Below, in pieces: positions 1 through 64,000 of a stretch of DNA of 64,000 nucleotides; the first letter of the stretch is position 1, and each line of letters opens with the position of its first letter. A model generated the notes under the pieces. That model was not told where the DNA came from and made no database searches. It saw only the letters and a program-made list of their open reading frames with translations. The DNA is from Bdellovibrio sp. ZAP7 (GTDB lineage: Bacteria > Bdellovibrionota > FAC87 > UBA2466): assembly GCA_945878405.1 (NCBI GenBank), contig CAMCTJ010000008.1:1-64000 (forward strand). Direction: 5' to 3'. Made by a program: the position numbers and the translations under genes.

Positions 1-599
1 AGAATACCCGGAAAGACAACCAGGGATTCGGAAAACGTTGCGTTGCTGGCAAATCGGTTATCAAGAAGGAATGCCGGTTGCAGAATACTTTCCCCCCGAT
101 AATTGGCCCGAGTCGAAGCTTTGACCCAGCGATGAGTTCTGGGGTCATTCTTTATAAAGGTAATCTTCTCGTAACTCTGAGCTAGCTCTGAATAATCGGG
201 GATTAGAAAGTTTCTGGGAATTTGTGGCCAGTCTCGTATGATACCTGTGTTCGATTCTGTGTCGACAATATCCCATTGTTTCGTGTAGGCGCCCTTTATG
301 AGACTTCTCCATTCAACTGGAGCGCTCGTTCGGCACTGACCAACAACACCTTCATCGATCTCAGGCAGTTTAAAATGGGCCCCAGGGTCTCTTGGGATTC
401 CTCTTAGAATTGGCAGGACACAATATCGGACCAGATCAGTTCCGGCAGCCTCTCCACCGGCAATAAATCCCGCGTTCCTGCAGGCCGAACGGATTTGAAA
501 ACAATCGGGGGAAAGTTTCGAGGATTGAATGGAGTTCCCTCGAGCAACGAGACTTAAACACGCAACTACAGCCAACGCACCATGGATAAAAGCATTCAC
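1..599 (-). CDS. Secreted cysteine-containing protein of unknown function, N-terminal part (runs off left edge)
   Basis: An uninterrupted minus-strand frame of 199 codons runs from a GTG at 597-599 to the window edge, where it is cut. It opens just after an in-frame TGA, so GTG is the only reasonable start; no strong Shine-Dalgarno is visible. The first ~23 residues (MNAFIHGALAVVACLSLVARG) read as a signal peptide. The mature part has a cysteine-patterned segment (DCFQIRSACRNAGFIAGG followed by RYCVLPILRG), consistent with disulfides in an exported protein. I do not recognise a family with certainty. It lies divergent from the beta-helix gene, with one copy of the 131-bp repeat between them. 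The frame and signal peptide are seen; function is unknown. Confidence 0.6.
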   Translation of the reverse strand, partial: MNAFIHGALAVVACLSLVARGNSIQSSKLSPDCFQIRSACRNAGFIAGGEAAGTDLVRYCVLPILRGIPRDPGAHFKLPEIDEGVVGQCRTSAPVEWRSLIKGAYTKQWDIVDTESNTGIIRDWPQIPRNFLIPDYSELAQSYEKITFIKNDPRTHRWVKASTRANYRGESILQPAFLLDNRFASNATFSESLVVFPGI

Positions 600-1062
600 T
601 TTTCTAAGGTATCAGAAAACAGGAGGAAAAATTGTGAAGCTATTATGATTTTTTAACATATTGTCCAAAAAAGTGTCAGCCCGTATATAGAATAGTCCCC
701 CTCGCTCCAGTAGGCCAAAAGCCTCTAACGCGGCTGTTTTGATAGATTTGTTAGCTATAATTTTAGTTACCGAGATTATGTCAAATTGAGAAATGGTGGT
801 TTATGGCTCTTACCCGTTTGGTAACGTTGACGCAAATAATCCACGTACAAACGCTTGAGCGTTAATGACATAGAAGTAACCTCACGTTTTTCTGGAATTT
901 CCAGTGCTAGATTTGCCCGGTAATACCAGTATGAGGCCACCGCCTTAATCTCACAATTTCTTCACAATCTTCTAGGTAACGGTATTTATGAGGCGATTCG
1001 CGTGGAGAGATTTTCATAATTGTTACCTGGTTTTTCAAAAACGATTCTGACAGACTTTAAGG
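600..1062. other. Intergenic region between divergent secreted-protein genes, holding repeat copy 1
   Basis: The 463-bp gap carries the first copy of a perfect 131-bp direct repeat (682-812). To its right lies a short perfect palindrome (CTGGAATTTCCAG, 892-904) and an AACGCTTGAGCGTT dyad near 850-863. The last 250 bp must hold the promoter of the beta-helix gene, but I cannot assign -35 and -10 boxes with confidence. Read on the minus strand, an ATG-less frame of about 60 codons crosses the repeat and ends at the TGA before the 599 start; I do not regard it as a gene. Confidence 0.5.
682..812 (+). repeat. 131-bp direct repeat, copy 1
   Basis: Identical at every base to 4006-4136 in the same orientation. 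It starts at CGTATATAGAATAG and ends at TTTATGGCTCTTA; sequence on both sides then diverges, apart from a short CGTTT match two bases further on. Inside is a small stem-loop (AGGC-CAAAA-GCCT). The two copies bracket the 936-residue beta-helix gene. I recognise neither transposon ends nor a known regulatory RNA in it. Confidence 0.95.
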
Positions 1063-3873
1063 ATGGGTACCGTTGGATCTTTCCCTGCACGTTTTCTGGC
1101 ACTTTTTGTAATCATACCAGTTTTTTCAAACGCTGAATCTATTCTCCGAGTTGAAGCTGAAAGTTACCTAGCCAATCCTAAAATCATCAACCAAGAACTC
1201 GACAAACTCCACTGCCGCAAGGGCCATGGCGGGGGCTACGGAGGAACCGTCGTTCTCGGGCCCGGGACTTTTTCACTCGATGAGCCAATTTACTTGCCAA
1301 ACAACACATCCTTGGTGGGTCACGGCAGACTTAAAACAAAGATTGTGAGAGCAAATCTTCCCTCAGGTGAACCAACCATTATTGTGGGTGGCAGGTCCAG
1401 TTGTCAAAATAATCAACCGCATCCTGCTCAAGATATCGAAATATCCGGACTTGAAATAACTGCACAAATGAATTCGCAAGGCACAGCGGTTGAAGTGAAT
1501 GGTGGGCAAGACGTGCGAATCCGACACAACACAGTGAGGAATCACTTGAAAGGAATTGTTCTTGATGGTGGTTCTAGACACTCCATCAACGGCAATCAAT
1601 TGATTGGACAGAGACAGATTGGAATACAAATCACCGCGAGCCACTCAGGCATATCCACTTCACATTACGTGGAGGGGAATCATTTTCTTGATTCTGGGAT
1701 CGGAGTCTCTATTGAGTGCCTTGAAACTGGATTTATCACCAATAACGTGTTTAAAAACACTAAGACGCATTCCATTTCCATCCGTCGACTCCCTCAGTCC
1801 GCTACCGTTTGCGGAGGAAGCTCTATAATCTCTGGCGTGAGCATCATTCGAAACCAATTTGTTGCTGGACTGCAAAGCAAAAATTCTCAAATAAAATTTC
1901 TCAATGGTTACTCATTTCCAATAAATTTTTCCATTGTGGACAATTTTTTTTCAGCCGAACACAAACTGATTCATGCAATTCATGCTGAGGCCAATGGGAA
2001 CTCACCCAATGTGCGTAGTCTTATAGTGTTTCGCAATTCTTTTATTCGTCATGGGAAGGCGCCCCTAAAACTTGGGGGAGCATTGGGTTTCAACATCTCG
2101 GAAAATGTTTTTGACACCTTTGGAAGTGGAGCTTTCGGAAGATCAAACCCTGAATTTAATGCGGGCATTTACCTCATCGGTGGCCGAGCGAACTGTGGAG
2201 GCGTAACGGAAGCAGGCATCATATCAAATAATCTCTTTAAGCCCCGAGTGGCGTTCAGGGCGGCGCAAGGCTGGGCCATTTACAGTGCCTGCATGAGCTC
2301 CACACCAAACATAAAGATTTCAGAAAACTCGATAGTTGACCAAAGTGAGAATCAAAACTTTCTCACGGGCGCAGATATAGGCCAAGCACCGAGTGATTTG
2401 CCGTCTTTGGCAGATCTCCAAGCTACTTTTAACAGAAGAGCGGCACGCCCTTCGGAGAGCACTTTGCCAGACTTCTCAGAGGTTCGAAGCGTTCTAAAGT
2501 GCACTGACTTTTTAGAAACAGCCAATGAGTCGAATGCAGCAACAACTATTAACGCTGCCCTTGAGATAATGGGTAAAAAGGGCGGGGGGGTGCTTTGCTT
2601 AGCTCCCGGTTACTTTTGGGTAAGAAGTACTCTCCTTCTCCCCTCACAAGTTACAATCATGGGACAAGGGGCGAGCCGCACACAAATCTTTCGCGAGGAC
2701 AATTACGGCACGACTCTTGAGTTCACAGATTTGGGCCAGAATCAAACAGTAGCTGGAATTCTCTTCCGGCATTACCCAGACCTTGATTTGGCCCTACCAA
2801 ACAAACAGTTAAATAAAACGGTCAATGCCAGCACAGCTCATATTCTTATCAAAAACTCTACTAATGTTTCTATTGAAGATTCGTGGTTTTGGCGGCTGCC
2901 ATTTGGCGTGAGGCATACAGGGGAAAGTAAAAATATTACACTTCTATTTAATTACTTTTCGGGAATAAATGATTTTCGGGAAAGCGGCCTTCAGGAGGGC
3001 CTAGCTGCAATCTCATTGGAGGGTTCGCCTACCAACTCAAAGATAGCTTTCAACTTCATCAGTGGAACCATGTCACATAAGAGAACGATTGACTGGGGAC
3101 AGGGTAGAATTGTGTCTTTTCAAAATGCAAGTGAACCAAAGTATGACGGTGTACCCACCTATAACTTTGCTCATAATAACATTGGTTACCGAAGCGGGAT
3201 TTTTATTTCCGGCTGCCAGACCGGATTCATCGGTTTTAACTACATAGGGGGGCTTGGGAATTATGGAATTGAAATTTCTCCTATTCGCCAGGTTAACGAT
3301 TTAAATATTTTAGGGCATTATTTCGATGGAGCTTCTGAGGCGCAAATCATTTTTAGAACAGCAACAACACTGGCTGGAAGAGTTGAGATTGTGGGAAATC
3401 ATTTTTTTGCTGCATTAAATAATCTTTACGGCATAAGAGTCGAATCGCAGCCCAATACCCTATCCGTTGATACGCTATCGGTTCTTGGGAATACATTCAT
3501 CGATCACATAGCTAATCCGATAAAATTGATGGGAGCCAGTAATTTTAATGTGAATCAAAATATTTTTGAGAATTTCAACTCCTTGGGCGGCTTAGTTAAG
3601 GACCAAAGTGCACAGTTTTCTTATGGGGATTATTCGGCTGCTATTTTTTTGACCGGTAGCAACTGTGGTTACTCAACTCACTCAGGAAGCATTAAAGCAA
3701 ATCTCATGGGCGGATCAGGCTTCCTCCCATCAAGTGCTTCAACTAACTACGGACTTTACGGAGTCTATTCTGCGTGTTTTCCTCAAAATGAACCAACCCT
3801 TTTAATCAAGAATAATACGGGTCAAATGGGGAAAGGCGGTGCATTAGTCATTGGAGATATTCTAGGAGAGTAG
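1063..3873 (+). CDS. Secreted two-part parallel beta-helix protein (pectate-lyase-like fold)
   Basis: 936 residues with a signal peptide (about residues 1-25, ending near VFSNAES). The rest is rich in short repeats of the type NxxSIxxNxFxxxG, typical of right-handed parallel beta-helix (PbH1) proteins and the pectate-lyase-3 superfamily. The protein is internally duplicated: residues ~46-90 (GGTVVLGPGTFSL, then LPNNTSLVGHG) match residues ~500-550 (GGGVLCLAPGYFWV, then LPSQVTIMGQG), each beginning a helix of about 430 residues. Paired cysteines near the end of each half (ANCGG, SNCGY, SACM, SACF) also repeat. No catalytic residues can be named, so it may bind or cut polysaccharide, or be a surface adhesin. 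AAGG lies directly against the ATG, an unusually short spacing. It stands alone between the 131-bp repeats. Confidence 0.85.
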   Translation: MGTVGSFPARFLALFVIIPVFSNAESILRVEAESYLANPKIINQELDKLHCRKGHGGGYGGTVVLGPGTFSLDEPIYLPNNTSLVGHGRLKTKIVRANLPSGEPTIIVGGRSSCQNNQPHPAQDIEISGLEITAQMNSQGTAVEVNGGQDVRIRHNTVRNHLKGIVLDGGSRHSINGNQLIGQRQIGIQITASHSGISTSHYVEGNHFLDSGIGVSIECLETGFITNNVFKNTKTHSISIRRLPQSATVCGGSSIISGVSIIRNQFVAGLQSKNSQIKFLNGYSFPINFSIVDNFFSAEHKLIHAIHAEANGNSPNVRSLIVFRNSFIRHGKAPLKLGGALGFNISENVFDTFGSGAFGRSNPEFNAGIYLIGGRANCGGVTEAGIISNNLFKPRVAFRAAQGWAIYSACMSSTPNIKISENSIVDQSENQNFLTGADIGQAPSDLPSLADLQATFNRRAARPSESTLPDFSEVRSVLKCTDFLETANESNAATTINAALEIMGKKGGGVLCLAPGYFWVRSTLLLPSQVTIMGQGASRTQIFREDNYGTTLEFTDLGQNQTVAGILFRHYPDLDLALPNKQLNKTVNASTAHILIKNSTNVSIEDSWFWRLPFGVRHTGESKNITLLFNYFSGINDFRESGLQEGLAAISLEGSPTNSKIAFNFISGTMSHKRTIDWGQGRIVSFQNASEPKYDGVPTYNFAHNNIGYRSGIFISGCQTGFIGFNYIGGLGNYGIEISPIRQVNDLNILGHYFDGASEAQIIFRTATTLAGRVEIVGNHFFAALNNLYGIRVESQPNTLSVDTLSVLGNTFIDHIANPIKLMGASNFNVNQNIFENFNSLGGLVKDQSAQFSYGDYSAAIFLTGSNCGYSTHSGSIKANLMGGSGFLPSSASTNYGLYGVYSACFPQNEPTLLIKNNTGQMGKGGALVIGDILGE

Positions 3874-4206
3874 TTTCTTTATACAACTCCTGTAATCATT
3901 GCAAAGGGGTACAGAATGAAAGTCCTACCCTTCCCCCTTTTTCAGATTTGTAATAAACTACGTCTTCGGAGTTTTTGCATGTAGATTTTAGCCCTCAACG
4001 CTTTTCGTATATAGAATAGTCCCCCTCGCTCCAGTAGGCCAAAAGCCTCTAACGCGGCTGTTTTGATAGATTTGTTAGCTATAATTTTAGTTACCGAGAT
4101 TATGTCAAATTGAGAAATGGTGGTTTATGGCTCTTATTCGTTTACCGAGTCTATGTCTGGGTGAAAACCACGGTTGTGAAACGGCTTCTAGGTTGTGGTG
4201 GTGGCC
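3874..4206. other. Intergenic region after the beta-helix gene, holding repeat copy 2
   Basis: It contains a weak hairpin at about 3902-3940 (AAGGGGTA ... TACCCTT followed by a C/T-rich run) that could end the beta-helix transcript, then repeat copy 2 (4006-4136). Immediately after copy 2 the motif TTACCGAGTCTATGTC (about 4142-4157) echoes TTACCGAGATTATGTC inside the repeat, so the repeat edge carries a short imperfect internal duplication. No gene is seen. Confidence 0.45.
4006..4136 (+). repeat. 131-bp direct repeat, copy 2
   Basis: Perfect copy of 682-812, same orientation, 3324 bp away. It sits downstream of the beta-helix gene and upstream of the XRE fragment. Identity over 131 noncoding bases implies either a recent duplication or continuing gene conversion between the copies. 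Confidence 0.95.
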
Positions 4207-4410
4207 CTACAAAAAAACACGGTAGTCCAGATTAAAAATCTTAGCTAGACGTTTGGCTAAGTTCTTACCTACAGACCGCTTACCTGTTTCGATCTGAGAA
4301 ATATTAGAGTGATTTTGGTCCCATTTACCAGGTTCAATTTTTAAGTTATCATTTTGTTTGATCCCTCGCATAAAAAGCATCTTAGGAGACTTTATGAAAA
4401 CAATTATCAA
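4207..4410 (-). pseudogene. XRE-type helix-turn-helix fragment
   Basis: The 67-residue minus-strand frame ends in a segment with the classic Cro/CI (XRE) pattern: NISQIETGKR, then AKRLAKIFNLDYRVFL. This is the recognition helix plus C-terminal helices of an HTH_3 domain. The normal N-terminal helices (scaffold plus first HTH helix) are not recognisable in residues 1-30, so this looks like a decayed or truncated regulator. Its 5' end overlaps, antisense, the start of the secreted-protein gene at 4394. It could instead be a very short intact regulator; the C-terminal match is clear, intactness is doubtful. Confidence 0.5.
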
Positions 4411-4978
4411 GTTAACTTTAGCTTTATGGTTTTCACTTAATTCAAACCTATTATTTTCTGAGCCTCAATTTGACAAACAATCAGATCGACTGAAAGAGAC
4501 ACTCATGCATTCGTGCATGTTAGCTTTAAGTCATGGGGGGGGGGTTTATTCCGATCAAACGGATATTGTTCTGAGTGGCCGAGCTATCGTTGGTAGAGGT
4601 GCGGGCAAATCTGGGTTCTCTGAAGACATTGAAGTGTTTACCAAGAAGGGCGTTTATTTAATCAAGGAAGCTGGGGGGTGTGAGAAAATGCCCCAGAAGG
4701 AATTTGATGCCAAAGGAGATGGTCATCTTCCAAAAGGAGAGCCAAACAATTTGGAAGAAGCAGCCATTCAAAAAATAAGTGCCGTTTTATCAAATAAAAA
4801 TTTAAACGGTTTCGATCAGAAAGCCGCTTTAGAGGCTTTTGATACATGTTCAAAAGTTGCTGGTCCTTTAGGAGAAGTCGCCCAACGAGAAAAACAAAAG
4901 CTATTGAATAATTATTCCTCATCTCAATCCGAAAAAACGGGAGGGCGGTCTCGTAGAGGATTCAATCACGGGCCCTGA
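4394..4978 (+). CDS. Secreted protein of unknown function with a G10 tract in its reading frame
   Basis: 194 residues. Start chosen at 4394 because AGGAG lies at 4384-4388 and the protein then begins with a signal peptide (MKTIIKLTLALWFSLN, cleavage near FSEP); an in-frame ATG at 4358 would put 12 residues before it. The mature protein is hydrophilic with three cysteines. It contains SHGGGV encoded by ten consecutive G (4535-4544), about residue 48. Loss or gain of one G would shift the frame and abolish most of the product. The C-terminus is basic and Ser/Gly-rich. No family recognised. Confidence 0.6.
   Translation: MKTIIKLTLALWFSLNSNLLFSEPQFDKQSDRLKETLMHSCMLALSHGGGVYSDQTDIVLSGRAIVGRGAGKSGFSEDIEVFTKKGVYLIKEAGGCEKMPQKEFDAKGDGHLPKGEPNNLEEAAIQKISAVLSNKNLNGFDQKAALEAFDTCSKVAGPLGEVAQREKQKLLNNYSSSQSEKTGGRSRRGFNHGP
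4535..4544 (+). repeat. G10 homopolymer inside a reading frame
   Basis: Ten consecutive G encode Gly-Gly-Gly plus the first base of the next Val codon. Tracts of this length are prone to slipped-strand mispairing. The gene is in frame at ten G in this assembly. Confidence 0.9.
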
Positions 4979-5056
4979 GAATATAGAGGAGGAGATCTAT
5001 TTTGCCTCCGGTTACCTTTTTTATCATTTAGGCTTTTGTGCCTTTCGGCCTTTACC

Positions 5057-5069
5057 ATAGCACCCACCA
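5057..5069 (+). repeat. 13-bp duplicate of tRNA 3' end (att-like)
   Basis: ATAGCACCCACCA here is identical to the 3' terminus, including CCA, of the tRNA-Val fragment at 5262-5274. The two copies flank 192 bp. Short duplications of a tRNA 3' end are the usual trace of integrase-mediated insertion. No integrase gene is in the window. Confidence 0.5.
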
Positions 5070-5224
5070 TTTAAACTTACGGTGCCATTAGGGGCCATTA
5101 AAATACCAAAACAGGTCGAAACAGGGCAAAAGAAGCCAAAGCCGACAAAAGCTGAAAAGCCTTGCTGGTTTTGAATTTCCGGGAGTCTACTTGTGATTTT
5201 AATTAGTTAGTTTTTTACGGGTTA

Positions 5225-5274
5225 CGGCCTTCACACGGCAGAGGTCATAGGTTCGAGTCCTATAGCACCCACCA
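5225..5274 (+). pseudogene. tRNA-Val(CAC) 3' half
   Basis: The sequence shows an anticodon loop TTCACAC (5230-5236, anticodon CAC) with a 5-bp stem having one mismatch, the T arm ATAGG-TTCGAGT-CCTAT (5247-5263), the acceptor 3' strand AGCACCC, discriminator A and encoded CCA. The expected 5' acceptor strand (GGGTGCT) and D arm are absent upstream; the DNA becomes T-rich unrelated sequence just before the anticodon stem. It is therefore a half gene, not a functional tRNA, and probably a recombination remnant. Confidence 0.75.
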
Positions 5275-5329
5275 GTTATGTACATTCCGGGGACATAGTT
5301 AACACTTCATACCGGGCACATAGTTTACA
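5275..5329 (-). mobile_element. Terminal fragment of an IS481-type insertion sequence
   Basis: Read on the minus strand from 5329, the sequence begins TGTAAACTATGTGCCCGG, followed 24 bp on by TGTTAACTATGTCCCCGG. This tandem pattern starting with TGT is characteristic of termini of IS481-family elements. Only about 50 bp remain and no transposase is present. One side abuts the tRNA fragment at 5274 and the other interrupts the DUF4143 ATPase fragment, so the element inserted into that gene and was later mostly deleted. Confidence 0.6.
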
Positions 5330-5506
5330 CTTTTAGGCATCCTTAAAGGGCTAAGAGAACTGAAAATTGAGTACCCCAAAGTAAAACGTCGGATTCTTGT
5401 CTGCAACGAAACCTATCAAAGGAAAACAGAGGATGGCATTTTGATCATGCCGTATAAGATTTTTTTAGAAAAACTTTGGAATGGAGAAATTACAACTGAC
5501 AAATAG
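5330..5506 (+). pseudogene. C-terminal stub of an AAA_14/DUF4143-type ATPase
   Basis: An open frame ending at TAG 5504-5506 encodes about 58 residues, including LKGLRELKIEYPKVKRRI, LVCNETYQRKTEDGI and PYKIFLEKLWNGE. This matches my knowledge of the C-terminal end of DUF4143 ATPases (predicted AAA_14 superfamily), which ends with a KTEDGI...LPY..FL..LW.G pattern. The frame has no start and its 5' side is cut by the IS481-type terminus at 5329. It is the remnant of a disrupted gene. Confidence 0.6.
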
Positions 5507-5796
5507 GACTCAAATTCATTTAGACTTCAGAGGTCTACGAAATTTCTTTGACACGGCATAGGTCTGTTCTGCGCCTAAGGTCTCAAAATGGCTAGTTACG
5601 CTCTTGCCGATGAAATATTGAGCATTCATTCGTAAGAATTTAGTTTTTGAGCTTAGGCTACTTTGGTCCGGCGAGTTCAGCTCTTTCTCATTTGTGGAAA
5701 AGCGCAAATCCTATTATGACCGGGGAATCTAATCCTAGGCTTGAAATACCTTAATAGGTATAGCCCCGCGGAGCGATGATATAATTAAGTCCTTTC

Positions 5797-5801
5797 GGAG
5801 G
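5797..5801 (+). promoter_or_regulatory. Strong Shine-Dalgarno pointing to a non-ATG start at 5809
   Basis: GGAGG is followed after seven bases by ATC (5809-5811), in frame with the TauE-like gene. The 15 codons from 5809 to the first ATG (5854) encode the natural beginning of the first membrane helix (YAVFFIPYIIALL). Either ATC serves as a rare start or an ancestral ATG was mutated. Confidence 0.5.
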
Positions 5802-5853
5802 AAATAACATCGAATACGCAGTTTTTTTTATACCGTATATTATTGCGCTGCTA

Positions 5854-6609
5854 ATGGGTGGGCTAGCCTTTGGCATTTCCCTTAGTTTGTTGGGAATTGC
5901 CCCCATTGCGATGGGGGTTGTCGTGCCCTCAGAAGACGCCATTTTTTTAAGTGGTGGGTTGTTATGCTTTACCGGAATAAGGATTCTGAGCTCGATCGGG
6001 AAAAATAAGATTCATTGGAAAGAACTTCTTCCGCTCGGTCTTTCTTTCTTTTTCGGGGTCGGAGCTTCTTTCTATTTTTTATTTGATTTTTATTTTAGAT
6101 ATCGGGGATTGTGTCTTTTTGTTTCCGCTTTGCTCTGGGCAGCCGCTATTTGGGGCTCGTTAAAAAAATCTGAATCGAATCTGTTGTTAGATATCCGCGA
6201 TGGCAGTCTCTTGGGATTGCTGGTGGGAAGTTTGGGTTTTGCTGGATTTCCTCTGTTGATACCCTTTTTACAAATTCGTAGACAGCGGAACTACAAAGAA
6301 GCGGCTATGGAAAGCTTTCATTTGAGCTTCTTCGGCTTCCTAGCAATGTTCATGGTACTGCAATCTTCGAAATTCGCATTAGGTCCTCTTTTTTTGGATG
6401 GTAGTTGGGATTTGGGCGCATATTTTTGGGTGATAGTAACCTCCTCCTTGTTGTTGCCTTCAGGTTTTTGGTTGAGTGGAAAAATTGTAAAATCATTATC
6501 CGTGAAAGTACTTTACCGTATTCAAATAGTCTTTGTCCTAGGGCTCATACTTACGGGGGGGGGTGTTAGCAAAAAGAGAGGTGCCTTGTTTGATACCAAA
6601 TCCTCTTAG
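5854..6609 (+). CDS. TauE/SafE-like integral membrane protein
   Basis: 251 residues from the first ATG, almost entirely hydrophobic, with about seven to eight transmembrane helices and Gly-rich first helices (GISLSLLGIAPIAMGVVVP) plus a mid-protein repeat (GSLLGLLVGSLGFAGFPLLIPFL). This two-half architecture fits the TauE/SafE family of putative sulfite/organosulfonate or anion exporters. The real N-terminus is probably 15 residues upstream, at an ATC with an ideal Shine-Dalgarno. The 3' end runs through nine consecutive G (6555-6563); with eight G the frame would continue into the following ORF. Substrate unknown. Family assignment moderate. Confidence 0.6.
   Translation: MGGLAFGISLSLLGIAPIAMGVVVPSEDAIFLSGGLLCFTGIRILSSIGKNKIHWKELLPLGLSFFFGVGASFYFLFDFYFRYRGLCLFVSALLWAAAIWGSLKKSESNLLLDIRDGSLLGLLVGSLGFAGFPLLIPFLQIRRQRNYKEAAMESFHLSFFGFLAMFMVLQSSKFALGPLFLDGSWDLGAYFWVIVTSSLLLPSGFWLSGKIVKSLSVKVLYRIQIVFVLGLILTGGGVSKKRGALFDTKSS
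6555..6563 (+). repeat. G9 homopolymer at a gene junction
   Basis: Nine G near the end of the TauE-like gene, overlapping the GTG that opens the next frame. A one-base contraction would fuse the two frames into one product; at nine G the upstream protein ends 15 codons later. Confidence 0.85.
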
Positions 6610-7195
6610 CTGTATCAGTTGCTTGAACCAAAAAGGCAAAAACGAAAGACTCAAAAGTTTTTCTTGGAGATCGCATACTGTGGAACACGATCCTTGGGTT
6701 CCCGTGGAGATAGATGGCTGTGGTAATCCATTGAAAGCTCCAGTAGCAACACTACGAGATTCAAACCATTTTCATCGCTCGATTCGAGCTCGAGATTTTA
6801 GGTTTTGGGGAATAGAAATAGACCCACCAAAAGATCCCAAGGATCCGAAATATCAAAAGTGGTGGGAAGAATGGCAGGAAGAGGTAAAAGAAACAAAGCT
6901 GCAAAAAGCAAAAGAAAATAGTCGATTGAATCCTAAGGATCCTATAAATGCCTGGTGGTGCATTTGCGAAGTTATACCACAAAATAGCGAGCAGCTGATT
7001 AAAGCACAGCGGGCCGAAAGTTGGACTGAGGTTCTTATTAAATGGGATTGCCCAAAGTGGATGATTGGAAACGGAAAAACCGAGCCCCACTGTCAATATC
7101 AATCTCATTTCGATTTTGCTAGTGGAGGTTGTCGTAGTATCATTCAATATTCTGGAAACAACTTTACAAACTGTCAGTATGGTCGAGGGCAGTAG
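6563..7195 (+). CDS. Protein of unknown function, cysteine- and tryptophan-rich
   Basis: A 210-codon frame with no recognisable family. It shows an N-terminal cysteine cluster ([13 protein letters not shown]), a highly charged middle ([19 protein letters not shown]) and a C-terminal half with several Cys and Trp. The start is uncertain: the only early candidate is GTG at 6563, inside the upstream gene and part of the G9 tract; a GTG near 6679 is an alternative. It may be an independent gene or a frameshifted extension of the TauE-like protein. It ends 10 bp before tpx and could be cotranscribed with it. Confidence 0.4.
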
Positions 7196-7205
7196 AGGAA
7201 AAACA

Positions 7206-7703
7206 ATGAGCAAAGTAACTCTAAAAGGAAATCCCTTTAATACAGTAGGAGAGCTTCCCAAAGTGGGCTCTCAGGCTCCTGATTTTAAATTGATTAAATC
7301 GGATTTATCAGAAGTGTCGCTATCCCACTATGCAGGGAAACGAAAAGTTTTAAATATTTTTCCAAGCATCGATACTCCCACCTGCGCTTTATCCGTGAGA
7401 GCTTTCAATCAAAAAGCAGCTGCTTTAAAGAACACAGTGGTGCTTTGTATTTCTGCTGATTTGCCATTCGCACAGAAGAGATTTTGTGGAGCTGAAGGAA
7501 TTTCTAATGTGGAAACCCTTTCCACTTTTCGAAGTCACTTTGGAAAAGACTATCAAGTAGAAATGGCAGATTCTGCTTTGAAAGGACTGTGCTCTCGAGC
7601 AGTCGTAGTACTTGATGAAAACAATAAAGTTCTACACGTAGAACAGGTAGCTGAAATAGCCAACGAGCCCAATTACGAAGCCGTTTTATCCGTTTTAAAA
7701 TAA
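7206..7703 (+). CDS. tpx: Thiol peroxidase Tpx
   Basis: 165 residues, atypical 2-Cys peroxiredoxin that reduces hydrogen peroxide and alkyl hydroperoxides with thioredoxin. Start at 7206 follows AGAGGAAAAACA and gives the usual Tpx N-terminus ([15 protein letters not shown]); an in-frame ATG at 7065 would lie within the preceding ORF. The peroxidatic motif PSIDTPTC places the active Cys at residue 60, and the resolving Cys is residue 94 (QKRFCGAEG), matching the Tpx pair. Full length for the family. It converges on the beta-propeller gene with a 9-bp gap. Confidence 0.95.
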
Positions 7704-7712
7704 ATTAGTGAG

Positions 7713-9179
7713 TTAATCCTGGCTTTTGCCGAGCCTCAAGGCTCCGCCCACGGTGCCAGAAACCAAGTCTCCGTCGTAGCCAATTTCCATCGCTGCGTAG
7801 TAGCTGTTGTACTTCACCGCATTTTCTAGGGGATAACGGAAAGAAAGTTCCCCAGTGGTCCAGTCTACTCCTTCAATCGTCCATTTTTCTTCGTGTTGTC
7901 CCAAGTAATAAATCTGATTTGTTTGGGAACTCATCGTGGGAATACCATTGGGGATACTGAGTTTGGAGTTGGCCCATAGGGAACGCAGAGTTCGTTCTCC
8001 TGGAACCCATTCAAATTTTTCAATTCCGTAGGGTGCGTAGTCTTTGTAATTTGACCACAGAATAATCCAAAAGTTTGACCAAACATCGGCCTGGTGGTCT
8101 CCATAGTCATTGTTCACAGCGACTGCTTCGTAGCCTCTGACAAGGAGCGATTGATCAGTAATAGATCTTTCTCGACCGGGATCACCAAACAGGATAGGAG
8201 TGACTCCAGCTACCCTTTCAGAAAAACCAGGGAGGGCCTTCCAATCTTCGGGAATTTTATCTCTCCAAAAAGCAATGATGTTCATTCGCTTTTCCCCATC
8301 GGCAATGACGACGAGTTTGTCTTGATTGCCCGTTCCCATCACGGTTGGGGTCGTTCCCGAACCACGCCCCAATCTTCCTGGCATCAAAACATCACTACTG
8401 GGGTAGGGAGAATCCCAAGCTTTGACTAAACTTTTCCCATCCCAGTTCAATCGAATCATTCTTTTATGGGTCACGATGTAAAGGCCGCCCTCTTCGTCGA
8501 GTGCAAGAGAATTGGAAACTTCTTCCTCATTACTGATTCGATAGAAAATCATCTCTCCAGAATCGCGATTCATAACGATCACTAAAGAACGATCAGTAAC
8601 CATGGCGAGGTACCCATCGTAAGTGAGGTTCATGCCTACAATAACCTCGGAAGAGTCGACGAGCATTTTAGCCGGAATTCTAAACTCGTTTAGTTTTCGG
8701 ATTCTGGACTTGGGTTCACCGGGTTCTTCCTCTTGGTAAACTAAGACTGTCGAATCTCTAGGAATAAACATCCGACCATCTTTATCTAAAACCGTATAGG
8801 CCCCCGAAATGGCTTGAGTACCCTTTCCCGATTTTCGCACCGAGGTGGCACTTCTCCATTTTCCTTCGTTTCCATTTAATTTGTAGAGTGTGGTTCGAGA
8901 GCTTCCCCAAAGACTGAAATGTCCCTGTTCATTTTTAGAGGAAAAATTCAGAGTAATTGCGACAGCTTCTTCAGATGCAGTCCTCACCTTGAATAGGCCT
9001 CGACCCACTTCAGACGGTTGCGGGCCTGGCAGGGGAGAGGAAGCCTGACAGTAGGGATTTCGATGGGTCATCGGCCAAGGAGAGTCTGCCAGAAAAAAAT
9101 TACGGGGGGGCTCGTTAGAATCGAGCGCGAGGACAGGGAAAGCCAAAAACAAAATCAGAGTCAAAAGTCTAGTTGTCAT
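7713..9179 (-). CDS. Secreted beta-propeller-like protein of unknown function
   Basis: 488 residues with a signal peptide (MTTRLLTLILFLAFPVLA). Repeated blade-like segments, each with a hydrophobic strand, a Gly/Asp turn and a DG or TG motif (VLDKDGRMFIP, LALDEEGGLYIV, GIPTMSSQTNQIYYLG), suggest a PQQ/YncE-like beta-propeller. The mature N-terminus carries a SPWPMTHRNPYCQASSPLPGP-like segment whose Trp-Pro-Met-x-His-Arg string stands out. No catalytic site can be named. Divergent from the trypsin-like gene at 9334. Fold moderate; role unknown. Confidence 0.65.
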   Translation of the reverse strand: MTTRLLTLILFLAFPVLALDSNEPPRNFFLADSPWPMTHRNPYCQASSPLPGPQPSEVGRGLFKVRTASEEAVAITLNFSSKNEQGHFSLWGSSRTTLYKLNGNEGKWRSATSVRKSGKGTQAISGAYTVLDKDGRMFIPRDSTVLVYQEEEPGEPKSRIRKLNEFRIPAKMLVDSSEVIVGMNLTYDGYLAMVTDRSLVIVMNRDSGEMIFYRISNEEEVSNSLALDEEGGLYIVTHKRMIRLNWDGKSLVKAWDSPYPSSDVLMPGRLGRGSGTTPTVMGTGNQDKLVVIADGEKRMNIIAFWRDKIPEDWKALPGFSERVAGVTPILFGDPGRERSITDQSLLVRGYEAVAVNNDYGDHQADVWSNFWIILWSNYKDYAPYGIEKFEWVPGERTLRSLWANSKLSIPNGIPTMSSQTNQIYYLGQHEEKWTIEGVDWTTGELSFRYPLENAVKYNSYYAAMEIGYDGDLVSGTVGGALRLGKSQD

Positions 9180-9333
9180 TGTCGAAGTGCCTCCAAAGCC
9201 TCGAAAATTCTAGCCGAAAGAAAAATTAACGCAAGGAACCAGTGATTCCCCTAAGGTATGGCATTCCTTGTCATTCATCTGAACTGATAAACTAAAGATT
9301 CACTTTGCGTTCCCATTATTTCCGGAGGATTTT

Positions 9334-10560
9334 GTGAGAAAACTGTTTTTCGTCTTTATTTGTTTTCAAATAGTCGCTCTTGCCGAGCGAGGAGGCAGAG
9401 TTCGTGAGTTTCTCAGGAGTCCTTTTCAACGCGGCCGAATTCAACGGACTCAACAAAATCGAAATTACAATCCCATTGTGAATTCCCGAAATGAAAGAAC
9501 GATCGCGATTAATGGCATGGCTGTTCCCGCCAACGCAATCGGATATCGAATTTCAAACGGACAAATTTCGTGGGTATTTCAAGAGGGGTCGCAATCGCCT
9601 TCAATCCAGGGAGGCGGGTCGACTCCTTCTCAACCGGGTTCTCCTAGTCCCCAAACTCACTCGGGAGCTGCTCCTTCCGCACCCAGAGAACAAGGGACTC
9701 CCCGACCGGTTGAATCCGGAGAGGACAAATTGCCTAGTGCTTCCGCAAGGCCCGCTCCCTCTGCCAAGGAACTAAGAAGAGGTGGTGACACTCCATCGCA
9801 AGAAGGTAAAAAGAGCTCCTCCGATCTTTTTCCAGCAGGAGCCAACGGTAACCCGGGATTTCCCTACAAAGTCAAAGGACCTGGGTTCTCTGAAAAGTGC
9901 CAGGCGACCCTTATTTCAAATGACAAGGGGTTGTGTATGGCTGCAACCGCTAGCCACTGTCTCTATGACGGAGTGAAGCGCTCCACTGAAAAAGGATTTG
10001 ATAAAACGAAGCTTGAAGAGGGCAAGTGCGATTCTACTGTGAAGCAGAAAGGTTTTCTGTGGGGAAAAGGCCAAATAGAAACAGCAGATTTTGGGAGCGT
10101 GGAAGCGACATTCTTTGTGAATCCCGAGTATTACTCCGGAACGAAAACCGAAGATAGCGCGGTGTTCACTTTTCCGTGTGCTGCGCAAACCTCTGTAAAA
10201 ACGATTCCAGTAAGCTTAGATCCCCTGAAAGATGGAGAACAAGTCCTTTATGGAAAAGTGATGGCCGGGAAAGAGGGGCTTTACGAAGGGAAAGTGTATC
10301 GTGAGCCCGGAACCGTAAAAATTAATAGAAGGGCGGTAGGGGAAGCTCAGGAGTCTGTGAATCAACCTTCCGATGTTGCCATCCAGCAAGGAGATTCTGG
10401 AGGGGGATTGTATCGAAAAAATGAAAACGGTGATTTAGAGTTGGTGGGCGTCCTCTCAACCGGAGACGATATAACAAAAAATAGACCTCTGGGAAGTTAC
10501 GCTACCAATCGGTCTTTGCAATTCATTAAATGTATTCAAAAGGCCTTGAGCCAAAGTTAA
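9334..10560 (+). CDS. Secreted trypsin-like serine protease with Pro/Ser-rich linker
   Basis: 408 residues. The GTG start is preceded by GGAGG at ideal distance and begins a signal peptide (MRKLFFVFICFQIVALA). Residues ~90-165 are a Pro/Ser/Gly-rich linker; the protease domain follows. The chymotrypsin-family triad is visible: His in ATASHC (~206), Asp in EDSAVF (~272), Ser in GDSGGG (~352), with cysteines around them for disulfides. Exported endopeptidase; the linker could tether it or space it from a surface. Stands alone. Confidence 0.85.
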   Translation: MRKLFFVFICFQIVALAERGGRVREFLRSPFQRGRIQRTQQNRNYNPIVNSRNERTIAINGMAVPANAIGYRISNGQISWVFQEGSQSPSIQGGGSTPSQPGSPSPQTHSGAAPSAPREQGTPRPVESGEDKLPSASARPAPSAKELRRGGDTPSQEGKKSSSDLFPAGANGNPGFPYKVKGPGFSEKCQATLISNDKGLCMAATASHCLYDGVKRSTEKGFDKTKLEEGKCDSTVKQKGFLWGKGQIETADFGSVEATFFVNPEYYSGTKTEDSAVFTFPCAAQTSVKTIPVSLDPLKDGEQVLYGKVMAGKEGLYEGKVYREPGTVKINRRAVGEAQESVNQPSDVAIQQGDSGGGLYRKNENGDLELVGVLSTGDDITKNRPLGSYATNRSLQFIKCIQKALSQS

Positions 10561-10681
10561 ACGTGCCCAAAACCTCAATCTTTAAAATAATCAGTTACTG
10601 GCCGCCGTTTTTAGTTTCTGGAATCCGAGTTAAAAAATATTTTCCTGAAGACAAGCTACTCGAGATTTCGATGTGTATTGA

Positions 10682-11821
10682 TTAGCCTCGTCTTGTTTGA
10701 AATCTCGGTCGTCGACTCTTGAAAACAACTCGCGGCTTAGCTTTTTTTCCAGTGACGACTTGTTCGCCATTCAGATCCGTAGGAACTAGCAAGTTCAATG
10801 CGCATCCCTCTTTACCAAATCGACCGGTACGGCCGATTCTATGGATGTAATCTTCTCGGCTCTGTGGTGGATCATAATTAATAACATGTTCAATGTCCTC
10901 TACGTCGATCCCGCGACCTGCTAAGTCGGTTGCGACCATAATTCGATGGCTGCCCTCTCTGAATTTCATCAGAGCTTGTTTTCTCTGCCCCTGGGTTCTT
11001 CCACCGTGCAACAGTACGACTTTGTGGCTTTTATCCTGAATGATTCTTGCTAATCGCTCGGAACGGTTTTGCGTCTTGGCAAAAATAATGATCTTACCCT
11101 GGCGCTTTTCTAATTCCTTTAACAGCAAGCCATTTTTTTCAAGAGCGGTAGTGTGAACCGTTTCTTCTTTAACCTTAGGTGCTGGCTGATGAGTGTGGCC
11201 AATGCTCACTCTCACTGGTGTTTTGAGAAATGATTCAGCAATCGTCTTAACATCAGGTGGTAGTGTTGCCGAAAAAACCATTGTCTGTCTCTCCTTGGGG
11301 AGAAACTTAAGAATCTGTTTTATCTGAGGAGCAAAGCCCATATCGAGCATGCGATCGACTTCATCTAAGATCAACATTCCAATGTTATTCAGGTTCATCG
11401 TATTTTCCAGAAGATGATCGTTAAGACGTCCTGGAGTGGCTACAATAAAATCGCAGCCCCTAAAAAATATTTCTGCCTGTTTGCTGAAGGATTCTCCTCC
11501 AACAACCAAAAGCCCCTTAAATTGAGAGCCTTTTGCCATTTGAGTCAGCACATCCAAGATCTGAGCTGCAAGCTCCCGAGTGGGGGCGAGGACCAAAGCT
11601 TGTTTTGTATCCTGACTGTGGAGAAAACGCTGAAGTGGAATTCCAAAAGCTCCCGTTTTTCCCGTTCCCGTCTGAGCCGTTCCAAGAATATCTTTTCCCT
11701 CAATCGCTGGAGGAATACTCGCTGCTTGAATGGGAGTGGGCGATTTAAAAGCCATTGAGTCAAGGGCTCGGCTCAAAGCCGCAGGTAGTTTAAGTTCATT
11801 AAAAGTCTGAAATGAGTGCAC
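10682..11821 (-). CDS. DEAD-box ATP-dependent RNA helicase (RhlE-like)
   Basis: 379 residues with all superfamily-2 helicase motifs in order: Q motif (SPTPIQ), motif I AQTGTGKT (~50), PTRELA, motif II DEVD, motif III SAT, and C-terminal ARGIDVEDIEHVINYD and HRIGRTGRFG. Motif II reads DEVD rather than DEAD; the two catalytic acidic residues are kept. The length, with a short basic tail (KSRRPRFQTRRG), resembles RhlE-type helicases that remodel ribosomal or mRNA structure. It starts 2 bp after the stop of the preceding gene and so may be cotranscribed with the ECF cluster. Confidence 0.9.
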   Translation of the reverse strand: MHSFQTFNELKLPAALSRALDSMAFKSPTPIQAASIPPAIEGKDILGTAQTGTGKTGAFGIPLQRFLHSQDTKQALVLAPTRELAAQILDVLTQMAKGSQFKGLLVVGGESFSKQAEIFFRGCDFIVATPGRLNDHLLENTMNLNNIGMLILDEVDRMLDMGFAPQIKQILKFLPKERQTMVFSATLPPDVKTIAESFLKTPVRVSIGHTHQPAPKVKEETVHTTALEKNGLLLKELEKRQGKIIIFAKTQNRSERLARIIQDKSHKVVLLHGGRTQGQRKQALMKFREGSHRIMVATDLAGRGIDVEDIEHVINYDPPQSREDYIHRIGRTGRFGKEGCALNLLVPTDLNGEQVVTGKKAKPRVVFKSRRPRFQTRRG

Positions 11822-11823
11822 GG

Positions 11824-12669
11824 TTATAACCTTTCAAAGTAAAGTCGCGAGAAAACTCCATTCGAAGAATAGAAGAATCCTTGTAACTTGTTGGATCGAA
11901 GTAAGTTCTCTGGAGACACCCAAAGGACCCATTTCAAAAAACCACCTGGTTGACTTAAGGGTGCGATGAGTTCCATCGTTCCTGGTCTGGACGATGGGAT
12001 AGAACGCAAATAAATGCGATCACCAGAAGCGAGTTCAGGACCATTAGGGTTTCCCTGATCTGTGATTTCAACAATGTAGTCAGAGCCTGAGTGAGAGCCT
12101 AAAGTTTGGCGAACGGTCACTAACCACTGTCGATTAGTCCCTTTTGCGAGGAAGCGACCTTCGGCATTTTTGGCAGACTTAAAGCCATCTACGAGAATTT
12201 CTGTGGGAGCAAGTGACTTTGTGGAAAGAATTTGCTCACCAGAGAATTGAATGTCCTTTAAAAACCTAGCGTCTCGAATAATTCCCTGAGCTACCAGCTT
12301 TTTGTCCTCATAAGAAAAATTAATCTGCACTTCTGAAAAATGAGCTGAAGAAGAAGTGTTTTTTAGTGTGGGAGTTCCTAAGTAAGTATCGTCTTTTAAT
12401 TCTAATTCGTGAGACACAAAAACATAGCGACTCAGACTTTGTTCCGGATAGCCAACAGAAACTCCCAGACTGTCTTGAGTTCGAATAACAGATAAACGTG
12501 CCTGACGATTGAGTTCTGAACAATTGGGGTTTGTTCTGTCATCACAGATCATCTGGATATTGAACACCCCTTCTACTTCATTCGTAGAAATAGCCTGCGA
12601 TTTAATTCCAAAGCTTAAGAGGAGAGTCCAGGTGAGTAATTTTAAACTATGTGAAAAAGTTCTGGTCAT
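11824..12669 (-). CDS. Secreted protein of unknown function
   Basis: 281 residues with a signal peptide (KLLTWTLLLSFGIKSQA). The mature part is beta-rich with alternating hydrophobic residues and one early cysteine pair (MICDDRTNPNCSE). No family recognised. Its ATG overlaps the stop of the upstream coiled-coil gene as ATGA, so the two are translationally coupled and likely function together. It may belong to the ECF-sigma cluster. Confidence 0.7.
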   Translation of the reverse strand: MTRTFSHSLKLLTWTLLLSFGIKSQAISTNEVEGVFNIQMICDDRTNPNCSELNRQARLSVIRTQDSLGVSVGYPEQSLSRYVFVSHELELKDDTYLGTPTLKNTSSSAHFSEVQINFSYEDKKLVAQGIIRDARFLKDIQFSGEQILSTKSLAPTEILVDGFKSAKNAEGRFLAKGTNRQWLVTVRQTLGSHSGSDYIVEITDQGNPNGPELASGDRIYLRSIPSSRPGTMELIAPLSQPGGFLKWVLWVSPENLLRSNKLQGFFYSSNGVFSRLYFERL

Positions 12670-13061
12670 GGAACATCCATGGGTCGGACACAGATGGGAA
12701 TATCGGTCATTCCAGCAGCCACTTTGCTCTTAACAATCGAGAGGCGAGCTTCCGATTCCTTTATCTTTAGATCTTGTCGGACGAGCGTAATTTCTGCGAG
12801 TTGAAACTTAAGTTGGAGGTCTTGCAGTTCTTCCAAAGTGATTACTTTTTGCTCAAAAAGTTTCTCCCCACGCCGGAGATCGATTTCCGCATTTTTCTTG
12901 ATGACTTCTAAACGCTCAACTTGATTGTGATCCAAAGCCACCCACTGCTCATAGAGCTTTACGTAAGCATTGCTTTCAAGATCGTCGATAGGATTAGTAG
13001 AATTTGCAAAAGCTAGTGCCCCAAATCCAAGAATTAGTCCCAACGCCAAACGCCCCATCAT
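12666..13061 (-). CDS. Small exported coiled-coil protein
   Basis: 131 residues: signal peptide (MMGRLALGLILGFGALAFA), then a strongly helical heptad-rich stretch (~50-115, EVIKKNAEIDLRRGEKLFEQKVITLEELQDL type) resembling the periplasmic helical hairpin of outer-membrane-factor or adaptor proteins, but far too short to be one. It ends in VRPMDVP. Coupled by ATGA overlap to the secreted protein downstream and separated by 98 bp from the STN gene upstream. Confidence 0.7.
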   Translation of the reverse strand: MMGRLALGLILGFGALAFANSTNPIDDLESNAYVKLYEQWVALDHNQVERLEVIKKNAEIDLRRGEKLFEQKVITLEELQDLQLKFQLAEITLVRQDLKIKESEARLSIVKSKVAAGMTDIPICVRPMDVP

Positions 13062-13159
13062 GAGAGTCCCTTTTTGCTAGTTATGAAATTGAGCGCACTC
13101 TAGCCTGGAGCGTCAATAAACGCAAGGAGATTTAACTAAAATCTAATGAAAACAAATAC

Positions 13160-13930
13160 TTAGAATCTTCCTGGTTGGGGGAGAGAAGTGGGAAAGAAGA
13201 CTTCTGTCTCTAGGGGGTTTTCAAGAGAGTGATGAAAAACTGGGCGTCCCATTTTTTTTCGAGAGTTCATCGGTTGCTTGAGGCAGTTCCCAGAGAAAAT
13301 ATACGAACCGTTTTTTTTGTCGCATTTCAAATTAAAAAGAAAAGCGAGATCGTTCATGACAGCATCAATCTCTTTGGGTTGTTCGGGGGCCACAGTTACA
13401 AAACTCCAGTCTACTAACTTTCCAGCGCAGTCCCCGGAAATTAAATAACTCATCGAGCCTGATTGATTTCTGATTTCATTAAGAATGTCTCTTAAAGGCA
13501 CTGATTCGGCAGAAATGGCCATAATTCTTTGGTTCGAATCATCCATGACTACTTCCAAGTAACCTCCAAGGGGTTGCGATAAAGCGGCCCGATAGAAAGA
13601 AGATTTTCCTCTAGCCAATACCCGTCCATTTAAATCTTCCACCATCTGCGCCAAAATTTCCTGAACTGGAGTTTGAAGATCAGTATTGCTGGTGAGGGTA
13701 AACACGATATTTGGCCCAGATGTTTCAGTTCGCAAGGGTGTTTCCTTGAGCGCAGGCACCATTCCCATCGATCGACTAAAAGCTTTAACTACTAGGTTTT
13801 GTGATCGCTTAGTTAAGTCAGTGTTCGGCTCGGTAACCTGAAGCTGTATAGAAGAAATGTAATGTGCGCTTGGATTGGAAAAACCAAAACTACTGAGAAC
13901 CATAAAAAAGATTAAAAGGGATCGTTTCAT
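13160..13930 (-). CDS. Periplasmic STN-domain protein
   Basis: 256 residues with a signal peptide (MKRSLLIFFMVLSSFGFS). Residues ~145-220 (ISAESVPLRDILNEIRNQSG, then a KLVDWSF strand, then AVMNDLAFLFNL and a GSYIFSG end) follow the alternating pattern of the STN (secretin and TonB N-terminus short) domain, a small signalling or assembly domain. No beta-barrel follows, so it is neither a TonB receptor nor a secretin. Its start overlaps the anti-sigma stop as ATGA, indicating coupled expression. Inference: periplasmic partner or sensor for the anti-sigma factor. Confidence 0.65.
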   Translation of the reverse strand: MKRSLLIFFMVLSSFGFSNPSAHYISSIQLQVTEPNTDLTKRSQNLVVKAFSRSMGMVPALKETPLRTETSGPNIVFTLTSNTDLQTPVQEILAQMVEDLNGRVLARGKSSFYRAALSQPLGGYLEVVMDDSNQRIMAISAESVPLRDILNEIRNQSGSMSYLISGDCAGKLVDWSFVTVAPEQPKEIDAVMNDLAFLFNLKCDKKNGSYIFSGNCLKQPMNSRKKMGRPVFHHSLENPLETEVFFPTSLPQPGRF

Positions 13931-14445
13931 CGCGCACTCCGTGTAGTTTCAAACTCAATGGTATGAAGAAGCTCGGGCTGCAGATAATGTACTTTTACTT
14001 TGTTTTTTTCCTGTTGTCGGATTTGCGCGAAAGGCCCCAGCTGCAAACTCTCTTTTTCTAGGGGTTTTTGACTAAGAGTGGAAAAGGTAACGATTCCAAC
14101 TAAAATTCCAAGTCCCAGAAAAACTGCGCCCCTGAAAAGCCAACCCTCGTTGAATAAAAGACCCTTGAGTTCCTTTTTCCTTCTTTGATTGCCTAGTTTC
14201 CATCCCTTTAAGATCAGCGTTTCATCGTTTTGGAGTCGCGAGTAGACCTTCAGTATTGAACTGGTAATTTCGGGTTCTGGCTTCAGAAAGCTTTTCCAAG
14301 CCGTTTGTGTTGCTTCAAAGCTTGTTCGGCAGTGGGAACAGATTCTTAGATGGGTCCTCAATGAATATCTGGAAACCAAAGACAGTTCTTCGGGAACGCT
14401 TACTAACCCCAAAAACTCTTCGGGTTTAGGACAACTCAGAAACAT
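13927..14445 (-). CDS. Zinc-finger (ZAS) anti-sigma factor, membrane-spanning
   Basis: 172 residues. The N-terminal cytoplasmic part has the zinc-binding anti-sigma signature: Cys5, then His32-x3-Cys36-x2-Cys39 (THLRICSHC). A single membrane helix follows at ~104-123 (GWLFRGAVFLGLGILVGIVTF), then a short periplasmic tail of ~50 residues. Such proteins bind an ECF sigma factor until an envelope signal releases it. It overlaps the sigma gene upstream by 20 bp and the STN gene downstream by 4 bp. Confidence 0.85.
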   Translation of the reverse strand: MFLSCPKPEEFLGLVSVPEELSLVSRYSLRTHLRICSHCRTSFEATQTAWKSFLKPEPEITSSILKVYSRLQNDETLILKGWKLGNQRRKKELKGLLFNEGWLFRGAVFLGLGILVGIVTFSTLSQKPLEKESLQLGPFAQIRQQEKNKVKVHYLQPELLHTIEFETTRSAR

Positions 14446-15025
14446 ACTCTCCTCCAGAAGTCAGAGGGCTAAACTGCCTGCACAGCACAGCCATTAAACT
14501 TTTTTTTGCTCGACCATAAGCTTGTCGAGTTGCATCTTCCGAAATTCCAATCTGGTCAGCCACTTCTCGGTGTGAAAGACCAAGTCCATCTCGAAGCCAA
14601 ATAATTTCAGATTCTTTTTCGTTTAAGCTCTTCATCGCGAGCTGAAGTTCCCTGAGTTCGACAGCGGCTTCAGGACGGTTCGTCTCTCTGCTGTCTATCA
14701 CAGGGCCAATCTCAGAGAGTTCTACGTAAGGTCTGGCTCTTTCGGCCGAACGGCCCGCCTTGTCGATAAGGCAGTTTCTCACCGTTTGTAAAAGATAAGA
14801 TTGAACGGCCAGGTCTTCTACGTTGTCTAATTTATCTAAGTGGAGAAGGAACTTTACAAAGGACTCTTGTAAAACATCCTCAGAGAACGGCCGGTCACCG
14901 TTAGTCTTCCAAAGTAAAAAACGCATCAAGCCAGGCGCAGTTTTTTCATAAAAAGGCAAAAAGGCAGACTGGTCCCCTTGGCGCAGTCTTTCCACCCATT
15001 GTTTCAGTAGTTTCCCGGTCCCCAT
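14426..15025 (-). CDS. ECF-type RNA polymerase sigma factor
   Basis: 199 residues. Region 2 is seen at ~45-95 (SEDVLQESFVKFLLHLDKL, then SYLLQTVRNCLID) and region 4 at ~130-185 (LNEKESEIIWLRDGLGLSHREVADQIG, an HTH). The lack of regions 1 and 3 defines the extracytoplasmic-function group. It directs transcription of a stress or envelope regulon under control of the adjacent anti-sigma factor. Divergent from rlmN across 156 bp, in which an autoregulated promoter is expected but which I cannot define. Confidence 0.9.
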   Translation of the reverse strand: MGTGKLLKQWVERLRQGDQSAFLPFYEKTAPGLMRFLLWKTNGDRPFSEDVLQESFVKFLLHLDKLDNVEDLAVQSYLLQTVRNCLIDKAGRSAERARPYVELSEIGPVIDSRETNRPEAAVELRELQLAMKSLNEKESEIIWLRDGLGLSHREVADQIGISEDATRQAYGRAKKSLMAVLCRQFSPLTSGGEYVSELS

Positions 15026-15181
15026 GGTTTTCCTGACGTTCTATAAAATGAAACGAATGAATCCCCAAAAACGTGACAAGAATCTTCCAACTCATTGACT
15101 TTATTGGTTTTAGAGAGCTCCTACAAGGGGTTATTTCTTTTTATGGCTCTTTCTCTTCAATTTCAGTTATAAGAGCGTTCC

Positions 15182-16339
15182 ATGTCAGCTATTCAAAAAG
15201 AAAATTTGAAGGGTCTTCCTCTGGCTGAGTTAGAGGCAAAACTCGTTGGCCTTGGTCATCCTCCGTTTCGAGCAAAGCAACTCTACCGATGGATTTATAA
15301 AGAAAGAGAAACTGATTTTGAAAAAATGACGGATCTCAGTAAGGACTTTCGACGAGAGTTAAGTGAAAAGTTTACTTTGCCCAAAATTGAAGTCTCGGAA
15401 ACTCATCCTGCTGAAGACGGAACGATTAAGTACTTGGTAAAACTTTCTGATGGCGAGCAAGTTGAGAGCGTTTTCATACCTACCGAAGGCCGAGTAACTC
15501 TCTGTGTATCGACTCAAATCGGTTGCAAAATGGCCTGCACTTTTTGTGCAACGGGATACCAGAAATTTGTTCGAGATCTCAAGGCCTGGGAAATCGTAGA
15601 TCAACTCATGTCGGTCCCGCATCCAAGGCCCATCACAAACATCGTACTCATGGGAATGGGCGAACCCTTCGATAATTACGAAGAAGTGATGAAGGCACTT
15701 AAGCTTTTCAATGATCCCTTGGGACTAAAAATTGGAAAAAGACATATTACCGTCTCCACTGTTGGGATTACGGATAAGGTCCAGCCGTTTATTGATGCAA
15801 GCCTTGGAAAACTTGCAATTTCTCTTCACGGAACAACGGATGAGCAACGCTCTGAAATCATGCCTATCAATGCTAAGTTCCCGATGCCAGAACTCATGGA
15901 AACCTGTCGAAACCTAAGATTCCGCGGAACGGAACGGGTTACCTTCGAATACATTCTGATTAAAGATTTTAATGATTCCGATGATGATGCTTATCGCTTA
16001 ATTAAATTGATGAAGGGTATCCCCTGTAAGATCAACCTGCTTGCTTACAACGAAAATCCATTCGTGGATTTTAAGCGACCAGATGAATCTAGAGTGCTTA
16101 AGTTTCAAAATATTCTCTTGAAACACCACCTCACAACTACTTATCGACGAAGTCGCGGGCGAGATGTGGCTGCAGCTTGTGGTCAGTTAAGAATCGAAGC
16201 AGAAAATAGATTGAAGAGACAGGCTTGGGAGAAACTTAAAGGAACTCTTCCACAACGTTCTTCCACTTCAGAGCTAGTGCCAATTCTTTCGGGCGGGTTG
16301 CTAAGAGCTGAGTCGAATCTCCCTTCCAGTGCTCCCTAA
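15182..16339 (+). CDS. rlmN: Dual-specificity RNA methyltransferase RlmN (23S A2503 / tRNA A37)
   Basis: 385 residues, radical-SAM enzyme methylating C2 of A2503 in 23S rRNA and A37 in some tRNAs. The 4Fe-4S motif GCKMACTFC is at ~115-122, a GEP motif follows (MGMGEPFDNY), and the second catalytic cysteine lies in AAACGQL (~332). The protein exceeds the usual length by a C-terminal tail of about 35 residues that overlaps, antisense, the end of the epimerase gene for 104 bp. Confidence 0.95.
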   Translation: MSAIQKENLKGLPLAELEAKLVGLGHPPFRAKQLYRWIYKERETDFEKMTDLSKDFRRELSEKFTLPKIEVSETHPAEDGTIKYLVKLSDGEQVESVFIPTEGRVTLCVSTQIGCKMACTFCATGYQKFVRDLKAWEIVDQLMSVPHPRPITNIVLMGMGEPFDNYEEVMKALKLFNDPLGLKIGKRHITVSTVGITDKVQPFIDASLGKLAISLHGTTDEQRSEIMPINAKFPMPELMETCRNLRFRGTERVTFEYILIKDFNDSDDDAYRLIKLMKGIPCKINLLAYNENPFVDFKRPDESRVLKFQNILLKHHLTTTYRRSRGRDVAAACGQLRIEAENRLKRQAWEKLKGTLPQRSSTSELVPILSGGLLRAESNLPSSAP

Positions 16340-17231
16340 ACCAAAGAGCAGTCTCTCGACAAAATTCAGCGAAGGGTGTGGGTTTAAATTGAAGTTCTTT
16401 CTCTGCTCGAGAGATATCTACGATCATGTTGATCATGGAGGCATGAGGACCAGCTAACTCACCTACGCATTCGGCCGGTAGATTAATATATTGGGGCTGC
16501 ACTCCTAAGTGTTTGGCGCTTTCATCAATGAAGTCCTTAAGAGTGATGATTTCCTTTTGTCCCACAAAATACGCTTTGTTAAATGCTTTTGGATTTAACG
16601 CCGAGTGAAGGAAGGCCAGGGCAACATCTTTACTATAAGCCAGGCGAAAGCTCTGGATTCCTCCATTCGAAAGAAGAATCGGTCCCCCATCTAAAAGTCG
16701 AGCCAAGTACCAAAACCCTCGATTGGTTACATCATCAGGACCATAAACCACGGGAGGTCTTATAATTGTCCACGGTGTTTTGCACTCCTCCACAATCACT
16801 CGCTCCGCATCTAATTTTCCTCGCGCATATTTCCAGTGAACATCCGTCAGATCCTCTTCTCGGGGGCGAGACCGATAGTCGACACAATCCTCGGATAGAG
16901 GTTGGGGATAGGAAGTCTTTGCATACCGATAGACTGAAACAGTACTGTCAAAAATTAAGTGCTTGGCGGTTTTGAATGCTTTGATGAGTTTTTCCGAGTC
17001 CTCTTGGGTGTATCCAATGTTATCGATAACGACGTCCCAGTTCTTACCTTTACCAACCGTCATGAGATCTGAGAGGGAGTTTCTATCACCCGTTAATTGT
17101 TGATGTGGCGGGAGATCCGTTGGCTTTGCATGGCCTCGAGTAAAAACGGTAACGGAGTGGCCAGCAGCAAAAAATGCGCGGACCATTTCTTTTCCGAAAA
17201 AGGAAGTGCCGCCAAGAATTAGAACTTGCAT
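16236..17231 (-). CDS. NAD-dependent epimerase/reductase (atypical SDR)
   Basis: 331 residues. Rossmann start LILGGTSFFGKE (GGxxFxG variant of GxxGxxG), acidic/NADP-compatible strand TVFTRG, and an IIRPPVVYGP motif after the catalytic strand. The usual YxxxK is replaced by WKYARGKLDAE, giving a Y-x3-K. Resembles the extended/atypical SDR group close to CSP41-like proteins and sugar epimerases; substrate unknown. Its last ~35 codons overlap the 3' end of rlmN on the opposite strand. Confidence 0.75.
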   Translation of the reverse strand: MQVLILGGTSFFGKEMVRAFFAAGHSVTVFTRGHAKPTDLPPHQQLTGDRNSLSDLMTVGKGKNWDVVIDNIGYTQEDSEKLIKAFKTAKHLIFDSTVSVYRYAKTSYPQPLSEDCVDYRSRPREEDLTDVHWKYARGKLDAERVIVEECKTPWTIIRPPVVYGPDDVTNRGFWYLARLLDGGPILLSNGGIQSFRLAYSKDVALAFLHSALNPKAFNKAYFVGQKEIITLKDFIDESAKHLGVQPQYINLPAECVGELAGPHASMINMIVDISRAEKELQFKPTPFAEFCRETALWFREHWKGDSTQLLATRPKELALALKWKNVVEEFL

Positions 17232-17247
17232 CAGAAAATTATACCAC

Positions 17248-19188
17248 TTAAAGCAGCGGACGCAGCTCTTCTAAGTCCTTCGACCACTTTTCCCAATCTA
17301 GCATTCCGCTGTGAAGCAGCGTTTGAACATGGCTCAGTCGCTCATAAACCCGATTTTTTTCATCCTGAGGGGTTGAGCTGAATCCGCTCGAGGCGATTTG
17401 GGCTTCAAGTTCCGCTTTTTCCTGTCCCAGTTTATCCATCTCGCCTTCAACCAAGGCTACTTTCTTTTCTAGCGATTTGATCTGATTCTTAACTTTTTTG
17501 CGTTCTTCAAATGAAAGGGTGCTTTTGGGTTTTGTATCGTTCGATGGGGCTAAGTCGGTGGGGGCCTGAGAGGGTTTTGAGCGGCCCTCTAAGTGACGAA
17601 CAAATTGGGGATATTTTTCAAAGAAACTATCGAGATCTCCTAAGTGATCAGTTAATTGATGATCATGGGAGAGATAGAGAATTCTCTCTGCAATTTCCTC
17701 AACAAATTCCCGGTCGTGAGAGACCAAGATGGTGGTTCCTTCAAACTCTTTGATAGCAGTCTTTAATAAGTCTTTTGTTTCCACGTCCAAATGGTTAGTG
17801 GGTTCGTCGAGAAGAACCATATTAATTCGAGTAAGGAGAATTCGAAGAAGCGCCAAACGCGCTCTTTCTCCCCCGCTCAGAACCTTGGCCTTCTTCTCAA
17901 TGTCATCTTGAGTCGGAAAGCCAAAAGCCCCTAGCCAGCCTCGCAGCTCTTCGTAGGAAACACCCACTGCTCGGCTTCTCAAGTTGTCCAAAACAGTGTC
18001 TTCGAGTGAAAGTTCGTCTAATTGGTGCTGTCCGAAGTATCCCGTCTCCACAGCGTGGCCTTTAATCAGTTCGCCACTTGAGGGATTCAGGCGGTCAGCC
18101 AGTACGTTGAGAAGTGTGGTCTTTCCAGTTCCGTTATCTCCGAGAATGGCAACTCGTTGCCCTCGTTTAATATCAAAATTGAGATTCTGAAGAATTTTCG
18201 GGCCCTCTTCTTGGTACGAAAAATTGAGATCTTTTAGAGCAACTGGGAATTTTCCACCGACGCCAGCCAACCGGAATTTAAAATTGAGATTATAAGAAAA
18301 GCCTTCTAATCGTTGTAGCTTGTCTTTCATCTCGCGAAGCTCGTCTTGCATCACTTCGGCAGATTTGAGTTTGCTTTGCGCCCTTGCTGCGGTCTGTGCT
18401 TTTGCTCGAAATTTTTCTACAAAGGCCATGTTGTCTGCAATTTTTCCGTTGAGGCTCTCAATGGCTTTTTCTAAAAGAACTTTTTCTTCCTTGAGAGAGT
18501 CTCGGAAAGACAGGTAGTCTCGGAAGTTAGGTCTGAAATAAAATTTTCCGCCGTGAATAATAGCTAGAGAATCAGTAACCCGTTTTTGCAAGGCAACATC
18601 GTGAGTTACCAAAACCAGACTTCCCTCATATTCCTTTTGTAGGAATTCCTCGAGCCACTGAATCGACGAAATATCGAGATGGTTGGTGGGTTCGTCCAGA
18701 AGAAGAACTTCGGGCTTTTGAAGAAGGGTTTCGCCAATGAACACGCGAAGGAGCCAGCCCCCACTCAGCCGACTCATGGAGTTTTCCATCCACTCCTGAT
18801 TAAAGCCAAGCCCCAAGAGAATTTTTTTAATTTCCCATTCCCGATCTTCTTCGAAACCATCGGGTGATAAACTTTCCAATCTTGTTTTTAAAAAGGCGAG
18901 AGGGGAGAGGCTTTCCTCTTTTCGTTGAGCGACTTGGAGAACCGCTGAATCGAGAAGGGACTGGTCCAAAAAACCAATTCGGAGCTTCTTCCCGCCAACG
19001 ACATTGCATTTCCCATCTGGAGCTTCCATCCGTCCGGAGAGAATCTTTAGAAGAGTTGATTTTCCACTTCCATTGCGCCCCGCCAGAGCGACCCGCATGC
19101 CACTGTAAAGAGTCCAATTAACATCTTCAAAAAGAACTCGATTGGGGTAGTGAACCCCTACATTTTCAAGGACTAGCTGCGCTGACAT
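17248..19188 (-). CDS. ABC-F family ATPase (translation-associated)
   Basis: About 646 residues with two ABC ATPase domains and no membrane segments: Walker A GRNGSGKST and GDNGTGKTT, signatures LSGGW and LSGGERAR, Walker B VLLLDEPTNHLD and VLLDEPTNHLD. A charged linker joins the domains and a coiled-coil C-terminus (KSLEKKVALVEGEMDKLGQ) follows, as in Uup/YheS-type ABC-F proteins acting on ribosomes. Start taken at 19188 (MSAQLVLENVGVHY); an in-frame TTG at 19278 would overlap the divergent glycosyltransferase. Confidence 0.88.
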   Translation of the reverse strand: MSAQLVLENVGVHYPNRVLFEDVNWTLYSGMRVALAGRNGSGKSTLLKILSGRMEAPDGKCNVVGGKKLRIGFLDQSLLDSAVLQVAQRKEESLSPLAFLKTRLESLSPDGFEEDREWEIKKILLGLGFNQEWMENSMSRLSGGWLLRVFIGETLLQKPEVLLLDEPTNHLDISSIQWLEEFLQKEYEGSLVLVTHDVALQKRVTDSLAIIHGGKFYFRPNFRDYLSFRDSLKEEKVLLEKAIESLNGKIADNMAFVEKFRAKAQTAARAQSKLKSAEVMQDELREMKDKLQRLEGFSYNLNFKFRLAGVGGKFPVALKDLNFSYQEEGPKILQNLNFDIKRGQRVAILGDNGTGKTTLLNVLADRLNPSSGELIKGHAVETGYFGQHQLDELSLEDTVLDNLRSRAVGVSYEELRGWLGAFGFPTQDDIEKKAKVLSGGERARLALLRILLTRINMVLLDEPTNHLDVETKDLLKTAIKEFEGTTILVSHDREFVEEIAERILYLSHDHQLTDHLGDLDSFFEKYPQFVRHLEGRSKPSQAPTDLAPSNDTKPKSTLSFEERKKVKNQIKSLEKKVALVEGEMDKLGQEKAELEAQIASSGFSSTPQDEKNRVYERLSHVQTLLHSGMLDWEKWSKDLEELRPLL

Positions 19189-19260
19189 GGGAGAGAGAGC
19201 TACCTGTTTCTGCTGCGTCAGGCAAGGTGAAGTGGATGATTTCGGATATAATTTCAAGTC

Positions 19261-20157
19261 GTGAAAAGCGTGAACCAAAACTTACCCAAAATTTCGATAA
19301 TTTTGGGGAATTACAACTATGACCGGTGGGTCGAGCGGGCTGTTGTTTCTGTTCTTGAGCAGGAATACCCTCATTTAGAGCTCATGGTCATTGATGACGG
19401 CTCTACCGACAAGTCCGTAGAAATCCTTGAGAAATATAAAGCCCAGTATCAATACTGGAATCCCAGAGCCAATCAGGGACACTATTCCTGGATTAAAGAG
19501 GCGAGCGATCGAGCTTCAGGAGACCTGATTAATTGGCTTTGTTCAGATGATTATTTAGCACCAGGAGCTTTAGCTAAGGTGGGGCGGGCTTATTTCGAAG
19601 GGCCTTTTGATGTGATTACCGGAAAAGCGATTCGTTGGACTGAGGAGGGTCGTTTTGAGACCGAACTCGAGCCTTTTATCCCCCTTTCATTCGAGGATAT
19701 TTTCAGAAAAGGGCTGGGGTTACCTCAACCTTCCACCTTTATCCGCACTGAACTCTTTAAACGGGCACTTCCTCCCCCTGGTTTGGTGAATATTTTGGTC
19801 GATACTGCGACGTATTTGCGACTTTGGATGGAAAAAGATTCGGAGATTTCTTCTTATGTTATCCCCGAAGTCCTTGCGCACGTACAAAATCATCACAAAG
19901 CGCAAACGGTAAGTCAGGGACTCAGGACCAAAGAAGAAATTAAGAAGATCTATTCCTTTTTAGCTTCTGAAACGAAAGGAATTAAGGCCAGAATTCTTAC
20001 CGAACGGAATCGGCTTCATCATTTTTTGGATCGCCTCGAAGACATAGCCGCCCATCCGGATAAGGGCCTTTGGAAATTATTACAACTTTTTAGTCAGTAT
20101 CCAGAAATCATCTACCAGCGCTCTTTTTGGGGTGCAGTTAAGAAAAAACTTTATTAG
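19261..20157 (+). CDS. Family 2 glycosyltransferase
   Basis: 298 residues, GTG start. GT-A fold signature: SIILGNYNYDRWVERAV, MVIDDGSTDKS (nucleotide-sugar binding Asp) and the DxD-equivalent CSDDYLAPG. No membrane anchor, so a soluble or peripheral enzyme adding a sugar to surface polysaccharide or LPS. The acceptor cannot be inferred. Followed 30 bp on by the transaldolase gene. Confidence 0.8.
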   Translation: MKSVNQNLPKISIILGNYNYDRWVERAVVSVLEQEYPHLELMVIDDGSTDKSVEILEKYKAQYQYWNPRANQGHYSWIKEASDRASGDLINWLCSDDYLAPGALAKVGRAYFEGPFDVITGKAIRWTEEGRFETELEPFIPLSFEDIFRKGLGLPQPSTFIRTELFKRALPPPGLVNILVDTATYLRLWMEKDSEISSYVIPEVLAHVQNHHKAQTVSQGLRTKEEIKKIYSFLASETKGIKARILTERNRLHHFLDRLEDIAAHPDKGLWKLLQLFSQYPEIIYQRSFWGAVKKKLY

Positions 20158-20187
20158 ATTACTCCCCAACCACAGGGAGGTCTCCAC

Positions 20188-20910
20188 ATGGATAAGTCAC
20201 CTTACCAAGGAAAAGTTAAGATTTTTGCAGATGGAGCGGATCGAGCTTCGATTTTGGAATTGGCTCAGAATCCAGCTGTAAAAGGATTTACCACCAATCC
20301 CTCTTTAATGAAAAAATCGGGAGTAAAAGACTATCAAGCTTTTTGCCAAGAGATTTTGACTCAAATCACAAAACACCCCATTTCTTTTGAGGTTTTTGCA
20401 GATGATTTCCAAGAAATGCATCGACAGGCAATGGAGATAAATTCCTGGGGACAGAATGTTTATGTGAAGATTCCGATAACCAACAGCAAAGGCCAGTCGT
20501 CTCTCGAGCTGATTAAATCTTTAAGTCATCAAAAGGTGAAACTAAACGTTACAGCTCTTTTCACTTGGGAACAGATCGCTGAGACCGTGACCGCTCTCCA
20601 AGGGGGCGCTCCCTCGGTGGTTTCAGTATTTGCTGGAAGAATTGCCGATACGGGAAGAGATCCGATGCCTCTCATGACGAAAGCTGCGAAGCTTTGCAGA
20701 GAAACTGATCAAAACATTGAACTGTTATGGGCTAGCTCCAGAGAGTTTTTTAATTTGGTTCAAGCAGAACTCTCGGGATGCCACATCATTACGTGTACGA
20801 CGGATATTATAAAAAAACTTACGATGCTCAATAAAGATCTGGCTGAGCTCAGTCTGGAAACGGTAAAAACTTTCAAATCCGATTCGGATTCAGCGGGGTT
20901 TAAGCTTTAA
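20188..20910 (+). CDS. Transaldolase-family protein
   Basis: 240 residues, short (TalC/FSA-like) form. The TIM-barrel begins KIFADGADRASI; GFTTNPSLMKKSG carries the conserved TTNPS. The Schiff-base lysine is in QNVYVKIP (~95), and LNVTALFTWEQ and SVFAGRIADTG follow the family order. It transfers dihydroxyacetone units in the non-oxidative pentose phosphate pathway, or is a fructose-6-phosphate aldolase relative; the choice cannot be made by eye. GAGG-type ribosome site before the ATG. Confidence 0.85.
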   Translation: MDKSPYQGKVKIFADGADRASILELAQNPAVKGFTTNPSLMKKSGVKDYQAFCQEILTQITKHPISFEVFADDFQEMHRQAMEINSWGQNVYVKIPITNSKGQSSLELIKSLSHQKVKLNVTALFTWEQIAETVTALQGGAPSVVSVFAGRIADTGRDPMPLMTKAAKLCRETDQNIELLWASSREFFNLVQAELSGCHIITCTTDIIKKLTMLNKDLAELSLETVKTFKSDSDSAGFKL

Positions 20911-20939
20911 AAAAAGGGGGAGAGCACGAAGCTCTCCCC
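20909..20939 (-). terminator. Intrinsic terminator for the minus-strand gene at 20955
   Basis: A perfect 9-bp stem GGGGAGAGC/GCTCTCCCC with a 5-base loop (20917-20939) is followed on the minus strand by seven T (A7 at 20909-20915). It ends transcription of the 133-residue gene and, as a stem, may also limit the transaldolase transcript. Confidence 0.85.
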
Positions 20940-20954
20940 ACTTCACTCACCCGC

Positions 20955-21356
20955 TTAAGCAGCCTTTAAAAAGCGGCTTGTGTTGGTTTTGCTATCCCAA
21001 CGGCGGCTCATCTTTTCGTAAGACTTCTGGTCTTTTTTAACTGCAGTTTTATATTTCTTGCTGTGTTGAGAAAAACACTTATCTAAGAAGCTGTAGTAAG
21101 TGGTGTATAAATGAGCAGATAAAAAGTGGGTAAACCAGGATTTAGTGCAACCCGGACCGACTTGGTATTTGTTTGAGAAGCTTCTAATTTCTGAGTTTAG
21201 TAGAGAATACCAACGTCGAGCTTCCCAGCTGTGAAGAAAGTTACCGACAAACACCGTTTTTCCACTGAGAACAAAGCCAACTTCAAAGCCTTCACCTACG
21301 TTTTTAAAATAGGTTTTTCCAGTGCTGTTACCGGTTCGGTACGTACGACTTGTCAT
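20955..21356 (-). CDS. Small basic protein of unknown function
   Basis: 133 residues without signal peptide or membrane segment. Rich in aromatic, Ser and Lys residues; the C-terminal 40 are strongly basic (SKKYKTAVKKDQKSYEKMSRRW). The N-terminal ~50 (TYFKNVGEGFEVGFVLSGKTVFVGNF) look like a beta-hairpin unit. It has its own intrinsic terminator and a 230-bp upstream region, so it is a separate transcription unit. No family recognised; a nucleic-acid-binding role would fit the charge but is only a guess. Confidence 0.65.
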   Translation of the reverse strand: MTSRTYRTGNSTGKTYFKNVGEGFEVGFVLSGKTVFVGNFLHSWEARRWYSLLNSEIRSFSNKYQVGPGCTKSWFTHFLSAHLYTTYYSFLDKCFSQHSKKYKTAVKKDQKSYEKMSRRWDSKTNTSRFLKAA

Positions 21357-21508
21357 GCGATTGCCTCCAATTGATTAGTTAGTAATGAATGACCATCGGA
21401 TGGAGCTACCCGAGAATTTAGGGAAAAAAAGGTGACGCGCCTGCGCCCTGAGGTCATCAAAAAGTGACGAAATTTGTTAGTCAGGTGTTTACCGCGAGCC
21501 TAAAACCA

Positions 21509-21526
21509 CTGGCATTAGAACTGCTT
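21509..21526 (+). promoter_or_regulatory. Putative sigma-54 (-24/-12) promoter
   Basis: CTGGCATTAGAACTGCTT has GG (21511-21512) and GC (21523-21524) separated by exactly 10 bases within a TGGCA...TGC context, matching the sigma-54 consensus TGGCAC-N5-TTGCW except at one T. Predicted start near 21536, about 50 bp upstream of the lipoprotein ATG. An NtrC-type activator is encoded at 52230-53603. Confidence 0.45.
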
Positions 21527-21588
21527 TGTACGTACGCCTGAGGACCCTTCCCAAAGAAGAGTCCAGAGGTTTGTAGGGGGGACAGGAA

Positions 21589-21816
21589 ATGAAAAGTTTT
21601 TTTGGAACGTTAGTTTTAATCATTACTTTGATGTTGGCCGCTTGTGGCCGAGACAATCAAGGGGGCGGACAACCTAATCCTAATCAACCAACTGGTCCGG
21701 TAGTAGAACAGCCTGCAGATGGTTATGGCACCGCCGGGGGATATGCTGGAGGATATTGCGGTCTTCTTTGCCGTTGGCGTATGAGAAGACAGCAACGACT
21801 TGGTGGCTGCTACTAA
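21589..21816 (+). CDS. Small lipoprotein
   Basis: 75 residues. The ATG has GGGGGGACAGGAA upstream. The lipoprotein signal peptide ends in LAAC (Cys19), and the acylated cysteine is followed by Gly-Arg-Asp, compatible with outer-membrane sorting. The mature peptide is short: a Gly/Pro/Asn-rich spacer then a Gly/Tyr/Cys and Arg-rich end (YCGLLCRWRMRRQQRLGGCY). Function unknown. A sigma-54-like promoter precedes it. Confidence 0.7.
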   Translation: MKSFFGTLVLIITLMLAACGRDNQGGGQPNPNQPTGPVVEQPADGYGTAGGYAGGYCGLLCRWRMRRQQRLGGCY

Positions 21817-21883
21817 GGCCTAATAAGCTCGGAAAATCTTTATATTTGAAGGGCTTTGACTCCTAGTGTAACTTTAACCGGTC

Positions 21884-24800
21884 ATGAAACCGGTAAGCCC
21901 CGACGTCCAGTTTCCAAAATTGGAAGAATCAATTCTTCGCTTTTGGCGAGAGAATCAAATCATCAAAAAAGGCCTTCGAATGAACGAAGGCGAGAAACCT
22001 TTTCTCTTTTATGATGGCCCTCCCTTCGCGACGGGCCTACCTCATTACGGACATTTATTAGCTGGTACCCTAAAAGACGTTGTTCCCCGCTATTGGGCCA
22101 TGAAAGGCCGTTATGTTGAGCGACGCTGGGGTTGGGATTGCCATGGATTGCCTGTTGAGTTCGAAATGGAAAACGAACTTGGCCTTTCCGGATACCGAGA
22201 AGTCGAGAAATTTGGTGTTGCTAAGTTCAACGATGCTTGCCGCAATATTGTTCAACGTTACACAAAAGAGTGGGAAGAAGTTGTTCATAGAACAGGAAGA
22301 TGGGTTGATTTTGAAAATCAATACCGAACCATGGACACCCCGTTCATGGAAACGGTTTGGTGGGTCCTAAAACAACTTTGGGATAAGGGTCTTGTTTTTG
22401 AGGGCTATCGTGTGATGCCCTATTCCTGGCGAATCGCAACTCCTCTCTCCAATTTCGAAGCCAGTCTTAATTATAAAGAAGTGCAGGATCCCGCCCTTAC
22501 TTGTCGCTTCAAAAGTAAAAAACACAATCGATATTTTTTGGCTTGGACGACAACCCCCTGGACGCTTCCCTCCAACTTAGCCTTAGCTGCTAATAAAGAT
22601 GTTTCCTATGTTGAGGTGGAAGAAGTAGCTACGAAAGATCACTATGTTCTCGCTCAGTCGCGGATAGCGGCTTTCTTTAAGAACCCCGAAGACTATCGAT
22701 TAATTTCTGAGTTCAAGGGCTCTGCCCTTGAGCATGAAAACTATGAACCTCTTTTTCCACATTTTTCAGATCGGTCGAAGGAAGGGGCTTTCCAAGTCAT
22801 TTTAGGAGATCACGTTACGGACACCGATGGAACGGGTCTTGTGCACACGGCTCCCGCTTTTGGGGAAGAAGACTTTGAAGTTGCAAAAAAATATAAGATG
22901 CCTCTGGTCGATCCTACCGATCACGAAGGTCGATTCACAAAAGCATTGCCCGAGTTTGAGGGAATGAACATTAAGGATGCTGATAAAGACATCATTAAGT
23001 ACCTCAAAACTAGAAATTCGGTTTTCAGACATGATACGTGTGTTCACAATTATCCTTTCTGCTGGCGAAGCGATACTCCCCTGATGCAAAAAGCCATTTC
23101 GACTTGGTTTGTGAAATTAGAACCCCTCAAAGAAAAGCTGCTAGCAAATAATCAGAAAACTCATTGGGTTCCTGAGCATCTGAGAGATGGAAGATTTGGA
23201 AATTGGCTAGAGAACGCTAGAGATTGGAACATTAGCCGTAACCGTTTCTGGGGAACGCCGATTCCTATTTGGCGTTGTACACCGGAATGCGGAGAACACG
23301 TTTGTGTGGGATCAATCGCTGAACTTGAGAAGTGGAGCGGAAAAAAATTAACTGATATCCATAAGCACTTTGTCGATGAAGTGACCCTACCTTGTCCGAA
23401 GTGCAAGAAAGCGATGAAGAGAATTCCTGAAGTTCTCGATTGTTGGTTTGAGAGCGGCTCGATGCCTTATGGCCAACAACACTATCCGTTTGAAAATAAA
23501 GAAAAGTTTGATGCTGCTTTTCCGGCAGACTTCATCGCTGAGGGAATCGACCAAACCCGAGGCTGGTTTTATACCCTTTCAGTTTTGTCGACGGCCCTTT
23601 TTGATAAGCCCCCATTCAAAAATGTGATTGTGAATGGTTTGGTACTTGCTGAAGACGGCAAGAAAATGTCCAAGAGACTAAAAAACTATCCGGACCCAAA
23701 ATATCTTTTAGATACCTACGGAGCAGATGCCTTGAGAGCCTACCTCACTAGTTCTCCCGCATCGCACGCAGAAGATCTGAGATTTTCGGAAGCGGGAGTA
23801 AAAGAAATTGTCCGGAGCGTTTTGCTTCCCCTCTGGAATGCCTACAGTTTTTTCACTACTTATGCTCGCGCCGACGAGTGGGAACCCAGTCAGTCGTCAG
23901 ATTTTATTAAACAATTAAAAAATCCCTTGGACCAATGGCTTCTCTCGAGACTCCAAAGCTTACTCGCAAGTATTGAGGAAAAGATGAAGGTCTATCATCT
24001 TTACGAGGTGGTGCCTGAAGTCATCGGATTTATCGACGAGCTAACGAACTGGTATATTCGCCTCAACCGTCGCAGATTTTGGAGTGATGAAAAATCCACA
24101 GATAAAGATCTCGCTTATTCGACTTTGTATCTCGTATTGATGGATTTCTGCAAAGTTCTTGCACCCCTACTTCCCTTTGTAACTGAAGAAATTTATCAGA
24201 ACTTGAATTCGGGAAGGGAAGCCAAGGAAAGCATTCACTTGTGCCGCTATCCAGAAGCTAATCAAAAATTAGTGAGTCGGGACTTAGAGAATCAAATGTC
24301 CTTAGTGCAAAAAGTTGTCTACATGGGCAGAACGATTCGGAATACAAATAAATTAAAGACACGTCAGCCCTTAAAAGAATTTTTAGTCATCACTCGAAAT
24401 CCGGGCGATCAAAAAACGATCGAATCATTTTCTGGGTTAATTGCTTCTGAACTTAACGTGAAGAACGTTACCTTTACCAATCAAGAAGAAAAATGGGTTA
24501 AGCTCACTGCTAAAGCGAATGCCAAAGTTCTGGGACCCAAACTTGGGCCCAAAATGAAAGTTGTTCTTCAAAAAATCAAAGAATTGCCCCACGAAGAAGT
24601 GGCCAAGCTGGAGCGAGACGGCAAGCTAACGGTCGAAGGAGAAAATGTAACGTTGGAGGATGTGGTAGTTGAGCGAGCTCCAAAACAAGTAGGACTCATT
24701 CAAAGCCAAGGTGGAGTGACCGTTTGGTTCGATACCCAACTCAACGATGAATTAATTCAAGAAGGTTTAGCGAGAGAACTAGTTAATCGCATTCAAAAAC

Positions 24801-25015
24801 TCAGAAAAGATTTAGGGTTTGAAGTCACGGATAGAATTTTAGTGGAAGTTGCAACGACCGATGAACTCCTGCAAGCTTTTAAAAAATTTGAAACTTATAT
24901 CTCTGATGAAGTTCTTGCCAACCATTTCTTAGTTTCAATAAAAACCTCTGGTTTTTCGAGTGAGCAGGATATTGAAGGAAGTTCTGTAAAACTTTGGATA
25001 ACAAAGGCACCCTAG
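21884..25015 (+). CDS. ileS: Isoleucyl-tRNA synthetase, eukaryote-like type (IleS2 group)
   Basis: 1043 residues, class Ia synthetase charging tRNA-Ile. The HIGH motif reads HYGH in FATGLPHYGHLLAG (~55), the KMSKS motif reads KKMSKRLKNYPDP (~600), and the CP1 editing domain has TTTPWTLPSNLA. Length, KMSKRLKNYPDP and the absence of the C-terminal zinc-finger peptide of E. coli-type IleRS indicate the IleS2/eukaryote-like lineage, associated with low mupirocin sensitivity. The start codon lies in the loop of an ACCGGT...ACCGGT inverted repeat and has no clear Shine-Dalgarno. Confidence 0.93.
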   Translation: MKPVSPDVQFPKLEESILRFWRENQIIKKGLRMNEGEKPFLFYDGPPFATGLPHYGHLLAGTLKDVVPRYWAMKGRYVERRWGWDCHGLPVEFEMENELGLSGYREVEKFGVAKFNDACRNIVQRYTKEWEEVVHRTGRWVDFENQYRTMDTPFMETVWWVLKQLWDKGLVFEGYRVMPYSWRIATPLSNFEASLNYKEVQDPALTCRFKSKKHNRYFLAWTTTPWTLPSNLALAANKDVSYVEVEEVATKDHYVLAQSRIAAFFKNPEDYRLISEFKGSALEHENYEPLFPHFSDRSKEGAFQVILGDHVTDTDGTGLVHTAPAFGEEDFEVAKKYKMPLVDPTDHEGRFTKALPEFEGMNIKDADKDIIKYLKTRNSVFRHDTCVHNYPFCWRSDTPLMQKAISTWFVKLEPLKEKLLANNQKTHWVPEHLRDGRFGNWLENARDWNISRNRFWGTPIPIWRCTPECGEHVCVGSIAELEKWSGKKLTDIHKHFVDEVTLPCPKCKKAMKRIPEVLDCWFESGSMPYGQQHYPFENKEKFDAAFPADFIAEGIDQTRGWFYTLSVLSTALFDKPPFKNVIVNGLVLAEDGKKMSKRLKNYPDPKYLLDTYGADALRAYLTSSPASHAEDLRFSEAGVKEIVRSVLLPLWNAYSFFTTYARADEWEPSQSSDFIKQLKNPLDQWLLSRLQSLLASIEEKMKVYHLYEVVPEVIGFIDELTNWYIRLNRRRFWSDEKSTDKDLAYSTLYLVLMDFCKVLAPLLPFVTEEIYQNLNSGREAKESIHLCRYPEANQKLVSRDLENQMSLVQKVVYMGRTIRNTNKLKTRQPLKEFLVITRNPGDQKTIESFSGLIASELNVKNVTFTNQEEKWVKLTAKANAKVLGPKLGPKMKVVLQKIKELPHEEVAKLERDGKLTVEGENVTLEDVVVERAPKQVGLIQSQGGVTVWFDTQLNDELIQEGLARELVNRIQKLRKDLGFEVTDRILVEVATTDELLQAFKKFETYISDEVLANHFLVSIKTSGFSSEQDIEGSSVKLWITKAP

Positions 25016-25026
25016 TAACGGGTGCC
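25006..25026 (+). terminator. Hairpin overlapping the ileS stop codon
   Basis: GGCACCC (25006-25012) pairs with GGGTGCC (25020-25026) around a 7-base loop containing the TAG stop. There is no U tract, so it is at best a weak or Rho-assisted terminator, or an mRNA-stabilising end. Confidence 0.4.
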
Positions 25027-25251
25027 TCCGTTGAGAGAGCCGGTTGACCGATCCACAAAAATGAAGTTACGAGTGCTAACATTAAGTACTTTATACGACC
25101 TCCTGAACTCTCATTATACCCTATGACACCCCCAGACATGCGCGTTAACAGAAGTAACTGGTTATCTGAGTAGGTTTCTTAAAACATTTTTTAAGATACG
25201 GTAAAATAAAACATCGCCGCACCCAAAAATCTTAAAAAAGGAAAATAATCT

Positions 25252-26412
25252 ATGAAACAGTGGCTTTTCTTAGCTGCATCAATTGCTCTGATGGGAAATC
25301 AGGCATTGGCCCAGAAGTATTTTTATGTAGAAGTTCCTTTTAAAGCAGTCAGCGAAGTAGGGGAACTGAGAGCCCGCGGACTCGATATTGCTGGAATTAA
25401 CTTAGAAAATAATTCGGTGAGTTTGGTAGTCACTGAAAACGATTTAAGAGCCACACGTGATTTAGGGGTTTTATCCTTTCGAGAAGTCGACAGACTGGAT
25501 GAAGAGTACAAAAACCCTATCGAATTAGAAGCACTTCTTATCGATTACGAAAAAAACTTTCCTGATTTAGTCCGACGAGAATCTATCGGTAAATCTCATC
25601 AGGGCAGAGATATCTGGGCTGTAGTTCTCACTCAAAAGCATTCCAAGGTGCAGGCTCCAAAGAAAGCAATGGTTGTAGATGCTATGCACCATGCCCGAGA
25701 AGTAATGACTACGGAAGTGGCTATCGACATCATCGATTATTTAACCAAAAACTATGAGACCGAACCCAAAGTAAGAAATTGGATGGATACTTATGAAATT
25801 TGGGTGGTTCCCATGCTGAATCCAGATGGAAATAACAAAGTTTGGGAAGAAGATACCATGTGGAGAAAAAATACCCTGGGAGGTTATGGGGTAGATGTAA
25901 ACCGAAACTATCCCTATTCTTGGGGAAAATGTAACGGTTCGTCAGGGTTTCAGTTTTCAGATACTTATCGAGGACCCTCGGAAGGATCAGAACCTGAGAC
26001 AAAAGCAATGATGGAACTGATTAGTCGAGTACAGCCAAAGTTCAATCTTTCTTTCCATTCCTATTCAGAAATAGTTATCTACCCCTTCGGCTGCGAACCT
26101 CAAACCGTTCCTGAGCCAGATGCACAGATCTATTTAAAGACTGCGAAAGAATTAGCCAGTAAGTTAGTTCGAGATTCAGGTTCTGGAAGTTACAAAGCGG
26201 GAACGGCGTACGATCTTCTCTATAATGTTGACGGAGGATCTATTGACTGGATGTACGGAAAAGAAAAAGTCATGTCTTTTGTCGTTGAGCTAAATGGGAG
26301 TTCACAAGGCTTTCAACCTAACTATCAAAAATGGCGAGATAGTACGGTGAAGCGCCAGCGACCAGGATGGATGTACTTGCTCGATCAAATGGCCGCTCCT
26401 GGAATTAAATAA
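25252..26412 (+). CDS. Secreted zinc carboxypeptidase (M14)
   Basis: 386 residues with a signal peptide (MKQWLFLAASIALMGNQALA), an N-terminal propeptide-like region (~21-85) and the M14 domain. Zinc ligands: HxxE in MHHAREVMT (~143-147) and His in LSFHSYSE (~268). Substrate arginine/asparagine in VDVNRNYPYSWG and catalytic Glu in VVELNG (~344). It removes C-terminal residues from peptides outside the cytoplasm. Own promoter region upstream; followed 10 bp on by the GT4 gene. Confidence 0.92.
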   Translation: MKQWLFLAASIALMGNQALAQKYFYVEVPFKAVSEVGELRARGLDIAGINLENNSVSLVVTENDLRATRDLGVLSFREVDRLDEEYKNPIELEALLIDYEKNFPDLVRRESIGKSHQGRDIWAVVLTQKHSKVQAPKKAMVVDAMHHAREVMTTEVAIDIIDYLTKNYETEPKVRNWMDTYEIWVVPMLNPDGNNKVWEEDTMWRKNTLGGYGVDVNRNYPYSWGKCNGSSGFQFSDTYRGPSEGSEPETKAMMELISRVQPKFNLSFHSYSEIVIYPFGCEPQTVPEPDAQIYLKTAKELASKLVRDSGSGSYKAGTAYDLLYNVDGGSIDWMYGKEKVMSFVVELNGSSQGFQPNYQKWRDSTVKRQRPGWMYLLDQMAAPGIK

Positions 26413-26422
26413 GTTTAATGAA

Positions 26423-27604
26423 ATGAAAGTAAACGTATTACCAGGAACACGTTTTCACAGCACTCAGCTCATAGATAAACTCTATGAGCTGCAGTGTGAT
26501 GTGAAAGTCTATTCATCAAGCCCCAAGAAGAACTTCAGAACAACCGCTTCTTTTTCCTATCAATTTGTTCCTCAAATCGCAGTTATTCTGGAGAGAATGT
26601 TCAAAACGGATCTAGCGCCATTAGAATTAGGTCAAAATAAAATTTACGATCAATTGTGTGCCTATTTAATGCGCGATTGCGATGTGCTCCATGGTTGGGC
26701 TGGATTAAGTTTAGACAGTGGAATTCGAGCGAAGAAGCGGGGGAGCATTTACGTTTTAGAGCGATCCTGTCCTCACGTCTTGTTTCAAGAAGAACTCATT
26801 GCTCGCGAAAGCGAAAAACTCGAAGTTCCCTATATTCCAAAACCAAATTGGTGGTTAGATCGCTCTCTTCAGGAATATGAAGAGGCGCATACGATTATTA
26901 CGCCATCCGACTACACTCAAAACACACTACTTGAGCGGGGTGTACCTAGAAATAAACTGAGGAAAATTCCTCTGGATCGATTGATTCAAGTTAAGATTCC
27001 GAATCAAAAATTCAAAAAACAGTCTTTAACAGTGGGAACCATTGTTGGTAATCCGCTTCGCAAAGGGTTGGTTTATCTACTCGAGGCTTGGGAGAAACTG
27101 GCTCTTCCGGACGCGCGTCTCATTATTAAAATGAATCCTGTTCAGTTGGAATCTTTTCCTCTACTCAAGGAAATGATCCAACGTCAGCCGACTATTGAAG
27201 TTCGAGGATTTTATCCAAACTTAAGTGATTTTTATCATGAGTGTGATCTTTTTGTACTCCCTTCGGTTGATGATGGGTTTGGATTGGTGGTCACCGAGGC
27301 GCTCGCACATGGCTTGCCCTGCATTGCCACTGACCATGTTGGCGCTATTGAAAATTTTAAGAACAGACCTTTTGTGAAGGTTGTGGAGGCCGGCAATTCC
27401 GACAGGCTGGCTACCGAGCTAAACAAACTTTACGACAATCAAGAGGAGTTGAGAGAGCTTCGCGAATCTATCATTCACTATTTTAGGAATTCTAAAACCC
27501 AGCAAAGTCTCTATGAGTTGGGAATTGAGAATTTGTACCAACCCGTAATTAATCAAAAACGGAGTCTTTTCTCTCAGAGTGACAGTCTTGCGAACCCCAG
27601 CTGA
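26423..27604 (+). CDS. Family 4 glycosyltransferase
   Basis: 393 residues, GT-B fold. The C-terminal domain has GTIVGNPLRKGLVYLLEAW and the nucleotide-sugar site LFVLPSVDDGFGLVVTEALAHGLPCIATD with the EX7E pattern of group-1 enzymes. N-terminal RxH-like motif PGTRFHSTQL. Cytoplasmic, no membrane helix. Acceptor and sugar cannot be inferred. It starts close after the M14 peptidase stop; the 3' end overlaps the convergent QueD-like gene by 31 bp. Confidence 0.8.
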   Translation: MKVNVLPGTRFHSTQLIDKLYELQCDVKVYSSSPKKNFRTTASFSYQFVPQIAVILERMFKTDLAPLELGQNKIYDQLCAYLMRDCDVLHGWAGLSLDSGIRAKKRGSIYVLERSCPHVLFQEELIARESEKLEVPYIPKPNWWLDRSLQEYEEAHTIITPSDYTQNTLLERGVPRNKLRKIPLDRLIQVKIPNQKFKKQSLTVGTIVGNPLRKGLVYLLEAWEKLALPDARLIIKMNPVQLESFPLLKEMIQRQPTIEVRGFYPNLSDFYHECDLFVLPSVDDGFGLVVTEALAHGLPCIATDHVGAIENFKNRPFVKVVEAGNSDRLATELNKLYDNQEELRELRESIIHYFRNSKTQQSLYELGIENLYQPVINQKRSLFSQSDSLANPS

Positions 27605-27960
27605 ACCCCTTTGTCCCAAATCCCCACTTGAATAAAACTCAATGCCGGTGGGTTTTTAGAATTGAGTTGATTTAAGGGCTCCTTCAGGCGGTTTAAGAGG
27701 AATAGGGCAATGTTTTCACACGTTGGACAAGCCCTGGTATCATAGTCTAAATAATCGTTATTATTAAGAAAAGTGTTCTGAAGGGGCTTTAGTATCGAAC
27801 TTAAAAGTTCTTGAGCGTGGGTGAGGCTCACGACACGTCCCCTCTCCAAATCGCCTTTCAGGCCGACTTGAATATCCCAGCGATGACTATGGGGCTTCTC
27901 TCGCTCTTCTAAGCTATGAGTCGCCTCAAGGGCCAGAGTAACGACTAGTTCTAACTTCAT
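27574..27960 (-). CDS. QueD/PTPS-like protein lacking the catalytic cysteine
   Basis: 128 residues from the ATG at 27960, preceded by GAGAGGGCT. The 6-pyruvoyl-tetrahydropterin synthase/QueD fold is suggested by EATHSL (first zinc His), HSHRW (second and third zinc His) and the PTCENIALFLLNRL helix matching QueD PTSEVLA. The nucleophilic Cys that normally precedes HGH is absent (only SLEEREKP separates the His motifs) and the terminal catalytic Glu region reads WDKG. It may be a divergent PTPS subfamily or a non-catalytic pterin binder. Convergent with GT4. Confidence 0.7.
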   Translation of the reverse strand: MKLELVVTLALEATHSLEEREKPHSHRWDIQVGLKGDLERGRVVSLTHAQELLSSILKPLQNTFLNNNDYLDYDTRACPTCENIALFLLNRLKEPLNQLNSKNPPALSFIQVGIWDKGVQLGFARLSL

Positions 27961-28135
27961 AGCCCTCTCAGGTAGCCCAGAATTGTCCAAGCTTCAAGTG
28001 ACGAAAAAAGAGCCGGTTTGCCAAATTGGAGCTCCCGCCCGACATTTCGGCTTGTTTTCTCGGCTAAGACTGTGGCAGCCGGGTTGCAATTATCGGGGGG
28101 AGAGAAGAGAGAGTAGGATTAAAAAGGAACGCTTT

Positions 28136-28450
28136 ATGTTACCTCGAGTGCTTCTTATTTTCGTATTTTTAGTTCTGATTGTTCTTGCTGTAAAAAGGGG
28201 AGTGAGTCACAGTCGGGAAATCGTCCAGCAAGTTCCTGGATACCCAGCTCCCGTCGCAATCAAAAAAATGAATTCGGTTTCAGATGAGGAATTTTTAAGG
28301 AATTTACCCTCAGCCAGTGATTATGCTTTTTCTTTTGATTCAGAGAGGGCCTTTAATGAAGTCAAAGCTAAACCCGTCACAGTGGCAAAGCGAAAGGTCA
28401 AATTAGCAAAACGACCTTTTATTACTAAAACTAAATTTGTGAAGCACTAG
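28136..28450 (+). CDS. Small membrane-anchored basic protein
   Basis: 104 residues. AAGGA seven bases before the ATG at 28136; the frame extends upstream but without a ribosome site. One N-terminal transmembrane helix (LPRVLLIFVFLVLIVLAV), then an exposed region ending in a Lys/Arg-rich tail (VAKRKVKLAKRPFITKTKF). No family recognised. Confidence 0.6.
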   Translation: MLPRVLLIFVFLVLIVLAVKRGVSHSREIVQQVPGYPAPVAIKKMNSVSDEEFLRNLPSASDYAFSFDSERAFNEVKAKPVTVAKRKVKLAKRPFITKTKFVKH

Positions 28451-28472
28451 TCCGTGCCAATTAGCTTTTAGT

Positions 28473-28487
28473 GCCCTATAGTAGGGC
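28473..28487 (+). promoter_or_regulatory. Hairpin occluding the ribosome-binding site
   Basis: GCCCTA-TAG-TAGGGC, a perfect 6-bp stem, ends three bases before the ATG at 28491. The only Shine-Dalgarno-like bases (AGGG) are in its 3' arm, so folding would hide the ribosome site. Confidence 0.4.
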
Positions 28488-28490
28488 CCT

Positions 28491-29135
28491 ATGTTTTCAA
28501 TTTTTAAAATTCTCTCTTTCATTGCCGTTTTTTTCGTTCCTCCATTCCTGGCCTTTGCCAATCCTGTCGAAACAGATCTCTGGAAATGTGAGAAAGCGGA
28601 GTGGAGTCAGGAACCCGAACTCACCGATGGCATTTTTACAGCAACTATCTCGGGTACTTGTTGGGTCAATATTCAAAAAGAGGCTGGGATCCAGTGGCTT
28701 TTTGAGAGGCTTCAGAAGGAATATCAACGCTCCGAAAAATACGAAATCCATCAGGGGCCGGTGCTTTCTCAAGATGGCTCCTATGTCGTCGTGAACTACG
28801 ATCTCACCGATAAAGTTGATGAAGAAGATTCTGATTTGGCTATTCGACAAGATGTTCAACTAAAGACGGACAAAACAAAAGAGCTCATTTACCTGACAAA
28901 TTCCAAAAAAATTCAAGCCTCTGGCACAGCGGCGTATCTCAGATCCGTTTCATTTGAAACCGAAGTAAGAGCACTTTCAAATGCGTATCGCGTGAGCCTT
29001 CACAATAGAGTTGAAATAGAAAAACCGTGGTTTGCCATGGGTTTCGTATTTAAGCCTATGAGTGCCTCCATTACTCAAGAAAAATTTATCAAGGCTCAGG
29101 AAAAACTGATCCAATATCTTTTGCCCAGTTTGTGA
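28491..29135 (+). CDS. Secreted protein of unknown function
   Basis: 214 residues with a signal peptide (FKILSFIAVFFVPPFLAFA). Two cysteines (WKCEKAEW and GTCWVN) probably form a disulfide. The rest alternates beta strands and amphipathic helices and resembles START/SRPBCC-type secreted proteins only vaguely; I do not assign a family. Convergent with rlmH, 10 bp gap. Initiation may be limited by a hairpin over its ribosome site. Confidence 0.65.
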   Translation: MFSIFKILSFIAVFFVPPFLAFANPVETDLWKCEKAEWSQEPELTDGIFTATISGTCWVNIQKEAGIQWLFERLQKEYQRSEKYEIHQGPVLSQDGSYVVVNYDLTDKVDEEDSDLAIRQDVQLKTDKTKELIYLTNSKKIQASGTAAYLRSVSFETEVRALSNAYRVSLHNRVEIEKPWFAMGFVFKPMSASITQEKFIKAQEKLIQYLLPSL

Positions 29136-29145
29136 ACCCGCTTTT

Positions 29146-29583
29146 TTATTCGTGGTGGTAAGCCATACCCTTAATAATTGTGAAGGCGCGATAAATTTGT
29201 TCACAGACAAGAAGCCAAGAAAAATCGCTGGGGAGTGTGCAATCTGAGAGGCTCCAGATGTGATTTGTCTTGCTCCGAAACTGTTCGGGAAGTCCGTAGG
29301 GACCACCGATGACAAACACAACTTTCTTATAAGAAGGCGAATCTATCCAGTTGTTCAGGTGTTTTGACAACGTGATTGAACTCCACTGTTTTCCTCTCTC
29401 ATCTAACGCCACCACCAGCGTTTCTTTATCTAAAAGTCGACTTAATCGGGTCTCGACGTCGCCTTCTTTCCAGAGGGTTGATTCGACCCCTAAGTAAGGC
29501 TTTAGTCTCTTAAGGTACTCATGAGTAATCTCAGTGATGCCAGGATGGCGGCACTTTCCAATTTTTATAATTTCAATTTTCAC
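29146..29583 (-). CDS. rlmH: 23S rRNA pseudouridine-1915 N3-methyltransferase RlmH
   Basis: 145 residues, SPOUT-class. Motifs: VVALDERGKQWSS, the SAM-binding trefoil FVIGGPYGLPEQ and the C-terminal EQIYRAFTIIKGMAYHHE, all diagnostic for RlmH. It methylates pseudouridine 1915 in helix 69 of 23S rRNA on assembled ribosomes. Slightly shorter than the E. coli enzyme. Monocistronic by position. Confidence 0.95.
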   Translation of the reverse strand: MKIEIIKIGKCRHPGITEITHEYLKRLKPYLGVESTLWKEGDVETRLSRLLDKETLVVALDERGKQWSSITLSKHLNNWIDSPSYKKVVFVIGGPYGLPEQFRSKTNHIWSLSDCTLPSDFSWLLVCEQIYRAFTIIKGMAYHHE

Positions 29584-29672
29584 AATGTGGGCCTAAACGT
29601 CTCTAATCCCACAAGACATTTCAAGTTGAAAATTGATTGGTCTAGAGATTCTGCATCTCATACAATAGAAAA

Positions 29673-30182
29673 ATGAAAACTCTGCTCATTCTTCTTGGGG
29701 TAGTCGCCAGTTCGAATCTCTTTGGAGAAAATCTAGAGTCTGAGACAAAGGCAATTGAAAGAGCCCATGAAACGGTATCTGCCTCGCGAAACAACTTTAA
29801 AAAGGCACTTGCTTCGGGAGAATGTAAAATGAGCGCACCCCCTTTGGGCGCTAAGAACGAAAATATCGAAGTTGGAAGAACCAGTCACAAATTACGTAAT
29901 CAAACGAATCAGCCACGGGATTGGGTGAAACCAATTTTAGAAGAGTACGTTCGAACTCCAGTTGCAAAGCAAAATAAACATAAGTTAGTTAATTTAGGCC
30001 CCGGTCATTATGGATATGTAGAGCCTCTTTATGTCGAAGCGGTCTGCTTGAATTGCCACGGAGCAACCTTGAAGCCAGAAGTGAGAAAAGAGATCACAAA
30101 ACTTTATCCCTCTGATAGCGCCACAGGTTTCAAGCTGGGAGAATTTCGAGGCTTAATTTGGCTTGAGAGCAAGGGGCGTTAA
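29673..30182 (+). CDS. Periplasmic c-type heme protein, DUF3365/Tll0287-like
   Basis: 169 residues with a signal peptide (MKTLLILLGVVASSNLFG). A CxxCH heme c site is present as CLNCHG (~127). The preceding sequence (VGRTSHKLRNQTNQPRDW and GYVEPLYVEAVCLNCHG) matches the DUF3365 pattern, a Tll0287-type PAS-like heme sensor domain. It stands without a kinase or cyclase output domain, so it could be a redox or gas-sensing periplasmic protein. Confidence 0.75.
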   Translation: MKTLLILLGVVASSNLFGENLESETKAIERAHETVSASRNNFKKALASGECKMSAPPLGAKNENIEVGRTSHKLRNQTNQPRDWVKPILEEYVRTPVAKQNKHKLVNLGPGHYGYVEPLYVEAVCLNCHGATLKPEVRKEITKLYPSDSATGFKLGEFRGLIWLESKGR

Positions 30183-30251
30183 CGAGTTTTTATTTGCCTT
30201 TCCTGAGACCCCCGTGGAAAATAAGTGTCTCTCTTTCTTTTAGGGGAACTC

Positions 30252-30734
30252 ATGATTAAAAAGGATATGGTCGTTTCTATCAAGTACCGTCTGACCAACG
30301 GTTCAGGCGAAGTTCTTGATGAGGCCGATGCTTCAGATCCCTTTTCTTATCTCCATGGGCACCAGCAAGTTATTCCAGGAATGGAAAATGGGCTGGAAGG
30401 ACTCAAAAAGGGTGACACGACGAAACTGACCATTTCCCCCGACGAAGGATATGGAGAGGTAAACGAACAGTTAAAGCTCACTTTGAGCAAAGATGTTTTT
30501 CCAAAAGATTTTCCATTGGAGGAAGGTGCTCAGTTTCAAGCCGACTTAGGTAATGGACGTCGAAGCGTATTTACAATCCTTGAAATAAATGGAAATGAAG
30601 TGGCTGTTGATGGAAATCACCCACTGGCTGGCGTCACTCTAAACTTCGACATTGAAGTTTTAGATGTTCGAAAGGCAACCAAAGAAGAGCTAGAGCATGG
30701 ACATTCTCATGAGGGTGATGGGCATCACCACTAA
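30252..30734 (+). CDS. slyD: SlyD-type FKBP peptidyl-prolyl isomerase
   Basis: 160 residues from the ATG at 30252 (AGGGG five bases upstream). FKBP core with Tyr/Phe pocket residues and the SlyD order: VSIKYRLTNGSGEVLDEA, PFSYLHGHQQVIPGMENGLEG, SPDEGYG, the IF domain insert and NHPLAGVTLNFDIEVLDVR. It ends in a His-rich tail (HGHSHEGDGHHH), a metal-binding feature of SlyD. Folds proteins and can deliver nickel. Ends 4 bp into the CBS gene on the other strand. Confidence 0.93.
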   Translation: MIKKDMVVSIKYRLTNGSGEVLDEADASDPFSYLHGHQQVIPGMENGLEGLKKGDTTKLTISPDEGYGEVNEQLKLTLSKDVFPKDFPLEEGAQFQADLGNGRRSVFTILEINGNEVAVDGNHPLAGVTLNFDIEVLDVRKATKEELEHGHSHEGDGHHH

Positions 30735-31189
30735 GCTACTTTCTTTCCAAATTCAAAGCCGGAATCAGTCGAAATAATACATTGGAGATCGTTAATCTCG
30801 TGCGCTATCAAAGCGTAGAGGTCTGAAAACGTCACAATGCTAACTGCCTCACCTAATGAATTTACTACTGGTAATCTTCTAATTTGAGAATCTTTCATAA
30901 TGCTAATGGCATCATGCAATCCACTCTTGAGAGTGATAGTTTTCACAGGAGAAGTCATCACCAGCCTGACTGGGTCAGCAACAGAAATGGCTGGCTCTTT
31001 TGAAAGAGCGCGTAAAAGTAGATCTCGATCGGTAACAATCCCTTTAGGAACTCCTTGTTCTACTACGACAACGCAGCCTACGTTGTGTTTCTCCATGAGT
31101 CGAGCAACAGACTGAATCGATTGTCCGGGCTGACAGGTTATTAAAGGTGTCTGGCTTTTTCTGATGGGAAAGATGGATTCTAGTGGCAT
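30731..31189 (-). CDS. Tandem CBS-domain protein
   Basis: 152 residues consisting of one CBS pair: VARLMEKHNVGCVVVVEQGVPKGIVTDRDLL (first) and AISIMKDSQIRRLPVVNSLGEAVSIVTFSDL (second). CBS pairs bind adenosine nucleotides; no attached enzyme or transporter is present. It is 46 bp downstream of the alcohol dehydrogenase on the same strand and could be cotranscribed with it. Confidence 0.85.
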   Translation of the reverse strand: MPLESIFPIRKSQTPLITCQPGQSIQSVARLMEKHNVGCVVVVEQGVPKGIVTDRDLLLRALSKEPAISVADPVRLVMTSPVKTITLKSGLHDAISIMKDSQIRRLPVVNSLGEAVSIVTFSDLYALIAHEINDLQCIISTDSGFEFGKKVA

Positions 31190-31235
31190 AAGGCCTCCTC
31201 TTTAATTCAAAGAAGCAAGCTTTATGCCTGAATCA

Positions 31236-32282
31236 TCAGCCAAGGCTCTTCATATCGATAACAAATCGATACTTAACATCTGAACGAAGCACACGTTCGT
31301 AAGCTTCATTAATTTTTTGAATCGGGATTATTTCGATGTCAGAAACAATTCCGTGTTTGGCGCAAAAATCGAGCATCTCTTGGGTCTCTTTAATTCCGCC
31401 AATCAGAGATCCAGATAAGTTTTTGCGAGACAGAATGAGACTAGTGGATGCTACCGCAAGAGGTTGCGTCGGCACCCCCACCAAAACCATCGAAGCGTCT
31501 CGTTTTAAAAGAGAAAGATATTGATTAATATCATGGGGCGCAGACACGGTATCCAAAATAAAATCGAAAGAATTCGCAAGGGTACCCATTTGTTCTGATT
31601 GCGTGGACAAAATCACCTGATGAGCTCCCAATCTCTCTGCATCTTTCCTCTTTGATTCGGAAGTTGTGAAAACAACAGTCTCCGCGCCAAGCGCTTTTGA
31701 AAACTTAACCGCCATATGTCCCAGCCCGCCTAGTCCGACGATGCCAACCTTCTGGCCAGCCCCCACTTTCCAATGGCGCAAAGGGGAATAGGTAGTGATG
31801 CCAGCACACAAAAGAGGAGCTGTCGCAGCTAAATTTAATTTGGGATCGATCTTGAGAACAAATTCTTCTCGGACAACAATCTTATTGGCGTAGCCACCAT
31901 AAGTAGGGGTATGGCCGTCGCGTTCCACGCTGTTGTATGTCCCAACCATTCCATTTTGACAGTATTGTTCGTGGCCCTCATGACAAGAGGTACATTCGCG
32001 GCAGGAGTCAACTAAGCAACCTACACCAACTAAATCACCTACATTGAAGTAACTGACTCCATTCCCCACTTTAGAGACTGTCCCAACAATTTCATGACCG
32101 GGAACCATCGGATAGATCGATCCCCCCCATTCATCTCTTGCTTGGTGGATATCTGAGTGGCAGACACCACAGTAAGCGACGTCGATCACAACATCATTTT
32201 CGCGGGGAGAGCGGCGTTCAAACTGGAAAGGCCCTAGGGGATTCTTGGGGCCAAGCGTGGCGTATCCTTTTGCTAAAATCAT
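31236..32282 (-). CDS. Zinc-dependent NAD(P) alcohol dehydrogenase (YahK/CAD-like)
   Basis: 348 residues, medium-chain dehydrogenase. Catalytic zinc: CGVCHSDIH and GHEIVG. Structural zinc cysteines in VDSCRECTSCHEGHEQYC. Rossmann motif VGIVGLGGLGHMAVK. The sequence fits the cinnamyl-alcohol-dehydrogenase/YahK group of broad aldehyde reductases using NADPH. Upstream 29 bp lies the epimerase gene on the same strand; the two may share a promoter. Confidence 0.9.
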   Translation of the reverse strand: MILAKGYATLGPKNPLGPFQFERRSPRENDVVIDVAYCGVCHSDIHQARDEWGGSIYPMVPGHEIVGTVSKVGNGVSYFNVGDLVGVGCLVDSCRECTSCHEGHEQYCQNGMVGTYNSVERDGHTPTYGGYANKIVVREEFVLKIDPKLNLAATAPLLCAGITTYSPLRHWKVGAGQKVGIVGLGGLGHMAVKFSKALGAETVVFTTSESKRKDAERLGAHQVILSTQSEQMGTLANSFDFILDTVSAPHDINQYLSLLKRDASMVLVGVPTQPLAVASTSLILSRKNLSGSLIGGIKETQEMLDFCAKHGIVSDIEIIPIQKINEAYERVLRSDVKYRFVIDMKSLG

Positions 32283-32311
32283 AAAGTTCCTCTTTGTGAG
32301 TAACTTTAAAA

Positions 32312-33271
32312 CTAAGCTGCTTTTACTTCAAGATCGGAAACTAGGTGATCCCAAAGTTCTTCGATCCCATCTTCAAGGTTATGCTGGCATTTCCAGCCAG
32401 TGGCGTTCATCAATTTAGAGCAGTTAAGAACTGTCCATTGATTTTCCGGAATGGGGTTGGGTGTTAATTCAAAGGGAACCTGACGCTGAGTCACTTTTTC
32501 AATGACGTGAAAGACCTCCATCAGGCTCGTTCCCACACCACTTCCTAAGTTGTAGGTCCCAGTAATAGGTTTATGAGATTTTAGTATTGAGTCGAGAGCC
32601 GACAAAACATCATCGATATAAATAAAGTCCTTAACGGTATCTAGAGAAGACCAGATTTTAATCGGTTCGTACTTAAGCATTTTACCCAAGAGTACACCTA
32701 TCAAACCTTGTTTCGTTCTATTTAACTGACCCAGACCAAAAGGATTAGAAAGACGCAAGAGCGTCGAGTTCATTTCAAAAGAGCGAGAGAACTCTTCAAT
32801 GACATATTCCGATATGAGCTTATTTGCAGCGTAAGGGGTGCGAAGCACCGTAGGAGATTCTTCTCGGTAGGGTTGTTGGCGGCTTGTATCTTTATAAATG
32901 GCTCCCCCTGAGCTTGCATAAATTATATTTTTAACTCCAGCTTGTTTCATTTTTTGAAGAAGCTGTTCGGTCGCCAGTAAATTTAATCCAATCAGCCGAG
33001 CGGGATTATGCTCTCCATCTGCTGGAAAGCCCCGATTGGCAAAATGAAATACACAATCGACTCCCTCAACAAGGGACTGGGAAATCAAAGAATGTTCAAG
33101 CTCTCCCACAATCGGAACAACCTTGTTTGCTAATTCCTTTTTGGGTGAGCGAGAAAAGAGAGCTCGTATTTCAGTAACCTGGGGATCCAAGGAGAAATAA
33201 TCTAGGGTTGAGGAGCCCAAAAAACCGCCAGCGCCTGTAATTGCGATTTTGATTCCGGGTAATTTTTTCAT
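32312..33271 (-). CDS. NAD-dependent sugar epimerase/dehydratase
   Basis: 319 residues, extended SDR. NAD site IAITGAGGFLGS, catalytic Ser/Tyr/Lys in YASSGGAIYK and YAANKLISE (Y-x3-K), and LRLSNPFGLGQ and YIDDVLSAL as in UDP-glucose 4-epimerases. Product sugar cannot be told. Divergent from the glutathione peroxidase gene. Confidence 0.85.
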   Translation of the reverse strand: MKKLPGIKIAITGAGGFLGSSTLDYFSLDPQVTEIRALFSRSPKKELANKVVPIVGELEHSLISQSLVEGVDCVFHFANRGFPADGEHNPARLIGLNLLATEQLLQKMKQAGVKNIIYASSGGAIYKDTSRQQPYREESPTVLRTPYAANKLISEYVIEEFSRSFEMNSTLLRLSNPFGLGQLNRTKQGLIGVLLGKMLKYEPIKIWSSLDTVKDFIYIDDVLSALDSILKSHKPITGTYNLGSGVGTSLMEVFHVIEKVTQRQVPFELTPNPIPENQWTVLNCSKLMNATGWKCQHNLEDGIEELWDHLVSDLEVKAA

Positions 33272-33364
33272 GGGGTTTAATGGGAAGTAATACTTATTTA
33301 TCGGCTTTTTAGAGCTGAATCTAAAAGCGCTTGAAACTCTCCTTAACCGAGGTATTATCGCGCA

Positions 33365-33841
33365 ATGTCAATCTATGATTTTTCAGTACGAACTATCGGT
33401 GGTCTTGAAACGAAGCTCGAAAGTTATCGGGGAAAGACTCTCTTAATTGTCAACGTGGCGAGTCGATGTGGATTTACCCCTCAGTATGAAGGTCTTGAGA
33501 ATCTTTATCAAAAATACGGGTCTCAAGGGTTAGTTGTTTTAGGTTTTCCCTGTAATCAATTTGGGGCTCAAGAGCCAGGTTCAGAGAACGAGATAAAAAA
33601 TTTCTGCGATACCAATTATCATGTCACTTTTCCCCTTTTCAGCAAAGTGAGTGTCAATGGGCCCGAGGCACATCCGTTATATAGCTATTTAAAAAAGGCT
33701 AACCCCGGCATTTTAGGGACCGAAGCTATCAAGTGGAATTTCACCAAGTTTTTAGTCGATAAAAATGGCAACGTGGTGAAACGGTTTGCACCTGTTGAAA
33801 AGCCCGAGTCATTAGAAAAAGAAATTTGTGCGATCTTATAG
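33365..33841 (+). CDS. Glutathione peroxidase family protein
   Basis: 158 residues. Catalytic tetrad of cysteine-type GPx: Cys in NVASRCGFTPQ (~36), Gln in GFPCNQFGAQE (~70), Trp and Asn in IKWNFTKFLVD. The extra Cys in FPCNQF is the usual position of the resolving Cys region in thioredoxin-dependent GPx. Detoxifies peroxides. Its 3' end overlaps the methyltransferase start by 14 bp, indicating an operon. Confidence 0.93.
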   Translation: MSIYDFSVRTIGGLETKLESYRGKTLLIVNVASRCGFTPQYEGLENLYQKYGSQGLVVLGFPCNQFGAQEPGSENEIKNFCDTNYHVTFPLFSKVSVNGPEAHPLYSYLKKANPGILGTEAIKWNFTKFLVDKNGNVVKRFAPVEKPESLEKEICAIL

Positions 33842-35042
33842 GCAAAAAAGATCTAAAGAGCCTTGTTCAATAAAAGATCTTTGTCGCATCTGTCCTTATG
33901 TAAATCTGGATTACGATTCTTCACTCTCTGAAAAGTCTGATAAAGAATTAGCGATGCTTAAGAAGGCCGGTTTGCTTGAAAAAGCAAGAGTGCATCGGAG
34001 TATTTCATCCCCCCGAAAATTAGGTTTTCGGACAGTTTTCAAACTGGCAGTCCGAAGAAATCCCGAGGGAAAAGGTGCCGGCCGTTTTCGATTGGGATTG
34101 TTCGATCCTGGTACTCATAGTATCGGGCCTGAATTAACTCCTTGTCCCTTACATCACCCGATTTTGAGAAAGTTACTCAAAGAAATTCATATCGTATTGA
34201 ATGAATCGGGTCTTGAGCCTTATGAAGAGCGCGACCAAAGCGGTGATCTTCGTTACGTCATCGCTCGGACTAACCAAACCGGTGATCAGCTTATGGTAAC
34301 CTGGGTTGTAAATCGCTCTTTAAGGGGACAGATTTTGGAACTGACGGAAAACCTCAAACAAAGAGGCCTTCCGATGGATGTCTCAGCAATGAACGTCAAT
34401 TCGGATCCAGGAAATTCCATTTGGGGTAAGGAAACGGTTCTTTTAACTGAGCGAAATTTTATTGAAGAAAAAATGATGGGACTTTCTTTTCATTTTGGAC
34501 CCACAAGTTTTTTTCAAGTGAATCCATGGCAAGCAGAGAACATCTACCTGCGAATTGAACACATGGCCCGCAAGTTAGAACAAAGGGAGTGTGCCTGGGA
34601 TCTTTTTGCGGGGGTGGGCACACTTTCATGTGTCTTGGGACGTCTTTTTAAAAGAACGGCAAGTCTTGAAGAGAATATCGAGGCAACCACCTTCGCTCAA
34701 AAAAATGCTGGATTGAATCACTTGGAAAATAAGCTTCAGATTTTAAGTGGGCTTGTAGAGAAACAGGGAGGAGAGTTCCCCGTCGAATTACAAACTCCCG
34801 ATTTGATTGTCGCTAATCCGAGCCGGCGGGGAATCCATCAACAGGGGAGAGATTTGATTGTCTCGGCTCTCAAGAAAAAGCCAGGCTCCGAATTTATTTA
34901 TCTCTCATGTGATGGTGATAGTTTCAGGCGGGATTTAAGCTATTTTAAAGCGAACGGAATTTCGTTAGCTGAATTACAGGGCTTTGATATGCATGCACAG
35001 AGTGCACAGATGGAGTGGTTAGGGCGTCTGAAATTTAATTAA
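33828..35042 (+). CDS. 23S rRNA (uracil-C5) methyltransferase, RlmC/RlmD/TrmA family
   Basis: 404 residues. The N-terminal Cys cluster (CSIKDLCRICPY, with a later TPCPLHHP) is a probable Fe-S site. The family motif FFQVNPWQAENIY, SAM motif DLFAGVGTLSCVLG, VANPSRRG and the catalytic cysteine in YLSCDGDSFRRDL follow the TrmA/RlmC order. No N-terminal TRAM domain, which favours RlmC-type m5U747-like activity over RlmD; the target is inference. Translationally coupled to the glutathione peroxidase. Confidence 0.85.
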   Translation: MRSYRQKRSKEPCSIKDLCRICPYVNLDYDSSLSEKSDKELAMLKKAGLLEKARVHRSISSPRKLGFRTVFKLAVRRNPEGKGAGRFRLGLFDPGTHSIGPELTPCPLHHPILRKLLKEIHIVLNESGLEPYEERDQSGDLRYVIARTNQTGDQLMVTWVVNRSLRGQILELTENLKQRGLPMDVSAMNVNSDPGNSIWGKETVLLTERNFIEEKMMGLSFHFGPTSFFQVNPWQAENIYLRIEHMARKLEQRECAWDLFAGVGTLSCVLGRLFKRTASLEENIEATTFAQKNAGLNHLENKLQILSGLVEKQGGEFPVELQTPDLIVANPSRRGIHQQGRDLIVSALKKKPGSEFIYLSCDGDSFRRDLSYFKANGISLAELQGFDMHAQSAQMEWLGRLKFN

Positions 35043-35226
35043 CTCTGTAAACAAAATAGACGCTGAAAAACATCCTTAAATCAGCGCCTTGGGATTCACA
35101 AGTCTCTCCACACACAGAACACGAAAAACCCAGAAACGATTTTCACAATTGGACAGGTCTTTTTGAGCTTAAATCCTTTCGGCAAATAATTTGCAAATCC
35201 CCTCAAGCATTAATTTGAGGATACCG

Positions 35227-36078
35227 ATGAAAAACTCTTTTTACGCCTTGATCACTCTATCTTTATTCCAAAATATAGTTTTAGCGGAAGATCATTCATA
35301 CGAATCAAAGCCAAAATTGCAGCGACAAATAGTTGATTCAGGTGAAATCGTTGCATCGGAACTTCTTGCCAAGATGGGAGAGGAGGAGTCCTTGAGTGGA
35401 TATCGGCAGCTTTTTCTGTATTCCCCCAGAGCACTGAGAGGGGTGGAAATGAGAATAGGGGATGCGGAGAATTGGAGTTCCCTTGGTGAATTTAAAAGTG
35501 ACACACACAAGGCATACGGAACAAAGAGTTTCTTACCCTCTGCCCCCGGACAAAAATTTACCATTCGAGCTATTAGAGAAGACGGAACTCGAGTTACGAG
35601 CCTATTAGTGATCGACTCCAGGAACCCTAGCCTGGTTGAAGTGAAAACAATGAAAGAAGAGCCCAGGGGATCATTTGAAGAGGTGAAGAAAACTCAACGC
35701 ATAACCGGGACGAGTTCGATTCTTACAAAGGCTCAATCAAATATTGGCCACCGGTTAGGGAGTGGAGATTGCTCCGCGCTCAGAGGAAGTGGCCCTGCTT
35801 TAGGTCGGATAGGAGGTGGGGGAGTGGGGTTAGAGCAGTTAATGCCTGGCCAGGTTCTCCGTCTCTCTCCTGGCGCTGGTCTCCAAGGAAGCATGGGTTA
35901 TTTTCGAGCTGGGGAAACGGGACACTATATCGTTGTTGAATCCGTAAATCCTAACGGGCAAATCACTTTTCTTGATCAAAATTGGGCGGGAGGAAGCAGC
36001 TCTGGACAATTTGTTCGTCGTGCCTCGGGAAATTTAAGAACCCTGAACGGCTCAGCTACCATTTACAGCGGAAATTAG
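35227..36078 (+). CDS. Secreted protein with CHAP-like C-terminal domain
   Basis: 283 residues from the ATG at 35227 (GAGG upstream), with a signal peptide (MKNSFYALITLSLFQNIVLA). Residues ~170-280 contain GDCSALRG, a PGQVLRL strand, GETGHYIVVESV and TFLDQNWAGG, i.e. ordered Cys, His and Asn with the spacing of a CHAP/NlpC-type amidase. If active it would cut peptidoglycan or peptides. The N-terminal ~150 residues are unassigned. Assignment tentative. Confidence 0.6.
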   Translation: MKNSFYALITLSLFQNIVLAEDHSYESKPKLQRQIVDSGEIVASELLAKMGEEESLSGYRQLFLYSPRALRGVEMRIGDAENWSSLGEFKSDTHKAYGTKSFLPSAPGQKFTIRAIREDGTRVTSLLVIDSRNPSLVEVKTMKEEPRGSFEEVKKTQRITGTSSILTKAQSNIGHRLGSGDCSALRGSGPALGRIGGGGVGLEQLMPGQVLRLSPGAGLQGSMGYFRAGETGHYIVVESVNPNGQITFLDQNWAGGSSSGQFVRRASGNLRTLNGSATIYSGN

Positions 36079-36094
36079 GTATCTTGTCTCGCTA

Positions 36095-36907
36095 ATGTCT
36101 TTTTTTAAAAACAAAACCGTACTCATAACTGGGGCCTCTTCCGGAATTGGGGCTGAGCTTGCACGTCAACTCTATGCCCAAGAAGCAAATATTTTTCTTT
36201 TGGCCCGAAGAAGTGATCGCCTTGAAGACTTAGCCAAGGAATTAAATCCTCGAGGTGAACGAGTGGGGTGGATGCAAGTCGATGTTACAAAGCCAAACCA
36301 ACTAGAGGAAGCAGTTCGTTCATGCATAGGTCTCTTTGGAAGCATCGATGTCGTTATTGCTAATGCGGGATTCGGAGTTGCTGGCAACGTGAGCCAGCTA
36401 AAAACCGACGATTACAGACGTCAATTTGAAACCAATGTCTTTGGAGTGCTCAATACTGTTTACGCTACCGAACAAGCCCTTGAGAAATCAAAAGGGCAGT
36501 TAGTGCTTTTAGGAAGTGTCGCGGGGTTTGTCCCCCTTCCGGGAAACTCTGCCTATACGATGAGTAAGTTTTCCGTTCGCGCTTTGGCTAAGGCTCTGCA
36601 ATACGAATGGAGAGAAAAAGGAATTTCAGTTACCCATTTGGCTCCTGGATTTGTTGATTCCGATATTCGCAAAACTGATAATTTAGGAAATCTCAAAGAA
36701 GACCATCCCGATCCTATTCCGAATTGGATTCGAGTGCCCACTCCGGTTGCAGTTAAAGAGATGATTAAGGCGATAACAAAAAGGAGTCCGGAGAGAGTAA
36801 TTACTGGCCACGGAAAAATTATCCAGGGGTTCAATCAATACTTTCCAAAGCTCATTCCCTGGATTGTTGCTTCTGTGGGCTTAAGGGCTCGGCCAGAACC
36901 CAAATAG
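36095..36907 (+). CDS. Short-chain dehydrogenase/reductase
   Basis: 270 residues, classical SDR: TGASSGIGAELAR (cofactor), LARRSDRLEDL (Arg suggests NADP), NAGFGVAG, catalytic LLGSVAGFVPLPGNSAYTMSK (Ser, Tyr-x3-Lys), then HLAPGFVDSDI. A C-terminal hydrophobic segment (FPKLIPWIVASVGLRA) may touch membrane. Substrate unknown. Starts 16 bp after the CHAP-like gene. Confidence 0.88.
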   Translation: MSFFKNKTVLITGASSGIGAELARQLYAQEANIFLLARRSDRLEDLAKELNPRGERVGWMQVDVTKPNQLEEAVRSCIGLFGSIDVVIANAGFGVAGNVSQLKTDDYRRQFETNVFGVLNTVYATEQALEKSKGQLVLLGSVAGFVPLPGNSAYTMSKFSVRALAKALQYEWREKGISVTHLAPGFVDSDIRKTDNLGNLKEDHPDPIPNWIRVPTPVAVKEMIKAITKRSPERVITGHGKIIQGFNQYFPKLIPWIVASVGLRARPEPK

Positions 36908-36916
36908 TGCTTTTTA

Positions 36917-38605
36917 TTAAGCCCTCACATCGATTATTTGAAACTTTTCCACATCTACTAAACCTTTATCAGTGAGCTTAAGTGACGGAATAACCGGAAG
37001 ACACAAGAAGGCTAATTGAAGAAAAGGCTCTTCTAGGGTGCAGCCAATCACCTGACTGGCCTTTCTTAATTCCATCAATTTCTTCTGGATAAACTCGGGC
37101 TCTTCAAGAGACATAAGACCGCCGAAAGGAAGCGCTAACTGAGCGACTACCGTTTTTTTGCGGACGACGACAAATCCGCCACCGCTTTCGATAAGCGTTT
37201 TCAGAGCAACCTGCATATCCGAAAGCTCTTTTCCAACGACACAGAGATTGTGGCTGTCATGGCCTACGCTTGAAGCAATTGCTCCTTCTAAATTTTCTCC
37301 AAATCCCACTACGTAGCCATTTGCTGGTTTTGAACCATGCCCGTAGCGTTCGAGAACACTTAATCTTGCCACTTTACGATCATCAGAAGAACGAACGCTT
37401 CTTCCCGTGAGTATTTTCCCTGGGAAAATTTCAATGCAGTGAACTCTGCCAGCGGGCCCCTCAAGATCCGCGATTTCGGGCACCTTCGCCTTAATTGAAT
37501 TTTTAAAGTTACTTCTTGAATCGGATTTTAAAGGGAGCTCTGATACGAGCTTTCCCGATTTAAAAACATGGCCGATAGCGCAGGTCTCAGGATCTTCTAG
37601 GACAACCAGATCCGCCTGAAATCCAGGTGCAACTGCTCCCAATCGTTTCCAGCCTTTGTTCAGTCCATAATGGTTAGAAACGCTCCACGATGCGCTTCGA
37701 TAGGCTATCGAGGCGGGAACTCCTTTGTGGATAGCTTTTCGAATCAGGTAATCAATATGTCCTTCCTTAGCTATGTCCAGCGGATTTCTATCGTCGGTGC
37801 AGAAGCCGACAAATGGCCAGGTATTTTCATTCAGAATAGATATCAATTGATTTAAATCTTTCGCAACGCTGCCTTCTCGAATCCAGATCGAAATGCCCTT
37901 CTGTAGTTTTTCCCAAGCTTCATCTAGTTCTGAAGACTCATGACAGCTAGAAATACCTGTTGCTGCATAAGCGGATAATTCATTTCCCCGCAAAAGGGGA
38001 CAATGGCCATCTATCGGTTGCTCCAAAAAGCTAGCGAGTTTCTGAAGCATGTCTTCATCTTTATGAAGAACTCCTGGGACGTTCATGACCTCGGCAAGTC
38101 CCAAAGCATTTGTATGATTTTTAAGTGAAAGAAGGTTTTCGGCACTTAATTTTCCAGCACCATTAGTTTCCATATGTGTGGCTGGAACACAGCTACTGAG
38201 CATTACACGTAAATCCAAAAATAAGTTTTCCGATTCCTTTAAGAAATATTCGATTCCGCTCATCCCCTCAACATTGGCCAGTTCATGAGGATCGCAAACA
38301 GCGGTAGTGGTCCCTTTGGGCAAAGTTACTTTTTGAAAATTCCGTGGAGTCAGTAGGCTGCTTTCGATATGAACGTGAGCGTCAATAAAGCCCGGTACAA
38401 TCCAGTTATTGGAAAAATCGAAAACACGGTGACCCTCAAGGTTTGAATCTACCGATACAGTAGTGCCATCGATAATTCCGAGATCTCTCTGAATCCAGTT
38501 TCCCGAAAAAACATCGAGAATTTGGCCGTTTTTCAAAACCGTATCAAAGGGAATTCTTCCGAGAGCAGCATCAATTCGGCGTTGAAGAGGTTTTAATTCC
38601 TGCAT
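36917..38605 (-). CDS. ade: Adenine deaminase
   Basis: 562 residues, amidohydrolase superfamily. Metal motif DAHVHIESS (~75), then CDPHELANVEG, GHCPLLRGNEL and CTDDRNP (metal Asp), in the order of bacterial Ade. The C-terminal half (VGHDSHNLCVVGKELSDM, FGGLMS) is also diagnostic. Converts adenine to hypoxanthine in purine salvage. Monocistronic, convergent with the SDR gene. Confidence 0.93.
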   Translation of the reverse strand: MQELKPLQRRIDAALGRIPFDTVLKNGQILDVFSGNWIQRDLGIIDGTTVSVDSNLEGHRVFDFSNNWIVPGFIDAHVHIESSLLTPRNFQKVTLPKGTTTAVCDPHELANVEGMSGIEYFLKESENLFLDLRVMLSSCVPATHMETNGAGKLSAENLLSLKNHTNALGLAEVMNVPGVLHKDEDMLQKLASFLEQPIDGHCPLLRGNELSAYAATGISSCHESSELDEAWEKLQKGISIWIREGSVAKDLNQLISILNENTWPFVGFCTDDRNPLDIAKEGHIDYLIRKAIHKGVPASIAYRSASWSVSNHYGLNKGWKRLGAVAPGFQADLVVLEDPETCAIGHVFKSGKLVSELPLKSDSRSNFKNSIKAKVPEIADLEGPAGRVHCIEIFPGKILTGRSVRSSDDRKVARLSVLERYGHGSKPANGYVVGFGENLEGAIASSVGHDSHNLCVVGKELSDMQVALKTLIESGGGFVVVRKKTVVAQLALPFGGLMSLEEPEFIQKKLMELRKASQVIGCTLEEPFLQLAFLCLPVIPSLKLTDKGLVDVEKFQIIDVRA

Positions 38606-38766
38606 GCGAATAAAGAATACCCCAAATTTTACTGCGTCGCAGGAAAAGAAAACGAAAGTTAACGGGAGTAAGCATAAAAGAAGATTTCAAACCAACTTTT
38701 CTATATAATTGAGTAAAGATTCGTACCGCTGAACCAAAACAAAAAAACTTATCATCGAGGGTACCC

Positions 38767-40257
38767 ATGACAAGAAGTCGTGTTTTTTTATTCCTTTCTC
38801 TTTTGGCAGGAGTGAGCTCTGCAGCAAACCTAAGCTTACAAGAGTTGAGGAGTCAGTTGACTAGCCGCAACGCTTCTTGGACAGCGGGCGAAACATCAGT
38901 CAGTCGTCTTTCTGAACAAGAGAAAAAAAATCTCTTGGGACTTCAGCTGGATGAAGGATTTGGGGATTTTTTTAAATCTGCTAAGCCTCAGGCGCTCAAC
39001 CGAGCTCTTCCTTCGAAATTTGATTGGAGAAATAAAGATGGTGTTGATTATGCCTCTCCGGTCCTTAATCAGGCGAACTGCGGTAGCTGTGTAGCTTTTT
39101 CGGCAGTGGCAGCTTTAGAGACGCAAATGAACATTACGAACAATACGCCCAATTCTCCTTGGGCCTTCTCACCCCAGCATCTTTTTTCCTGTGGGGGAGG
39201 CGCTTGTCAAAATGGTTGGCACCCAATGATGGCTGTTCAGTTTATGCAAAAAAATGGGGTTCCCGATGAAAACTGCTTTCCCTATTCGAGTGGGGGAGAT
39301 GGAAAAGATTTAGCTTGTAGCCAAACCTGTACAGATTCAAGCAAGCGTACTTTAAAAATTACGGGCTATACGCAACCTTCATTTTTCTTCCAAGACCAAA
39401 ATGCAGTGAAAGAAGCTTTAATGAAAGGTCCTTTGATGACTTCGATGGTTGTTTATGAAGACTTCATTTTTTATAAAGGTGGAGTTTACAAACACGCCAC
39501 AGGATCTCAATTGGGTGGTCATGCCATTACGATGATGGGATGGGATGATAGCGCAAAAGCCTGGATCGTAAGAAATAGTTGGGGAGAAGAGTGGGGTGAA
39601 AAGGGCTATTTCCGGATTGCTTATGACGATGCTTCAGGACTGGGCAATCAAACCTGGGGGCTTCAAGTTCCTTCTTCCAAAGGTTTTGTAACTTTGGGAG
39701 GACTGAGAGATCGTTCTGTACTTTCCGGCAAGGTAACTCTCAATCTAGAGTCCACTATCAGCGGGACAAAAGATATTAACTTGTCTGTCAGCAAAGATGA
39801 ACGAACGGTCTACTGGGCTAATGGAAAACCCGATACGCGCATTTCTGTGGATACAACCCAATTTCCTGATGGGAAATATACTGTCTCTGCTCTAGCTGAC
39901 ACGGCCTCAGGTAAAATTGGCTCACAACCCAGAACGATTTACGTTCTCAATGGTGCCCATCAGGGTTCAGTTGAGTTCAAAAACGTAACTGACGGTGAGA
40001 CCATTACAGAGAGTAAAGAACTAGAAATAGCGACTACAGGTCGGCCGGTTCCCTATACTTCGATTACTTTCAAAGCCGTCAATATGACGACTGGTGAAGA
40101 GAACATCCGCTCCACTTATACTGTGTTGCCAGAAATGAAGATGCTTTGGAGAGCTCAGTATTTGAAAAACGGAGATTATCTTGTGAAGTTAGAAGCAAAG
40201 GTGGGAGACAAAGTAACTGTAGAAAGTAAATCCTACAAAGTAAAAGTCGCTCATTAA
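38767..40257 (+). CDS. Secreted papain-like cysteine protease (C1) with C-terminal Ig-like region
   Basis: 496 residues. Signal peptide (RVFLFLSLLAGVSSA), propeptide region to ~75, C1 domain ~78-305 and a beta-rich C-terminal region of ~190 residues with Ig/FN3-like strands. Catalytic Cys in NCGSCVAFSA (~107), His in GGHAIT (~251), Asn in RNSWGEEWG (~269), and the oxyanion Gln in LNQANC. An exported endopeptidase rare in bacteria. The tail may bind substrate or surface. A strong terminator follows. Confidence 0.92.
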   Translation: MTRSRVFLFLSLLAGVSSAANLSLQELRSQLTSRNASWTAGETSVSRLSEQEKKNLLGLQLDEGFGDFFKSAKPQALNRALPSKFDWRNKDGVDYASPVLNQANCGSCVAFSAVAALETQMNITNNTPNSPWAFSPQHLFSCGGGACQNGWHPMMAVQFMQKNGVPDENCFPYSSGGDGKDLACSQTCTDSSKRTLKITGYTQPSFFFQDQNAVKEALMKGPLMTSMVVYEDFIFYKGGVYKHATGSQLGGHAITMMGWDDSAKAWIVRNSWGEEWGEKGYFRIAYDDASGLGNQTWGLQVPSSKGFVTLGGLRDRSVLSGKVTLNLESTISGTKDINLSVSKDERTVYWANGKPDTRISVDTTQFPDGKYTVSALADTASGKIGSQPRTIYVLNGAHQGSVEFKNVTDGETITESKELEIATTGRPVPYTSITFKAVNMTTGEENIRSTYTVLPEMKMLWRAQYLKNGDYLVKLEAKVGDKVTVESKSYKVKVAH

Positions 40258-40280
40258 GACTTAAAGCCATCGACCCCAGA

Positions 40281-40317
40281 AAGGCCTACCGAGCTTTTTG
40301 CTTGGTAGGCCTTTTTT
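40281..40317 (+). terminator. Intrinsic terminator (bidirectional)
   Basis: AAGGCCTACC (40281-40290) pairs with GGTAGGCCTT (40304-40313), followed by a T run (TTTTTT to 40317). The opposite strand also has A/T flanks, so it can serve both the protease gene and, overlapping by two bases, the end of the plsC-like gene. Confidence 0.9.
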
Positions 40318-41038
40318 ATAGAAAAACGAGCTCTTTCTCCAGCCGAGAAAGAGTGATTTCCATTTCGTCCCGAATCTTTTTCATTAACGAATCCACATCA
40401 GCTTCTGTTAGGCCTTGAGTGGGAAAAGGGGGAAGAACCTCTATGGGGATAATAGCTTTTCTTAACCTCTTTGATTCCCAATTAGCAAGATTTCCAAGGG
40501 GTGCGATTACATAGGCAATAATAGGGACTTGGGCTTTAATGGCTAGGTGGAAAGCCCCCTTTTTAAAGGGAAGTAGACCAAAACCTTTTTTATTTCGAGT
40601 GCCCTCGGGGGTAATCCCGATTCCGTAACCCTGATGGATAAAACCGATTTGGTTATCCAAAATATTTTTAGCTGCAGCAGACTGACTTCTATCGATTAGT
40701 CTTGCGCCACAGGCGACAAACCACCAACCAATAACCGGGATGAATCCGATTTCTTTCTTTCCAATGGGAACTACTTTTGCTGGCCAGATGCTGCCCAAAA
40801 GAAGAGTATCTAGAAAACTCTGATGGTTTGAAATCATCACAGCAGGAAGACTTTCCGAATTTTTTTCACCTCTTGGTCGTGTTTGAAGGCCCAGTGCCCG
40901 CAATCCCCCCCAAGACATGAAACGTACCGAGGGCGAAAAAAGGCTGGCATCACCCCAGGAAAAAAGAGCTCTCAAAAGCCAGATACAACATGAGAAGAGA
41001 GACCAGAGAACTACGAGAAAAATGCGAAGATAGAACAC
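40316..41038 (-). CDS. 1-acyl-sn-glycerol-3-phosphate acyltransferase (PlsC family)
   Basis: 240 residues. N-terminal membrane helix (FLVVLWSLFSCCIWLLRAL), the acyltransferase catalytic motif NHQSFLDTLLLG (NHx4D, ~72), the second motif GARLIDRSQ and the substrate motif PEGTRNKKG. Makes phosphatidic acid or acylates a related lysolipid at the inner membrane. 12 bp downstream of the barrel-protein gene on the same strand. Confidence 0.9.
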   Translation of the reverse strand: MFYLRIFLVVLWSLFSCCIWLLRALFSWGDASLFSPSVRFMSWGGLRALGLQTRPRGEKNSESLPAVMISNHQSFLDTLLLGSIWPAKVVPIGKKEIGFIPVIGWWFVACGARLIDRSQSAAAKNILDNQIGFIHQGYGIGITPEGTRNKKGFGLLPFKKGAFHLAIKAQVPIIAYVIAPLGNLANWESKRLRKAIIPIEVLPPFPTQGLTEADVDSLMKKIRDEMEITLSRLEKELVFL

Positions 41039-41050
41039 GAGGATATACGC

Positions 41051-41611
41051 TTAATCGTTTACAAATTTGGTTGTACTAAGGGATTTAAATTCAAATCTTA
41101 ATCCGAAAGAAGGGCCCGAAAAATCTTTTGCATCGGCCATATGAATGTAATGAGCCGTAAAGAGCATTTTCCATCCCTGACCCAGTTTAAATCCAAAACC
41201 GACTCCCGGTTGAGCCACATAGTAGGAGTTTTGTTTAAGCCCTATTAATTTCTTTTCTCCCTGACCGTAGCCAACCAACAAATCCAACTCGATCAGTGTT
41301 CTCTTGGTCGTTGGAATTTCCCAGCCCACGAGAAGACCTCCATAGGTCAGGTATTCTTCGGTGAGTGCTCTTCCAGTAGGAGTTCCAAAATAGGCCCCAA
41401 AGCCCCAGTAAACTTGTGAGTCCCCAAAATACTGTCCCCAAGTTAATCCCGATAGCCAGCCGACCGGTTGGTCCAAGTTTGGTTTAAATCCGGTGAGATC
41501 TAAACCAAGTTTGCTTCGGTAACGACTGTCAGCGTGAGCAAGTGGCGTTTGGAAAAAGAGACTTCCCAAAATGACGGTGCAGAAGAAAAATAATTTTAGT
41601 CGTGAGAACAC
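41051..41611 (-). CDS. Outer-membrane beta-barrel-type protein
   Basis: 186 residues with a signal peptide (MFSRLKLFFFCTVILGSLFF, cleavage near AHA). The mature part consists of alternating aromatic/Gly strands typical of small (about 8-stranded) barrels: VGWLSGLTWGQYFG, GFGAYFG, LIELDLLVGYGQG, GVGFGFKLG, PSFGLRFEF. Function unknown. Likely cotranscribed with the acyltransferase. Confidence 0.7.
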   Translation of the reverse strand: MFSRLKLFFFCTVILGSLFFQTPLAHADSRYRSKLGLDLTGFKPNLDQPVGWLSGLTWGQYFGDSQVYWGFGAYFGTPTGRALTEEYLTYGGLLVGWEIPTTKRTLIELDLLVGYGQGEKKLIGLKQNSYYVAQPGVGFGFKLGQGWKMLFTAHYIHMADAKDFSGPSFGLRFEFKSLSTTKFVND

Positions 41612-41748
41612 TCCCTATTTTCGGAACAGTTTTCAGGTTTCTAAATCGCGCCCTGTGTCTTCTTACCTAAACAATTGAAAACACGACTAAATTAATTGAT
41701 GCCACAATTCCTTCATAATTTAAACCTAAACTGAAAGTTGAGGAACGT

Positions 41749-42270
41749 ATGGCCAAACCCGGATCCCTGTTACTGATCGTAATTCTTTTGCTTATTTCTG
41801 CAAAACTCTCAGTAGCTCGTTCAGACTGGTATTCCTATTACATTCAGTGTGTTGCTACTTCGAGCCAGGAGGCGACTTGTTACGATGCGATTCGAGAATT
41901 CCTATCCACTGAAGAAGGGAGACGACAGGCCGAGGAAATTGGATTTAAGAGACAACTGTTTAGAGATTCAAATCAGGTAGTCACTCAGGCCGTTGTGATA
42001 TCTAACCGCATCGTTCAAATGGAAACTTATCTTTCAAATGCCCTTGAAAAAGCGAAGGAAGATAAAGATGCCGTTCGAGCTTATTGTTTACATGATAAGA
42101 ATCGGGAGATGACAGCATTAAAGAGAAACGTCGATGAAAAAAAAACAAATATGCTTCAAAACGCTAATCACTCAGGCCCTGAATTCATTGAAAGTGAATA
42201 TCAACTTGTTTTATCGCTTAATTCTCGAGCGAACGAACTCTACCTCCAAGCAAGAAAATGTTTAGAATAA
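41749..42270 (+). CDS. Exported protein of unknown function
   Basis: 173 residues: signal peptide (GSLLLIVILLLISAKLSVA), four cysteines (IQCVAT, ATCYDA, AYCLHD, ARKCLE) and mostly amphipathic helix between ~45 and 165. No family recognised. Followed 40 bp on by the MscS gene, perhaps in one transcript. Confidence 0.6.
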   Translation: MAKPGSLLLIVILLLISAKLSVARSDWYSYYIQCVATSSQEATCYDAIREFLSTEEGRRQAEEIGFKRQLFRDSNQVVTQAVVISNRIVQMETYLSNALEKAKEDKDAVRAYCLHDKNREMTALKRNVDEKKTNMLQNANHSGPEFIESEYQLVLSLNSRANELYLQARKCLE

Positions 42271-42310
42271 CGGCCCTTTATAAAGTTTCAAGATTGTCCG
42301 ATAAGACGTT

Positions 42311-43354
42311 GTGCCTGCGCAATTTACCCAAAATCTGATTCCGCTCGAGCGAATCGAGCAAAGTTTGCAGCTAGAGCCCGTCCTCTTTGTTCTCTTTACG
42401 GCCTTGTCTTCATTTTTGGTCTACACGATTGGGCTCCGCAATCTAAGTCCCTCACGGCATCGAAATCTGAGAGCTTTGTTCAAAAACCTACTGGGACATG
42501 TTTTTCTAGGGCTTGGACTTCTTACCTTTTTTTGGATCTTGAGGGGAGAAACAATCGTAATTCCCAAGTTGGTTCCATTTGTGGGCATAGCAACTGTTCT
42601 TTGGGGGGCAATTGTCCTCATAAAAAGTTTTAGAATCTTGAGTTTTGAGTATCTATTTTTCATGAATATGCAAACAGGGGTTCCTCTCCTGTTGGTCAAC
42701 ATGCTTACCTTATTAATGTCGGTTGTTCTTGGTTCATGGATCGCAACGAGCGTCTTTGGATTTCGTTTAGCTCCCGTATTGGCGACCTCCGCACTTTTTT
42801 CCATCGTTGTCGGTCTTGCGCTCCAGGAAACTTTGGGCAATCTTTTTTCTGGAATTGCACTTCAAATAGACAAGCCCTACACGCTGGGGGACTGGATTGA
42901 AGTTCAAACGGGAACCCAAAAACTGGTCGGCCATGTTCACGAGGTTACGTGGCGTGCGACGATTTTGACCAGCTTAACAGAAGAGTGGATTACTATTCCC
43001 AATCGAATCGTTGCTCAGTCTCAGGTTTTAAATTTTTCAAAGACTAAAAATCCCATTCTGAGAAACCAAGTATTTCGACTTCCTTACTCCGCTCCCATTT
43101 CTGAAGTGCGAAAACTGTTGGTGGATTCAATTCAAGACATCAAGGGTATCAGTCGCTTCACCGAGCCCAATGTCTTGCTGGTGGAAGCAGCTGAATCCTG
43201 GCTGACGGTGAAATTAGTTTATGCAGTTAAAGACTTTCCTGATCAGTTTCGTGTTGCAGATGAGGTCATCGAGAAATGCATAGAATCCTTAAGGAGTAAG
43301 GGGATTTCTTTAGTTGGTCCCGTGATGCGGGTTACCCAGGAAAAAATAGCTTAA
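42311..43354 (+). CDS. MscS-family mechanosensitive channel
   Basis: 347 residues. GTG start. Four predicted N-terminal membrane helices to ~165, then the pore helix and MscS signature GLALQETLGNLFSGIALQ (~180). The beta domain (IDKPYTLGDWIEV) and the alpha/beta cytoplasmic domain (ITIPNRIVAQSQVLNFS) follow. Releases osmolytes on hypo-osmotic shock. The 3' end overlaps the convergent amidinotransferase by 23 bp. Confidence 0.9.
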   Translation: MPAQFTQNLIPLERIEQSLQLEPVLFVLFTALSSFLVYTIGLRNLSPSRHRNLRALFKNLLGHVFLGLGLLTFFWILRGETIVIPKLVPFVGIATVLWGAIVLIKSFRILSFEYLFFMNMQTGVPLLLVNMLTLLMSVVLGSWIATSVFGFRLAPVLATSALFSIVVGLALQETLGNLFSGIALQIDKPYTLGDWIEVQTGTQKLVGHVHEVTWRATILTSLTEEWITIPNRIVAQSQVLNFSKTKNPILRNQVFRLPYSAPISEVRKLLVDSIQDIKGISRFTEPNVLLVEAAESWLTVKLVYAVKDFPDQFRVADEVIEKCIESLRSKGISLVGPVMRVTQEKIA

Positions 43355-44180
43355 GACAAAAGACAGATCCGCCTGATTTCATAAACTCCGTTGTCTCTAC
43401 TTCCCAGACTCTAAAATCCAATCGCTTCAAATGTTCAGCAAAGGTAGGGGACCCCTTTTGTACAATTACATTTTTTCCATCGGGGCAAAAGCAATTGCCA
43501 CAAAAATACTGTCGATTTTCTTCAATGGGGATCTCAACTAAAACTGGAAAAAAAGAACGCAAAAGTTCGAGTCCTTCTTTTGAGAAAGCATCCGGTTGGA
43601 TTGCAGCCACATCTTTTGAAAGAATGGAGAAGCAAGTATCGAGATGATAAAAATCTTTGAGGCGTAGCTCTAACGGAACAATTTCCAATCCAAAACGTTG
43701 AGATAATTCCTCATAAACTTCTTTGTCAGTTCTCGGCCCATAGCCGCCAAATACGACTCCATGATCGGGTGAAAAAATGGCATCTCCATTTCCTTCGAAG
43801 GCGCCGGAGTAATTTAAATGATGAACCGTGAAACCGAGTCCCTTCCATAGTTTTTCAAAATAGGGAACTTCCTGAGCTCTTTCGGCCGAGCGCATTTTTG
43901 AAAGAACTATTTCGTACTTTTGAGTGAACTTATTCCAAAAGGGAAAAGATTGATTAGCTGTAAAAACGATGTCAGGAAGCCCGTGGACTCCCTCCATCTC
44001 GATAACTTTTAGTCCGGTTTCTCGAAAAGTATCAACAAGAGAGCGCCATTCAACTTGAGCGTTTTTCTGGTCAACTTTATTGAGCTGCCCAGAGGCATCC
44101 GTCATGTAAGGATTGATGGCGTAAGCGACTTCAAAATAAGTCGGCTTAGCAACAAGAACGGAATTGAATGTCATAGCCAC
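43332..44180 (-). CDS. Amidinotransferase/DDAH-like guanidino hydrolase
   Basis: 282 residues, pentein fold. Motifs: VFTANQSF, EGNGD (acidic guanidino-binding residues), YHLDTCFSIL (catalytic His with Asp), KSGGSVFCLKL (nucleophilic Cys close to the C-terminus). Pattern fits the arginine deiminase/dimethylarginase-like group (also CtlX-like); the exact substrate, arginine, dimethylarginine or citrulline-related, is not decidable. Confidence 0.8.
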   Translation of the reverse strand: MAMTFNSVLVAKPTYFEVAYAINPYMTDASGQLNKVDQKNAQVEWRSLVDTFRETGLKVIEMEGVHGLPDIVFTANQSFPFWNKFTQKYEIVLSKMRSAERAQEVPYFEKLWKGLGFTVHHLNYSGAFEGNGDAIFSPDHGVVFGGYGPRTDKEVYEELSQRFGLEIVPLELRLKDFYHLDTCFSILSKDVAAIQPDAFSKEGLELLRSFFPVLVEIPIEENRQYFCGNCFCPDGKNVIVQKGSPTFAEHLKRLDFRVWEVETTEFMKSGGSVFCLKLFFPG

Positions 44181-44182
44181 TG

Positions 44183-44728
44183 CTATAGCTCGATAGCAGT
44201 CCCAATAACAGGGGAAAATAGCAGATTCCCGTTTAAAGTTCCGATGCTGGGAGAGAACATAACCAAAGTTCCTTCTCCAACTGTCAAATTGAACGAAGGT
44301 TTTATCAGGAGGGTAAAATACGTATCACTATAATCTTTTCCCCCCGGTTTTGAGGAGTTGTCATAGCTTACCAGTCCGATTCCGGGAGCAAGGCCCAACA
44401 TCAGATAAGCATTCTGGCTAAAATCAAAGCGAGCGGAGACATTCAATAAGAGGGGGATATAGGTACCGAACTTAGGGGTAGTATAGAAATACGTTCCCGT
44501 TTCAAGTCCCCCAAAAAGACCTGAATTGCCTAAAGGAAATCTCGCCCCAACGTGAAGGCCGGGTTGGGCACCAAGGATAGCAGTTGAGACGCCAGTGCCT
44601 ACTTCAACTGTGATGGGCTTTGTTTTTTCGTTTGAGTGGGTTGTAGTAATATTTGTTGGTTGATTACCGGTTGAACCAAAGGCCCCTAAACACAGGACAA
44701 ACAGAGACAGGAAACACAAAAATCGCAT
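44183..44728 (-). CDS. Outer-membrane beta-barrel-type protein
   Basis: 181 residues from the ATG at 44728, chosen because GGAGGGTTGCA precedes it and a signal peptide follows (MRFLCFLSLFVLCLGAFGS). Mature sequence alternates in a barrel pattern (GVSTAILGAQPGLHVGARFPLG, GGLETGTYFYTT, AYLMLGLAPGIGLVSY) and ends VIGTAIEL. 2 bp separate it from the amidinotransferase downstream. Function unknown. Confidence 0.65.
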   Translation of the reverse strand: MRFLCFLSLFVLCLGAFGSTGNQPTNITTTHSNEKTKPITVEVGTGVSTAILGAQPGLHVGARFPLGNSGLFGGLETGTYFYTTPKFGTYIPLLLNVSARFDFSQNAYLMLGLAPGIGLVSYDNSSKPGGKDYSDTYFTLLIKPSFNLTVGEGTLVMFSPSIGTLNGNLLFSPVIGTAIEL

Positions 44729-44786
44729 TGCAACCCTCCAAAAGAGGCTCTCTTTTATCTGAAAATACAACGCGATGCAATATGAT

Positions 44787-45749
44787 TCAGGGGATCCAAG
44801 TGGTGAATCTTTTTTTATCAATAATATCAATTATATGCTTCTTGTCTCGTTTGAGAAGTTTTTCCTCGCTTACGGCTGTTTCGGCGCAAACTAAGGCAAG
44901 AGAATAGCCTTTATAGTGTCTGGCCCGACCCATGAGCCGCTTAGTTCCCATACTTCTCGGGGGGGCTTTTCCAAGAACCAGAAAACTCGTAGGTAAAGCC
45001 CTTAAGTCAATTTGAAGTCGCTTAGAAAACTCACTCCAAAAAGAATCCTGAAAGATCTGGCCGGGAGGTGCCGCAAAAAAATGGCACCAGTGGGGAGTGT
45101 TTTTTAATTTGAGAAGCCCGCAGGTTTCTTGATGAGGACAAGGAGCTAACACCGAAAAGATCTTACGGAAGCGTTCCCTATATTCAATCAATCGAGAGCT
45201 TGAAGCCGGTGTTCCAGGTTCTACCCAAATAACCAGATCTGCTGTTTCAATGAGTGACAAGAGTTCTTTCTCTGCAGCGGGCGAGAGTTCATTGAGAACG
45301 TGACTGACTAACAGAACTCTTTTTTCTTGGTCTATTGTAGAAAGGGTAGTTTCAATTTTGACCTCAGGATATTTTTTGAGAATAGATTCCTGAGCAAATC
45401 GGCAAGCAAGGTGGGATTTATCCATTAAAATAATTTTTTTTACGAAGCCAGGCCCCAGATGCTCCAGAAATTTTCTTGTGGCAACGCCTGTTCCACAGCC
45501 CCAGTCGATTAAAGTGACCGATTCGAGAGATTGCAAAGAGGGTGTTTCTTTTAGCTCACGAATAACCGAATCCCATTTCCACCCGATCCGTTGGGCAAAA
45601 GTGAAATCGTACTGAGCTAAAACTTCAGCGTTTTTCCAATAACTTTCAGGAGAAAAATCTTCAGATAAGAAACAGTTTCGAAGATGCTCTAGAATCTTCC
45701 AGTTCGGGCTAAAGGCCCTTTGAATTTCCAGTTTTTCGGATCGCGACAT
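44787..45749 (-). CDS. Rsm22-family small-subunit rRNA methyltransferase
   Basis: 320 residues. SAM motif LIDWGCGTGVATRKFLEHLG (~85), motif LVSHVLNEL, then WVEPGTPASSSRLIEYRE and a cysteine set CPHQETC plus HWCHFF, which in Rsm22 proteins binds a metal or Fe-S cluster. Rsm22 is an assembly-linked methyltransferase of mitochondrial ribosomes with bacterial homologues of uncertain target. The start overlaps the preceding gene by 61 bp. Confidence 0.85.
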   Translation of the reverse strand: MSRSEKLEIQRAFSPNWKILEHLRNCFLSEDFSPESYWKNAEVLAQYDFTFAQRIGWKWDSVIRELKETPSLQSLESVTLIDWGCGTGVATRKFLEHLGPGFVKKIILMDKSHLACRFAQESILKKYPEVKIETTLSTIDQEKRVLLVSHVLNELSPAAEKELLSLIETADLVIWVEPGTPASSSRLIEYRERFRKIFSVLAPCPHQETCGLLKLKNTPHWCHFFAAPPGQIFQDSFWSEFSKRLQIDLRALPTSFLVLGKAPPRSMGTKRLMGRARHYKGYSLALVCAETAVSEEKLLKRDKKHIIDIIDKKRFTTWIP

Positions 45750-46690
45750 TCGTATCTATTGTAGTCGAAATAACCTTTTGCAGAATGTGTTTTTACACAA
45801 GCTAGGCCTTTATCACAGGAATATTCGAAGAGCCCTCGCGAACCTTTTCCAGGGCAAGCCCCTCCCACGGATGAGCGAGCCCTACACTCTGAAACAAAAC
45901 TACCGTTCTGATCCTTGGTTAAAATACATCTCCCTCTCAGCCAGTCGGAGTCTTCTCGGTAGCAATCGGTATCGAGAGTACAAACGGGGGCATCCACTCG
46001 ATAACTCAACGTTGAAAGTCGGGCATTTACATCTTCCCTTATTGTTTTTAAAACGGAACCAAGGCACTGGTTACATTTTTTTTCGATGTCTTTTTGCGTA
46101 GTGAATGCGGGAACTTCTCCAATGGGACAGATATCCTCATCTTCAAAAAAATCAGATCGCATCTTTTCGGTGTTGGTACCTGAAGAGTAACTAAAGACTG
46201 GGGAATCCGCAGTGAGGGTCAACCCTGCTTGCTGGTAATCGTTGAGGGATGCTCGATGAAGCACCTGACAATTCACTTTTCCCGGAACGAGTAAGGCTCT
46301 TCCTTTTGAATCCCAAATATTTGTTTCGGGATCAATATTCTCAGCTCTGAAAAACCAACGTGAGTTAGTTTCATTGCGAACAGATAATTCAATAGTTCCC
46401 ACGACAGCAAGGGGACCTGCTTTTACGGTGATTCTTGCTGGAGTAATTGTGGTCCCCGAAATGTCCAGGATTCCTTCTTGATGAGTTCTTACCCTCGGTT
46501 CTCTATCGGGGTTTTCTTTTGGGGATTTCGTGGTTTCCTCTGAAGCACTTGGTCTCGAGTTGAGTATTTGAAAAAGATAGCTATCTAAATGGTTGCCTGT
46601 AGAGCTCTGAGTTTCGTGTTCCGCATAAAGGGGAATAGATACCGCCAAAAACGCACCGGCGATTAAAATTTGAAAAGTCTTTCTCATCAT
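45689..46690 (-). CDS. Secreted cysteine-rich protein of unknown function
   Basis: 333 residues from the ATG at 46690 (next codon is ATG too), starting a signal peptide (MRKTFQILIAGAFLAVSIPLYA). About a dozen cysteines are concentrated in the C-terminal half (KKCNQCLG, PVCTLDTDCYRED, GRCILT, ECRARSSVGGACPGKG, YSCDKGLACVKT, YECRD), resembling disulfide-knotted or EGF-like modules. The middle (TITPARITVKAGPLAVVGTIEL) is beta-rich. Upstream of and overlapping the Rsm22 gene. Confidence 0.65.
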   Translation of the reverse strand: MMRKTFQILIAGAFLAVSIPLYAEHETQSSTGNHLDSYLFQILNSRPSASEETTKSPKENPDREPRVRTHQEGILDISGTTITPARITVKAGPLAVVGTIELSVRNETNSRWFFRAENIDPETNIWDSKGRALLVPGKVNCQVLHRASLNDYQQAGLTLTADSPVFSYSSGTNTEKMRSDFFEDEDICPIGEVPAFTTQKDIEKKCNQCLGSVLKTIREDVNARLSTLSYRVDAPVCTLDTDCYREDSDWLRGRCILTKDQNGSFVSECRARSSVGGACPGKGSRGLFEYSCDKGLACVKTHSAKGYFDYNRYECRDPKNWKFKGPLARTGRF

Positions 46691-46815
46691 ACGTTCTACA
46701 AGGCTCCATTCCACGGAAGGAGCGGCCTCAGGAGCCTCTTCTGCAAAATTGAATACCCTCGGCCCTACAGTATTAAACACATTAATTTCGGTTACTTAAG
46801 CGCGGTCTTTACCGA

Positions 46816-46841
46816 CTGAATACTGGATCATTGTTATTCAG
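46816..46841. promoter_or_regulatory. Inverted repeat in promoter region of the Ntn-hydrolase gene
   Basis: CTGAATA (46816-46822) and TATTCAG (46835-46841) form a 7-bp dyad with a 12-base spacer, about 50 bp before the ATG at 46893. It could be an operator; no regulator is known. Confidence 0.25.
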
Positions 46842-46892
46842 CTGTAAATCAGGTAAACACGGCGCATCATTTTTGGCTATGAAAGGGCAGAT

Positions 46893-47951
46893 ATGGCGCT
46901 AGTTCGGCTGGTTGGCTTGGTTTTCTTGATCTCACCTCTTGTTTCGTTGGCCTGTAGTTCTTTTTACTGGAAAGGATCCGAAGGAAGTTATTTGGGAAAA
47001 AGCTACGATTGGCATCATGATCAAGCGCTTCTCTTAGTTAATAAACGAAACGTAAAGAAAACAGGATTTACCGTCAGACCTTGGGAAGCCGGTCCCCAAT
47101 GGGTTTCCAAATATGGAAGCCTTACTTTTAACCAGTATGGCAGAGAGTTTCCCAACGGCGGTATGAATGAAGAAGGCCTTACCATAGAAGTTTTGTGGTT
47201 AAACGCTAGCGAATATGAAGGATTTGATTTTCGACCGGTCTTAAACCAGCTCACCTGGGTGCAATACCAATTAGATAATTTTGGTCTTGTTTCAGAAGTC
47301 ATCGAAGCACTTCCTCGGTTTCGGGTGTCGCCCATTCAAGGAAAAATCCACTACTTTATTTGTGATCGAACCTCAAATTGTGCGGTCGTCGAATGGCTCC
47401 ATGGGAAGCCAGTTGTTCATTCGGGGACTGATATGGATCCGAAAGCCATAACCAATAGCAGTTACGAGGCGTCTAAAACTGAGTTTGAGAGAACTCAGCG
47501 CCTGAGAAACATGCTCTATCTCAATGCTTCAGTTGATGAGAGTTCACTCTCAAGATTTGTAAGACTTGCAACTTTACTTAAAATGGAAATCCCATCGCTT
47601 GAATCCAGCTTTTCTATTTTAGATTCTGTTTCGATGGCTAATCTCACGACCTGGAATATTGTTTACAACTTAGAAACTCGAGAAGTTTTTTACCGAACAA
47701 AACGCAATCCAGAGATTCGGTCTTTAAATTTAAATTCGTTTGATTTTGATTGTTCCAGTCCCACTTTAATGTTGGACATTCAAAGCGGGCGGGAATCCGT
47801 AGATCAGCAATTTGTTCCCTTTAGTTATCAGCGAAACTATGAAATCGTGATGGATGGCTTGAGTGATATCCAGTTTTCTTGGGTTTTAGCTCCCTTACTA
47901 AATCGATACCCGCAAACAACTTATTGTGTGAATCAGAAAACTAGTGGCTAG
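46893..47951 (+). CDS. Exported choloylglycine-hydrolase-family (Ntn, C59-like) amidase
   Basis: 352 residues. After a signal peptide (VRLVGLVFLISPLVSLA) the mature chain begins with Cys21, the Ntn nucleophile (ACSSFYWKG). Typical residues follow: SYDWHHDQ (Arg/Asp region), GGMNEEGLTIEVLWL and TNSSYEASK. The family includes bile-salt hydrolases, penicillin V acylases and N-acyl-homoserine-lactone acylases. Environmental Gram-negative members are often quorum-quenching acylases; the substrate here is inference. Confidence 0.85.
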   Translation: MALVRLVGLVFLISPLVSLACSSFYWKGSEGSYLGKSYDWHHDQALLLVNKRNVKKTGFTVRPWEAGPQWVSKYGSLTFNQYGREFPNGGMNEEGLTIEVLWLNASEYEGFDFRPVLNQLTWVQYQLDNFGLVSEVIEALPRFRVSPIQGKIHYFICDRTSNCAVVEWLHGKPVVHSGTDMDPKAITNSSYEASKTEFERTQRLRNMLYLNASVDESSLSRFVRLATLLKMEIPSLESSFSILDSVSMANLTTWNIVYNLETREVFYRTKRNPEIRSLNLNSFDFDCSSPTLMLDIQSGRESVDQQFVPFSYQRNYEIVMDGLSDIQFSWVLAPLLNRYPQTTYCVNQKTSG

Positions 47952-49191
47952 CCTGCCAATCCCAGTTAAAAATGGATTGGTAGTGTTCATTGATTGACCG
48001 GCTATCTACAGAAATAGCGGTTTCTCGATTGTTTTCTACAGAGTTCTGATTCCAATTGATTGAACTGATCAAAGTTTTATACCCATCCGCCAAAGCGCCT
48101 TTGTTATGGATGTACTTCACTTTCATTTTGGGTAAATCAGCAATTGCAGCTTGAATGGGAAGATGGTTTTCTTTTGCAACGTTCTCAAGCATTGCCAGTA
48201 GTTTCATTTCAGGATCGTTATCGCCGCCGAAAACAGTCGAATCATTTACCAAGACACGAATTTTTACGCCCCGCTTGGCAGCCGCTACAATCGCGTTGAA
48301 CAACGGAGATACTTCTCCCGTTTTTCCCCACATCGGATTAAAACTCATTAATTCCACATCCAAAGTTTCTTGGGCCGATTCAATAAAAGCCATCAATCCA
48401 ACCATGCTGGATTCAGGAGAGGTCAAAAACTCGACATTATCTGCATCTAGAGTTTTTGGTTCATCAGAAAGCATCCAAGAGAATCGATTTTCTATTCTGG
48501 TTGCAACGTTCTGCATGCTTTCAATCCAATCGGCAACGCGACCCAAAATTTTTGGCAGGGGGATTTTAGGGCTATATAGGGTTACTAAATCACCATGCGA
48601 AGTATTGATATCTTTTCGAAAGACCTTTAGAAAATTGCGAGACATTTGCTCGTCATAGATAAACGTTTGCCAACCGCGAGTCCCGCCAGTTGACCCAGGT
48701 TCTGGTTGTCCAGAGGGGGAATAATTTTCTGAGCCAACCATTACACCCTTTTCGTCAATCACGATGTACTTTGCATGGTTATATCGGAATCTTCTTTTTC
48801 CTTTGGGAGTTTCAGAAGTCATCACCCAGTAACCATGTAGCTGCGATCCCGAATTAGCTTCCATCGCCTTTGCAATTTTCTTTTGAATGTCTTTTGCTTC
48901 AGGGACTAAGCCGCCTACGGGTTGGCCTTCTTGAAGAAGTTCAACTCTGACCCCTTCATTGATCTTTTGAATTAAGGCATCTGCTACATCATACGAAGTT
49001 AACTCGTACGCATTCATCACGATACTTTTTTGGGCACTTAAAATGGCTCGAAGAGATAAGACTAAATTACTTCTTGGTGATTCGGAAACATCCAGAGTTA
49101 CCGCCCCCAAAGAGGCGGAGAGAATGGAAATGACAGCAAGTAATAATCTTCGGGACAGACTGCCAATTAGGGCGTCGAGGTGATCCATCAA
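47941..49191 (-). CDS. Exported phospholipase D-like protein with two HKD motifs
   Basis: 416 residues with an N-terminal hydrophobic export segment (LLLAVISILSASLGAVT). Both catalytic HxKx4D motifs are intact: HAKYIVID (~137) and HNKGALAD (~360). The pair defines the PLD superfamily (phospholipases, cardiolipin synthases, nucleases). The export signal argues for an extracytoplasmic phospholipase or nuclease rather than cardiolipin synthase. Convergent with the Ntn gene, overlapping it by 11 bp. Confidence 0.85.
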   Translation of the reverse strand: MMDHLDALIGSLSRRLLLAVISILSASLGAVTLDVSESPRSNLVLSLRAILSAQKSIVMNAYELTSYDVADALIQKINEGVRVELLQEGQPVGGLVPEAKDIQKKIAKAMEANSGSQLHGYWVMTSETPKGKRRFRYNHAKYIVIDEKGVMVGSENYSPSGQPEPGSTGGTRGWQTFIYDEQMSRNFLKVFRKDINTSHGDLVTLYSPKIPLPKILGRVADWIESMQNVATRIENRFSWMLSDEPKTLDADNVEFLTSPESSMVGLMAFIESAQETLDVELMSFNPMWGKTGEVSPLFNAIVAAAKRGVKIRVLVNDSTVFGGDNDPEMKLLAMLENVAKENHLPIQAAIADLPKMKVKYIHNKGALADGYKTLISSINWNQNSVENNRETAISVDSRSINEHYQSIFNWDWQASH

Positions 49192-49367
49192 GTTGTTTCC
49201 CCCGTAAGTTATTTACACCAAGTCAAACATAGAGGAAGCCATCCGGCAACGCACAGAGTGCTAATATTTGGTTAGGATTTTGTTAGCAAAAATGGCCCCT
49301 TGGTGCCGCGAGTTAAGTACATGAAATGGCGAAAATTACTCAGTGCCCGATAAACTTAAGCTGTGGT

Positions 49368-50288
49368 ATGTCAATGAGAATGAAAGCACTGGTTACGGGC
49401 GGAGCAGGATTTATCGGTTCTCAACTCGCGTTATGGCTCGAAAAAGAGGGCCATACAGTGACTGTCATGGATGATTTTTTTTCTGCGGACTCTAGAAACT
49501 TAACAGGATTTAGTGGAAGAATTCTGAGACAGGATGTTTCTCAGGATTTCGAGTGCTCTGAAAAGTTTGATTCTATTTTCCATCAAGCGGCAATTACTGA
49601 CCCACGCTATCCAACAGACGACGAAGTATTTAAGCGAAACGTAAATGGATTTAAAAATATTCTTAGCCTGGCAAAAAAACACGGTTCGAAAGTCGTATAC
49701 GCCTCTACTGCTGGAGTTTATGGAAACGGGCCAGTGCCTATGAAAGAGGATCAAGTTAAAGAGTGTGTGACTGCGTACGCACTTTCTAAACTTGAGATGG
49801 AAAGAATGGCCAAGGAAAATGAAGGACAGATTCGCCTCGTAGGACTTCGTTATTTCAATGTCTTTGGCCCTCATGAAATTCATAAGGGTCGACCCGCCTC
49901 GATGATTTATCATCTGTGGAAGCAAATGCGTGAGGGAAAACGCCCTCGATTATTCCAATGGGGAGAACAAATTCGAGACTTCATTTATGTGAAAGATGTA
50001 GTGAAAGCTAATTTGTGTGCCCTAACAGCAGCTCCAGGTGTTTACAATGTTGGGACGGGTGTTGGGACTTCCTTCAATCAATTGGTTACGTATCTCAATG
50101 AAGCGATGGGCACTGGAATGGAACCTGAATATTTCGAGATGCCTTTTGATGGAAAAACCTATCAGCACCATACGCTAGCGGACATCGAAACCGCCAAGAA
50201 GCACCTGCATTTTGAGGCTGATTGGAAAATGAGCGAAGCGGTTAAAGATTATGTCGGCTTCTTAGACGCCAATGTCCTCATTCCATAA
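49368..50288 (+). CDS. ADP-heptose 6-epimerase-like NAD epimerase (HldD-like)
   Basis: 306 residues from the ATG at 49368; ATGs at 49374 and 49380 and an upstream one at 49326 are also in frame and no strong ribosome site decides. LVTGGAGFIGSQLA, VMDDF, FHQAAITD, catalytic STAG and YALSK (Y-x3-K), LRYFNVFGP, IRDFIYVKDVV. The FNVFGP and RDFIYVKD motifs and lengths are as in HldD, which makes ADP-L-glycero-D-manno-heptose for LPS core. Another epimerase specificity is possible. 3' end overlaps the cytosine deaminase by 27 bp. Confidence 0.78.
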   Translation: MSMRMKALVTGGAGFIGSQLALWLEKEGHTVTVMDDFFSADSRNLTGFSGRILRQDVSQDFECSEKFDSIFHQAAITDPRYPTDDEVFKRNVNGFKNILSLAKKHGSKVVYASTAGVYGNGPVPMKEDQVKECVTAYALSKLEMERMAKENEGQIRLVGLRYFNVFGPHEIHKGRPASMIYHLWKQMREGKRPRLFQWGEQIRDFIYVKDVVKANLCALTAAPGVYNVGTGVGTSFNQLVTYLNEAMGTGMEPEYFEMPFDGKTYQHHTLADIETAKKHLHFEADWKMSEAVKDYVGFLDANVLIP

Positions 50289-50699
50289 TTGAGGATTTTT
50301 CTGAATAAACTCTTCCATGAGTTGAATACATTCCGAATTTTGAAGGATAGAAAGAGAAACCCCTCTTGAACGCACATAGGTTTCAGGCCCTTGAAAGGTC
50401 TTGTTTTCTCCAATTACAATTCGTGGAATTTTATAGAGTAGGGCAGTCCCGCTACACATATCGCAAGGGGAAAGCGTTGAATAAAGAACGGCTCTCTCAT
50501 AGTCTTTGGCTTTGAGACGGCCCGCATTTTCCAAACAGTCCATTTCTGCATGTAAGATTGCACTGCTTTTTTGAACTCTTCGATTATGACCCCTGCCTAC
50601 TATTTTTCCATCAATGACTAATACAGAACCAATGGGGATGCCTCCCTCTTTGAGTCCTTGTTTAGCCTCTTCGATAGCTGCTTGGAGAAAAGGATCCAT
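50262..50699 (-). CDS. Fungal-type cytosine deaminase
   Basis: 145 residues, zinc CDA-fold deaminase. Zinc His/Glu in LHAEMDCLENAGRL and cysteines in TLSPCDMCSG. The string GGIPIGSVL, then GRGHNRRVQKSSAILHAE, YSTLSPCDMCSGTALLYKIPRIVIGEN and the end PQLWNEDIGV resembles yeast FCY1 far more than bacterial CodA. Converts cytosine to uracil. It starts at the stop of the subtilase gene (1-bp overlap). Confidence 0.85.
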   Translation of the reverse strand: MDPFLQAAIEEAKQGLKEGGIPIGSVLVIDGKIVGRGHNRRVQKSSAILHAEMDCLENAGRLKAKDYERAVLYSTLSPCDMCSGTALLYKIPRIVIGENKTFQGPETYVRSRGVSLSILQNSECIQLMEEFIQKNPQLWNEDIGV

Positions 50700-52075
50700 C
50701 AGTATTTGGAAATAGTATCTGCCGCTTTAAAGACATTCAGACGGCCTTCAGTAATCGTGATTCCTTTGAGACTCGAAACCGGATCCACGGATTTTAAGAG
50801 AATGTCTTTCAACAGTTTTGCCCCTTCCGCGGGCTGGGATTGATAAAGCTGGGCAAAGTTCTTACTGGCCACACTGTGAAGAAGAGCAACGGCTCCTGTA
50901 ACGTGAGGAGTGGCCATTGAGGTTCCGGTTAATTTTTTAGTTTTATTACCGGGAACAGTGCTCAGAATATCAGTGCCGGGAGCACCCAGGTGAATTGTCT
51001 TAGCCCCATAGCCAGCACCATCTTTGTATTTTTCGTCTTCTGAGTCTGTGTTAGTTACCGAAATAATGTATGAACTTTTGCAGCCCGACGGAACATCTCC
51101 GTCACTATCCACATCAACATCTGAATTTGAAGTAGCTACGACAGAAATAATGCCTAGCTTTCCCATTTCATTATAGAGATCATTCCAGGCGGCAAAATCA
51201 CTGCTAGCACAGTCTGCTCTATCCACTCCAAAACTTGAATTAGTTACGACGATATTAGCTCCCTTTTTTCCTTTGGATTCCAGCCAAAGTTTCTTTTGAG
51301 CGATGACGTAACCATAAGCTCTTGCGACAACGGAAGTTTCCCCTGATGAACCAGCAACTCCCATGATTTTGGTGTTCCAGTTCACGCCCGAGACTTGCAA
51401 TTTATTGTTGCCTTGAGCACCTAAAATGCCAGCAACGTGGGTACCGTGGAGAAAATCCATATCGGTTGGATTGCCAGCTAGAGTCCCATTTTCTTCAACT
51501 GCGTTCCAACCATTCACATCATCGATATATCCATTTTTATCATCATCCACGCCGTTTCCGGGGGTTTCTCCGGAGTTTGTCCAAATATTGTTCTGAAGAT
51601 CTTTGTGATTCACATCGAGTCCGCCATCAACAACGGCGACCACCACTTCATTACCGTGGGCATCTTTTCCGCCTGTTCCAATTTCCCAGGCTTGGGTTGT
51701 TCCAATATCTCCCCGAGCACTCAAACCATTCAAACTCCACTGAGCCTTTAATTCTGGATCATTAGGACTTTGACGTAACTTCACCACATGATCGGGATGA
51801 GCGTAACGGATAAGCCCAGATTTATTGGAAAAAGTTTTTAAAAAAGAAGAGCTGAGAGAGGATTTTTTAAAGGTCACCGAGTACAGATTTAAAGAAGGGA
51901 CCAAGGCCTCAACTTTTTCTACCTCTTGATTTTGAAGTAAGGTTTGAATTTCTTCGTGTTTCAAACCATCCTGAAATCGGACAATGATCTTTTTAGGATT
52001 GGAAGTAAGAGCCGAAGCCTGACTTGCCATCCAGAAAGCCAATCCGAAGCCGAACATACGTAGGTGCTTAGCCAT
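50699..52075 (-). CDS. Secreted subtilisin-like serine protease (S8)
   Basis: 458 residues from the ATG at 52075, preceded by GGGGGAAATCACAA; upstream in-frame ATG (52120) lacks one. Signal peptide (HLRMFGFGLAFWMASQASA), an inhibitor-type prodomain to ~100 (IIVRFQDGLKHEEIQTLL) and the S8 domain. Triad: Asp in VAVVDGGLDVNH (~150), His in LHGTHVAGI (~212), Ser in LTGTSMATPHVTGA (~385), plus the Ca-like loop DVDSDGDVPSGC. Exported endopeptidase. Confidence 0.92.
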   Translation of the reverse strand: MAKHLRMFGFGLAFWMASQASALTSNPKKIIVRFQDGLKHEEIQTLLQNQEVEKVEALVPSLNLYSVTFKKSSLSSSFLKTFSNKSGLIRYAHPDHVVKLRQSPNDPELKAQWSLNGLSARGDIGTTQAWEIGTGGKDAHGNEVVVAVVDGGLDVNHKDLQNNIWTNSGETPGNGVDDDKNGYIDDVNGWNAVEENGTLAGNPTDMDFLHGTHVAGILGAQGNNKLQVSGVNWNTKIMGVAGSSGETSVVARAYGYVIAQKKLWLESKGKKGANIVVTNSSFGVDRADCASSDFAAWNDLYNEMGKLGIISVVATSNSDVDVDSDGDVPSGCKSSYIISVTNTDSEDEKYKDGAGYGAKTIHLGAPGTDILSTVPGNKTKKLTGTSMATPHVTGAVALLHSVASKNFAQLYQSQPAEGAKLLKDILLKSVDPVSSLKGITITEGRLNVFKAADTISKY

Positions 52076-52229
52076 TTGTGATTTCCCCCAAAAATCTAAC
52101 CAAAAACCAAAAACCAACAACTTGTACTGCTTGTGTGGAGGTGAAGCTAGTCAGCTTGGTGCCATTTTGAAACCTCTAAAAGCCCAAAAGGGTTTTTAGT
52201 GTTAGCGGATGTTTCTATTTTTTGTGACG

Positions 52230-53603
52230 CTACGAGTTGACTTCAGAGAGGCCTAAATCGTGCAACTTCCTATAAAACGTAGCTCGAGTCAGACCGAGCT
52301 CCTTCATTGAGGGAGTTTTCTTTCCGCCATTTTTTTGAAGCGTTTTCTCTATGGTTTTACGTTCGAAGTCTTTTACTTGGCTCTCTAAATCTTTGGAGTC
52401 ACCAATAAAATTGACGGATTGAGGATGTGCTCCAGGAGTCAGATTTTTCAGATCGTAAACTTCGACTGAATCAATCTGTCCACTTTTTGCAAAAGCCAAA
52501 GCTCTTTTTACGGTAGATTCTAGCTGTCTTACATTTCCGGGCCATTCATAACTCATGAGTTGGTCCATCGCATTCCTAGCGAAGGTTGGACTTGGATTTT
52601 CTAAGGAGTGTTTCTTAATGAAATGTTCAACCAATAAAGGTATGTCGCATTTCCTTTCGCGAAGAGGAGGTAAGAAAAGAACAACATCGCTTAAGCGGTA
52701 CAACAAGTCTTCTCGGAACTTTCCCTTAAGAATCATTTCTGAAAGAGGTTGGTTAGTGGCAGAAATAGCTCTGAAAGAAAGATTTTTGGTTTTATTGGAT
52801 CCCAAACGCTGGACTTGTTTTTCTTGCAAGACTCTTAGGATCTTACTCTGCACTTCAATGGGAAGATCGCCTATTTCATCTAAAAAAATATCCCCAGAAT
52901 CTGCTAATTCAAATTTTCCGGGGCGGTTGAATTTTGCATCAGTGAAAGCTCCTTTTTCCACCCCAAAGAGTTCGGCCTCCAAAAGATTCACGGGAATGGC
53001 CGGCATATTAGCAACTACGAAGGGGCGTTGGTTATTTTCTTCCTGTTCATACAAATAGCGCGCTAAAACTTCTTTTCCCGTGCCACTTTCTCCTAAAATC
53101 AAAACGTTTAAGTGAGTTTTATGTTTTAGCAAATTTGCCTTATCCATTACATCCTTGAGAGCGGGGGAACTCCCTAAAAACGGAACAGGCTGGGGCCTAA
53201 TTAATGGCTCGAGTTTTTCTAAATTTGTTTTTAATTTTCTGCTTTCAATGGCTTTTTCGATGGCCATTATCAACTCTTCTGGTTCCATCGGTTTTACTAA
53301 ATAATCCAAAGCTCCCGAACGCATGCATTCAATGGCAGTAGTAATTTCTTTTTGGCCACTTAAGACGATAATTTCTACAAGAGGATAAGTTTTTTTCCAT
53401 TGCCTAATGAGTTGCTCACCTTTTTCTTCGCCCAAATGAAGGTCCAACACAACACAGTCTACGTTGCCGGTTTTTAAAATATTTTCGGCAGAAGTAGCTC
53501 CCGTCGCAAGAAAAACGGCAAAGTGGGACTTCAGTCGATGCTCAAAAGAACTGAGAAGCAGTTCGTCGTCATCTACTAAAAGAACGGTACTTTTGTGGGC
53601 CAT
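52230..53603 (-). CDS. Sigma-54-dependent response regulator (NtrC family), orphan
   Basis: 457 residues. REC domain (~5-120) with phosphoacceptor Asp54 (VVLDLHLGE) and conserved Lys near 104 (YLVKPM). AAA+ domain (~140-375) with Walker A GESGTGKE, Walker B DSGDIFLDEIGDLP and the sigma-54 contact loop GAFTDA instead of GAFTGA. C-terminal Fis-type HTH (GLTRATFYRKLHDLG). Activates -24/-12 promoters when phosphorylated. No kinase adjacent. Ten G occupy the ribosome-site position, five bases before the ATG. Confidence 0.92.
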   Translation of the reverse strand: MAHKSTVLLVDDDELLLSSFEHRLKSHFAVFLATGATSAENILKTGNVDCVVLDLHLGEEKGEQLIRQWKKTYPLVEIIVLSGQKEITTAIECMRSGALDYLVKPMEPEELIMAIEKAIESRKLKTNLEKLEPLIRPQPVPFLGSSPALKDVMDKANLLKHKTHLNVLILGESGTGKEVLARYLYEQEENNQRPFVVANMPAIPVNLLEAELFGVEKGAFTDAKFNRPGKFELADSGDIFLDEIGDLPIEVQSKILRVLQEKQVQRLGSNKTKNLSFRAISATNQPLSEMILKGKFREDLLYRLSDVVLFLPPLRERKCDIPLLVEHFIKKHSLENPSPTFARNAMDQLMSYEWPGNVRQLESTVKRALAFAKSGQIDSVEVYDLKNLTPGAHPQSVNFIGDSKDLESQVKDFERKTIEKTLQKNGGKKTPSMKELGLTRATFYRKLHDLGLSEVNS

Positions 53604-53608
53604 AAGAA

Positions 53609-53618
53609 CCCCCCCCCC
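53609..53618 (-). promoter_or_regulatory. G10 tract at the ribosome-binding site of the NtrC-type regulator
   Basis: On the minus strand ten G are followed by TTCTT and then the ATG (53603). No other Shine-Dalgarno is present, so the G run is probably the ribosome site. Its length is liable to slippage and would change the spacing or strength of initiation. Confidence 0.6.
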
Positions 53619-53784
53619 AACTCTCAGGCTTAACTTAAATACCGCCCCGCGGCAATAACGAAGGGGTTTTTAGATGTCGGAAAAATAAAAAAACAAATAA
53701 ATTACAGCCATTTACGTCCGATAGAGTCCTGCCTCAAGTTTCTTGGATAAAAGGGCGATGGAGTTGGGAAAGGACCTCGAGGCA

Positions 53785-55182
53785 ATGAAGCGATATTCTT
53801 TGATAATTTTCGTACTGGGGATCATGGGGGGCTTGTCCTACGGGTCGGTAGACCTTCTTCGACAGCTTCTTCAAGAGAATCGTTCCGAGGAGGCTGTACC
53901 TATCTGCCGTCAGTATGAAGTTTTGCCGAGTCGTGACGAAGCTGTGAACTTCGCATGTGCGTGGGTTTACTTTCGTACCTTTCGCGCGAACGCTGCAGAG
54001 CTTTTGATGCAGAAGCTGAAAAACTCAACTTCGCTTCCAGAATATCAACTTCTGAAAATTTACGGCAATGTTGCGAGTCAACTTTTGCCTTCTGACTCGC
54101 TCAAAAAATTAGAACCCGCAGCTCGTCAACAATACGACGAGAAAATGAAATTAAAACTTTCAGAAGCCCAGCGAGAACTTCAAAGATTTTTGGACCAATA
54201 CAAGACCACTGCCATGGGCAAACTGGCTCAGGAGCTCAGTGCCGAATTTTATGAGATGAAAGGTCAATTGGAACCCGCGGCTTTTCTCTACCGAGGTCTG
54301 ATTGCCGAGCACCCCAAAAGTGGAAGGGCTCATTGGGGACTGGGCCGATATTACCTAGCTCAAGGAGACATCAGACGAGCTAAGGGGTCTCTGGAGAAAA
54401 CGGCGGAACTTTGGCCAAGACATATCGGTTCTCGCTACAATTTAGCGTTAGTTTCCATTGCTGAAGGACCTCAAAGTTATCGTGAGGCAGCTCGGTGGCT
54501 CGCTGAGGCTTTTAAAATAGATAACGCCGACGTGGGAGTGCTTGAGCAAATCGGCGTTCTTTTGGAGGCGAGTGGAAAGCCATTGGCTGCTCTTAAATAC
54601 TGGCAAAGAGCGCTTCAACTCAATCCCCAAGCTTCGATTGCTTCAAAAAAAATGCAGCAAAATGTTGCCCTTGTGATTCAAGATTTGTTGATGAAGAAAA
54701 AATGGAAGGAAGCCTTAGAAAAAATTGATACTTTCAGCCCCTTGAAAGAGGAGGGAGATGAATTTAGTCTTCAGAGAGGTATCTGTTATCGACATTTGTC
54801 GGAATTTCAAAAAGCATTTCAACAGTTATCTATTGTTGTTCAAGACGCCCCCGAAAATCCGTTAGCTATTCGAGAATTAGGAATTGCTAAATTAAACCTC
54901 AAACAAACTGACGAAGCTCTAAAGCTCTTTGAAAAAGCCACCAAAATTGAAAAAAATGAAGGGTGGAACTTTGCGTGGTTGGGATTTGCCCTAGAAGCAA
55001 AAAAAGATTACGTACGAGCAGCTGAAGCGTGGAATCAGGCAGCTTCCCTTTTGAAAGAGCCCACTGAAATCAAGCAGGCCTTGGAGAAAGTGGTTCGGCT
55101 GGAGCAAAAAACAGGCACAAGAGTAATCGCTGGTAAACCCGAGAAAAAACCTGATCTTGATAGTAAACCAGCAAATGAGTAA
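53785..55182 (+). CDS. Exported TPR-repeat protein
   Basis: 465 residues from the ATG at 53785 (GAGG near), opening with a signal peptide (MKRYSLIIFVLGIMGGLSYGS). Repeated 34-residue helix-turn-helix units (HWGLGRYYLAQGDIRRAKGSL, VLEQIGVLLEASGKPLAALKYWQRALQLNP, AWLGFALEAKKDYVRAAEAWNQA) give about 8-10 TPR motifs, a protein-interaction solenoid, probably periplasmic. Ends 14 bp before prmA and may belong to the same operon. Confidence 0.75.
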   Translation: MKRYSLIIFVLGIMGGLSYGSVDLLRQLLQENRSEEAVPICRQYEVLPSRDEAVNFACAWVYFRTFRANAAELLMQKLKNSTSLPEYQLLKIYGNVASQLLPSDSLKKLEPAARQQYDEKMKLKLSEAQRELQRFLDQYKTTAMGKLAQELSAEFYEMKGQLEPAAFLYRGLIAEHPKSGRAHWGLGRYYLAQGDIRRAKGSLEKTAELWPRHIGSRYNLALVSIAEGPQSYREAARWLAEAFKIDNADVGVLEQIGVLLEASGKPLAALKYWQRALQLNPQASIASKKMQQNVALVIQDLLMKKKWKEALEKIDTFSPLKEEGDEFSLQRGICYRHLSEFQKAFQQLSIVVQDAPENPLAIRELGIAKLNLKQTDEALKLFEKATKIEKNEGWNFAWLGFALEAKKDYVRAAEAWNQAASLLKEPTEIKQALEKVVRLEQKTGTRVIAGKPEKKPDLDSKPANE

Positions 55183-55196
55183 TAAGGTATGTCCCA

Positions 55197-56087
55197 ATGG
55201 AATGGTTCCAAATCAAAGTTTTTGTTACTGACGAATCCCTCAAAGAGGCCCTCTCGAGCTTCTTTTTTGACCTCGGCGCAGAAGGGGTTAGTGAAACTAT
55301 CGACAAGGGTGTCTCTCAAGGAATCTGTGCCTGTTTTCCAAATGAGCAGGAAACTGAACTCAAAGATCAAATCAATAAGTACCTCGAATCGCTCAAAGAA
55401 GGTTTTTCGAGTGCCAACAATTTAACTTGGATCTTTACCTGGGTTCCCGAGGACAATTGGTCTGAAAAATATAAAGAGTTTTACCAAGCCCAAAAATTAA
55501 CGGAACGGTTCTTTTTAAGGCCGCAATGGGATTTAAAAACTGCGATCCCCACAGACATGTTTCCCATTATTTTAGATCCCGGTCAGGCTTTTGGTACGGG
55601 CCTCCATCCCAGTACAAAACTCAGCATGAAACTGATTGAGGATGCAGCAGGACTTTATCCCAATCTTCAGGATCTCAACATTTTGGATGTCGGTACGGGA
55701 ACAGGAATTCTTGCCATTGCAGCAAACCACCTCGGTTTTGGTTCGGTAATAGCCATCGATAACGACGAGGATGCTGTTCGAGTGGCCCGTGAGAACTTAG
55801 TCATTAACCAAGCCGAAAAAGTTAATGTTTCGGGAACTTCCATTTCAAGTCTTTCTGGCTCTTTTGATCTCATCGTCTCGAATATTTTATTGGAGACACA
55901 CCTGCTTCTAGCTAAGGACTATAGTCGGTTACTAAAAACCGGAGGCCTTTTGATCCTGTCCGGATTGCTTGGCGGTCAATTAAAACAAGTCGAATCGGTC
56001 CTTAAGCCTCAAGGATTTGTACCCCAGCAAAAATATCTTTATCAGGAGTGGGCTGCTACGAGTTATTGTCTGAGAGTCAAGTCATGA
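55197..56087 (+). CDS. prmA: Ribosomal protein L11 methyltransferase PrmA
   Basis: 296 residues. N-terminal substrate-recognition domain (EWFQIKVFVTDESLKEALSSFFFDLGAEGV), linker ending DPGQAFGTGLHPSTKL (diagnostic for PrmA), SAM motif ILDVGTGTGILAIAA, then VIAIDNDEDAV and DLIVSNILLETHL. Trimethylates ribosomal protein L11. Stop TGA overlaps the ATG of the thiB gene (ATGA). Confidence 0.93.
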   Translation: MEWFQIKVFVTDESLKEALSSFFFDLGAEGVSETIDKGVSQGICACFPNEQETELKDQINKYLESLKEGFSSANNLTWIFTWVPEDNWSEKYKEFYQAQKLTERFFLRPQWDLKTAIPTDMFPIILDPGQAFGTGLHPSTKLSMKLIEDAAGLYPNLQDLNILDVGTGTGILAIAANHLGFGSVIAIDNDEDAVRVARENLVINQAEKVNVSGTSISSLSGSFDLIVSNILLETHLLLAKDYSRLLKTGGLLILSGLLGGQLKQVESVLKPQGFVPQQKYLYQEWAATSYCLRVKS

Positions 56088-57457
56088 AGCCCGTTCTGGC
56101 CTCCGCATTAGAAAAATGTCAGGTGCTTCTGGAGGCACTTCAAAATAAAAGCCAACAAAAACACCTGATTTTTTGGTCTCAATTGAATCCAGACCTGAAA
56201 AACTGGAACGAAACAGCTCGTGGGTATTTGAAGTCTTTTGATTTAGTACAAAAATATCGGGATGCCAAAGAGGGGAGTCCCGAGGCTTTTCTCTATTCCA
56301 ATTCCGTTGAGAGTTGTGTTGAATTTTCTGATAAATATTCGCTTGAGATAAAAAAGCAAGAGTTCGCAGAACTGGGGGGATTGATTTTTCTCAGTGGCTT
56401 ACTCTTTGTGGTCTTGCGTTGGGCACTTCGCAGGAAAAATCAGGTTCGGTTCGGCATACTCCTTCTGGTTAGTCTTTCCTTTTGTGCTCAAGCCAAAGCA
56501 AAAAGCGAACCCATCTTGCGAGTCTATTCTTATGACGCGTTGACTGGTCGGAACAGCTTTGGCGAGTTTCTTTCAAAAAAATTTTTTGAAAAGCACCATG
56601 TAAAAGTACAGTTTGTTTCTTTCGGAACTGCTGGAGAGGCGATTAATCAAGTCGTTTTAGAGGGATCAAAAACGAAGGCCGATCTTTTGATGGGCTTGGA
56701 TGAGGTTATGTTTCGAAAAGTCCAGAAACGAGATCTCTTTCATGAATTAGAACCCTCACTATCAGAGGGATTGGTTCCTGATTTAAAAAAGAGCACCACC
56801 CGCACGTTTATTCCTTTTGATTATGGATTCGTGTCTTTTGTGTATGATGATTCCAGAACTGCTTTTCCCAAGAAAGTTTCGTTAAAAACATTTCCGGAAA
56901 TCCTGAGTGCCCAGCATAAAGTCGTTATTCAAGATCCTCGAACATCATCTTTGGGAATCGAATTTCTGATTTGGACCTTTGAAAAGCTTAACGACGGTGC
57001 GAAGAAATTCTGGACCGCTTTGAATCCGCATATTTTAACGGTTTCTCCTGGATGGTCTGGGGCCTACGAATTATTTTTAAGAAAACAAGCCGACTTTGTA
57101 ATTTCGTACACTACCAGTCCCGCCTATCACCGAATCAAAGAGAAAAAGGAATCTATCAAGCCTCTTATTTTTGAGGAGGGGCATTTTAGGCAGGTAGAGG
57201 GTATTTCGGTTTTGAGATCTAGTAGCCAGAAAGAATTAGCTTCCCGGTTTATTCAGTTTGTTTTGGGAGAAGAGGCTCAGAGCCAGCTTCCCACTTATCA
57301 ATGGATGTACCCTGCAAGAAAGGCGGTCGTGTTGCCCAGAGAGTTTCAAGATATTCCTATTCCGAAACAGGTAACCGTTGATTGGGATCAGATATCCTCA
57401 AAAAAAGACCAATGGATTCAAGATTGGGCATTAATGTTAAGTCAGGATCCGAAATGA
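56084..57457 (+). CDS. Thiamine ABC transporter substrate-binding protein (ThiB-like) with membrane-anchored N-terminal extension
   Basis: 457 residues, start coupled to prmA by ATGA. Residues ~135-457 are a ThiB-type periplasmic binding protein: ILRVYSYDALTGRNSFGEF, LMGLDEVMFRK, FIPFDYGFVSFVYDD, VVIQDPRTSSLG, SYTTSPAYHRI and QWMYPARKAV match ThiB order closely. Before it lie ~95 hydrophilic residues and two hydrophobic segments (LGGLIFLSGLLFVVLRWAL; FGILLLVSLSFCAQA). The second looks like a signal peptide, so an internal start or an N-terminal extra domain is possible. Binds thiamine or its phosphates. Confidence 0.85.
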   Translation: MKPVLASALEKCQVLLEALQNKSQQKHLIFWSQLNPDLKNWNETARGYLKSFDLVQKYRDAKEGSPEAFLYSNSVESCVEFSDKYSLEIKKQEFAELGGLIFLSGLLFVVLRWALRRKNQVRFGILLLVSLSFCAQAKAKSEPILRVYSYDALTGRNSFGEFLSKKFFEKHHVKVQFVSFGTAGEAINQVVLEGSKTKADLLMGLDEVMFRKVQKRDLFHELEPSLSEGLVPDLKKSTTRTFIPFDYGFVSFVYDDSRTAFPKKVSLKTFPEILSAQHKVVIQDPRTSSLGIEFLIWTFEKLNDGAKKFWTALNPHILTVSPGWSGAYELFLRKQADFVISYTTSPAYHRIKEKKESIKPLIFEEGHFRQVEGISVLRSSSQKELASRFIQFVLGEEAQSQLPTYQWMYPARKAVVLPREFQDIPIPKQVTVDWDQISSKKDQWIQDWALMLSQDPK

Positions 57458-58980
57458 GCTACTTTTTTCTTGGCCCAGCATTAGTGTTCTTAGGGGTTCT
57501 GTTTTTGGTTCCCATGGTCAATTTGTTGTTGCTGGGATTTCAGGGTTTTCATCATTCCATTTTTCAGGACACCTATCTTGTTTACGTTATTCAATTTACT
57601 TATTGGCAGGCTTTTGTGAGTGCCTCCCTAAGTGTGCTTGTGGGCTTTCTCTTCGCTTTTCTCATCAAAGAATGGAATGTTTTCGGAGGAAAGATTTTGT
57701 GGAAATGTGGATTGCTGTGCTCTTCGTTGCCATCAATTATTGTGGCACTGGGAATTTTGGGATCTTGGGGTAAGCAAACGACGCTTTTCGGTTGGAAAGG
57801 CCTTCTTTTGGGACATGTCTTTCTCAATTTTGCTATCCCTTTGAGACTGATTGGAAATGCTCTTTCCGATAGGGAACGCACATCAGAATTAACAGCGCAA
57901 TCTCTGGGGATGTCGCGTTGGGGTGTTTTTTGTAACATTACGATATCGAGTATTCGACCGAGTTTGGTATCTTCTTGGATTTTAGCTTTTCTTTACAGTT
58001 CAACCAGTCTCTTTATCGTCTTGTTTCTAGGAGGCGGGCCTAGATTTACTACTTTGGAAGTCGCGTTGTATGAAGCAGTGAAACTGAATTTAGATAATGG
58101 CCGTGCTATTCAAATTGCTCTTCTTCAGGCTGGAGTCGGGGCTTTTTTATTTTTCTTTTATTTGAAATTACAAAAGAAGACCAATCTGGAATCAGACAGA
58201 GTTGATATCCAGTTCTTTGCTCCCAGGCGAGCTTGGATGAAAGGGCTTGGAGGATTATGCCTTTGGGGTCTTTCCTTTATGTGCTTGGGATTTCCCTTAG
58301 TTTCTATTTTTGTTGAGGGGCTGGGAGATTGGTCTTTTTTGGACGGTGCTGAGCTTCTTGAAGCGGGACTAACTACCTTTGCAATCGCGACTTCTGTGGT
58401 GGTACTCAGCATCTCAATTCTCTACCCCTACTTACATTATCTTTATCAAGTGAAGCCCCAGGGAGAGACAAGCGGTTGGATTTGGTTGATTGCTATTCCC
58501 CAATTTTTTTCAAGCTTAGTCGTCGCTTTGGCCCTATCAGTTTTTTTTCCCCTAGTGCGAGAAGTTTCCTGGCTTTCCTACTTGGCAGTTGTCTCTACCC
58601 AAACGTTATTTGTGATTCCGCTCATCCAATTCCCGCTGAGAGAGGGCTTCTTACGCATGTCAAAAGAGCGCAACTGGATTGCGCAAAGCTTGGGGGCGAG
58701 TGGTTGGCAAAGGTGGCTCTGGGTTGAACTTCCCTTTATGAAGAGGTCGCTGTTTTTATCTGCATTGATAGGGTTTGGGTTTTCGATGGGGGAAGTGATC
58801 AGCATTCTTTTGTTTTCTCCTCCGGGAATCAAGACCCTTGCAATGGGTATTTTTCAGGCAATGAGTCGATATCGATTTCAGGAGGCTCGAGCAACCACTG
58901 TGGTTTTGCTGGTTGTTATGATCTCTTTATTTGGTATAGCCGGTTATTTGGAGGATCGGGATGAATCAAGTGCTCGTTGA
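57454..58980 (+). CDS. Thiamine ABC transporter permease (ThiP-like)
   Basis: 508 residues from the ATG at 57454, coupled to the preceding stop by ATGA. About 12 membrane helices in two halves, each with an EAA-type loop: RTSELTAQSLGMSRWGVFCNI and ERNWIAQSLGASGWQRWLWVELP. The double-length fused permease is as in ThiP and other Fe/thiamine importers. Works with the ThiB-like and ThiQ-like proteins encoded on either side. Confidence 0.9.
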   Translation: MSYFFLGPALVFLGVLFLVPMVNLLLLGFQGFHHSIFQDTYLVYVIQFTYWQAFVSASLSVLVGFLFAFLIKEWNVFGGKILWKCGLLCSSLPSIIVALGILGSWGKQTTLFGWKGLLLGHVFLNFAIPLRLIGNALSDRERTSELTAQSLGMSRWGVFCNITISSIRPSLVSSWILAFLYSSTSLFIVLFLGGGPRFTTLEVALYEAVKLNLDNGRAIQIALLQAGVGAFLFFFYLKLQKKTNLESDRVDIQFFAPRRAWMKGLGGLCLWGLSFMCLGFPLVSIFVEGLGDWSFLDGAELLEAGLTTFAIATSVVVLSISILYPYLHYLYQVKPQGETSGWIWLIAIPQFFSSLVVALALSVFFPLVREVSWLSYLAVVSTQTLFVIPLIQFPLREGFLRMSKERNWIAQSLGASGWQRWLWVELPFMKRSLFLSALIGFGFSMGEVISILLFSPPGIKTLAMGIFQAMSRYRFQEARATTVVLLVVMISLFGIAGYLEDRDESSAR

Positions 58981-59665
58981 GAATCTTTTGGTAAATCGAG
59001 CTGGCTTTCATTTGAATCTCGAACGACTAGGGATTGAATCTGGGGAAGTTCTAGGCGTAATGGGTCAGAGCGGTTCTGGAAAATCTACCTTGCTTCAGGC
59101 CCTAGCAGGTTTTGTTCCGCTGGTTTCGGGAACCATCAAAGTTTTTGGAAATGAAATTAGTCAACTCTCTCCAGAGAAGAGAAAAGTGTCATTGGTTTTT
59201 CAAAAACCGTGGTTATTTGAGAATCAAACTGTTTTGGAGAACATTGCTTTTGGATTGAAATTACAAGGGCTGTCTAAAAAAGAATTCCAAAAGACGGCAG
59301 AAGAGTGGCTTCGAAAAATGGAAATTGAAGAATTAAAAGATCGCCGAGCGTGGGAAATTTCTGGCGGGCAGGCACAGCGAGTAGCTTTAGCGCGGGCGAT
59401 GGCGGTGCACTTCCCGCTTCTTTTATTGGATGAGCCATTCTCAGCTCTGGATTCACCTTTAAAGAAGGGACTCAGAAAGCTTGTGAAGCAATTGGTTCGA
59501 GACTCCGGTTTTTGTAGCGTTCTGGTCAGTCACGACTGGAGAGACATTGAAGAGGTCTGTCATAAAGTTCTTATTTTAAGTGAAGGAAAAGGGCTGGCCT
59601 ACGGCACGGTTCACGAGGTCAGGCAGAATACCAACCCGCTGGTGAGAGCTATTTGCGAAGACTAA
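58961..59665 (+). CDS. Thiamine ABC transporter ATP-binding protein (ThiQ-like)
   Basis: 234 residues. Walker A GQSGSGKST (~37), Q-loop LVFQKPWLFEN, signature ISGGQAQRVALARAM, Walker B LLLDEPFSALD, switch His in SHDWRDIEE. Short, with no C-terminal regulatory domain, as in ThiQ. Overlaps the permease gene by 20 bp. The last of the prmA-thiB-thiP-thiQ set; its end overlaps lpxC by 17 bp on the other strand. Confidence 0.9.
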   Translation: MNQVLVENLLVNRAGFHLNLERLGIESGEVLGVMGQSGSGKSTLLQALAGFVPLVSGTIKVFGNEISQLSPEKRKVSLVFQKPWLFENQTVLENIAFGLKLQGLSKKEFQKTAEEWLRKMEIEELKDRRAWEISGGQAQRVALARAMAVHFPLLLLDEPFSALDSPLKKGLRKLVKQLVRDSGFCSVLVSHDWRDIEEVCHKVLILSEGKGLAYGTVHEVRQNTNPLVRAICED

Positions 59666-60590
59666 TGACTTTATTTTGAGTCAAAGATTCTGGCTTAGAA
59701 AGTTCCCAATGGGTTTTGTGGTTATTTAAAGCTTTCAACAGAGCCAAATGAATGGCATGTCCTCCTCGAAAGCTAACCAGTTCTCCCTCGACCCATGAGC
59801 CACAGAGAGCTAAATCTCCCAAAGCATCAAGCCATTTATGGCGAACGCACTCATCTGAGAATCGCATTCCCTCAGGATTTAAAATCCCCTCTTCGGAAAA
59901 TCCCAATACATTATCGAGTGATGCTCCGAGAGCGAGATTTTTTGATTTAAGTCTATCTAAATCCGAAAGAAAACCAAAAGTGCGCGCACATCCAATTTGA
60001 TCTGCAAACGATCGCGGAGTTACGTCCATCGCAAATGTTTGCGCTCCAATTTGTGGATGATTAAAATCGATGGAGGTGGTTAAGCGAAGTTGTTTTCGCG
60101 GTAAAAGTTCACAAATCGCTCCGTGTTCATATACCTTGATAGGCTTTAGAATTCGTAAAATCTTGCTCGAGTAATCCTGAAGCTCAATTCCCGCATCTAA
60201 AATTCCTTCAATGAAGGGGAGCGCACTTCCGTCCAGAATAGGAATTTCCGGACCTTGAACCTCAACTAAAACATTATTAATTCCTAGTGCAAATAGAGCC
60301 GCTAAGAGATGTTCCACAGTAGACACTCGAGATTCGGGAATGCCTTTAAGGCCCAAAGACGTTGCGAGAGAAGTGGACGTAACATAGTCGAAATGAGCTG
60401 GGATTTTGAATGATTGTTTTCCCTCGTTTTTAAGGAAAATAGTCCCCGTGTTGGGTTCACAGGGAATCAGTTGAATTGTTGATGGCAATCCGGAGTGAAT
60501 CCCATGACCTTTAAAAACGCAGGGTTTGCGCAGAGTTTTTTGAACTCGATAACCCTCAGTTCCTGAAAAAAAATCAATCATGTTCGTCAT
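59649..60590 (-). CDS. lpxC: UDP-3-O-acyl-N-acetylglucosamine deacetylase LpxC
   Basis: 313 residues. Zinc and catalytic motifs: STVEHLLAAL (~92), DECVRHKWLDALGDLAL (zinc His and Asp), GGHAIHLALL (C-terminal His). First committed step of lipid A synthesis. Unusually it begins with a possible ~10-residue N-terminal extension before RVQKTLRKP. Second ATG at codon 4 could be the true start. Confidence 0.93.
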   Translation of the reverse strand: MTNMIDFFSGTEGYRVQKTLRKPCVFKGHGIHSGLPSTIQLIPCEPNTGTIFLKNEGKQSFKIPAHFDYVTSTSLATSLGLKGIPESRVSTVEHLLAALFALGINNVLVEVQGPEIPILDGSALPFIEGILDAGIELQDYSSKILRILKPIKVYEHGAICELLPRKQLRLTTSIDFNHPQIGAQTFAMDVTPRSFADQIGCARTFGFLSDLDRLKSKNLALGASLDNVLGFSEEGILNPEGMRFSDECVRHKWLDALGDLALCGSWVEGELVSFRGGHAIHLALLKALNNHKTHWELSKPESLTQNKVISLRK

Positions 60591-60757
60591 TCAGTTTGTT
60601 TTGGGAAACTTCCGTAAAGCAACTCGCATACCATCCCTAAGTTGGACAAAAAAATCAATCTTTTCCACGGTGCTCTGCGCCAATCACAACTCTGGATGGG
60701 TATTTAATGACACAAGTCCGTCTATTTTCTGGGGGTTTTTAACCACACCTAAAAGAC

Positions 60758-60790
60758 GTAATCAGTGATAATCTTTAATGATTGTTATCC
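60758..60790. promoter_or_regulatory. AT-rich imperfect dyad upstream of galU
   Basis: GATAATC (about 60767-60773) and GATTGTTATC (about 60779-60788) form an imperfect palindrome 50 bp before the galU start. A candidate operator or promoter element only. Confidence 0.2.
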
Positions 60791-60841
60791 CTATTTTGAC
60801 TTCTGGTAGGCGCAATGGAACAGTCGAGAGGATCTCACACC

Positions 60842-61729
60842 ATGAAAAACTTAATTCGAAAAGCAGTGATACCTGTGGCTGGACTGGGCACTCGCGGACT
60901 TCCTTTCACCAAGGAAATTCCAAAGGAAATGCTGCCTATTATTGATATCCCAACGATCCAGTTCATTGTCGAGGAAGTGATTGCAGCTGGGATCGAGCAG
61001 GTCATTTTTGTTACCAGCCGGGGTAAAAATGCCCTTCAAGATTACTTCGATCTCTCCCCGGCATTAGATGGTTTTTTACGAAAAAAGGGGAAGAACGAAC
61101 TTGCTGATAAACTTCAAAAAATTGGAACCCTTTGTGAGGTCTTGAGCGTTCGTCAGAAAGAGCCTTTGGGATTAGGGCATGCGGTACTTTGTGCCCAGCC
61201 AATCGTGGGTGATGAAAAATTTGTAGTTTGCTTAGGCGATGAAATTTTCCCCCCTTGGGATCAGTTGAATCGAGCTCGTCCACCGGTAAAACAGTTAGTG
61301 GAAACATCCCAAGAGTTGAACACCAGTACGGTCGGTGTGATGGAAGTTCCGATTAACGAAACGAAGTCTTACGGAATATTACGAATTTCTGAAGATAAGA
61401 TTACTGACGCTCCAGTTAAGGTTTTGGGAACTGTCGAAAAACCAGAACCTGAAAAAGCGCCAAGTCGTTATGCCATCATTGGTCGCTATGTTTTTGATCC
61501 CATAATCTTCGATTATCTAGCGCGAACGCCAAAGGGGGCTGGCGGAGAAATCCAGTTAACTGATGCCATGACCCAGCTCTGCGATAAAGAAGGACTTCAT
61601 GCAGTAAATTTAAAAGGCTGCAGGTACGATATTGGAAATCCTTTCTTCTATGTCAAAGCTCAAATCGACGAAGCTTTAAGAAGACCCGAGCTAGCTCGGC
61701 CTCTTCGAGAGTATCTAAAAACTTTATGA
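60842..61729 (+). CDS. galU: UTP-glucose-1-phosphate uridylyltransferase GalU
   Basis: 295 residues from the ATG at 60842, which gives the standard N-terminus MKNLIRKAVIPVAGLGTR; an in-frame ATG at 60815 also has a plausible ribosome site. Nucleotidyl-transferase signature VAGLGTRGLPFTKEIPKEMLPI, EEVIAAGIEQVIFVTSRGK, GLGHAVLCAQ, VCLGDE (metal Asp) and RYDIGNP. Makes UDP-glucose for glycans and LPS. Overlaps the next gene by ATGA. Confidence 0.95.
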   Translation: MKNLIRKAVIPVAGLGTRGLPFTKEIPKEMLPIIDIPTIQFIVEEVIAAGIEQVIFVTSRGKNALQDYFDLSPALDGFLRKKGKNELADKLQKIGTLCEVLSVRQKEPLGLGHAVLCAQPIVGDEKFVVCLGDEIFPPWDQLNRARPPVKQLVETSQELNTSTVGVMEVPINETKSYGILRISEDKITDAPVKVLGTVEKPEPEKAPSRYAIIGRYVFDPIIFDYLARTPKGAGGEIQLTDAMTQLCDKEGLHAVNLKGCRYDIGNPFFYVKAQIDEALRRPELARPLREYLKTL

Positions 61730-62574
61730 AACATATTCGCCTTTTCTTTTTTATCAGTATCTGTTGTGCGTTGAAGACGCTTGCTTTTGTTCCCCCACTG
61801 ACTGCAGTTTTTAAAGCTAACTTCGACGGAAGAAAACCGGGGCCTACGGAAACTGTTTTTCGACATCAGATTCAACTTAAGTCAGGTGAGAGCCTAGCAG
61901 TGGAAGAGAGGCTTGCCGAAATAGGAGGTAAAATCTATGTGATTTTTAGAAGTCCCTCCTATGGCGATGTGGGAGCAACACTGTCGAAAGGTTTCTATTC
62001 TTTCTCTGGTGATAAAAAGTTGCCCAGCCGCTCTCGAGCCTTGTTAAGCTTTTATACAGCATCCAATGGCGACCCATTCAGAGAAGTTCTGATTGATGAA
62101 AGAATGTTAAAAAGAGACCAGTTTTCCCAATATAAATCTTCCTTTACTCCCCAAGGTGATCCTGCCAGTTGGGACTTAAAGGAAAATTATGTGATTCACT
62201 CGGACCTTTACTTCTCCAGAACCCCGCAAGGGCCTGCCATCATTGCCGTAGGCAGCGAGGAGGGAAAAACGCGCAGAGCAGTTTTCTTTGACAAGGGAAC
62301 TCTCCTGTTGAGCCGGCTCGAATGGAGAGAAGCGAATCAGGAAATCGCTTGGAACTTTCGAGGAAGTAAAAAGGTTTCAGGGGATGGCCTGTTTCCAGAT
62401 GAAATGACGTTCTCAGTTGATAATCGAGTAATCGTCCAGTCTAATCTGATTTCGCGTCAATTCTTAAAAGGTAAATCCAAGACCCAATGGTTGGATAAGT
62501 TTTCCGCAAGCTCCAAATCATCAATGTCTCCTAATCTTGAGGAGGGGCTGAGAATTTTATTGGGCTACCGATGA
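61726..62574 (+). CDS. Secreted protein of unknown function
   Basis: 282 residues, signal peptide (MKHIRLFFFISICCALKTLA). Beta-rich mature part with an ADFDGRKP-like start (FKANFDGRKPGPTETVFRHQ), and GAIIAVGSEEG and DEMTFSVDNRVIVQS strands typical of lipid-carrier-like (LolA-type) barrels; this comparison is tentative. Coupled by ATGA overlaps to galU upstream and to priA downstream. Confidence 0.65.
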   Translation: MKHIRLFFFISICCALKTLAFVPPLTAVFKANFDGRKPGPTETVFRHQIQLKSGESLAVEERLAEIGGKIYVIFRSPSYGDVGATLSKGFYSFSGDKKLPSRSRALLSFYTASNGDPFREVLIDERMLKRDQFSQYKSSFTPQGDPASWDLKENYVIHSDLYFSRTPQGPAIIAVGSEEGKTRRAVFFDKGTLLLSRLEWREANQEIAWNFRGSKKVSGDGLFPDEMTFSVDNRVIVQSNLISRQFLKGKSKTQWLDKFSASSKSSMSPNLEEGLRILLGYR

Positions 62575-64000
62575 TTGTTGATGTAGTCGTTCCTTTTCGA
62601 GTTAACTCCTCATTTCACTATCGAATCGATCCCGAATTGGGCAAGGAGATTAATGAGGGGAGTGTGGTGGAAGTCCCCTTAGGCACAAAAAAAACGCATG
62701 CTTTTGTAGTGGGGTTTCCCACAAAAACAGATGTTCCTGAGGAAAAGCTAAAGAACGTTTGCCAAGTATTGAAAAGCGAACCTGCTTTCGATGCGAACAT
62801 GCTGCGATTGTTGCGGTGGACATCAGATTATTATTGTCATCCCTTAGGTGAGGTATTTGATGCTGCTATTCCTCGGTTGAATTTAAAACCAAGAAAACGG
62901 AAAGCTTCTACCAAAGCAAAAGAAATTGATTTTGGGGTTCTTGGAAAAGAGAGCGCTCAAAAACCAGTTCTCACTCAAGAGCAAAAGCAAGCCCTGGAGG
63001 AAATATTAAGTCCTTCAGAGACACGACCTGTTTTACTTCACGGAGTTACGGGGAGTGGAAAAACGGAAGTTTATCTTCGTGTCGTGGAGTCCATTCTTGG
63101 GGAGGGTAAAGGCGCTATCATTTTAGTTCCTGAAATCGCTCTCACCCCGCAATTGATGGGACGATTTGCGGCTCGTTTCCCAGAGCAGGTCGCCGTTCTT
63201 CACAGCGATCTAACGCCCTCAGAGCGATCTAAACAGTGGGAACGAGTTTTTAAGGGAGAGGCCCAGGTGGTGGTCGGGGCGCGGTCTGCCATTTTTGCAC
63301 CTGTAAAAAAACTAGGTCTGATCGTAGTCGACGAAGAACAGGAAGCCTCTTTCAAACAAGAGGACTCTCTTCGGTATCATGCTAGAGATCTCGCTGTTGT
63401 CAGAGGAAAGTTTGAGAATGCTAAAGTTATTCTGGGAACTGCGACTCCCTCACTAGAGAGCTATGCAAACGCAACTTCCGGTCGATACTGTTATGTTCAA
63501 TTGCTAAAAAGAGTCCATGAGCAACCACTTCCTAAAAATTATTTAGTCGATGTGAAAGACAAGAGCCAATGGTATCAGGCAAGAACCCCCTGGCTGAGTC
63601 GATATTTAGTCGAACGTTTGGAAGAAACTCTTTCAGCAAAAAAACAGGCGATACTTTATTTGAATCGCCTCGGGTTTGCACATTTCTTATTTTGTCGCGA
63701 CTGTGGACATACCTACCGCTGTAAAAACTGTGATGTCGCTTTGACTTACTATCAAACTCCTCCCAGCCTAAAGTGCCACTATTGCGGAATGCAGCAAGCC
63801 GTTCCAAAACAGTGCAGTGAATGTGAGGGGACAGAACTTGATTCCCTAGGTTTGGGAACAGAGCAAGTTGAACGGCAATTACAAAAAATCTTCCCTGGCG
63901 CCAGAATTGGGAGAATGGATCGGTCTCAAATTAAAAATAGAAAAGAATTGGAAAATATTCTTCAATCTATTTCTCGAGGAGAAATCGACATCATCATTGG
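62571..64000 (+). CDS. priA: Primosomal helicase PriA, N-terminal part (runs off right edge)
   Basis: An open frame of 476 codons from the ATG at 62571, overlapping the preceding stop, to the window edge. 3' DNA-binding domain (IVDVVVPFRVNSSFHYRI), Walker A GVTGSGKTEVYLR (~163), motif LVPEIALTPQL, VVGARSAIFAP, motif II VVDEEQEASFKQED, GTATPSLES, and zinc cysteines from CRDCGHTYRCKNCD to CHYCG and CSEC. Restarts stalled replication forks. Motif II reads DEEQ rather than the usual DEEH. Confidence 0.93.
   Translation, partial: MIVDVVVPFRVNSSFHYRIDPELGKEINEGSVVEVPLGTKKTHAFVVGFPTKTDVPEEKLKNVCQVLKSEPAFDANMLRLLRWTSDYYCHPLGEVFDAAIPRLNLKPRKRKASTKAKEIDFGVLGKESAQKPVLTQEQKQALEEILSPSETRPVLLHGVTGSGKTEVYLRVVESILGEGKGAIILVPEIALTPQLMGRFAARFPEQVAVLHSDLTPSERSKQWERVFKGEAQVVVGARSAIFAPVKKLGLIVVDEEQEASFKQEDSLRYHARDLAVVRGKFENAKVILGTATPSLESYANATSGRYCYVQLLKRVHEQPLPKNYLVDVKDKSQWYQARTPWLSRYLVERLEETLSAKKQAILYLNRLGFAHFLFCRDCGHTYRCKNCDVALTYYQTPPSLKCHYCGMQQAVPKQCSECEGTELDSLGLGTEQVERQLQKIFPGARIGRMDRSQIKNRKELENILQSISRGEIDIII

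Follow-up and report, generated by a model that had tools for sequence, protein, structure and literature searches.

The STN fold is known from TonB receptors, secretins and FecR-type anti-sigma factors and is normally part of a larger protein. In signalling of the FecI-FecR-FecA type (PupI/PupR/PupB, FoxI/FoxR/FoxA), an STN is encoded with an ECF sigma/anti-sigma pair, and according to one report the STN domains of TonB transducers keep their anti-sigma factor from being proteolysed (PMC11637429). Another arrangement is that of Escherichia coli rpoE-rseA-rseB and Pseudomonas aeruginosa algU-mucA-mucB, in which a sigma factor, a one-span anti-sigma factor and a soluble periplasmic protein are encoded in this order. 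RseB/MucB shields RseA/MucA from DegS/AlgW and is released by a lipid signal (PMC8545111, PMC6358824). Bdellovibrio has been reported to lack rseAB (PMC3464611).

The locus studied here has the gene order of rpoE-rseA-rseB and, as in the FecI-FecR-FecA type, encodes a predicted STN together with an ECF sigma/anti-sigma pair (Table 1). It lies in the window, that is, the whole stretch of 64,000 nucleotides from Bdellovibrio sp. ZAP7 that was analysed. An earlier note had described a sigma factor, a ZAS anti-sigma factor and an STN protein as one unit coupled by ATGA; ORF coordinates and sequence bear out the genes, their coordinates, their order and this coupling. The sigma and anti-sigma genes overlap by 20 nt. 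The 4-nt ATGA overlap is identical in the homologous loci according to ORF coordinates, in one of them (L017) only if the STN gene starts at an internal ATG.

Table 1. Features of the three-gene unit, in window coordinates
Feature	Position	Strand	Basis or remark
Predicted autoregulated ECF promoter, GTCAC-N17-CGTT	15052..15077	minus	52 nt before sigma start codon
ECF sigma factor gene	14426..15025	minus	199 aa
Membrane anti-sigma factor gene, putative class I/ZAS type	13927..14445	minus	172 aa
Gene of predicted exported two-domain protein, ferredoxin-like + STN	13160..13930	minus	256 aa
ATGA stop/start overlap of anti-sigma and STN genes	13927..13930	minus	ORF coordinates
Hx3Cx2C zinc motif HLRICSHC, anti-sigma residues 32-39	14329..14352	minus	sequence; 12/13 homologues
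Conserved cytoplasmic stretch PEPEITSSILKVYSRLQNDETLILKGWKL, anti-sigma residues 56-84	14194..14280	minus	77% mean identity, genus representatives
Predicted anti-sigma transmembrane span, about residues 102-126	14068..14142	minus	Kyte-Doolittle peak 2.1
Conserved periplasmic tail PFAQIRQQEKNKVKVHYLQPELLHTIEFET, anti-sigma residues 138-167	13945..14034	minus	66% mean identity, genus representatives
Predicted signal peptide of STN protein, about residues 1-21	13868..13930	minus	K-R, hydrophobic run, no lipobox
Predicted ferredoxin-like N-terminal domain, about residues 23-115	13586..13864	minus	AF2 model, Foldseek
Predicted STN domain, about residues 124-216	13283..13561	minus	AF2 pLDDT 87, pTM 0.80; Foldseek

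Profile searches with each of the three proteins in 369 genomes of the phylum Bdellovibrionota gave orthologues of all three in an identical set of 13 genomes (Bdellovibrionota MAGs), with one copy of each; 12 of these genomes belong to one family and one to a neighbouring family. In the same 369 genomes, the STN protein had no further match at E 0.01 and the sigma factor none at E<=1e-24, and the anti-sigma profile also gave four short weak matches. The L107 protein, which resembles the anti-sigma N-terminus, was dismissed as a chance match, being an ArsA-type ATPase frame. Twelve loci, the one in the window among them, have adjacent sigma, anti-sigma and STN genes in this order. In the thirteenth genome (G013), a contig ends at the adjoining anti-sigma and STN genes, and a different contig carries the sigma gene. 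The neighbourhood for which the earlier note proposed a search is conserved, with the genes adjacent in 12 of the 13 genomes, and all STN homologues found in the 369 genomes are encoded in linkage with this sigma or anti-sigma factor. None of the three genes is present in two relatives (G002 and G010), owing either to loss or to a gap in the assembly. Judged from these searches, the three-gene unit is real and exclusive. When contigs were scanned widely with the anti-sigma alignment, 12 loci came up, almost all labelled as MAGs; the informative labels named delta-proteobacteria or Bdellovibrionales/Bdellovibrionaceae, and lakes and groundwater were the source of some. The same kind of scan for the STN protein alone, by exact peptides, gave no match, and neither did a plasmid scan.

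By sequence, the assignment of the first gene product as an ECF sigma factor is unambiguous. It matches TIGR02937 with 66 bits (E 2.7e-18), scores above cut-off for Sigma70_r2 and r4_2, and with 199 aa has the make-up of an ECF factor: regions 2 and 4, no region 3 and a length of about 200 aa. In each of the 12 upstream regions that could be read, that of the window among them, the motif GTCAC-N16/17-CGTY lies 33-67 nt ahead of the start codon that was used. After shuffling of the same 12 regions, it appeared in 0.026 loci on average, with a maximum of 1; five of the 12 loci come from two genera, so that the 12 are not fully independent. Apart from this motif, the regions upstream of the sigma gene align poorly across genera. 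Whereas the locus shares a predicted autoregulated promoter with rpoE-rseA-rseB, its -35 element differs, being GTCAC. The motif is instead nearly identical to the ECF41 promoter, TGTCACA-N16-CGTC (PMC3426412). However, ECF41 factors have a fused C-terminal regulatory extension, whereas the sigma factor studied here ends shortly after region 4 and is paired with a membrane anti-sigma factor. A genome-wide motif scan gave 22 sites, against 57 for the reversed control. Since there is no enrichment, the sigma factor's own operon is the only confident target; a wider regulon by motif scan was rejected and no other site was accepted as a target.

The unit is usually divergent from rlmN, and the genes downstream of it vary among loci. 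The earlier note had suggested as outputs the coiled-coil and secreted proteins encoded downstream (12666-13061 and 11824-12669), and had advised looking for an ECF motif upstream of 15025 and of 13061. The motif was found at the former and was absent from the latter. We discarded both genes as outputs, as they are genus-specific, are neighbours of the unit in no other genome than the congeneric G001 and have no upstream ECF motif. The product of 12666-13061 and that of L016 6547-6936 are small exported proteins, predicted to be helical, 63% identical between two congeneric genomes and weakly similar to coiled coils of outer-membrane efflux and adaptor proteins. One genus has five genomes (L021, L023, L024, L025, L026) in which the unit is followed by a conserved run that resembles reductive pyrimidine degradation, beginning about 100 nt downstream of the STN gene in four of the five. 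From sequence reading only, this run comprises an aldehyde dehydrogenase, a dihydropyrimidinase, a nitrilase/ureidopropionase, an aminotransferase and a dihydropyrimidine dehydrogenase.

The anti-sigma factor has a single transmembrane span and a 48-residue periplasmic tail. With its Hx3Cx2C motif, it fits the earlier description of a ZAS anti-sigma factor with a tail of about 50 residues. ZAS profiles stay below cut-off (zf-HC2, E 0.085, 13.4 of 22.2 bits; NF052368, E 7e-6, 25.7 of 50). The protein thus appears, from motif and context, to be a divergent class I/ZAS relative, not a profile-certified one. The zinc motif also sets it apart from the anti-sigma factor of rpoE-rseA-rseB. Class I anti-sigma factors include known non-zinc members (PMC7406223). 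One homologue (L019 7357-7920) lacks Hx3Cx2C and keeps the cytoplasmic and tail motifs. In class I anti-sigma domains, the fourth helix binds sigma region 2 (PMC7406223), and the block of residues 56-84 is likely to correspond to this helix. Mean identity between genus representatives is 32% over residues 1-52 (zinc region) and 6% in the linker preceding the tail. The far higher identity of the tail as compared to the zinc region is as expected of a docking peptide. The tail looks like such a peptide, for which the STN protein would be the obvious partner. In the FecI-FecR-FecA type, on the other hand, the anti-sigma factor belongs to the FecR family and the unit has a TonB receptor; here the tail, of about 50 residues, carries no STN, the STN being located in a soluble protein.

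The STN protein gave no Pfam or NCBIfam match in the window, and none of the 13 members matched PF07660; a direct search for an STN with sequence profiles from Pfam and the PDB also gave no match. An AlphaFold2 model, built on the 13-sequence alignment, has two domains in its full-length form (pLDDT 77). The first is a beta-alpha-beta-beta-alpha-beta domain with Foldseek matches to ferredoxin-like proteins, and these dominate the search with the full-length model. Modelled alone (residues 119-221), the C-terminal domain reached pLDDT 87 and pTM 0.80 and is predicted to contain the two beta-alpha-beta repeats of the STN/N0 fold. Foldseek with this isolated domain returned almost only STN/N0 domains: PilQ N0, BDI_1681 (4m0n), InvG/MxiD N0, PupR, PupA, GspD/XcpQ, FpvA, FoxA and PupB. 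The values are modest (TM scores 0.4-0.6, E-values 3e-3 at best) and the consistency across matches is strong. Hence, the periplasmic STN protein of the earlier note retains its STN fold in structure prediction (AF2 and Foldseek on the isolated C-terminal domain), but not as a bare STN, since a ferredoxin-like N-terminal half precedes it. When aligned by profile with the 31 secretin-type STN domains of the phylum, the domain is in register over most of its length. The alignment scored 21.3, a value that not one of 150 column shuffles attained, against 14.2 for the reversed profile. The HH-suite probability for this profile pair is only 12.6%, so that the STN case is carried by fold and not by sequence. 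Cysteines C168 and C216 of the domain are invariant in the 13 homologues and would be compatible with a disulfide in the oxidising periplasm.

FecR-type anti-sigma structures are among the best Foldseek matches, namely PupR 6ovk (rmsd 2.0, 76 columns) and the anti-sigma factor BDI_1681 (4m0n), and the predicted STN fold lies near the PupR and PupA domains. This could mean a split cell-surface-signalling anti-sigma factor of FecR/PupR-like type, whose periplasmic half has become separate as the STN protein. Such a half would reassemble on the tail and listen by STN-STN contact to another envelope protein, for instance the genome's large secretin-type protein with an STN. In PupR, too, the periplasmic domain has an STN at its end and another kind of domain before it (PMC7186176). 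However, the front domain here is ferredoxin-like instead of the all-beta CJM fold of PupR, no receptor is linked to the unit, and FecR (PF04773) has no match in the genome, so that the anti-sigma factor does not count as FecR-type. We consider this split arrangement unlikely.

The rest of the genome was surveyed for signalling parts. As the earlier note had it, there is no receptor or secretin in the unit: receptor barrels and the Pfam STN are on other contigs. Two TonB-receptor barrels are found, on contigs C4 and C7. TonB-dependent cell-surface signalling would have an STN-bearing outer-membrane receptor encoded with the sigma factor; there is none beside the one studied here. The only Pfam STN match of the genome (G000:C11:31488-31628, L001) lies inside a 671-aa secretin-type frame, and most genomes of the phylum contain frames of similar size with one STN each, probably PilQ-type secretins. 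Besides the protein of the unit, the type IV pilus secretin is probably the genome's sole STN protein. A receptor-free pathway, in which the STN protein would read this secretin by STN-STN contact and signal to the ECF sigma factor via the tail, is conceivable and very improbable in our view. As in rpoE-rseA-rseB, proteases of RseP and HtrA type are available: the genome encodes one RseP-like M50 protease, with a HELGHY motif and repeated PDZ-like segments, and two HtrA/DegS-like frames. No protease gene is linked to the operon. The third protein differs from RseB in its predicted STN and ferredoxin-like folds and has no match to the RseB/MucB family profiles of Pfam and NCBIfam.

We propose a three-part envelope-to-chromosome switch like rpoE-rseA-rseB, with the STN-fold protein in the place of RseB, and put the chance of this reading at about even. 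In the resting state, the ECF sigma factor would be held by the cytoplasmic part of the membrane anti-sigma factor, whose conserved 30-residue tail would be bound in the periplasm by the soluble STN protein and so shielded from a site-1 protease. A periplasmic signal would pull the STN protein off the tail. The exposed tail would then be cut by a protease of HtrA type, RseP would next cut in the membrane, and the freed sigma factor would transcribe its own operon from GTCAC-N16/17-CGTY and probably also a small regulon. The tail binding, protection, proteolysis, signal and promoter use are inferred. An STN-type guard is favoured because of the rpoE-rseA-rseB anatomy, the precedent for STN protection, the presence of RseP and HtrA proteases and the lack of FecR. 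Against it, the partners of known STN domains are STN domains themselves, and the anti-sigma tail is too short to be one.

The same anatomy would also suit an STN protein that acts as an activator instead of a guard, its signal-bound form binding the tail and triggering cleavage or sigma release; the STN domain of cell-surface-signalling receptors does take part in signal transmission (PMC11637429, PMC7186176). Such a role seems improbable to us, as RseB/MucB, the nearest soluble analogue at the same gene position, inhibits proteolysis, and STN contact protects FoxR (PMC11637429).

Contact between the STN protein and the tail was addressed by distance-matrix covariation, with RlmN as species baseline. 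After species correction, the sigma/anti-sigma pair, used as positive control, covaried with r 0.53 (0 of 2000 permutations). With 10 sequences only, hence in a weak test, the tail and the STN domain showed no significant covariation after RlmN correction (r 0.19, p 0.20), and the tail and the N-domain gave r 0.36 (p 0.08). The former result would suit an STN protein that is merely a co-transcribed sigma target, with its own job in the envelope and no contact with the anti-sigma factor. On the other hand, the perfect co-occurrence, one copy each in 13 of 13 genomes, and the ATGA coupling retained across genera speak against a mere target, and the unusually conserved tail needs a partner. We give this possibility little credence.

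In the literature, our search found no paper in which an anti-sigma factor has a soluble STN protein as its partner. If the proposed guard role is true, the STN fold can serve in a protein of its own that guards a membrane anti-sigma factor from the periplasm, and the logics of RseB and of TonB receptors would be merged in one system. Overall, the unit is a candidate for an envelope-stress pathway similar to RseAB in a phylum of which the model member reportedly lacks rseAB (PMC3464611).
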